A DNA stretch of 32,693 nucleotides from contig BCWJ01000027.1 of the NCBI GenBank assembly GCA_001592145.1, positions 1-32,693 on the forward strand, given 5' to 3'. How positions within the stretch are numbered: position 1 is the first letter of the stretch; each line of letters opens with the position of its first letter. Below the pieces are notes generated by a model. The model worked only from the letters and a program-made list of their open reading frames with translations. It did no database searches and was not told the DNA's origin. Below are positions 1 to 32,693 of the stretch, piece after piece. The DNA is from Xylanimicrobium pachnodae JCM 13526 = NBRC 107786 (lineage in GTDB: Bacteria > Actinomycetota > Actinomycetes > Actinomycetales > Cellulomonadaceae). The position numbers and the translations under genes are program-made.

Positions 1-143
1 GCACGGCGGTCCGCAAGGACCGTGGCAAGCGCCGAGACCAAGAGCCGGTTGCTTCGGTTGCGTCCGTGTGCGCTCGTGCAGACCGCGCCGTCAGTGGCTG
101 ACGTGGGAGAATGGCTCCCGACGCCGAACCCGAGAGGACCATC
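1..143. other. Left-edge stretch, no gene recognised
   Basis: All three forward frames are short here. One frame is open from the edge to a TGA near 99-101 and would encode a basic tail of about 32 residues, but it matches nothing I recognise and could be chance. No rRNA or tRNA signature is visible. The segment probably holds the upstream region of the first gene; I see no convincing -35/-10 pair. Confidence 0.3.
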
Positions 144-2354
144 GTGAACGATTCCGCCCGTGACAAGGGTGAGGAGCGCGGCGACCGCCGCGAAGGGGCC
201 CGCTCTGGGGGAGGCAGCCGCGAGCCGGGAGTGGGACGCTCCGGTGGCGATCGCCGCCGGACGGAGGGCACTCCGCGATCCAGTGGACCGGCGCGGTTCG
301 GTGGCGGATCTCGTGGGCGGGGTGACGCGAGCGGATTCGGTGACCGGCGTGGAGACCGCGGTCGCGGTGACGGCTACGGGCGTGGCGAGGCGCGGGACGG
401 CCGCGACTCTCGGCCGGGTGCTCGACGGCAGGGTGACTCTGGCGGTGAGGGCCGCGTCGGCCGGGCGGGGTGGAGCGGTGAGGCACGCGGTGGCCGTGCC
501 GGGGGCCCTCGCGGCGGTGGGGCGGACCGCGGCGCCGGTGGCAGCCGAGGTGGCGGGTACCGCGAGGAGGCGGTGCGCGGTCGTGGTGGTGCCGCTGGAA
601 GCAGGTTCGAGCGGGACGGATCCGAGCGGGACGGGTACGGCGGACGTGAGGGACGTCGTCCCGGGCAGTCTCGGGACGCCGGGTTCCGGCGTGATGATCG
701 CCCGGGTGGCGAGGGTGGCGAGCGGCGCTTCGACCAGGGTCGTCGTCCGAGCGGGGGTCGACCCGGTGGGTCAGTGCGCGACGGCCGCCCGGGCGGAGAC
801 CGGCGCGAGGGCGGCTTCCGCAGGGACGATCGCTCGGGCGCCCCGAGGCAGGGCGGTTACCGCGGAGACGAGTGGAGCTCACGCGGCGGTGAGGTCCGCA
901 GGGAGGACCGCGGGCCGCGCACCGGCGGGTACCAGCGCGACGATCGCTTCGGCGGGGACCGCCGCGAGGGTCGGCCGGGAGGTTCGAGCGAGGATGGATT
1001 CCGCCGCGAGGACCGTGCCGGCGGGCAGCGCGACGCGGGGTACCGGCGTGAGGACCGGGGACCGCGCAGCGGTGGCTATCAGGGCTCGGAGCGCGCCGAC
1101 GGTGTGCGTCGCCCGGGCGGGTTCCGCCGTGATGACCGCGCGGGCGGGTTCCACCGTGATGACCGCGCTGGCGGTGCGACGGGTGCGCGATTCCCGGGGG
1201 ACGATCGCGGCCCCCGTCACGGCGGCTTCAGGCGTGACGAGCGACCAGGTGGCGACCGGCGTGATGAGGGCCGACGTGACGACGGCTACCGGGGTGCTGC
1301 GCGTTCCGGCGGTGGCCGACGTGACGACGGCTTCCGGCGGGATGATCGTGGTCCGGGAAGCCGCAGCGGCGGGTTCCGTGGCGAGCGTCCGGGCCGGGAC
1401 GAGCGCCCGAGGCGGGATGAACACCGGGCGTACGACGACCACCGCGCACAGGCGCGTGTCCCGGAGCCGGAGATCGCGGAGGGTGTGGACTTCCGTCAGC
1501 TCGCCAAGGACGCCCGGGAGCGCCTGCGCGGCCTGAGCAAGGACAACGCGGAGCGCGTCGGCGAACACTTGGTCATGGCGGGACGGCTGCTCGACGTCGA
1601 CCCCGAGCAGGCGTACGAGCACACCCAGGCCGCGGTACGCCGGGGTGGGCGGATCGACATCGTGCGCGAGGCGGCGGGCATCGCGGCCTACCGCACCGGG
1701 CGGTTCGCCGAGGCGCTGCGCGAGCTGCGCACCGTGCGCCGTCTCAACGGCTCCTCCGAGCACCTGGCGATCATGGCCGACGCCGAGCGCGGCCTGGGCC
1801 GCCCCGAACGGGCGATCGCCCTCGCGGCGTCTCCCGAGGCGGACACGCTCGACGCGTACAGCAAGGTCGAACTCGCGATCGTCGTGAGCGGGGCCAGGTC
1901 CGACCTCGGCGAGCACGACGCGGCGCTCGTCGCGCTCGACAAGCTGCCGACCCTGAAGGGTGACCTCCGGCTCCGGGTGCTGCAGGCGCGGGCCGCGGCC
2001 CTCGAAGCGGCCGGACGCACGCAGGAGGCCGAGGAACTGCTCGCCGGCATCGACCCGACGGACCTCGAGCGCGCGGCCGGCAACGCTGAGCCCGAGGACG
2101 AGGTGGTGGTCTACGACGTCTACGACGACGAGGCCGACGACGAGGCCGACGACGAGGCCGACGACGAGGCCGACGACGAGGTGTCGGGCACCGAGGACGC
2201 GGACGATGACGAGCCGGGCGTGGGCGGCTCGGAGGACGACGCTGAGGACGAGTTGGTCGTGGGTGATGAGGGATCCGGGGCAGCCGACGGGTCGGGAGAT
2301 GCTGGGCCGGTCGGCGACGCGGAGGCAGCGGTCGACGAGGGGCAGAGGCCGTGA
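144..2354 (+). CDS. Arg/Gly-rich, TPR-containing protein with acidic tail
   Basis: I do not recognise a characterised homologue. Three parts are visible. Residues 1 to about 440 are low complexity, dominated by R, G and D in recurring RRDDR, RDDRAGG and GGFRRD units that resemble RGG/RG RNA-binding tails. Residues about 447-634 form a helical tetratricopeptide-like domain (ERLRGLSKDNAERVGEHL, then A-G-R-x-x-E-A-E units), likely a protein-protein platform. From about 660 the tail is strongly acidic with a tandem DDEA repeat. I chose GTG 144 because GAGAGG lies 6 nt upstream; the in-frame ATG at 111 has its purine tract touching the start codon, so it is less likely. The stop overlaps the next gene's start, implying coupling. 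An RNA- or ribosome-associated role is inference from composition only. Confidence 0.75.
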   Translation: MNDSARDKGEERGDRREGARSGGGSREPGVGRSGGDRRRTEGTPRSSGPARFGGGSRGRGDASGFGDRRGDRGRGDGYGRGEARDGRDSRPGARRQGDSGGEGRVGRAGWSGEARGGRAGGPRGGGADRGAGGSRGGGYREEAVRGRGGAAGSRFERDGSERDGYGGREGRRPGQSRDAGFRRDDRPGGEGGERRFDQGRRPSGGRPGGSVRDGRPGGDRREGGFRRDDRSGAPRQGGYRGDEWSSRGGEVRREDRGPRTGGYQRDDRFGGDRREGRPGGSSEDGFRREDRAGGQRDAGYRREDRGPRSGGYQGSERADGVRRPGGFRRDDRAGGFHRDDRAGGATGARFPGDDRGPRHGGFRRDERPGGDRRDEGRRDDGYRGAARSGGGRRDDGFRRDDRGPGSRSGGFRGERPGRDERPRRDEHRAYDDHRAQARVPEPEIAEGVDFRQLAKDARERLRGLSKDNAERVGEHLVMAGRLLDVDPEQAYEHTQAAVRRGGRIDIVREAAGIAAYRTGRFAEALRELRTVRRLNGSSEHLAIMADAERGLGRPERAIALAASPEADTLDAYSKVELAIVVSGARSDLGEHDAALVALDKLPTLKGDLRLRVLQARAAALEAAGRTQEAEELLAGIDPTDLERAAGNAEPEDEVVVYDVYDDEADDEADDEADDEADDEVSGTEDADDDEPGVGGSEDDAEDELVVGDEGSGAADGSGDAGPVGDAEAAVDEGQRP
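2124..2180 (+). repeat. 12-bp in-frame tandem repeat (DDEA units)
   Basis: Four full copies and one partial copy of GACGACGAGGCC run head to tail inside the acidic tail of the TPR protein, encoding repeated Asp-Asp-Glu-Ala. The copies are identical, so the tract is probably recent or prone to slippage; copy changes would keep the frame because the unit is a multiple of three. Confidence 0.9.
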
Positions 2355-3367
2355 GCGCGCTCGGGCTCCTGGGCAGTGAGCTGCCGCTGGCCGAGGTGTA
2401 CGACCTCGCGCTCGTCGACCTGGACGGCGTGGCGTATCGAGGACACCTGCCCATCGAGCATGCGGCGGACAGCCTGACGGAGGCGCGGACGAGGGGCATG
2501 CGTCTGTTGTTCGTCACGAACAACGCGTCGCGTGAGCCCGAGGATGTTGCAGGGCAGTTGTCCGGGCTCGACATCCCGACGTCCGCGGACGAGGTGATGA
2601 CGGCGGCTCAGGCCTGCGCGGCGTTGCTGCGCACGCGTCTCGACCCGGGCGCCCGGGTGCTGGTCGTGGGTGGCCAGGGCCTGGTGACGGCTGTCACCGC
2701 GGCGGGGTTCGAGGTGGTGACCTCGGCGGAGGACGCGCCGGTGGCCGTCGCGCAGGGGTTCGCACCGGACCTGGCCTGGCCGGACCTCGCGGAGGCAGCG
2801 TACGCCGTGTCCGCGGGGGCGTGGCATGTGGCGAGCAACCGGGACCTGTCGTTGCCGACGGCGCGCGGTTACGCGCCGGGCAACGGGGCGCTCGTCGCGG
2901 CGGTGGTCGCGGCGACCGGGGTTGAGCCGTCGAGCGCGGGAAAGCCGGAACCCACGATGTACCGGCTTGCCGTCGCCCGCGTCGGCGCGCAGCGTCCGCT
3001 CGTGGTGGGTGACCGCCTCGACACGGATCTGCAGGGTGCTCGGGCGGGCGACTATCCCGGGCTGCACGTGCTCACCGGGGTGTCATCGGCGCGTGATGCC
3101 GTGCTGGCAGCACCCGGACTGCGGCCCCACTTCCTCGGCGGTGACCTGCGCGCCCTGCTCGAGCCGCATCCCGAGCCGGTTCGGGGTGCCGAGGGTTGGT
3201 GGCAGTGTGGCGGTCGGGCCGCCCGGCTCGAGAGCGGCAGGCTCGTGCTGGACGGCCAGGGCCCGCAGGGCATCGACGTCATCCGTGCGGCATGCGCGGC
3301 CGCGTGGGCTGCCGCTGACGAGGGAGCGACGGTCGACGCGGACAGCGTCCCCGAGCTGTCGGCCTGA
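2351..3367 (+). CDS. HAD-superfamily IIA hydrolase (NagD/phosphoglycolate phosphatase-like)
   Basis: A phosphatase of the haloacid dehalogenase superfamily, subfamily IIA. Visible motifs in order: motif I DLDGVAY, with the nucleophile Asp and general acid Asp, near residue 22; motif II FVTNNAS near 55, typical of NagD-like enzymes; a C2-type cap; the lysine motif GKPEPTMY near 197; and motif III VVGDRLDTDLQGA near 217. An extra segment of about 60 residues follows the HAD core and may be an appended domain. The GTG start overlaps the upstream TGA, so it is probably translated with the TPR gene. The natural substrate cannot be told from sequence; damaged or excess phosphometabolites such as 2-phosphoglycolate are typical of the family. 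Confidence 0.9.
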   Translation: MSALGLLGSELPLAEVYDLALVDLDGVAYRGHLPIEHAADSLTEARTRGMRLLFVTNNASREPEDVAGQLSGLDIPTSADEVMTAAQACAALLRTRLDPGARVLVVGGQGLVTAVTAAGFEVVTSAEDAPVAVAQGFAPDLAWPDLAEAAYAVSAGAWHVASNRDLSLPTARGYAPGNGALVAAVVAATGVEPSSAGKPEPTMYRLAVARVGAQRPLVVGDRLDTDLQGARAGDYPGLHVLTGVSSARDAVLAAPGLRPHFLGGDLRALLEPHPEPVRGAEGWWQCGGRAARLESGRLVLDGQGPQGIDVIRAACAAAWAAADEGATVDADSVPELSA

Positions 3368-3548
3368 CCGCCCCTCGCAACGGGTCGAGGACCACGGCAC
3401 GAAGGCCTTCGGACGGACGTGCGGGTGCACGGTGGTCGAACGGGCAGGGGAGTCCAGAACCGCGGGGTGTGCCGGGACCGGGCGCCCTGCCATGCGTCGG
3501 TCGATGCCCGCCCTGTGGGTGATCATCCGGAACGTCGGCGGTAACCGG

Positions 3549-3554
3549 TAGCGT
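3549..3554 (+). promoter_or_regulatory. Possible -10 box for the small gene/tlyA/nadK transcript
   Basis: TAGCGT fits the actinobacterial TANNNT -10 pattern and lies in the 292-bp gap after the HAD gene, about 105 nt upstream of the next start. No clear -35 is seen. The twelve bases starting here (TAGCGTGGTCGC) recur exactly at the proposed ctaA promoter on the minus strand. Confidence 0.35.
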
Positions 3555-3573
3555 GGTCGCGGGCACCTGCGCA

Positions 3574-3640
3574 GGCGCCCTGCGCGCGCGAGCACGTCCC
3601 GGAGCGCGCCGTCAGACTGCCCAGCGGCGCGCAGGGCGCC
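3574..3640 (+). repeat. 14-bp perfect inverted repeat in the tlyA leader
   Basis: GGCGCCCTGCGCGC at 3574-3587 is the exact reverse complement of 3627-3640, with a 39-nt spacer. In RNA it would form a very stable stem ending 10 nt before the GGAGG ribosome site of the next gene. There is no T-tract after it, so a classical intrinsic terminator is not obvious; a leader structure or an attenuator is possible. The rest of 3368-3573 shows nothing I can name. Confidence 0.7.
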
Positions 3641-3659
3641 GCCCCGCTACGGAGGAACG

Positions 3660-3896
3660 ATGACCCAGGACGCGAACGTGCGCTCAGGCGGTCACGCGCA
3701 GGACGGTGCCGGCGATCCGGACGAGACCCGCCGCCCCCGTGCCGAGTCCGCCAGCCAGGGGCTGAAGGAGGCGCTCGCGCGTCTGGACGAGGTGCCTGTC
3801 GCCGAGCATCTGGCACGGTTCGAGGAGGTGCACGAGCGGCTCCAGGAGCGGCTCGCGGGTCGCACCGACGGTGGCTCTGGGGGCGGTGAGGCGTGA
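3660..3896 (+). CDS. Small charged hypothetical protein upstream of TlyA
   Basis: A 78-residue protein with no recognised domain. The first 30 residues look disordered (G, D, R, E rich). The middle, about residues 34-67, is a predicted amphipathic helix rich in E, A, L and R (GLKEALARLDEVPVAEHL...RLQERLAG). The end is Gly-rich. Support that it is real: a strong GGAGG 5-8 nt before ATG, high GC at third positions, and a GTGA overlap with tlyA, so it probably couples translation of tlyA. No membrane segment or cysteines. Function unknown; a role linked to ribosomal RNA modification would be guesswork from position alone. Confidence 0.75.
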   Translation: MTQDANVRSGGHAQDGAGDPDETRRPRAESASQGLKEALARLDEVPVAEHLARFEEVHERLQERLAGRTDGGSGGGEA

Positions 3897-4816
3897 CCCG
3901 GACCCAGCAACGAGTCGACGTGGAGCTGGTACGTCGCGGCCTGGCACGGTCTCGCGCGCACGCCGCGGAACTGGTGCGGGCAGGACGCGTCCTGGTGCAC
4001 GGTCACGTGATCACCAAGCCGTCCGCGCCGACGGTGCCGGACGACGCCGTCGACGTGCTCGCCGATCCCGATGATCCCGCCTATGCCTCGCGTGCGGCGC
4101 TCAAGCTCTCCGGTGCGCTCGATGCCCTGGATCAGGCGGGCGTGCTGGCTCGGTCGGGGGAGCGGGCGCTCCTCGCCGTGGACGGGGCGTGGTGCCTGGA
4201 CCTGGGCGCGTCGACGGGTGGCTTCACCGACGTGCTCCTGCGGCGCGGGGCGGTGCACGTGGTCGCGCTCGACGTCGGGCACGACCAGCTCGTCCCGCGA
4301 CTGCGCGCGGACGTGCGCGTCACGGTGATCGAGGGCTACAACGTGCGCGATCTTGCTCGGTCGGACCTCGCTCGGTCACCCGACCTGGTGGTGGGCGACC
4401 TGTCGTTCATCTCGCTGACCCTGGTGGTCCCCGCGCTCGCCGGGATCCTCGACCCGGGCGCGCCGGCGGTGCTCCTGGTCAAGCCGCAGTTCGAGGTGGG
4501 CCGGGAGCGGCTGGGCTCGGGCGGCGTCGTCCGGGACCCTGCCCTGCACGTCGCGGCGGTGCTCGACGTCGTCGCCGCAGGGGCGCACGTGGGCCTCAAG
4601 ACCCGGGCGATCGTGCCGAGCCCTCTGCCCGGCCCGAGCGGCAACCGCGAGTACTTCGTCGTGCTCGAGCGGGGCGACGCTGCTGACGGCACGGCGGCGC
4701 GCATCAGCGCCGGGCCCTCGGTGCACGCCGCCGTGGAGTGGGTCCCCGACTCGCGCGGCACGGAGCGCCCGCCCGTGTTCAGCACACCGTCTTCTCGCAC
4801 CGGAGGTGCACTGTGA
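3893..4816 (+). CDS. tlyA: TlyA, 16S/23S rRNA 2'-O-methyltransferase
   Basis: TlyA-family enzyme, which in mycobacteria methylates ribose 2'-OH groups in 16S and 23S rRNA using S-adenosylmethionine; loss gives capreomycin resistance there. The N-terminal S4 RNA-binding domain is clear at residues 1-60 (RVDVELVRRGLARSRAHAAE, then AGRVLVHGHVITKPS). The SAM-binding fold follows: motif I CLDLGASTGGFTDVLL near residue 102, VVALDVGHDQL, then VVGDLSFISL and LLVKPQFEVGRE, matching the KDKE-type FtsJ catalytic layout. The last 30 residues are variable. The GTG start overlaps the upstream TGA. The stop lies inside a duplicated 24-bp segment shared with the nadK start, so the C-terminal residues RTGGAL are encoded by the repeat. 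Confidence 0.95.
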   Translation: MTRTQQRVDVELVRRGLARSRAHAAELVRAGRVLVHGHVITKPSAPTVPDDAVDVLADPDDPAYASRAALKLSGALDALDQAGVLARSGERALLAVDGAWCLDLGASTGGFTDVLLRRGAVHVVALDVGHDQLVPRLRADVRVTVIEGYNVRDLARSDLARSPDLVVGDLSFISLTLVVPALAGILDPGAPAVLLVKPQFEVGRERLGSGGVVRDPALHVAAVLDVVAAGAHVGLKTRAIVPSPLPGPSGNREYFVVLERGDAADGTAARISAGPSVHAAVEWVPDSRGTERPPVFSTPSSRTGGAL

Positions 4817-4843
4817 CTGCTCGCACCGGAGGTGCACTGTGAC
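4794..4843 (+). repeat. 26-bp tandem duplication of tlyA stop/nadK start, with a 9-codon mini-cistron
   Basis: The 24 bases at 4794-4817 recur exactly at 4820-4843, a 26-bp period. Each copy holds CGGAGGTGCACTGTGAC: a GGAGG site, 6 nt, and GTG overlapping TGA. In copy 1 the TGA ends tlyA. In copy 2 the GTG (4839) starts nadK. The GTG of copy 1 (4813) opens a 9-codon frame, MTARTGGAL, ending at 4842 and overlapping the nadK start by 4 nt. Because 26 is not a multiple of three, the duplication replaced a direct tlyA-nadK overlap by a two-step coupled relay. Confidence 0.9.
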
Positions 4844-5807
4844 CCGCAGAGTTCTTGTCGTGACCCACGGCGGCCGGGCCGAGGCCATCGCCTCGCGCGA
4901 CGAGGCGGTCCGGGAGCTGGAGGCGTCGGGGTTCGCCGTCGCGCTGCACGACGACGACCTGGCCGAGACGTTCGGTGACCAGGCGGCGACCGCACGGCTG
5001 CGGGAAGGTGTCGCCGGGTCCGAAGCCGTCGTGGTGCTGGGCGGAGACGGGACGATCCTGCGTGCCGCTGAGCTCACCCACGGCACCGGGGTGCCGATCC
5101 TCGGCGTGAACCTGGGCCACGTGGGGTTCCTGGCAGAGTCCGAGCGGGAGGACCTGCGCGACGCGATGCGGCGGCTGGCTGCGCACGACTACGTGGTCGA
5201 GGAGAGGGCGGTGGTCTCCGTCGAGGTGCGTCGGCCCGGCGAGGACGCGCCCGTGGCGGGCTGGGCCCTCAACGAAGCGACCATCGAGAAGGCGCAACGC
5301 CACCGTGTCGTGGAGGTCGGCATCGAGGTGGACGGGCGGGCCCTGTCGAGCTTCGGGTGCGACGGCGTCGTCGTCGCGACCCCCACCGGGTCTACGGCGC
5401 ACGCATTCTCCGCGGGTGGCCCGGTGATGTGGCCCGACGTCGACGGCGTGCTGCTGGTGCCGCTGTCGGCGCACGCGCTGTTCGCGCGGCCGCTCGTCAT
5501 CGGACCGCGGTCGTCGTACCGGATCACGGTGCTCCAGCGCTCGCCGGTCTCCGCGGTGCTGACCTGCGACGGGTTGCGCAGCATCGACCTGCCGCAGGGC
5601 TCCACGGTGGAGGTGCGGCGCGGCACCCAGCCCCTGCGCTTCGCCCGACTGTCCACGGCGCCCTTCACCGACCGCCTCGTCTCGAAGTTCTCCCTGCCGG
5701 TGGTCGGGTGGCGAGAGGCGGCCGACGACGCCGCGGCCGCCCGTGCGCGCGCCCTTGCGCTGATGGACGCCGTGACGGAGACGGCCGACGACGGCGGGGT
5801 GGAGTGA
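4839..5807 (+). CDS. nadK: NAD kinase
   Basis: ATP- or polyphosphate-dependent NAD kinase (PpnK), which makes NADP from NAD in the cytoplasm. The diagnostic GGDG motif is at residues 68-71 within VVLGGDGTILRAAEL. NLGHVGFLAE follows, then the conserved NE motif in WALNEATIEK, and the NAD-binding loop DGVVVATPTGSTAHAFSAGG. Length (322) is normal for actinobacteria. I chose GTG 4839, with GGAGG 6 nt upstream; an in-frame ATG 33 nt earlier lies inside tlyA and has no ribosome site. The stop overlaps the recN start. The neighbourhood tlyA-nadK-recN is conserved in actinobacteria. Confidence 0.96.
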   Translation: MTRRVLVVTHGGRAEAIASRDEAVRELEASGFAVALHDDDLAETFGDQAATARLREGVAGSEAVVVLGGDGTILRAAELTHGTGVPILGVNLGHVGFLAESEREDLRDAMRRLAAHDYVVEERAVVSVEVRRPGEDAPVAGWALNEATIEKAQRHRVVEVGIEVDGRALSSFGCDGVVVATPTGSTAHAFSAGGPVMWPDVDGVLLVPLSAHALFARPLVIGPRSSYRITVLQRSPVSAVLTCDGLRSIDLPQGSTVEVRRGTQPLRFARLSTAPFTDRLVSKFSLPVVGWREAADDAAAARARALALMDAVTETADDGGVE

Positions 5808-7549
5808 GCGTGCTCGACGAGATCGCCATCGAGAACCTGGGTGTCATCCAGTCGGCCCGCGTGACGCTCTCGCGGGGATTGACGGTCATCACCGGTGAGA
5901 CCGGTGCCGGCAAGACGATGGTGCTGACGGGCCTGGGCCTGCTCATGGGCGGCAAGGCGGATCCCGGCTCCGTGCGGCCCGGAGCGTCGAGCGCTGCCGT
6001 CGAGGGCCGCTGGCAGGTGGGCGACCGCCCCACCGTCGCGGAGCGGGTCGCCGACGCCGGCGGGAGCGTGGACGACGACGGCAGCGTGGTCGTGCTGCGC
6101 ACGGTGGCCGCCGGGGGTCGTTCGCGGGCCCATCTGGGCGGGCGGAGCGTGCCGCAGACCGTGCTGGCCGAGATCGCGGACGACCTGGTGACGGTTCACG
6201 GCCAGGCAGATCAGCTCCGGCTCCGCACCTCCTCCAAGCAGCGGCAGGCGCTCGACGCCTTCGCCGGTCCGGCGCACCAGGCGACGGTCGACGAGTACCG
6301 CACGGCGTGGGCGCGGCAGGCCGGGCTCCAGGGCGAGCTCGACGACCTCACCGCTCGGTCGGCGGAGCGGGCGCGGGAGGCCGAGCTGCTGCGACTGGGC
6401 CTGGCCGAGGTCGAGCGGGTGGACCCGCGCCCCGGGGAGGACGTGGAGCTGCAGGCACTGGTCGCGCGGCTGGGAAACGTGGAGGCGCTGCGCCTGAGTG
6501 CCACCGAGGCGCACGAGGCGCTGGCGGGGGAGGACCTGGCGGAGGCGACGTCGGCCGTCGAGCTGCTGACCCGTGCCCGTCGTGCGCTGGAGGCGGCCGC
6601 GCAGGACGATGCCGAGCTGGCCGAGCTGGCGTCCCGGGTGGCGGACGCGGGATACCTCGTCGCCGACGCCGCCACGGAGCTGTCTGCCTACGTGACGGAC
6701 CTCCAGGCGGACCCCGCTGCGCTCGAGGCCGCCCACACGCGGCTCGCAGCGCTCACCGCCCTGACCCGTACCTACGGGGAGTCCGTCGACGACGTGCTGC
6801 GCTGGGCGTCGGAGGCGGGTCTGCGCCTGCTGGATCTTGACGACGGCGGGGAGCGGCTGCGAGCGCTCGCACAGGCGATCACGGAGGTCGACGAGGAGCT
6901 GGCGCGGCTGCGTCAGAAGATCACCTCCGGCCGTGCCGCGGCGGGGGAACGGCTGGCGGGCGTCGTCACCGAGGAGCTCCACGGGCTGGCGATGGCGGGG
7001 GCGCACCTGGAGGTCGCCGTGACGGAGGCCGAGCCGGGCCCGTGGGGCGGCGACCAGGTGACGTTCTCGCTGGTTCCCCACCCCGGTGCACCGGCCCGAC
7101 CGCTGGGCAAGGGGGCCTCCGGAGGTGAGCTGTCCCGTGTGATGCTCGCCGTCGAGGTGGCACTGGCGGAAGCGGCCGTCGCGCGCGCGGGACAGGAGCG
7201 GTCACGTGGCGCGAGCAGCGCCGGGATCCTGCCCACGTTCGTCTTCGACGAGGTCGACGCCGGCGTCGGCGGGCGGGCAGCGGTGGAGGTCGGGCGTCGA
7301 CTCGCCCGGCTCGCGCGCAACACCCAGGTGATCGTCGTCACGCACCTCGCCCAGGTGGCGGCGTTCGCCGACACCCACCTGGTGGTGACCAAGTCGGCGG
7401 GTGGCGCGGGGACCGTCACGGGAGTCGACGAGGTGCGCGACGAGGAGCGGGTGCGCGAGCTCGCACGGATGCTGTCCGGGCAGGACGACTCGGACGTGGC
7501 CCGCCAGCACGCCGAAGAGCTTCTCGCATCGTCGGCCATGGGACGATGA
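5804..7549 (+). CDS. recN: DNA repair protein RecN
   Basis: SMC-like ATPase that acts early in double-strand break repair. Walker A GETGAGKT is at residues 31-38. Coiled-coil arms fill about residues 150-370, with many A, E, L and R. The ABC signature KGASGGELSRVMLAVE and Walker B PTFVFDEVDAGVGG lie in the C-terminal half, followed by the D-loop and the switch His in VIVVTHLAQVAAFAD. Length (581) is typical. GTG 5804 overlaps the nadK stop; GTG 5810, two codons later and with GGAG 5 nt upstream, is an equally plausible start. The stop overlaps the steA start (ATGA), so nadK, recN and steA are probably co-translated. Confidence 0.97.
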   Translation: MSVLDEIAIENLGVIQSARVTLSRGLTVITGETGAGKTMVLTGLGLLMGGKADPGSVRPGASSAAVEGRWQVGDRPTVAERVADAGGSVDDDGSVVVLRTVAAGGRSRAHLGGRSVPQTVLAEIADDLVTVHGQADQLRLRTSSKQRQALDAFAGPAHQATVDEYRTAWARQAGLQGELDDLTARSAERAREAELLRLGLAEVERVDPRPGEDVELQALVARLGNVEALRLSATEAHEALAGEDLAEATSAVELLTRARRALEAAAQDDAELAELASRVADAGYLVADAATELSAYVTDLQADPAALEAAHTRLAALTALTRTYGESVDDVLRWASEAGLRLLDLDDGGERLRALAQAITEVDEELARLRQKITSGRAAAGERLAGVVTEELHGLAMAGAHLEVAVTEAEPGPWGGDQVTFSLVPHPGAPARPLGKGASGGELSRVMLAVEVALAEAAVARAGQERSRGASSAGILPTFVFDEVDAGVGGRAAVEVGRRLARLARNTQVIVVTHLAQVAAFADTHLVVTKSAGGAGTVTGVDEVRDEERVRELARMLSGQDDSDVARQHAEELLASSAMGR

Positions 7550-8754
7550 TGGCGATGAAGATCTTCCCGTACCGGACACGCGACTCCGACGACGCCGACC
7601 GTCCCGTCACCTCCGACGCGACGTACGGGCCCGCGCGCGTGGGACGGCGAACCAAGGACCTCACGAAGCGGCTCGCCCCCGGTGACATCGCGGTGATCGA
7701 CCATGTGGACATCGACCGGGTGGCGGCCGACGCGCTCGTCGCGGCCCGCCCGGCGGCAGTGCTCAACGCGGCCGCGTCGACGTCGGGCAGGTACCCGAAC
7801 GCGGGTCCGGGCATCCTGCTCGAGGCCGGGATCGTGCTGGTCGACGCTCTGGGCCCCGAGGTCATGTCCGTGGCGGACGGTTCGCCGGTCGGGATCGAGG
7901 ACGGCCGGGTCGTCGTCGGTGGCGTCACCGTGGCCGAGGGGGTGCGGCAGACTCCCGCGACCGTGGAGGCGAGCCTCGCCGAGGCGCGCGAGGGCCTGGG
8001 CACCGAGATCGAACGGTTCGCCGAGAACACGCTCACGTATCTGCGTCGCGAGAAGGACCTCTTGCTCGACGGCGTCGGTGTCCCCGACGTGCGCACCCGG
8101 TTCGAGGGCCGGCACGTCCTTATCGTGGTGCGCGGCTACCACTATCGCGAGGACCTCGCGATGCTGCGCTCGTACATCACCGAGAACCGGCCGGTACTGA
8201 TCGGCGTCGACGGCGGTGCGGACGCGATCCTCGACGCCGGGTACAAGCTGGACATGATCGTGGGCGACATGGACTCGGTGTCCGACAAGGCGCTCGCCTG
8301 CGGTGCCGAGATCGTGGTGCACGCCTACCGTGACGGGAACGCGCCCGGCCTGGAGAGGGTGCAGGCGCTCGGCGTCGAACCGGTGGTCTTTCCCGCCACC
8401 GGCACGTCGGAGGACATCGCGATGCTGCTCGCGGACGACAAGGGTGCTGAGCTGATCGTCGCCGTCGGTACCCATGCCACCCTCGTGGAGTTCCTCGACA
8501 AGGGCCGTGCCGGCATGGCCAGCACGTTCCTGACCCGGCTGCGGGTGGGCGGCAAGCTCGTGGACGCGAAGGGCGTCTCGCGCCTGTACCGCACCCGCAT
8601 CTCCACGGTCCAGCTCATGATGCTGTCTCTGGCCGGTGTCGCCGCCGTTGTCGCGGCACTGTGGTCCACGAACGTGGGGCAGACGGTCTTCGGTATCGTC
8701 ATCGCGCGGTTCGACGACTTCACCTCCTGGGTCGGGCGTCTCTTCGGCGGCTGA
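7546..8754 (+). CDS. steA: SteA-like cytokinetic ring protein
   Basis: Homologue of actinobacterial SteA (often annotated thiamin pyrophosphokinase-like). In Corynebacterium SteA works with SteB at the division site to activate peptidoglycan cleavage for daughter-cell separation. The middle has the thiamin pyrophosphokinase-like fold: VLIGVDGGADAILDAGYKLDMIVGDMDSVS, near residues 217-246, then GTSEDIAMLLA. The C-terminus holds one membrane helix (about 345-367, LMMLSLAGVAAVVAALW) followed by an amphipathic stretch, which suits a membrane-tethered cytoplasmic domain. Three possible starts sit within 10 nt (ATG 7546, 7549, 7555); 7546 overlaps the recN stop. Real thiamin activity is doubtful because the fold is fused to a membrane anchor and sits among division genes. 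Confidence 0.9.
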   Translation: MMAMKIFPYRTRDSDDADRPVTSDATYGPARVGRRTKDLTKRLAPGDIAVIDHVDIDRVAADALVAARPAAVLNAAASTSGRYPNAGPGILLEAGIVLVDALGPEVMSVADGSPVGIEDGRVVVGGVTVAEGVRQTPATVEASLAEAREGLGTEIERFAENTLTYLRREKDLLLDGVGVPDVRTRFEGRHVLIVVRGYHYREDLAMLRSYITENRPVLIGVDGGADAILDAGYKLDMIVGDMDSVSDKALACGAEIVVHAYRDGNAPGLERVQALGVEPVVFPATGTSEDIAMLLADDKGAELIVAVGTHATLVEFLDKGRAGMASTFLTRLRVGGKLVDAKGVSRLYRTRISTVQLMMLSLAGVAAVVAALWSTNVGQTVFGIVIARFDDFTSWVGRLFGG

Positions 8755-8807
8755 CCCGTTCTGCTCACTCGACCACCACGAACCTTCTGAAGGAGCGCCC
8801 AGCCGCC

Positions 8808-9839
8808 GTGATCGACTTCCGGTACCACCTCGTCTCGCTGATCTCGGTGTTCCTGGCGCTCGCCGTCGGGATCATCCTGGGCGCCGGGCCCCTGCAGGGC
8901 GCTATCGGCGCCACGCTCACCGACCAGGTCGACTCGCTGCGTGTGGAGCGCAACGAGCTGCGCACGCAGCTCAACGACACGCAGGCGGACGCAGCCGAAC
9001 GGCTCCAGTTCATCCAGGCGGCCGGACCCGCGTTGACTCAGGACACGCTCGACGGGGTCACGGTTGCCGTCGTCGAGCTCGACAACGTCAAGGCGGACGT
9101 GCAGAAGTCCATGGCGGACGCCGTCGAGGGTGCGGGCGGGACGGTCTCGGCGACCGTGGCGCTCAACCCCAGCTGGACGGACGAGGACCACGCCGGCCTG
9201 CGGGACACCATCGCGGCAGGTATGCGCGAGCGGCTGGTGGCGCTCGACATCGGCGTGAGCGACGAGTCGTCGGCCGACGAGCTGCTTGCCGCGGCCCTGG
9301 CGGTCGCACTCGGCGGCACGGAGTCCGACGGGGCGCGTAGCGAGGACTCCCTGGCCTTCGAACGTCAGCTCGAGCAGGCCGACCTGATCACCATCACCGG
9401 CACCGTCACCGAGTCCGCGGACGCGGTGCTGCTGCTGACCGCAACGCAGGACGACGCACAGTCCAGCGCCGCGACCCCGGCCCCGGACGAGAGCGCCCGG
9501 ACGTCGCTGGCGGTGCTGGCACGCACCATCCAGCCGCTGACGCCTGCCGTCGTGGCAGGCCCGACGGCACATTCGGGAGATGTCGTCTCGACCGTCCGCG
9601 CCGACGGTGAGCTCTCGGCTGCCGTGACGACGGTGAGCGGGTTCGACACGACGGTCGGTCGCATCGTGGTGCCGCTCGCGCTCGCCGCACACCTGGACGG
9701 CGTCGTGGGCCAGTACGGCTTCGAGGACGGCGCGACGGTGCTGCCGCCCATCGTCCGGACGGCGCCGACGGCCCATGAGACGCCGTCCGGCAACCCGGCA
9801 ACCGGCGAACCGACTCCCGCGGGCGAGGGCAACCAGTGA
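8808..9839 (+). CDS. steB: SteB/MctB-like envelope protein (copper transporter family name)
   Basis: A 343-residue protein with an N-terminal membrane anchor (IDFRYHLVSLISVFLALAVGIILGAGPL) followed by a coiled-coil segment (about 35-65, LRVERNELRTQLNDTQADAAERL) and an extracytoplasmic domain, the layout of SteB/Rv1698-like proteins. These were named copper transporters (MctB) in mycobacteria; in Corynebacterium SteB activates the RipA endopeptidase. The tail, about 320-343, is Pro/Thr/Glu rich and probably disordered. The GTG start is fixed by homology to the MIDFRYH start; AAGGAG lies about 12 nt upstream, longer than usual. The stop overlaps the next gene. The pairing with steA supports a role in cell separation rather than copper export. 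Confidence 0.88.
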   Translation: MIDFRYHLVSLISVFLALAVGIILGAGPLQGAIGATLTDQVDSLRVERNELRTQLNDTQADAAERLQFIQAAGPALTQDTLDGVTVAVVELDNVKADVQKSMADAVEGAGGTVSATVALNPSWTDEDHAGLRDTIAAGMRERLVALDIGVSDESSADELLAAALAVALGGTESDGARSEDSLAFERQLEQADLITITGTVTESADAVLLLTATQDDAQSSAATPAPDESARTSLAVLARTIQPLTPAVVAGPTAHSGDVVSTVRADGELSAAVTTVSGFDTTVGRIVVPLALAAHLDGVVGQYGFEDGATVLPPIVRTAPTAHETPSGNPATGEPTPAGEGNQ

Positions 9840-10666
9840 CCGTGTGGCGGATGGTGCGCGCCGCTGTCGCAGCGGCCGCCACCACGGCGGGAGTGCGTGC
9901 CCTCGCGGGTGCCACGCCACCCGGCGGTGCCGGACGCTGGACGAGGACCAACCATCGGGGCGAGCCCATCAGCCTGCTCGAAGGGCCGGCCGTGGCCACC
10001 GGGCTTGCGGCCGGGATGCTCGCCGGCGCGCCGGGGCGCACCGGGGCGGCCGCCGTGCTGGCCACGATCGGGGCGGGCGCGTTCGGGGTCGTCGACGACC
10101 TCGCGGAGGACACCTCGACGCGGACGAAAGGCCTCAAGGGACACCTGGGCGCGCTGCGTGAAGGCCGGCTCACCACGGGCGGTCTCAAGGTGCTGGGCAT
10201 CGGTGCCACCTCGCTCGCGGCGGCGGCGGTGGGTACCCGTCATCGCGGCTCGACGGCCGGCTGGCTGGCGGAGGTCGCCGTCAACGGGTCCCTCATCGCC
10301 GGCAGCGCCAACCTGATCAACCTGCTGGACCTGCGCCCCGGGCGCGCGCTCAAGGCCGCTGGGGCGCTCGCCGTCGTCCCCGCCCGCGGACCGGCCGCGG
10401 CCGCCGGGACCGGCGCCGTCCTCGGCGCAGCCGCCGCCGCAGCGTCCGGGGACCTCGGCGAGCGCGACATGCTCGGCGACGGCGGGGCGAACGCGCTGGG
10501 CGCGCTGATGGGCACCCGCGTGGCGTTCGGCCTCCCGCTGGCGGCGCGCGTCGCCGCGCTGGCCGGTGTCCTCGGATTGACGTTCGCCAGCGAGAAGGTG
10601 AGCTTCTCCCAGGTCATCGCGGAGACCCCGTGGCTCAAGGCGGTTGACGACCTGGGGCGTCGGTGA
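9836..10666 (+). CDS. MraY/WecA-like (GT4) integral membrane protein, uncharacterised
   Basis: A 276-residue, very Ala/Gly-rich membrane protein. It keeps the skeleton of polyprenyl-phosphate phosphosugar transferases: GVVDDLAED with Asp pair D87-D88 near the first cytoplasmic loop, then KGLKGHL and LTTGGLK, then NLINLLDLRPGRALK (N159, N162, D165), which resembles the N-x-x-N-x-x-D motif, and LGDGGANALGA (D215). The His-rich C-terminal loop of true MraY is not seen, and at 276 residues it is shorter than MraY (about 360). About eight to ten hydrophobic segments are likely. It overlaps steB and murJ by 4 nt each, so it is part of an envelope operon. Whether it is an active transferase, and on which sugar nucleotide, is unknown. 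Confidence 0.75.
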   Translation: MTVWRMVRAAVAAAATTAGVRALAGATPPGGAGRWTRTNHRGEPISLLEGPAVATGLAAGMLAGAPGRTGAAAVLATIGAGAFGVVDDLAEDTSTRTKGLKGHLGALREGRLTTGGLKVLGIGATSLAAAAVGTRHRGSTAGWLAEVAVNGSLIAGSANLINLLDLRPGRALKAAGALAVVPARGPAAAAGTGAVLGAAAAAASGDLGERDMLGDGGANALGALMGTRVAFGLPLAARVAALAGVLGLTFASEKVSFSQVIAETPWLKAVDDLGRR

Positions 10667-10692
10667 CCGAGGGCCCGGTGACCGAGGGCCCG
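10663..10692 (+). repeat. 15-bp tandem duplication at the murJ start
   Basis: GTGACCGAGGGCCCG occurs twice in a row (10663-10677 and 10678-10692). Both copies begin with an in-frame GTG, so murJ has two equivalent starts five codons apart (MTEGP then VTEGP). Confidence 0.9.
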
Positions 10693-12462
10693 GTGGGCGA
10701 CGGCCTGGCAGGTGAGGGCACCGCGGCCCGGCCACTGGACGGTGGGACCGCGGAGGCGACGTCGAGCGGACGCGGGGCGGTCGTCCGAGGCACGCAGACG
10801 GTTGCGGGTGCGGCTCTGCTCATCACCGTCGTCACGCTCGCGAGCCGGGCCGTCGGGTTCGCGCGCTGGCTCGCGCAGGCGCAGTTCCTGGGCACGGGTG
10901 GCATCGACGGACCGTTCAACACGGCGAACACCCTGCCGAACCTGCTGTTCGAGGTCGCCGCCGGCGGCGCCCTGGCGGGTGCCGTGGTCCCCCTCATCGC
11001 CGGGCCGCTGAGCCGGGCGGCATCCTCGGGCCCCGGAGCCGTGCAGGCCCGGGCGCAGGCATCACGCTCCGCATCAGCGCTGCTGTGCTGGGCACTGATC
11101 GTCCTGGTGCCGTTGGGGGTGCTCACCGCACTGCTGGCGCGACCCCTGATCGAGCTGCTGCCCGCCGCGGCAGCCACGGACGAGGCGACGCGGCTGGTGA
11201 TGGTCGATGCTGCGACACGGTTCCTGCGGGTCTTCTCGGTGCAGATCCCCGTCTACGGCGTGGCTGTGGTGCTCGGGGGGATCCTCCAGGCCCGGCGCCG
11301 GTTCTTCTGGCCGGCGTTCGCTCCGCTGGTGTCCAGCGTGGTGGTGATCGGCGTCTACGCCGTCTTCTCGGTGGTGGCCGGCGGGCGGCAGGGCGACGTG
11401 GGCGCACTGTCCCGCTCAGCCTTCGACTGGCTCGCCTGGGGCACCACGGTCGGTGTGGCGTTCCTCGCGCTCCCGCTGCTGCTCCCGGTCCGCGCGACGG
11501 GGCTGCGGTTGCGGCCCACCCTGCGGTTCCCGCAGGGGGAGGGTCGTCGCGCCGCCCGGCTCGCGTTCGCGGGGATCGGGGCGCTCGTCGCGCAGCAGGC
11601 GTCGGTATTCGTCATGATGCGGTCGGCCATCGCGATGGGTGACATGAGCCTGTGGACCGTCTACCTGTGGGCTCAGCAGGTCTACCTGCTGCCGTACGCG
11701 ATCCTGGCGTTCCCGATCGCGACGAGCTCGTTCCCCCATTTCACCGCGCACGCAGCGGCGGGACGCACGGCGGAGCTGCGCGCGCTGGTCGCGAGCACCA
11801 CCCGAACCCTTGTCCTTGCCATCGGCGCAGGAGTCGCCGCACTGATCGCCGCGGCGCCGTTCGTGCAGCAGGTGTTCGAGGTCATCTCGCGCGGGGAGGG
11901 GGCGGCCGGCCTCGCGGCCGGGCTCACCTGGATGGCCCCCGGCCTCATCGGGTTCGCGCTGATCCTGCACCTGTCGCGCGCCCTCTACGCGGTCGACGCC
12001 GGCCGGGCCGCGGTCACGGCGACCGCGGCAGGCTGGCTCGTCGTCGTCGTCGCGGCGCTCGCGGTGCCGCGCGTCGCCGCCGGGTCGTCGGACGGCATCG
12101 TGCCCTGGAGCACCGCACTGAGCCTGCTCGGCGCGTCGGGGACCGCGGGCATGGTGGTCGCCGGCGCCGGGCTGCTGATTGCCGTGCGCCGGCGCCTGGG
12201 CCCGGGGTCGCTGGCCGGGGTGCCCGTCTCGCTCGCGGTCGTCGCGGTGGGCGCGGCTCTGGGCGCCCTCGTCGGGCGGCAGGTGCCGGTTCCGGCCGGT
12301 GGCGGAGGCGTGGGAGCGTTCGGCACCGCCATCGGGCTCGGCGTGCTGGCGGGTGGCATCGCGGTGGTCGTGGTTCTGGTGGTCGCGATGGCGGATCCCG
12401 CGCTGCGGGTCCGGGTGGCGGGCCTTGGTACGGGCCTCGTGCGGCGGTTGCGACGCGGCTGA
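10663..12462 (+). CDS. murJ: Lipid II flippase MurJ (MviN family)
   Basis: MOP-superfamily integral membrane protein that moves the peptidoglycan precursor lipid II across the membrane. After a soluble 45-residue N-terminus, family motifs follow: [19 protein letters not shown] and [29 protein letters not shown], which match the first two helices of actinobacterial MurJ, then [28 protein letters not shown] and [22 protein letters not shown]. About 14 hydrophobic segments can be counted over 599 residues, as expected. The start GTG overlaps the upstream stop and lies in a 15-bp duplication. Placement behind steA, steB and the MraY-like gene ties precursor export to septal remodelling. Confidence 0.93.
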
Positions 12463-12563
12463 CCGGCATCGTCCCTGGGAAGTCCCGGTGTGCGGGGTGG
12501 GTCTGGCGCCCGGAGGTGCCGCTTCCCACACCGTTCACGGAGGGCAGCGCCGCCACCGTCGGA

Positions 12564-12569
12564 TAAGGT
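12564..12569 (+). promoter_or_regulatory. Candidate -10 box of a leaderless pyrG promoter
   Basis: TAAGGT fits TANNNT and ends 8 nt before the pyrG GTG, so transcription could begin at or next to the start codon. The same bases (AAGGTGGAG) could instead act as a ribosome site 4 nt from the GTG, so the two readings compete. No convincing -35 is present. The 115-bp gap before pyrG otherwise holds only a weak stem (GGTGTG at about 12488 with CACACC at about 12528). Confidence 0.5.
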
Positions 12570-12577
12570 GGAGTTCC

Positions 12578-14260
12578 GTGGCAGACCACCTCAACCGTTC
12601 ACAGTCCCGTCCTTCCGGCCGCTCGGGTGCCACGCACACGACGCGCCACATCTTCGTGACGGGCGGTGTGGTCTCCTCCCTGGGCAAGGGTCTGACCGCT
12701 TCGTCGCTCGGTCGCCTGCTGCGTTCGCGGGGCCTGCGCGTCACCATGCAGAAGCTCGACCCGTACCTGAACGTGGACCCGGGCACCATGAACCCGTTCC
12801 AGCACGGCGAGGTGTTCGTCACGGAGGACGGCGCCGAGACCGACCTCGACATCGGCCACTACGAGCGGTTCCTGGACGTGGAGCTGCCGGCGTCGTCGAA
12901 CGTCACCACGGGCCAGATCTACTCGAGCGTCATCGCCCGCGAGCGGCGCGGCGAGTACCTGGGCGACACGGTGCAGGTGATCCCGCACATCACTGACGCG
13001 CTCAAGGAGCGCATGCGCGACCAGGCGAGCGACGACGTCGACGTGATCATCACGGAGATCGGCGGCACGGTCGGTGACATCGAGTCGCTGCCCTTCCTGG
13101 AGGCGGCACGTCAGGTGCGCCACGAGCTGGGCCGCGAGAACTGCTTCTTCCTGCACGTCTCGCTGGTGCCCTACATCGGCCCCGCGCAGGAGCTGAAGAC
13201 GAAGCCGACGCAGCACTCGGTCGCGGCGCTGCGCAACATCGGCATCCAGCCGGATGCGCTCGTGCTGCGCTCGGACCGCCCCGTTCCGGACGCCATGAAG
13301 CGCAAGATCGCGTCGTTCTGCGACGTCGACAACGAGGCCGTGGTCAATGCCGCGGACGCGCCGAGCATCTACGACATCCCGCGCGTGCTGCACACCGAGG
13401 GCCTGGACGCCTACGTGGTGCGCCGGCTGAGCCTGCCGTTCCACGACGTCGACTGGGACGCGTGGAACACGGTGCTCGACCGGGTGCACAAGCCGAAGGC
13501 GACCGTCGAGGTCGCGCTCGTGGGCAAGTACATCGACCTGCCGGACGCCTACCTGTCGGTCACGGAGGCCCTGCGGGCGGGCGGGTTCGCGAACAACGCC
13601 AAGGTCACGATCCGCTGGGTCGCGGCTGACGAGTGCGAGACGCCCGAGGGCGCGCAGAAGTCCCTGGAGGGTGCGGACGCGGTGCTGGTGCCCGGCGGGT
13701 TCGGGGTGCGCGGCATCGACGGCAAGGTGGGTGCGCTGCGCTGGGCGCGCGAGAACCTGGTGCCGACGCTGGGCATCTGCCTGGGGCTGCAGTCGATGGT
13801 GATCGAGTACGCGCGCAACGTGCTGGGTCACGCCGACGCCTCGTCCACCGAGTTCGACCCGAAGAGCGCGCACCCCGTCATCGCGACGATGCAGGAGCAG
13901 CTCGCGTTCGTCGAGGGTGCGGGGGACCTGGGCGGCACGATGCGCCTGGGCGGGTACCCGGCCACGCTGGCGCCCGGATCGCAGGTGGCGAAGGCGTACG
14001 GCACCGAGCAGGTCTCGGAGCGCCACCGCCACCGCTACGAGGTCAACAACGCCTACCGTCCCGCCCTGGAGGAGGCCGGCCTGGTCATCTCGGGCACCTC
14101 ACCGGACGGCTCGCTCGTCGAGTACGTCGAGCTGCCCGCCGACGTGCACCCGTATTACGTGTCCACCCAGGCGCACCCCGAGTTCACCTCGCGTCCGACG
14201 CGGGCGAACCCGCTGTTCACGGGGTTGATCGCGGCGGCCCTGGAACAGCAGGGCGCGTGA
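12578..14260 (+). CDS. pyrG: CTP synthase
   Basis: Makes CTP from UTP, ATP and glutamine. The synthetase domain opens with [25 protein letters not shown] (P-loop) near residue 24 and contains [22 protein letters not shown] and [17 protein letters not shown]. The class I glutamine amidotransferase domain follows from about residue 310: nucleophile Cys401 in [11 protein letters not shown], and the His/Glu pair in [25 protein letters not shown] is also conserved. Length 560 is normal. The GTG start gives the N-terminal extension usual in actinobacteria. The stop overlaps the NUDIX gene (GTGA), an arrangement shared with mycobacteria. Confidence 0.98.
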
Positions 14261-14952
14261 GCGCGTCCGAGGCAGCGGGTCCGGCCGACGTCGTCGCGCC
14301 CCGTCCCGCACGGCGACGTGAGGACGCGGCCTACCACGGCCGCATCATCGACGTCGTGCGTGACGACGTCGACCTGGGTGACGCCGGGACCGCGTTGCGC
14401 GAGTACGTGGACCATCCCGGTGCGGTCGCGATCGTCGCGCTCGACGACGACGGTCGCGTCGCGCTGGTAAGCCAGTACCGCCACCCCGTCCGCTCGGTGC
14501 TATGGGAGATCCCGGCGGGGCTGCTGGACGTCGACGGCGAGGACGCGCAGGTGGCCGCCGCGCGCGAGCTGTACGAGGAGGCCGACCTGCGGGCCGGTCG
14601 CTGGGACGTGCTCGCGGACTTCCTCACGTCACCGGGCATCAGCAACGAGGCGCTGCGCGTGTTCCTGGCGCGGGACCTGTCGGCCGTGCCCGCCGGGGAG
14701 CGGCACCACCGCACCGAGGAGGAGGCCACGATGGAGCTGCGCTGGGTGCCGCTCGACGACGTCGTGGCCGGGGTGCTGGACGGGTCGCTGCACAACCCGT
14801 CGACCCTGGTCGGCGCGCTCGCCGCCCACGCGGCCCGCGCGCGCGGGTGGATCGGGCTGCGCCCCGCCGACGCGCCCTGGCCCTACCGCCGGGACGAGCT
14901 CAACCGACGGTGCCGGCCGGTCGGCGGCGACCGGGGTGCGGTCGCCGGCTGA
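14257..14952 (+). CDS. NUDIX hydrolase, ADP-ribose pyrophosphatase-like
   Basis: Likely hydrolyses ADP-ribose or a related nucleoside diphosphate compound. The NUDIX box reads [20 protein letters not shown] then YEEADL; the metal-binding REL-x-EE core is intact, while the Gly usual after EE is replaced (EEADL). Upstream [16 protein letters not shown] is typical of the ADP-ribose branch. Length is 231 residues. It is translationally coupled to pyrG, the same pairing as Rv1699-Rv1700 in mycobacteria. Confidence 0.92.
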
Positions 14953-15005
14953 CACGCCTCTCCTGGAGGGGCCACCACGACCGAGGGCTGCACCCTCGAG
15001 CGGCT

Positions 15006-15028
15006 CCCGCCGCGCCCGTCGCGGCGGG
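15006..15028 (+). terminator. GC-rich hairpin after the pyrG-NUDIX unit
   Basis: CCCGCCGCG, a 5-nt loop (cccgt), then CGCGGCGGG: a perfect 9-bp stem 53 nt after the NUDIX stop. There is no T-tract, which is common for actinobacterial terminators. It separates the unit from the regulator gene. Confidence 0.65.
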
Positions 15029-15060
15029 CCGGGCTCCGGGGCGGGGGCGGGTGTGCCGGA

Positions 15061-15066
15061 TACAGT
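15061..15066 (+). promoter_or_regulatory. Candidate -10 box of a leaderless promoter for the AfsR-like gene
   Basis: TACAGT fits TANNNT and is followed by six bases and then the GTG start, placing the expected transcription start at the start codon. No ribosome site is seen upstream of this GTG, which supports leaderless expression. The -35 region is GC-only and not recognisable. Confidence 0.55.
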
Positions 15067-15072
15067 GACCCG

Positions 15073-18000
15073 GTGAGTCCTCACCCCGTCGCGTCGCGCG
15101 TCGGTGTCCTGGGCCCCGTCGTCGTCATCGGGCCGGACGGGGAGTCGCGACCCCCGCGCGGCGAGCGGGCAGCCGCGCTGCTCGTGGTGCTCGCGCTGGC
15201 CGCAGGGCGAGCCGTCCCCGTCACCTCGCTGGTCGACGAGCTGTGGACCGACGCGGCGCCCGCCGACCCGCGCGCCGCACTCCAGTCGCTCGTCTCTCGA
15301 CTGCGCGCCACCGCGGGTGCGGCGGTCGTGGTCGCGCGTCCCGGTGGCTACGTGCTCGATGCTGCCACCGACCTGGGGGACGCCGCGGCCGCGCTCCGGG
15401 CCGCCCGGGAGTCCCTCGCCCGGGGCGGCGGGGCGCAGGCCGCGCGGATCGCGCAGGAGGCCCTCGCGCTGTGGCGCGGGGCGCCCGGCGAGGGGCTGGG
15501 TCCCGACCACGCGGACCTCGCACGGTCGCTGGCCGCTGCCTCGGATCGCCTGACGGACGAACTGGCCGCCGTCCGCCGCCAGGCGGCCGTCACGCTGGCC
15601 GACCACGAGACCGTGATCGCGCTGGCAGCGCCCGCGTTCGCCGCCGACGCCACCGACGAGGTGGCCGCCCGCGACCTGATGTTCGCGCTGACGGCGCTCG
15701 GCCGGGGGGACGAGGCCGCCCGCGTGTACTCGCGCCTTCGCCACGCGCTGGTCACCGAGCTGGGTGCGGACCCGTCCCCGCAGGTCACGGCACTCGCGCA
15801 GGAGGCCACCGCGGCGGTGCCCTCAGGGGAGGACCCGGGACCCGGCCCGCGCGAGGCAGGGCACCACGGTGTGACCCAGCCCCGGGCGGTGGCGCGCGCC
15901 CGGAGCACCGCGAGCCCGCTGCTCGGACGCGACGCGGACCTCGCCGCGCTGCTGTCCGCCGTCGAGCAGCACCGGCTCGTGACGATCCTCGGCCCGGGCG
16001 GGCTCGGCAAGACGCGTCTCGCGCTCGAGGTGGCGGGACAGGCGCCCCACCGTGCGGCCGGACGACTGGAGGTGGCCGTCGCCGAGCTCGCGGGGGTCCG
16101 CACCGACGACGACGTGCTGCTGGCGCTCGCGGACGCCCTCGGCATCTCGCTGCTGGCCTCGGCCCGGCTGCAGGACCGGCTGCTCGCCGGGGACGTGCGT
16201 GAGCAACTGGTGGAGCGAGTGAGCGCTGCGCCCATGCTCCTGGTGCTCGACAACTGCGAGCACGTGGCGGCGGGTGCTGCCGCCTGGGCCGGCGAGCTGT
16301 TGACCGCCGCCCCCGGACTGCGGGTGCTCGCGACGTCGCGCGCACCGCTCCAGCTTGCGGCCGAGCAGGTGTACGCGCTCGCGCCGCTCGACGCGGCGGG
16401 CGCGGGAGCGGATCTGTTCCTCCGCCGCGCGCGGGCCGCCCGGCCGGGGGCTCAGCTGCCCCGGGAGGTCGTGATCCGGCTCGTGGAACGGCTCGACGGC
16501 CTCCCGCTCGCGATCGAGCTCGCTGCCGCCCGCGTGCGGACTCTGAGCGTGGCCGAGATCGAGGCGCACCTGATCGAGGCGCAGCTGGGGGAGCGGTTCG
16601 CGCTGCTGCGTGGCGGCGACCGGTCGGCACCCGAACGGCACCGCACCCTGGAAGCCGTCATCGCGTGGAGCTGGGACCTGCTCGACCCCGCACAGCAGGC
16701 GTTGTGGCGCCGCGTGGCCCTGCTGCCCGACGGGTTCTCGGCGCAGGCGGCCGCCGTCGTCGGGGGTCTGGACCGCGGCGGGAACGCCCTGGCCGTCCTG
16801 GACGACCTGGACGCGCTCGTGACGCAGTCGATCGTGGTGACGAGCGACGGCCCCGAGGGGGCGCGGTACGCCATGCTGGAGACCGTCCGTGAGCTGGGGC
16901 TGGTACGTCTCGAGCAGGCCGGTGAGGCGGACGCGGCCCTGGACGCGCTGTGGGCGTGGGCGAACGACCTCGCCGCGCGGCGGACCGGTGACCTGCTGGG
17001 GCCGTCACAGGTCGCGGCACTGACCGAGCTCGGTGTGGAGCACGAGAACCTCCTGTACGCGCTGCGGGCGGCGGCCCGGCGCGTGCGCGGGGAGCCGCGC
17101 CCCGGGACGTCGTCGGTGGTGCGCCCCGACGTCGTGGTCCGGCTGTTCGTGGCCCTGGTGGGCCGATGGGTGCTCCAGGGCGTCGAGGAACGTGCCGCGC
17201 AGCTTGCCGGGGCGGTGGCCGAGGCGTTGCTCTGGTGGCGGGTGCCGCGCGATCTGAGAGGTGTGGCGAGCCTGGCGCTCGTGTTCGCCGCTCTGGCGCG
17301 GGGCGCCGAAGGGGGTGTGGGTGCGGTCCGGCTGCTGGCACGGCTGCGGCGCCTGCTGCAAGCCGACGATCAGGACCCGCAGGGCCCCACGACGGATCGC
17401 CGCATCCGGCTCGTGGCCCTCGGATGCCTGACGGCGATGGGCCAGGCCACGCAGGACGCGATGCGGGTGGTAGCCGCACTGCGTGACGACGCCGACCCGA
17501 TGCTGTCCGCGCTGGCCTACGTGACCCTGGCGCAGGACGCGGAGAACTCCGGACGGCTTACCGAGTCAGTCACCCTCGCGGAGCAGGCGTACGAGGCGGC
17601 ACTGCTCATCGGGGACGTCGCGTTTCCCTCGTTCACCGCGATGATGGCGGCCACCGGGTGCAGCGAGGCGGGAGACCACGCCTCCGCGCGCCGATGGTCG
17701 ACGATCGCCCGTGCCGGTCTGGCGCAGCTCGGGTCGCCCGAGGGTGCCCGTGACATCGGACGCCAGCTCGACTGGGTCGACCTCGCCGCGGCGCTCGGCA
17801 CGGGCGACCTGGAGGCCGCGGAGCGGCTGTGCGACGCGCTCGAACGGAGCGACGACGGCGACCGGCCCGCGGACGTCCCCGACCCGGCGGGGGCGGTCGC
17901 TGCGGGGCAACGCGGTTCCTCCGACCATCTGGGCCGGCAGGCCGCCACCGGCACGGGGCGGGCCGAGCTCGCCTGGGCGCGCGGTGACCTGGACGGCGCG

Positions 18001-18498
18001 CTCGGCCTCTACCGGCACCTGCGCGAGCGGGTGGCGCACGCGACCGGGGCGGCCGCGCCGTGGGCCATCCTCGCGGCGGCGGCACTCGCGGTGCGTCTCG
18101 CGCAACGGGAGCTCCGCGACGAGGCGCTGGACTGCGCGCGCGACGCGGTGCGCCGGACCACGGAGTTCATGACGGTGTGGGCCGCGCGCGGCATCGACCG
18201 TCCGGTGCTCGGGGCCGTGTGCGTCGGCGCGGGCGCGGCGCTCGCCCTGGGTGCGCCGTCAGGCGTCGACACCGAGCGCGGTATCGAGCTGGTTCAGCTC
18301 GGGGTCTCGCTCGGCGCACGGCAGGATCTCGCGGCGCTGAGCCACGGGCCGGTGCTCGCGAGCCTCGAGGAGCGGTGCGGTGCGGCAGTGGTCGCGTCCG
18401 CGGCCGCGAGGGTCGCTGTCGCGGACGTCGACGCCCGGACCTCGCGGGCCCTGGAGCTGCTCGGCGACCTGGAGTTGCTCGGCGACCTGGACGCGTGA
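15073..18498 (+). CDS. AfsR/SARP-family transcriptional regulator (wHTH-BTAD-NB-ARC)
   Basis: A large signal-integrating activator. Domains in order: OmpR-type winged helix, about residues 8-95 (VGVLGPVVVIGPDGE, then LVDELWTDAAPADPRAALQ, LVSRLR and ARPGGYVLDA); bacterial transcriptional activation domain, about 100-250 (VARDLMFALTALGRGDEAARVYSRL with LGADPSPQV); NB-ARC/STAND ATPase from about 275, with Walker A GPGGLGKTRLALE near 307, Walker B MLLVLDNCEHV near 388 and GLPLAIELAAARVRTLS near 476; then a long Ala-rich helical C-terminus, probably TPR-like. The last residues repeat LELLGD twice from an 18-bp duplication (18451-18486). SARP proteins bind tandem repeats spaced 11 bp. It converges on a DrrAB-like exporter whose promoter has exactly such an array, so that operon is its best candidate target. 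Confidence 0.92.
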   Translation: MSPHPVASRVGVLGPVVVIGPDGESRPPRGERAAALLVVLALAAGRAVPVTSLVDELWTDAAPADPRAALQSLVSRLRATAGAAVVVARPGGYVLDAATDLGDAAAALRAARESLARGGGAQAARIAQEALALWRGAPGEGLGPDHADLARSLAAASDRLTDELAAVRRQAAVTLADHETVIALAAPAFAADATDEVAARDLMFALTALGRGDEAARVYSRLRHALVTELGADPSPQVTALAQEATAAVPSGEDPGPGPREAGHHGVTQPRAVARARSTASPLLGRDADLAALLSAVEQHRLVTILGPGGLGKTRLALEVAGQAPHRAAGRLEVAVAELAGVRTDDDVLLALADALGISLLASARLQDRLLAGDVREQLVERVSAAPMLLVLDNCEHVAAGAAAWAGELLTAAPGLRVLATSRAPLQLAAEQVYALAPLDAAGAGADLFLRRARAARPGAQLPREVVIRLVERLDGLPLAIELAAARVRTLSVAEIEAHLIEAQLGERFALLRGGDRSAPERHRTLEAVIAWSWDLLDPAQQALWRRVALLPDGFSAQAAAVVGGLDRGGNALAVLDDLDALVTQSIVVTSDGPEGARYAMLETVRELGLVRLEQAGEADAALDALWAWANDLAARRTGDLLGPSQVAALTELGVEHENLLYALRAAARRVRGEPRPGTSSVVRPDVVVRLFVALVGRWVLQGVEERAAQLAGAVAEALLWWRVPRDLRGVASLALVFAALARGAEGGVGAVRLLARLRRLLQADDQDPQGPTTDRRIRLVALGCLTAMGQATQDAMRVVAALRDDADPMLSALAYVTLAQDAENSGRLTESVTLAEQAYEAALLIGDVAFPSFTAMMAATGCSEAGDHASARRWSTIARAGLAQLGSPEGARDIGRQLDWVDLAAALGTGDLEAAERLCDALERSDDGDRPADVPDPAGAVAAGQRGSSDHLGRQAATGTGRAELAWARGDLDGALGLYRHLRERVAHATGAAAPWAILAAAALAVRLAQRELRDEALDCARDAVRRTTEFMTVWAARGIDRPVLGAVCVGAGAALALGAPSGVDTERGIELVQLGVSLGARQDLAALSHGPVLASLEERCGAAVVASAAARVAVADVDARTSRALELLGDLELLGDLDA

Positions 18499-18499
18499 G

Positions 18500-18533
18500 G
18501 CCGCAGGACCCGCCCGACGGCGAGTCCTGCGGC
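18500..18533. terminator. Bidirectional hairpin between convergent genes
   Basis: GCCGCAGGAC (18500-18509) pairs perfectly with GTCCTGCGGC (18524-18533) across a 14-nt loop, starting 2 nt after the regulator's stop. The symmetric stem could end transcription from both the regulator and the convergent exporter operon. Confidence 0.75.
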
Positions 18534-18545
18534 GTCGATGACGGG

Positions 18546-18590
18546 ACCGTGCGTGACAGTGCCGTGCGTGACAGGACCGTGCGTCACGCC
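18546..18590. repeat. Three 15-bp tandem repeats at the end of the permease gene
   Basis: Units ACCGTGCGTGACAGT, GCCGTGCGTGACAGG and ACCGTGCGTCACGCC follow head to tail. The first two contain TGACAG, the hexamer that is repeated in the exporter promoter. The third overlaps the permease stop codon. Confidence 0.8.
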
Positions 18591-19393
18591 TTGCGCATGT
18601 AGCCGCGCACCGCCAGCGGGGCGAACACCGCCACGACCGCCGCGGCACCCAGCAGGGCGAGGGCGACGTCGGACCCACCACCCGTGCCGGCGGCCAGAGA
18701 GCGCACGGCGGTGACGACGTGCGAGACGGGGTTGACGTTCACGAAGGCGCGCAGCCAGGTGGGCAGCGTGTCCGCGGGGACGAAGGCGTTCGACAGGAAC
18801 GTGAGCGGGAACAGGATGAGGAACGAGATGCCCTGGACCGAGGAGGCGCTGCGCGCGATGACGCCGAAGAACGCGAAGATCCAGCTCATCGACCAGGCGC
18901 ACACGATGACGAGCAGCGCGCCCGCGATCGTCCCGGTCGCGGAGGCGGGCCGCCAGCCCATGATCAGGCCCATGACGATGGTCAGCGTCGTGGCGATGAC
19001 GTAGCGCAGCACGTCGGCCATCAGTGCGCCGGCGAGGGGTGCGATGCGGGCGATGGGCAGCGAGCGGAAGCGGTCGAACACGCCCTTGTCCATGTCCTCG
19101 CGGAGCTGGACGCCGGTGACCGTCGAGGTGGTGATGACGGTCTGCACCAGGATGCCCGGGATGAGGGTCGGCAGGTAGGACGTCACGTCGCCCGCGATGG
19201 CCCCGCCGAACAGGTAGGCGAACATCAGCGTGAACAGGATCGGCTGGACGGTGACGTCGATGAGCTGTTCCGGGGTGCGGCGCACCTTGATCAGCCCGCG
19301 CCGCGCCATGGTGAGCGACTGCTGTGCGGTGGTGAGGAGGCTCGTGACCGGGTGGGCGGTCGGCAGGCCGGGGGCGGTCAGGGTGGCGGTCAT
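18584..19393 (-). CDS. ABC-2 type exporter permease (DrrB-like)
   Basis: Membrane subunit of a DrrAB-type drug or lipid exporter, 269 residues with about six membrane helices. The DrrB family features are clear: [27 protein letters not shown] at the first helix, [28 protein letters not shown] as the cytoplasmic coupling loop, and [22 protein letters not shown] with [17 protein letters not shown] near the end. The ATG overlaps the stop of the upstream ATPase gene (ATGA). It ends 85 bp from the convergent regulator. The substrate is unknown. Confidence 0.92.
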
Positions 19394-20388
19394 GCGAGCA
19401 CCTTCTCGGGGCTGGTGGGGGTGGCGGACGCGGAGGCTTCGGCCGCGGTGGCCGTGTGGCCGGTCAGGGTGAGGAACACCTCGTCCAGCGACGGCTTGGC
19501 AAGGGCCAGCTCGAGCACCTCGACGCCCGCCTGGTGTAGCCGCACGAGCACGTCGGTGACCGGGCCGGACCGCTCGACCGGTACCGTCAGCCGGACTCCC
19601 TGGGTCAGGGGCGTGGACGCGGCCTCGTGGCCCAGGGCGTCGAGCAGGACGCCGCGGGCGCGATCGGCGTCCCCGCGCGCCACGGTGACCTGCAGGGACT
19701 GGTGGCCCACCGATGCCTTGAGCTCGTCCGCGGTGCCCTCCGCCACCACGGTGCCCCGGTCGATGACGGCGATGCGGTCGGCGAGCTGGTCGGCCTCGTC
19801 GAGGTACTGGGAGGTGAGCAGCACGGTGGAGCCGTCGGCGACCAGACGGCGCACCGTGTCCCACATCTGGTTGCGGGTGCGCGGGTCCAGGCCGGTGGTG
19901 GGCTCGTCGAGGAAGATGAGCGGCGGCTGCGAGATGAGGCTGGCCGCCAGGTCGAGGCGGCGTCGCATGCCACCCGAGAAGGACTTGAGGGGTTTGCGCG
20001 CCGCCTCGGTGAGCGCGAACTCGTCGAGCAGCGCGGCGGCCTTCCGCCGTGCGGCCCGGGGCGAGAGCCCGAGCAGGCGGCCGAAGACGACGAGGTTCTC
20101 GGTGGCCGAGAGCGTCTCGTCGACCGAGGCGTACTGGCCCGTCACGCCGATCAGGGAGCGGACCGTCTGCGGGTCGCGGACGACGTCGTGCCCGAAGATG
20201 CGGGCGGACCCGGCGTCGGGGCGCAGCAGCGTGGCCAGCATGCGGATGGTGGTGGTCTTGCCGGCCCCGTTCGGGCCGAGGACGCCGTAGACGCTGCCGG
20301 CTTCCACCGTGAGGTCCACGCCGTCGACGGCGCGGTTGCTGCCGAAGACCTTCACGAGGCCCTGGGCCTCGATGGCTGGTGTGTTCAT
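19390..20388 (-). CDS. ABC exporter ATP-binding protein (DrrA-like)
   Basis: Cytoplasmic ATPase of the DrrAB-like exporter, 332 residues. Walker [21 protein letters not shown] near residue 38, Q-loop [18 protein letters not shown], signature [17 protein letters not shown], Walker [22 protein letters not shown] and switch region [20 protein letters not shown] are all intact; the DrrA family has this Q in place of the usual switch His. A C-terminal extension of about 90 residues carries the DrrA domain ([18 protein letters not shown]). ATG 20388 is preceded by CGGAG inside a hairpin. Expression is probably controlled by the repeat array at 20412-20481. Confidence 0.94.
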
Positions 20389-20406
20389 GGCTCCGAGCGT
20401 GGAGCC
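20389..20406 (-). promoter_or_regulatory. Hairpin that hides the drrA-like ribosome site
   Basis: Read on the minus strand, GGCTCC, a 6-nt loop (acgctc), then GGAGCC and directly ATG. The Shine-Dalgarno GGAG is the 3' arm of a perfect 6-bp stem, so it would be masked unless the stem opens. Confidence 0.6.
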
Positions 20407-20411
20407 GGGCG

Positions 20412-20481
20412 CTGTCAGGGCCCTGTCATACGCCGCGCCGCACTGTCACGGCGCTGTCACACCGCTGTCATCGGGTTGTCA
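20412..20481 (-). promoter_or_regulatory. 11-bp-phased TGACAG direct-repeat array (candidate SARP operator)
   Basis: On the minus strand TGACAA/G occurs six times, at plus-strand intervals starting 20412, 20423, 20443, 20454, 20465 and 20476. Spacings are 11, 20, 11, 11 and 11 bp. The 20-bp gap contains a possible -10, TATGAC (20425-20430), about 11 bp after the repeat at 20443. The distal copy overlaps the ctaA stop codon. Tandem repeats at 11-bp spacing upstream of a -10 are the hallmark of SARP-activated promoters. Confidence 0.7.
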
Positions 20482-21465
20482 CCGGGGTGTCGCGGTGCCG
20501 CGGGTGCGCAGGTGCAGCGTCGCGTTCGCCGTCGCCCAGATGAGGCTGGCCGCGCCCAGCATGTGCACGCCCACGAGCAGCCCGGGCAAGCCGGTGAAGT
20601 ACTGCACGTAGCCGACCGCGCCCTGGGCGACCGTCACCGCGACGAGCACCCACGCCGCACGACGTGCCGTGGTCACCGAGGACGACGCCGGAAGGCGGTG
20701 GAGCAGCACGAGCAGCGCGGCCAGGACCGCGACGAACAGCCACACCGAGCCGGAGTGCGTCTTGGTGATGAGCAGCGGGTCGAACGCGAACCGGTACCCG
20801 ACCGTGGTGTCGCCCGAGTGCGGCCCCGAGCCCGTCACGAGCACGCCCAGCGTGACGACGGGGATCAGGAGCAGGCCCAGCACCCAGCCCGTCACGCGTA
20901 CGGCCGGGCCGGCGATCGGGACCGGTGCCGCGTCGCCCTCGCCGTGCCGGTGCAGCAGGTAGGCGGAGAACCAGACCAGCGCGGCCGAGATGGCCATGTG
21001 GACGGACACCCAGCGCGGGTCGAGCTCGAGCAGGACCACGACACCGCCGATGACGGCCTGCGCGAGCACGCCGAGCAGCGGCACGAGCCCGAGCGACCGG
21101 TAGGCGCGGGAGCGGGTGCGGTCGGTCCACACGAGCAGCAGGACGGCGATGCCGATGACGGTGAGCAACCCGGTCACCGTGCGGTTCCCGAACTCGATGA
21201 ACGAGTGGTACGTGGTCTCCGGGTGGTAGGCGGGTGTGAAGCTGCCGGGCGTGCACATCGGCCACTCGTCGCAGCCCAGGCCCGAACCCGTCAGCCGGAC
21301 CGCACCGCCGGTGAGGATGATGAACACCTGCCCGATGACGTTGGCGAGCAGCACCCAGCGGGTCCGCGGACGCGCCCGTTCGATGAGGTCCCGGCCGCGG
21401 GCGGCGAGCGTGGTCGAGGCCTTCCGGGCGGCGTCGCCGCGCGCGGGGGCGGTGGTGTCGGTCAC
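20479..21465 (-). CDS. ctaA: Heme A synthase (CtaA/COX15)
   Basis: Oxidises heme O to heme A for the aa3 cytochrome oxidase; integral membrane, about eight helices in two four-helix halves. Landmarks: TGGAVRLTGSGLGCDEWPMC (extracytoplasmic loop with the Cys pair), HSFIEFGNRTVTG (His and the Glu next to the heme site), VSVHMAISAAL, then THSGSVWLF and GLLVGVHMLGAASLIWA, giving the four heme-ligand His residues. An earlier in-frame GTG at 21474 lies inside the proposed -10 box, so if that promoter is real the start must be GTG 21465 (MTDTTAPARG). Length is then 328 residues. Mycobacteria have the same gene beside the ABC genes and suf operon. Confidence 0.93.
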   Translation of the reverse strand: MTDTTAPARGDAARKASTTLAARGRDLIERARPRTRWVLLANVIGQVFIILTGGAVRLTGSGLGCDEWPMCTPGSFTPAYHPETTYHSFIEFGNRTVTGLLTVIGIAVLLLVWTDRTRSRAYRSLGLVPLLGVLAQAVIGGVVVLLELDPRWVSVHMAISAALVWFSAYLLHRHGEGDAAPVPIAGPAVRVTGWVLGLLLIPVVTLGVLVTGSGPHSGDTTVGYRFAFDPLLITKTHSGSVWLFVAVLAALLVLLHRLPASSSVTTARRAAWVLVAVTVAQGAVGYVQYFTGLPGLLVGVHMLGAASLIWATANATLHLRTRGTATPR

Positions 21466-21472
21466 GGCGACC

Positions 21473-21478
21473 ACGCTA
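21473..21478 (-). promoter_or_regulatory. Candidate -10 box of a leaderless ctaA promoter
   Basis: TAGCGT on the minus strand is followed by seven bases and GTG 21465. It fits TANNNT at the right distance for transcription to begin on the start codon. No ribosome site is present. The -35 position (CGGAAC) is weak. Confidence 0.5.
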
Positions 21479-21535
21479 GTCCTTGCCTGGTGCGGGTTCC
21501 GCCGTGGGAGGTGTGATGTTGGCCGAGATCGTGCG

Positions 21536-22327
21536 CTACTGCCAGCGGAACAGTCGTGACGCGCCCCATGCGAGCAGCGCCGTCCAGCCCGCCAGGACGA
21601 GCACCGCGAGCGGTGGCACCCCGCTGCCGGACAGCGCCCCGCGCATCGCCTCGCCCAGCGCCCCGGACGGGAGCCAGGCGGCCACCTGGGCCAGACCGCC
21701 CGGCAGGCGGTCGGGGGGCACGAGCACCCCGCCGCCGACGATGAGCAGCACGAGGAGCAGGTTCGACAGGGCGAGCACGCCCTCGGCCCGCAGCACGCCC
21801 GCCAGGAGCAGCGCGAGGGCCGTGAACGCGGCGGTGCCGAGCAGCGCGACCCCGATCGCGGCGGGGATGCCCGCCAGGTGCGGCCGCCAGCCGAGCGCGA
21901 CGGCGACGGCGGTGAGCACGACCGCCTGCACCACCTCGACCCCCAGCACTCCCAGCACCTTGCCCGCGAGCAGGCCGCCGCGTCCGAGCGGCGTCGTGGC
22001 CATGAGGCGCAGCACCCCGTTGCGGCGGTCGAACGCGGTGGCGATCGCCTGGGAGGTGAACGCCGTCGACATGATGGCGACGGCGATGACGCCGGGGGTG
22101 GTGAAGTCGATACGGGTCGCCCCCGCCGTGTCGAGCTCGACGATGGTGGCGCGCGCGACGCCCACCAGCAGGAACAGCGGCAGCGCGATCGTCACGAGGA
22201 GCTGCTCGCCGTTGCGCAGGATCGTGCGGGACTCGAACGCGGCCTGCGCGGCGATGCGTCGCAGCGCGGGGGCCGCTGCCTGCGCGGGTGCGGCCGGTGC
22301 GGGTGTCGTCGTCGCTGGTCCGGTCAT
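21536..22327 (-). CDS. ABC-2 type transporter permease
   Basis: Six-helix permease of 263 residues. After an Ala/Pro-rich N-terminus it shows RRIAAQAAFESRTILRNGEQLLVTIALPLFLLVGV, then VAIMSTAFTSQAIATAFDRRNGVLRLMATTPLGRGGLLAGKV, the typical coupling loop (R-x-x-G-x-L-x-x-L-x-x-T-P), and a C-terminal group of helices with LVPPDRLPGGLAQVAAWLPSGALGEAMRGAL. The ATG overlaps the stop of its ATPase gene. It is an ABC-2 exporter of the type next to suf operons in mycobacteria (Rv1457c). Substrate unknown; a role in heme or lipid export is only suggested by ctaA nearby. Confidence 0.9.
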   Translation of the reverse strand: MTGPATTTPAPAAPAQAAAPALRRIAAQAAFESRTILRNGEQLLVTIALPLFLLVGVARATIVELDTAGATRIDFTTPGVIAVAIMSTAFTSQAIATAFDRRNGVLRLMATTPLGRGGLLAGKVLGVLGVEVVQAVVLTAVAVALGWRPHLAGIPAAIGVALLGTAAFTALALLLAGVLRAEGVLALSNLLLVLLIVGGGVLVPPDRLPGGLAQVAAWLPSGALGEAMRGALSGSGVPPLAVLVLAGWTALLAWGASRLFRWQ

Positions 22328-23208
22328 CGCAGGTTCCTCCCGGTCAGGTCGAGGAACACGTCCTCCAGGGTGCGCCTGCCCACGGTCACGCTCGCCCCCG
22401 ACGCGCCGTGCGCCGTCAGCCAGGCGGTCAGCGCGGCGGGGTCGAAGTGCGGCGGGGCCGTGAAGCGGGCGACAGTCTCCGCGCCGCCGTGCGCGCCGGT
22501 GGCGAGCAGCTCCGCGACCGTGCCGGAGGCGATCACCGTGCCGTGGTCGACGACGTGGACGACGTCGGCCAGCGACTCGGCCTCGTCCATGAGGTGCGTG
22601 GTCAGGACGACGGCGACGCCGTCGGACCGCAGCTCGCGGACCAGGTCCCACACCGCGTGCCGCGACTGCGGGTCCATGCCCGCGCTGGGCTCGTCCAGGA
22701 AGACCAGCTCGGGGCGTCCGACGACGGCGCAGGCGAGCGAGAGGCGCTGGCGTTGCCCGCCGGACAGGCGGCGCACCGTGGTGCGGGCGAACGAGTCGAG
22801 CCCCAACCGGTCCACGAGCTCGGCGACGGGGCGGGGGCTCGCGTACATGGCGGAGACATGCCGCAGCACCTCGAGGGCGCGGGCACCGGAGGGAAGGCCG
22901 CCGTCCTGGAGCATGACGCCGACCCGGGGGCGCAGCAGTGCGGCGTCGGCGCGCGGGTCGAGTCCCAGCACGCGCACGGTTCCGCCGTCGGGGACGCGCA
23001 GGCCCTCGCAGATCTCGATGGTGGTGGTCTTGCCCGCCCCGTTGGGACCGAGGACTGCCGTGACCGCGCCGCGCTGCGCCTCCAGGCAGAGGCCGTCGAC
23101 GACGGTGCGGCCGCCGTAGCGTTTGACGAGCCCGTGGAGGGCGAGGGCGGGGGCGTCCGGCTGGGCGGCGGGCGCGAGTGCGCCGGTGGCCGCGGCGGAG
23201 GTGCTCAC
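22324..23208 (-). CDS. ABC transporter ATP-binding protein
   Basis: ATPase partner of the permease above, 294 residues. Walker [21 protein letters not shown] near residue 57, Q-loop VGVMLQDGGLPSGARALEVLRH, signature RLSGGQRQRLSLACAVVGRP, Walker B LVFLDEPSAGMDPQSRHAVWD and switch VVLTTHLMDEAESLADVVHVV are intact. The C-terminus (RRTLEDVFLDLTGRNLR) matches CcmA-like exporters. GTG 23208 has no ribosome site, and a TAGCAT box seven bases upstream suggests a leaderless message. It diverges from sufR across 156 bp. Confidence 0.93.
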   Translation of the reverse strand: MSTSAAATGALAPAAQPDAPALALHGLVKRYGGRTVVDGLCLEAQRGAVTAVLGPNGAGKTTTIEICEGLRVPDGGTVRVLGLDPRADAALLRPRVGVMLQDGGLPSGARALEVLRHVSAMYASPRPVAELVDRLGLDSFARTTVRRLSGGQRQRLSLACAVVGRPELVFLDEPSAGMDPQSRHAVWDLVRELRSDGVAVVLTTHLMDEAESLADVVHVVDHGTVIASGTVAELLATGAHGGAETVARFTAPPHFDPAALTAWLTAHGASGASVTVGRRTLEDVFLDLTGRNLR

Positions 23209-23215
23209 GCCGGGG

Positions 23216-23221
23216 ATGCTA
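23216..23221 (-). promoter_or_regulatory. Candidate -10 box of a leaderless promoter for the ABC ATPase gene
   Basis: TAGCAT on the minus strand, seven bases, then GTG 23208. Same geometry as the ctaA and AfsR-like starts. Confidence 0.5.
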
Positions 23222-23266
23222 CGCGGCGAACCAGGGCGAATGTCGCCGTGGTGAGGTAACCCTTGC

Positions 23267-23296
23267 TTGACATCCTCGATTACGCAACGAAGATGT
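23267..23296 (+). promoter_or_regulatory. sufR promoter box and candidate SufR operator
   Basis: TTGACA at 23267-23272 is a consensus -35. Overlapping it is an inverted repeat, ACATCCTCG (23270-23278), 9-nt spacer, CGAAGATGT (23288-23296), matching at 8 of 9 positions. The -10 is uncertain: TATATC at 23301 is the best-looking box but lies 28 bp away. The local sequence is clearly AT-richer than its surroundings. A repressor on this dyad would block the -35, as expected for SufR autoregulation. Confidence 0.6.
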
Positions 23297-23364
23297 TCCC
23301 TATATCGCGGACCGTGACAGCGGGCCGCGCACCCAGCCACGACGCGACCAGGAGGGGCACCGCT

Positions 23365-24147
23365 ATGACCATGCGCGACCCCCGGCCAGGCGCCGCCGGA
23401 CCCGCGACGGTCGGCACGGCAACCGTGGGCGGGGTGGACGACTCCGCCGAGTCCACGCGCCGCCGGGTGGTCGACCTCATCGCCAGCGACGGACCCGTCA
23501 GCGCGGGCGAGCTCGCCCAGCGGCTCGGGCTGACGTCGGCGGGCGTGCGCCGGCATCTGGCCCAGCTCGAGGAGGACGGCACCATCGTGGTGCACGCCGT
23601 CCCCGGGGTGACGCCCGTGCGCCGGGGACGCCCCGCCCGCTCCTACGTGCTCGCGCCCGGCAGCCAGCCCGGGCTGCACGACGCCTACCGCGAGGTGGCC
23701 GTGCAGGCCCTGCGCCAGCTCCGTGCCGCCGGCGGCGAGAGTGCCGTCCTCGACTTCGCCACCCAGCAGATCGACGGCGTCCTGGAACGGCTCGCACCGC
23801 ACGTCACGGCGGAGGAGCCCGCGCAGCGCGCGGCACAGCTCGCGGCGGCGCTCTCGGAGGAGGGGTACGCGGCCTCCGTGCGCCCCGTGTCCGCGGCCAC
23901 GTTGGTGCCCATCGCGCAGCTGTGCCAGGGTCAGTGCCCGGTCCAGTACGTCGCGGCGGAGTTCCCCGAGCTGTGCGAGGCCGAGGCCCGCGCGTTCTCC
24001 GAGGTGCTCGGCACCCACGTCCAACGCCTGGCCACCATCGCGGGCGGCGCGCACGCCTGCGTGACGAACGTCCCACTGGGCTCGGCCTCGATCGCGAGCA
24101 CGGCCCAGACCACCAGCACGGCGCAGATCCCGGAAGGAACACGATGA
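23365..24147 (+). CDS. sufR: Fe-S-sensing repressor SufR
   Basis: Transcriptional repressor of the suf operon that loses DNA binding when its Fe-S cluster is damaged. The N-terminal winged helix is clear, about residues 30-90 ([51 protein letters not shown]). C-terminal cysteines C187, C191, C204 and C232 give a C191-x12-C204-x27-C232 pattern like the three ligands I recall for mycobacterial SufR (Rv1460), with His218 where cyanobacterial SufR has its third cysteine; C187 is extra. I chose ATG 23365, with GGAGGGG 7 nt upstream; an in-frame ATG about 100 nt earlier falls within the promoter. The stop overlaps the sufB start (ATGA). Confidence 0.93.
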
Positions 24148-25571
24148 CTGCACCCACCGAGCAGCGCACCGACGAGGAGATCATCGCCTCGATCGGTTCG
24201 TACGAGTACGGCTGGCACGACAACGACACGGCGGGAGCCACCGCGCAGCGTGGCCTCTCCGAGGCGGTCGTGCGCAACATCTCGGCCCTCAAGAACGAGC
24301 CCGAGTGGATGCTCAACCAGCGCCTGCGGGCACTGCGCCTCTTCGGCAAGAAGCCCATGCCGAACTGGGGTGCCGACCTGTCCGGCATCGACTTCGACCA
24401 CATCAAGTACTTCGTGCGGTCCACCGAGAAGCAGGCCACGAGCTGGGAGGACCTGCCCGAGGACATCAAGCTGACGTACGACCGCATCGGCATCCCGGAC
24501 GCGGAGAAGCAGCGCCTCGTCGCCGGCGTCGCGGCGCAGTACGAGTCCGAGGTCGTCTACCACCAGATCCGTGAGGACCTGGAGGCGCAGGGCGTCATCT
24601 TCGTCGACACCGACACGGGCCTGCGGGACTACCCGGAGCTGTTCCAGGAGTACTTCGGCACGGTCATCCCCGCCGGTGACAACAAGTTCGCCGCGCTGAA
24701 CTCGGCCGTGTGGTCGGGCGGGTCGTTCGTCTACGTCCCCCCGGGCGTGCACGTCGAGATCCCGCTCCAGGCCTACTTCCGCATCAACACGGAGAACATG
24801 GGCCAGTTCGAGCGAACGCTGATCATCGCCGACGAGGGCTCGTACGTGCACTACGTCGAGGGCTGCACCGCCCCGATCTACACGTCCGACTCGCTGCACA
24901 GCGCCGTCGTCGAGATCATCGTCAAGAAGAACGCCCGCGTGCGGTACACGACCATCCAGAACTGGTCGAACAACGTGTACAACCTGGTGACCAAGCGCGC
25001 CACGGCGGCCGAGGGCGCCACCATGGAGTGGGTCGACGGCAACATCGGCTCCAAGGTGACCATGAAGTACCCGTCGATCTACCTGCTCGGCGAGCACTCT
25101 AAGGGCGAGACCCTCTCGATCGCGTTCGCCGGCGAGGGCCAGCACCAGGACGCCGGGTCGAAGATGGTGCACGCCGCGCCGAACACGTCCTCCTCGATCA
25201 TCTCGAAGTCGGTGGCGCGCGGCGGCGGACGCACCTCCTACCGCGGCCTCGTCCAGATCCTCGAGGGCGCCTCGCACTCCGCGTCCAACGTGCTGTGCGA
25301 CGCGCTGCTGGTCGACCAGATCTCGCGCTCCGACACGTACCCGTACGTCGACGTCCGCGAGGACGACGTGTCGATGGGCCACGAGGCCACCGTGTCCCGC
25401 GTGAGCGAGGACCAGCTGTTCTACCTGATGTCCCGAGGCATGCCCGAGACGGAAGCCATGGCCATGATCGTGCGCGGGTTCGTCGAGCCCATCGCCCGCG
25501 AGCTGCCCATGGAGTACGCGCTCGAGCTCAACCGCCTCATCGAGCTGCAGATGGAAGGGTCCGTCGGCTGA
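24144..25571 (+). CDS. sufB: Fe-S cluster scaffold protein SufB
   Basis: Scaffold subunit of the SufBC2D complex on which Fe-S clusters are assembled. Family landmarks: [73 protein letters not shown] (Cys near residue 247) and the C-terminal [22 protein letters not shown] with IVRGF. Length 475 is the usual intein-free size, unlike the M. tuberculosis gene, which carries an intein. ATG 24144 has GGAAGGAA upstream and overlaps the sufR stop, so repressor and scaffold are translated together. Confidence 0.98.
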
Positions 25572-25572
25572 T

Positions 25573-26790
25573 ATGTCCTTGACTACTGATCACACTCGTG
25601 CGGTCGCCGACGGCGCCCACTCCCACGGCGTCGTCATCCCCGAGGGGTCGCGCGCCGAGCGCCGCACCTCGTTCGACCTCGCCGACATCCCCGTGCCCAC
25701 CGGGCGCGAGGAGGCGTGGCGGTTCAGCCCCGTCGCGCGCCTCCAGCCGCTGTTCGCCGAGACCCTCGGCACCGACGGCGTGAGCGTCGACGTCGTCGCC
25801 GCACCCGAGGTGAAGGTCGAGTCCGTGGACCGCGGCGACGAGCGCCTGGGGACGACGGGCAAGCCGGGCGACCGCACCGCCGTCACCGCGTGGAACGCGT
25901 TCACGCACGCCACCGTCGTGACCGTGCCCGCCGAGGCCGTCGCCTCCGACGTCACGAGCATCCGCGTCACCGGGGTGTCCAAGGACGCCAGCGCCGCGCA
26001 CGTCCTCATCCACGCCGAGCGGTTCTCGCAGGCCGTCGTCGTCCTGGACCACCAGGGTGACGCGACCCTCAACGAGACCGTCGAGATCGTCGTCGACGAG
26101 GGCGCACACCTCACCGTCGTCGCCGTCCAGGACTGGGCGGACGGCGCCGTGCACGCCTCCTCGCACCGTGCGACCATCGCCCGCGACGGTCGGCTCAAGC
26201 ACGTCGTGGTCACGTTCGGCGGCGACGTCGTACGCATCACCCCCGATGCCGCGTTCCGCGGCGAGGGCGCCGAGGTCGAGATGGTGGGGCTGTACTTCGC
26301 CGACACCAACCAGCACCAGGAGCACCGCCTCTTCGTCGACCACGGGCAGCCGCGCTGCAAGTCGCGCGTGACGTACAAGGGCGCCCTGCAGGGTGCCGGC
26401 GCCCACGCCGTGTGGGTGGGCGACGTGCTCATCCAGGCCCACGCGGCCGGCACCGACACCTACGAGCTCAACCGGAACCTGGTGCTCACGGACGGCGCCC
26501 GCGCTGACTCCGTGCCCAACCTGGAGATCGAGACCGGCGAGATCGAGGGTGCCGGGCACGCCTCGGCCACCGGCCGCTTCGACGACGAGCAGCTCTTCTA
26601 CCTGCAGTCGCGCGGCATCCACGAGGCCGACGCGCGACGCCTGGTGGTGCGCGGCTTCTTCGCCGAGCTCATCGAGCAGATCGGCGTCCCGGCCGTCCAG
26701 GAGCGCCTGCTCACCTCGATCGAGGCCGAGCTGGAGAAGTCGATGTCCGTCATCACGGGTACCGCCGCCGACGCGGACGACGTCCAGTGA
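25573..26790 (+). CDS. sufD: Fe-S cluster assembly protein SufD
   Basis: Paralogue of SufB that forms the SufBC2D heterocomplex, 405 residues. Typical features: DIPVPTGREEAWRFSPVARL at residues 36-55, a right-handed beta-helix core (VVLDHQGDATLNETVEIVVDEGAHLTVV), DTNQHQEHRLFVDHGQPRCKSRVTYKGAL, and the C-terminal FDDEQLFYLQSRGIHEADARRLVVRGFFAELI. It starts one base after the sufB stop and its own stop overlaps the Rieske gene's GTG. The gene is clearly in the order sufB-sufD of actinobacteria. Confidence 0.97.
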   Translation: MSLTTDHTRAVADGAHSHGVVIPEGSRAERRTSFDLADIPVPTGREEAWRFSPVARLQPLFAETLGTDGVSVDVVAAPEVKVESVDRGDERLGTTGKPGDRTAVTAWNAFTHATVVTVPAEAVASDVTSIRVTGVSKDASAAHVLIHAERFSQAVVVLDHQGDATLNETVEIVVDEGAHLTVVAVQDWADGAVHASSHRATIARDGRLKHVVVTFGGDVVRITPDAAFRGEGAEVEMVGLYFADTNQHQEHRLFVDHGQPRCKSRVTYKGALQGAGAHAVWVGDVLIQAHAAGTDTYELNRNLVLTDGARADSVPNLEIETGEIEGAGHASATGRFDDEQLFYLQSRGIHEADARRLVVRGFFAELIEQIGVPAVQERLLTSIEAELEKSMSVITGTAADADDVQ

Positions 26791-27122
26791 CGTTCCAGTA
26801 CGCCGCGTCCGTCGGTGACCTCGGCACCGAGGAAGCCATGCTGGTCGAGCTCGACGGCGCCGACGGCGCCCCCGTGCCCGTCGCCGTCGTGCGCGACGCC
26901 GACGGCGAGTACCACGCCATCAACGACATCTGCACGCACGGGCAGGTCTCCCTGTCCGACGGCGAGGTGCTCGGCTGCCTCATCGAGTGCTGGCTGCACG
27001 GCTCGCAGTTCGACCTGCGCACCGGCAAGCCGATGCAGCTGCCCGCGACGAAGCCCGTCGCCGTGTACCCCCTGAAGATCGACGGCGAGAACGTCCTGGT
27101 GGACGTCGACAACGCCCTCTGA
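26787..27122 (+). CDS. Rieske-type [2Fe-2S] ferredoxin in the suf operon
   Basis: A 111-residue soluble Rieske protein, commonly annotated as a phenylpropionate dioxygenase ferredoxin subunit. Cluster ligands are C49-x-H51 (DICTHG) and C68-x2-H71 (CWLHG), 16 residues between Cys and His pairs as in dioxygenase-type ferredoxins; Cys64 is additional. GTG 26787 overlaps the sufD stop. No oxygenase gene is near, so the annotation by similarity is misleading. Its position suggests it supplies electrons for cluster assembly or is an early client of the machinery; this is inference. Confidence 0.93.
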   Translation: MTFQYAASVGDLGTEEAMLVELDGADGAPVPVAVVRDADGEYHAINDICTHGQVSLSDGEVLGCLIECWLHGSQFDLRTGKPMQLPATKPVAVYPLKIDGENVLVDVDNAL

Positions 27123-27147
27123 GATTTCGAAGAACCTGGAGAGATAT

Positions 27148-29255
<2,108 letters not shown>

Positions 29256-29263
29256 GGAGATCC

Positions 29264-29731
29264 ATGAGCGGGCTCGAACAGCTCTACCAGCAGGTCATCC
29301 TCGACCACGCGAAGAACCCGCACGGGCGCGGCCTCGTCCCGGCCGCCGACGGGCTCGCCACGGGGGAGTCCCACCAGGTCAACCCCACCTGCGGGGACGA
29401 GGTGACCCTGCGCGTCGCCGTCGGCGACGGCATCGTGACAGGCGTGTCCTGGGAAGGGCAGGGGTGCTCGATCTCGCAGGCCTCCACCTCCGTGATGACC
29501 GACCTGGTCACCGGCCTGCCCCTCGCTGACGTCGCCCACCTCGACCAGGTGTTCCACGACCTCATGGCATCCCGCGGGACCGGGCTCGACTCCGAGGACG
29601 ACGAAGACCTGCTCGGGGACGCGACCGCCTTCACCGGCACGTCGAAGTTCCCCGCCCGCATCAAGTGCGCGCTGCTCGGCTGGGCCGCGCTCAAGGACTC
29701 GCTGGCGCGCTCGGGCGCGCTGGCCGGATAA
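29264..29731 (+). CDS. sufU: Zinc-dependent sulfur transferase SufU
   Basis: Accepts persulfide sulfur from SufS in Gram-positive-type SUF systems. Zinc ligands are visible as C43 and D45 (NPTCGDEV), C68 (GQGCSIS) and C135 (RIKCALLGW). The insertion between the second and third cysteines that separates SufU from IscU is present. Length is 155 residues. AAGGAGA lies 4-9 nt before ATG 29264. It follows sufS by 8 nt. Confidence 0.97.
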   Translation: MSGLEQLYQQVILDHAKNPHGRGLVPAADGLATGESHQVNPTCGDEVTLRVAVGDGIVTGVSWEGQGCSISQASTSVMTDLVTGLPLADVAHLDQVFHDLMASRGTGLDSEDDEDLLGDATAFTGTSKFPARIKCALLGWAALKDSLARSGALAG

Positions 29732-29744
29732 AGGAGAACCGTTC

Positions 29745-30080
29745 ATGACCGACACGCCGGTCGCCCAGGGGGCACCCACCGTCGCCGACGTCGAGGAAGC
29801 GCTCCGTGACGTCATCGACCCCGAGCTCGGGATCAACGTCGTCGACCTGGGCCTCATCTACGGCATCACGATCGACCAGAACAACCACGCCACCATCGAC
29901 ATGACGCTCACCTCCGCGGCCTGCCCGCTGACCGACGTCATCGAGGACCAGTCGCAGCAGGCGCTCGAAGGGCTCGTTGCCGGCATGCGCGTCAACTGGG
30001 TGTGGATGCCGCCGTGGGGCCCCGAGAAGATCACCGACGAGGGGCGCGAGCAGCTCCGCATGCTGGGGTTCAACGTCTGA
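29745..30080 (+). CDS. sufT: SufT, DUF59/MIP18-family Fe-S maturation protein
   Basis: A 111-residue DUF59 protein. Landmarks: VEEALRDVIDPELGINVVDLGLIYG, ITIDQNNHATIDMTLTSAACPLTDVI with the conserved Cys, and VNWVWMPPWGPEKITDEGREQLRMLGF. In Staphylococcus SufT aids Fe-S delivery under high demand. A strong AAGGAGAA precedes ATG 29745. It is the last gene of the suf operon, and the foreign element begins after it. Confidence 0.96.
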   Translation: MTDTPVAQGAPTVADVEEALRDVIDPELGINVVDLGLIYGITIDQNNHATIDMTLTSAACPLTDVIEDQSQQALEGLVAGMRVNWVWMPPWGPEKITDEGREQLRMLGFNV

Positions 30081-30099
30081 GCGTTACAGGGAGTTCTAG

Positions 30100-30131
30100 T
30101 CAGGCCGCTGATCTGCAGATTTGCGGCCTGA
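30100..30131. repeat. 32-bp near-perfect palindrome after sufT
   Basis: TCAGGCCGC, TG, ATCTGCAGAT, TT, GCGGCCTGA: arms of 9 bp around a perfect 10-bp palindrome. It starts 20 nt after the sufT stop and could end the suf transcript or serve the recombinase. GCGATATCGC (30135-30144) and CCGATCGG (30144-30151) follow at once, and a 6-bp hairpin GGCCCT-cgc-AGGGCC is at 30177-30191. Confidence 0.8.
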
Positions 30132-30195
30132 CCTGCGATATCGCCGATCGGCCTCGTGGACAGAGGTGGTCTGGAAGGCCCTCGCAGGGCCACCC

Positions 30196-30287
30196 ATTCC
30201 CCCACCAGTCCCCCATGGAATTGGGGCCGTCTGGGCAGGTCGGCTCCCAGATCTGACCGCGAACGATGCGTGCGATTCCCCCACCAG
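30196..30287 (+). repeat. Pair of 13-bp direct repeats upstream of the integrase
   Basis: ATTCCCCCACCAG occurs at 30196-30208 and again at 30275-30287, 79 bp apart, with a partial third (ACCAGTCCCCCAT) in between. Such spaced repeats suit arm-type binding sites of a tyrosine recombinase; the gap 30081-30328 has no gene. Confidence 0.65.
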
Positions 30288-30328
30288 AGAGGGGTCTGCG
30301 GGACACCTGACGGGTGGAGGACCCGAAC

Positions 30329-31600
30329 ATGGCACGCAGATCCGGACAGAAGCGCTCGTTCGGCGAGCTCGAAGCCCGCAAGAACGCCGAGACGAAGGCC
30401 ATTACGGGCTGGCGAGCGCGCTACACCGGCCCCGACCTGTCGCGGCACTCCCGGGTGTTCGGCGACAAGATGGCCGCCGAAGCCTGGCTCAACAAGGAGC
30501 GGATCCTCGTCGAGCGCGGCGAGTGGAAGCCGCCACGCATCCGCGAGGCAGAGGCCCGACTCGCCAAGGCCCGCGCGATCACGCTGGGCGAGTGGGCTCA
30601 ACGATCGATCGACAGCAAGAAGCTGCGGCCCTCGACGCGCTACCGCTACCAGCGCAACCTCGACAAGCGGATCATGCCCGAGCTCGGACACATCCCGCTG
30701 ACGCACCTCACGCGCCTCGACATCACCGACTGGTACATGCGGCTGCGCGCCCAGCTTGCGCGGGAGGCCCGCGATCGAAGACGTGGCACCGAACAGCACG
30801 ACGGGCGCGGCGCCGCCTTCGCGGCCTACCAGGTGCTTTCGTCGATCCTCGGGGACGCGGTCGACCACGAGCTGCTCGACGCGTCGCCGGCCAAGGTGAA
30901 GGGCGCCCTCAAGTACGAGGCCGTTCACGAGCCGATCGTCCTCACGCCCGACGAGATGTGGCAGTTCTCGGAGCTGATGCCCGACTACCTCCAGGCGCTC
31001 GTACCGCTCGCCGCCGTGACCGGACTGCGGAACGGCGAACTGCGCGCGCTCAAGCGCCAACATCTCAAGTTGACGGATGCGAGCCGCGCCTCGGTCTCGG
31101 TTCGCGGGACTGCGGCGAACTACAAGGAGCCGGGACGGTTCAACGAGATCGGGCCGACGAAGACGAAGGCATCGAAGCGAACCGTTGCCATCCCGTCGTT
31201 CGTGGTCCCGATCCTGCGCGAGCACCTGGCGAAGTTCTGCGGCCACAGCCCCGACGACATGGTGTTCCCGGCAAAGCGTGGCGGCATCCTCCACGCGTCG
31301 GTTGTCGAACGGAACTGGCAGGCCGCACGACTTCAGATCCCGGGAATGGAGAACTTGCACCTGCACGACCTCCGGCACACGGCGCTGACCTGGGCGGCAC
31401 GGTCTGGAGCGACGCTGGCGGAGCTCATGGCGATCGCCGGACACTCGAACCCGACGATCGTGCTGCGCTACCAGCACGTCGGCGACGAGGAGCGCATGCA
31501 CTCGATCGCCGAGCGCGTGGGAGAGGCGTTCCGCGACGAGCTCAGCGAGCGCCGTGCGCGTCGTGCCAAGGAGAAGGGCGACGGCACCAAGACCGGGTGA
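30329..31600 (+). CDS. Tyrosine recombinase/integrase
   Basis: Phage/ICE-type site-specific integrase, 423 residues. N-terminal arm-binding part (about 20-75, GWRARYTGPDLSRHSRVFGDK), SAM-like core-binding domain (about 85-190, TLGEWAQRSIDSKKLRPSTRYRYQRNLDKRI), and catalytic domain with R234 (TGLRNGELRAL), H346 and R349 (HDLRHTAL), H372 (AGHSNP) and nucleophile Y381 (VLRYQH), all in expected order. ATG 30329 has GTGGAGG 8 nt upstream. The K/R-rich tail is typical. It probably integrates the element next to sufT. Confidence 0.95.
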   Translation: MARRSGQKRSFGELEARKNAETKAITGWRARYTGPDLSRHSRVFGDKMAAEAWLNKERILVERGEWKPPRIREAEARLAKARAITLGEWAQRSIDSKKLRPSTRYRYQRNLDKRIMPELGHIPLTHLTRLDITDWYMRLRAQLAREARDRRRGTEQHDGRGAAFAAYQVLSSILGDAVDHELLDASPAKVKGALKYEAVHEPIVLTPDEMWQFSELMPDYLQALVPLAAVTGLRNGELRALKRQHLKLTDASRASVSVRGTAANYKEPGRFNEIGPTKTKASKRTVAIPSFVVPILREHLAKFCGHSPDDMVFPAKRGGILHASVVERNWQAARLQIPGMENLHLHDLRHTALTWAARSGATLAELMAIAGHSNPTIVLRYQHVGDEERMHSIAERVGEAFRDELSERRARRAKEKGDGTKTG

Positions 31601-31610
31601 GGCAAAAGGC

Positions 31611-31645
31611 AGCGGGGGCCGTCGGCGCGATGCCAACGACCCCCG
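31611..31645. terminator. Bidirectional terminator between integrase and excisionase-like genes
   Basis: A 15-bp stem, GCGGGGGCCGTCGGC with GCCAACGACCCCCGC, around a 5-nt loop (gcgat); two positions are mismatched on the DNA level. It sits between two convergent stops. AAAAGG precedes it. Confidence 0.8.
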
Positions 31646-31666
31646 CGACAGCGCGGTCCGCAACGA

Positions 31667-31867
31667 TCACGCGCTGCGTGCCGAGCGGATCTCGATCACG
31701 AGCTCATCCTCGACGTCGTCGAGGTCGACCCGGACGAGGCGGCCGATTCGGTAGCCGGTGATGGTGCCGTCGGCGATGCGGCGGCGGAGGGTCTTGACCG
31801 AGATGTGGAAGCGTTCGGCGGCGTCGCGCAAGGAGATGAGCTCGTGGTGAGCGGCGTGCGTGGTCAT
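31667..31867 (-). CDS. Excisionase-like helix-turn-helix protein
   Basis: A 66-residue protein with one MerR/excisionase-type winged helix: ELISLRDAAERFHISVKTLR as the helix-turn-helix, then RRIADGTITGYRIGRLVRVDL as the wing, and VEDELV. Such proteins act as recombination directionality factors or bind plasmid control sites. I chose ATG 31867, with GGAGG 5 nt upstream, over the longer start at 31894. Convergent placement to the integrase is unusual, since xis genes more often precede int on the same strand. Confidence 0.85.
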   Translation of the reverse strand: MTTHAAHHELISLRDAAERFHISVKTLRRRIADGTITGYRIGRLVRVDLDDVEDELVIEIRSARSA

Positions 31868-31906
31868 GGGGACCTCCGGTACTTCAGTGGCCAAGGTGGG
31901 CGGTGT

Positions 31907-32693
31907 TCAGAGGTCGATGCCGGGCTGCGGGGGCTCGCGCGGGCCGTCGAGGAAGTGAGAGCCCTCGGGGATGCTTGCGTCCCTGAGTGCGTCGGGGAGG
32001 TAGCGGCGGGCGCCGCCGATGAGCCACCCGCCTGCGACTGCGGCGTCGGGGTCGCGTGGTGCGGGGTGGGGGACGGTGCCGGTGGTGATGGCGTGGGTGA
32101 CGATGCCGGCCAGGGCGGTGCGGTACTCGGTGAGGGTGGTCTCGCGGTCGGCGCCTTGGAGGGTGTAGTCGGAGGTGTCCCAGATCTGCACCTCGGGGCG
32201 GATGGAGCCGAGCATGTTGTCCGGGTGGTCATCGAAGTACTGGTTGATGGTGGTGATGAACCGGTCGACGGTCACCTGCACTGTCGAGGCGAAGGGCAGG
32301 GTGTTGGTCGGGGTGCCGGTGGCGGGTTTGGCCAGGAGGATCAGGTCGATGACGTCGTCGGTCCCGGCTTGTTCGCGCAGGATGCCGGCGGGGAAGCGGA
32401 TGGCGCCGAGGAAGTCGGCCTCCCGGGTGATCTCGGCGCGCGCCTGGGTGGGGGCGCGGTCCATGAGGGAGTGGTTTGCGAGGATCGCGACAAGGCCGCC
32501 TGGTTTGGTCAGGTGGATGGCGGCGAGGGTCTTGGCGCAGGTGAGTTCGGTGCGCATCTGGTGGCGTCCGGCCCCGCGCAGTTGGACGTCGAGCCAGGGC
32601 ATGGACGCGATGACGAGGTCGTAGTCGCCGGCCCCGCCTCTGAGGCCGAGGGTGGTGGGGGCGTGGTCGGCGTCGGCCAGTGGGGTCAGGTGC
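31907..32693 (-). CDS. DNA adenine methylase-like protein, 3' part (N12 class/DarB-like)
   Basis: C-terminal 261 residues of a gene whose 5' part lies beyond the right edge; the frame is open to base 32692. It resembles plasmid and phage N12-class adenine-specific methylases: GGLVAILANHSLMDRAPTQ, then EADFLGAIRFPAGILREQAG and TDDVIDLILLAK match the family's conserved block. Upstream, DYDLVIASMPW occupies the place of motif IV, normally NPPY/F/W; here the first Pro is Met. The protein ends about 110 residues after this block, so no helicase domain follows. A role in self-modification or antirestriction of the element is inference. Confidence 0.75.
   Translation of the reverse strand, partial: HLTPLADADHAPTTLGLRGGAGDYDLVIASMPWLDVQLRGAGRHQMRTELTCAKTLAAIHLTKPGGLVAILANHSLMDRAPTQARAEITREADFLGAIRFPAGILREQAGTDDVIDLILLAKPATGTPTNTLPFASTVQVTVDRFITTINQYFDDHPDNMLGSIRPEVQIWDTSDYTLQGADRETTLTEYRTALAGIVTHAITTGTVPHPAPRDPDAAVAGGWLIGGARRYLPDALRDASIPEGSHFLDGPREPPQPGIDL

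Follow-up and report, generated by a model that had tools for sequence, protein, structure and literature searches.

Among the closest described systems is the afsS promoter of Streptomyces coelicolor, where AfsR, a large SARP with a nucleotide-binding domain, binds two 11-bp repeats at -40 to -19; the -10 element reads CACTGT, and the 3' repeat lies 8 bp from it (PMC10936776). The N-terminal domains of AfsR form a side-by-side dimer on the repeats that overlaps the -35 region and engages region 4 of the sigma factor, and the NOD and TPR domains inhibit the SARP part, an inhibition that is removed by ATP binding (PMC10936776). AfsR is described as a global, kinase-regulated activator (PMC10936776). 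Further large SARPs, such as PimR and other SARP-LAL proteins, bind three direct repeats with 4-nt spacers; unlike the SARP considered below, they are cluster-situated, regulate polyene synthesis and have a C-terminal half of the LAL type (PMC10972967).

SARP control of drrAB is itself already known. DnrI, listed as an activator of daunorubicin synthesis, is reported to bind drrAB in Streptomyces peucetius (Prija 2017). In Amycolatopsis sulphurea, an AfsR/SARP gene lies beside drrAB, and single point mutations there were reported in 9/9 selected chelocardin-resistant mutants (PMC7559539), published support for a role in drug resistance of SARPs encoded next to drrAB. Overexpression of drrAB alone gave no resistance in that organism (PMC7559539), and further SARP targets may therefore exist there.

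Here, we analyzed a 32,693-nucleotide stretch of the Xylanimicrobium pachnodae genome (contig BCWJ01000027.1; referred to below, at its full length, as the window), in which an array of direct repeats lies upstream of a drrAB-like operon convergent with a large SARP gene (Table 1). The locus shares with AfsR/afsS a large SARP bearing a nucleotide-binding domain and 11-bp direct repeats placed just upstream of a weak -10 element; it differs in the box (TGACAG), in its six copies and in a start that is probably leaderless, and, in contrast to the global role of AfsR, an exporter operon is the only evident target of its SARP. As with DnrI, drrAB is the target of a SARP, in the window a predicted one; unlike DnrI, the regulator carries a STAND ATPase and is accompanied by no biosynthetic cluster among the neighboring frames scanned, which include recN, steA, a murJ-like gene, the CTP synthase gene, ctaA and several suf genes. 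The A. sulphurea locus presents the same kind of gene pair. The initial annotation had taken the module to be undescribed in this lineage. This holds in part, given that SARP control of drrAB is in print for DnrI and A. sulphurea, while no description of this promoter or module was recognized among the open-access papers searched.

Table 1. Promoter elements and genes of the drrAB-SARP locus, in positions of the window.
Feature	Position	Strand	Basis or remark
SARP box 1 (proximal), TGACAG	20412..20417	minus	read from sequence; kept in congeners
SARP box 2, TGACAG	20423..20428	minus	read from sequence; kept in congeners
SARP box 3, TGACAG	20443..20448	minus	20 bp from box 2, about two helical turns
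SARP box 4, TGACAG	20454..20459	minus	read from sequence
SARP box 5, TGACAG	20465..20470	minus	read from sequence
SARP box 6, TGACAA	20476..20481	minus	TGA doubles as the stop codon of ctaA
Degenerate seventh copy, CGACAC, inside ctaA	20487..20492	minus	11-bp phase kept; may be coincidental
Predicted -10, CACGCT	20396..20401	minus	10 nt past the proximal box, 7 nt before the drrA ATG
TATGAC (-10 of the initial annotation)	20425..20430	minus	not conserved; probably not a promoter element
Large SARP, 1141 aa: winged-helix DNA-binding domain, BTAD, STAND (AAA/NB-ARC-like) ATPase, long C-terminal region	15073..18498	plus	Pfam, PDB relatives, alignment
drrA-like ABC ATPase	19390..20388	minus	DrrA subfamily: TIGR01188 drrA, 365.4 bits, cut-off 312.45
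drrB-like ABC-2 permease	18584..19393	minus	Pfam ABC2_membrane, E 1.2e-29

We set the drrB start at the ATG of an ATGA whose TGA ends drrA, as confirmed in the sequence letters. The permease, clearly of the ABC-2 type, scored below the DrrB cut-offs (67.3 versus 223.05 for TIGR01247; 83.2 versus 146.9 for TIGR00025). Upstream of drrA lies ctaA, a COX15-CtaA gene, and the SARP gene is convergent to drrB, 85 bp beyond its end. A second DrrA paralogue, 66-68% identical, is found in the same genome (L139; G000:C2:129154-130095), with no box pair upstream and no SARP in the 8 kb fetched, 4.1 kb of which lie downstream. The window also contains a second ABC-2 exporter pair of ATPase and permease (21536-24147), situated between ctaA and a divergent winged-helix regulator near the suf genes, which from its position we take to be SufR-like.

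The convergent regulator has the domain order of the AfsR/SARP family, an N-terminal OmpR-type winged helix followed by a BTAD, the latter matched by Pfam at E 1.6e-17 (64.7 bits; cut-off 22.1). Trans_reg_C stays below its cut-off in this protein (22.2 versus 26.2) and is matched in 25 of 28 SARP members at E<=0.01. Its relatives in the PDB include AfsR (8hvr; E 1.2e-16, residues 7-247 aligned) and EmbR (2fez; E 2e-13). As expected of a large SARP, it carries a central NB-ARC/STAND ATPase with intact Walker motifs; the Walker A residues (between G307 and T314) and a DNCE motif (D393-E396) are invariant in the 28-member alignment. AAA_22 was matched in 28/28 members and NB-ARC in 27/28 (E<=0.01), the sole exception being the window SARP, which matches AAA_22 and, below cut-off, nSTAND1. 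TPR_19 was matched in 16/28 members; in the window protein no TPR family was matched at E 0.01. The AfsR equivalog model NCBIfam NF053617 gave 69.7 bits against a cut-off of 1430, and PADLOC returned no match for the SARP. Autoregulation through the same boxes was considered and rejected, as a box pair was found upstream of 0/75 scanned SARP genes, whose start positions were estimated. At 15060-15075 of the window, where a SARP box pair is likewise lacking, TACAGT is followed after 6 nt by the GTG start of the SARP gene, which may itself be leaderless too.

The repeats upstream of the DrrAB-like exporter are real, with coordinates and spacings as initially annotated (11, 20, 11, 11 and 11 bp from the drrA side); of the six TGACAG copies counted there, five are exact and the sixth reads TGACAA. 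All six share one orientation on the minus strand and lie mainly within the 90 bp that separate the ctaA stop from the drrA ATG. The array is unlikely to be a chance product: the window has four TGACA copies in 11-bp phase, while among 300 dinucleotide shuffles two copies occurred in 13 and three in none. The hexamer TGACAG alone is not over-represented in the window (10 matches versus 12.8 expected). When a three-copy pattern with up to two mismatches was run against the 4.0-Mb genome, the drrA array was the sole matching place, with three overlapping matches, all on the minus strand; a reversed-pattern control gave one match per strand. The short gap that separates the convergent SARP and drrB genes holds two plus-strand TGACAG copies at a distance of 15 bp (18554-18574); they are outside the 11-bp phase and probably unrelated to the array.

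Conservation was assessed in 11 genomes of the genus, the window's own included. A drrA orthologue is present in six of them, namely the window's own genome, G001, G002, G003 and G010 (the latter four with 83-84% identity) and G006 (76% and 88% over pieces on two contigs). TGACAG-N5-TGACAG lies upstream of drrA in all six and is absent from the five genomes without an orthologue, four of which are <90% complete. The distance from the end of the proximal box to the ATG is 22-23 bp in L085-L088, the four congener promoters that are intact, whereas flanks and number of upstream boxes differ among them; the split promoter of G006 has three boxes at 11 bp with the same distance to the ATG. A SARP sequence was found in 5/5 congeners with drrA, in G006 on a contig other than that of the promoter. 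The most distal box in L086 and L087 is spaced at 10 bp rather than 11 bp, similar to the 10-bp secondary operator of PimR (PMC10972967). The SARP of L117 (G001:C1:657000-669500; near 2313-5587) is matched in two frames, corresponding to window residues 4-92 and 138-1130, which is a frame break or sequencing error; the drrA promoter of the same congener, L087, keeps four boxes.

Exact TGACAG pairs in these genomes lie at drrA in 13/16 rows (5 matches with the reversed control), and none of the three remaining rows looks like another target. Two of them fall at the boundary between one gene, presumably nif3-like, and the following frame; the third lies on a contig with proteins that look foreign to the genus. 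The congener contig L138 (G006:C4:88500-93500) encodes proteins that look low-GC, unlike its host, and is perhaps assembly contamination.

Beyond the genus, we compared 186 drrA-like loci: the best 80 of a longer contig list, 60 of 124 family rows (mostly top-ranked), 40 among the class matches listed, the four congener loci, the own-genome paralogue and the window. A six-frame profile search detected a SARP in 101/185 loci, convergent in each, and none in 84; from the latter, L027 and L038 were added as SARP-bearing by tblastn. In the family set, a TGACAG pair is present in 35/37 loci with a SARP and in 1/27 without, and the two SARP loci lacking it (L154 and L172) have TGTCAG- or GTCAGC-type repeats instead. 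In the best-80 contig set, a TGACAG or TGCAAG pair occurs in 38/41 SARP loci and in 0/34 Bacilli loci; L007, L008 and L077 were left out as undecidable because a SARP C-terminal match, weak in L077, sits at the locus edge, and before their removal the actinobacteria of this set without a SARP looked array-positive (3/4). The SARP-less controls of the family are mostly a more distant paralogue (L173-L199, mostly 56-63% identity); the cleanest single controls are L169 and L020 (69% identical each), which have neither SARP nor phased repeats. Neither of the comparative outcomes that the initial annotation had set as refuting was seen: orthologous promoters keep the repeats, and loci lacking the SARP rarely have them. 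The link between array and SARP, marked as conjecture in the initial annotation, is well supported by this promoter comparison. The same regulator, array and pump recur together across many actinobacteria.

L145 (G426:C56:9700-18700) has boxes upstream of drrA and no SARP in the 9 kb fetched; its scaffold contains 300 masked or unknown bases, and either a recent SARP loss or an assembly gap would fit. Nine loci of one genus (L220-L228; family f25, genus g31) encode DrrA homologues of 56-61% identity, again with no SARP in the 9 kb fetched. No clear SARP-type array was seen upstream of these, yet L227 and L228 (scores of 16 and 14) pass the threshold of the motif-free test described below. Masked bases affect an upstream stretch in L031 and some positions in L041 and L165.

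These data bear on the identity of the DNA-binding protein. Direct repeats in 11-bp steps are also recognized by response regulators of the OmpR type, and the array read on its plus strand, CTGTCAY at 11-bp intervals, resembles the PhoB box of Escherichia coli. Both points would favor a PHO-box-like site of an OmpR-family two-component regulator (PhoP/RegX3/PhoB type), with the SARP next door coincidental, although the orientation of the array towards drrA is presumably the reverse of that of a PHO box. Moreover, AfsR and PhoP have overlapping binding sequences at shared Streptomyces promoters (PMC10936776, PMC10972967), again in keeping with such a site. A global phosphate regulator should, however, have many sites, whereas the three-copy array occurs once in the genome and exact pairs in the genus concentrate at drrA. 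Given that the array is unique and its presence follows the local SARP, we reject a response-regulator site as highly improbable.

To compare promoters with no motif named, we scored the best hexamer triple per promoter at a given lag. For family loci with a SARP, the mean score reaches 15.2 at lag 11, against 9.9-10.9 at lags 7-10 and 12-15; SARP-less loci of the family average 11.1 at lag 11. Some loci of the best-80 set recur with identical sequence among the family or class rows. For counts, 8 of the 186 promoters, identical over 70 nt to another, were removed (leaving 178), as were 10 loci that end too early for the SARP to be decided. A score of at least 14 was reached by 74/96 loci with SARP, 5/40 actinobacterial loci without (L145, L184, L186, L227 and L228) and 6/32 Bacilli loci, and in 2-4% of shuffled promoters; at 16 or above, 50 loci with SARP, one actinobacterial locus without and no Bacilli locus remain. 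Fisher's test on 74/96 versus 5/40 gives about 3e-12, a value that overstates the significance because the loci are related, the true weight being smaller. Many of the 22/96 SARP loci below threshold have arrays that are degenerate by eye, and some, for example L217, L232 and L233, fit unclearly.

The -10 element was initially assigned to TATGAC in the 20-bp gap. This sequence is present in the window, but none of the four congener loci L085-L088 has it within 200 bp upstream of drrA, and we reject it in favor of a conserved candidate, CACGCT, downstream of the proximal pair. Proximal TGACAG or TGCAAG boxes were readable in 67/94 SARP promoters. When these were aligned, nAnnnT started exactly 10 nt after the proximal box in 47/67 and at 21 nt in another 16/67, all 16 of which have a degenerate box at the intervening 11-bp step (TGCGAG in 14, also TGCAAC and CGACAG). 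Together, spacers of 10 or 21 account for 63/67 promoters, with L004, L016, L017 and L149 as exceptions; nAnnnT occurs in at most 3 promoters at any other spacer from 0 to 20, and in 7, all among the 63, at spacer 24. In the TGCAAG class, the A and the T of nAnnnT are each present in 97% of 31 promoters. A motif-free version of this analysis was positive for 62/96 loci with SARP versus 2/40 actinobacterial loci without. It is uninformative for Bacilli, whose AT-rich DNA matches at most spacers: 23/32 loci were positive at spacer 10, and similar numbers (20-23) at spacers 9, 11 and 12.

AfsR contacts 8 bp per box; with a box of that length, the 10 nt that follow the hexamer become 8 bp. The arrangement thus agrees with SARP target promoters, which have 11- or 22-bp direct repeats and a 3' repeat about 8 bp from the -10, even though the window has an inner gap of 20 rather than 22 bp; this match with AfsR in repeat and -10 spacing points to a promoter of the SARP-activated type. 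A distance of 5-7 nt between the -10 and the assigned start codon is found in 31/62 motif-free-positive loci; this count is lowered by script-assigned drr starts that are incorrect in places (e.g. L207, L219, L234 and L236). The distances suggest that many of these promoters are leaderless, and the drrA mRNA in the window probably is as well, given the position of the predicted -10 so close to the ATG.

Two further alternatives can be weighed against this layout. The SARP might bind the array but repress drrAB, with the boxes acting as an operator and a signal relieving repression; the window boxes do flank TATGAC on both sides, and Atr32, a medium-sized SARP, is reported as a negative regulator (PMC10972967). 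This we hold to be very unlikely, as the -10 elements are weak and, in the conserved layout, every box lies upstream of an unobstructed -10, with roughly the spacing described for promoters that SARPs activate. Alternatively, the repeats could be non-regulatory, produced by local repeat expansion or by the overlap of ctaA and drrA sequences, as might be argued from an array that partly overlaps the ctaA end and varies in copy number between species. But box and phase persist while the flanks between boxes differ, the array is kept in L085, which has no ctaA match in its 4-kb locus, lag 11 alone stands out, and the spacing to the -10 is fixed, leaving a non-regulatory origin extremely improbable.

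The box itself varies between clades. TGACAG is used in most of the family (Promicromonospora, Myceligenerans, Cellulosimicrobium, Cellulomonas and Oerskovia), TGCAAG in most loci of Rhodococcus, Nocardia and kin, CGCAAG-like repeats in L037 (Microbacteriaceae) and L055 (Compostimonas), and TGTCAG-like or GTGAAACC repeats in other families. In the AfsR structure, Arg92 contacts a base at a T and Thr88 contacts two positions on (PMC10936776). Arg92 (AfsR numbering) is kept in 91/91 readable rows. The Thr88 position holds Ser (23), Asn (6) or Thr (5) in TGACAG rows, Thr in 29/29 readable TGCAAG rows, Val in 9/9 TGAAAC rows and Ala (3) or Thr (2) in TGTCAG rows; 13 rows without a box class have Thr (7) or Val (6). 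All four class consensuses start with TG and diverge from the third position, as expected from the AfsR geometry if the T of the box is the Arg92 contact; the classes are author-defined, and single boxes starting with CG or GG occur. That box sequence and SARP recognition helix change roughly in step from clade to clade is suggestive only. The correlation at residue 88 is loose and confounded by clade, and a single-residue code as a rule was rejected, Thr88 occurring with three box classes.

Based on these results, we suggest that the array is very probably the activator site of the drrAB promoter, bound by the convergent large SARP; as judged from sequence comparison, an AfsR-like SARP-STAND regulator activating one local DrrAB exporter is the best reading. 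Two or more SARP N-terminal domains would bind side by side on the 11-bp direct repeats, the proximal one 10 bp upstream of the weak -10 CACGCT, and would replace the missing -35 contact and recruit RNA polymerase. Transcription would start at or next to the drrA ATG to give a leaderless mRNA, and the extra upstream boxes may raise affinity or cooperativity. The SARP is probably held in an inactive state by its STAND ATPase and C-terminal part until it senses a signal, for which a toxic substrate of the pump is a plausible candidate. By analogy, we infer that the domains act as in AfsR, including a side-by-side dimer that overlaps the -35 region.

A broader interpretation, to which we give slightly less than even credence, is that of a deeply conserved, stand-alone actinobacterial module with one regulator and one target, in which a SARP fused to an AfsR-like STAND ATPase senses a toxic small molecule and, acting at a leaderless promoter, switches a dedicated DrrAB pump; recognition helix and box would co-diverge between clades. 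If so, SARPs would be general xenobiotic sensors rather than activators of antibiotic clusters only, and STAND proteins would act as one-component drug sensors. The large SARP has a single evident target, its promoter layout is fixed, and box and helix occur in numerous natural variants; the system therefore makes it testable what the STAND and C-terminal parts of large SARPs sense and how SARP DNA specificity changes, and it points to a widespread, regulated drug-exporter locus in actinobacteria.
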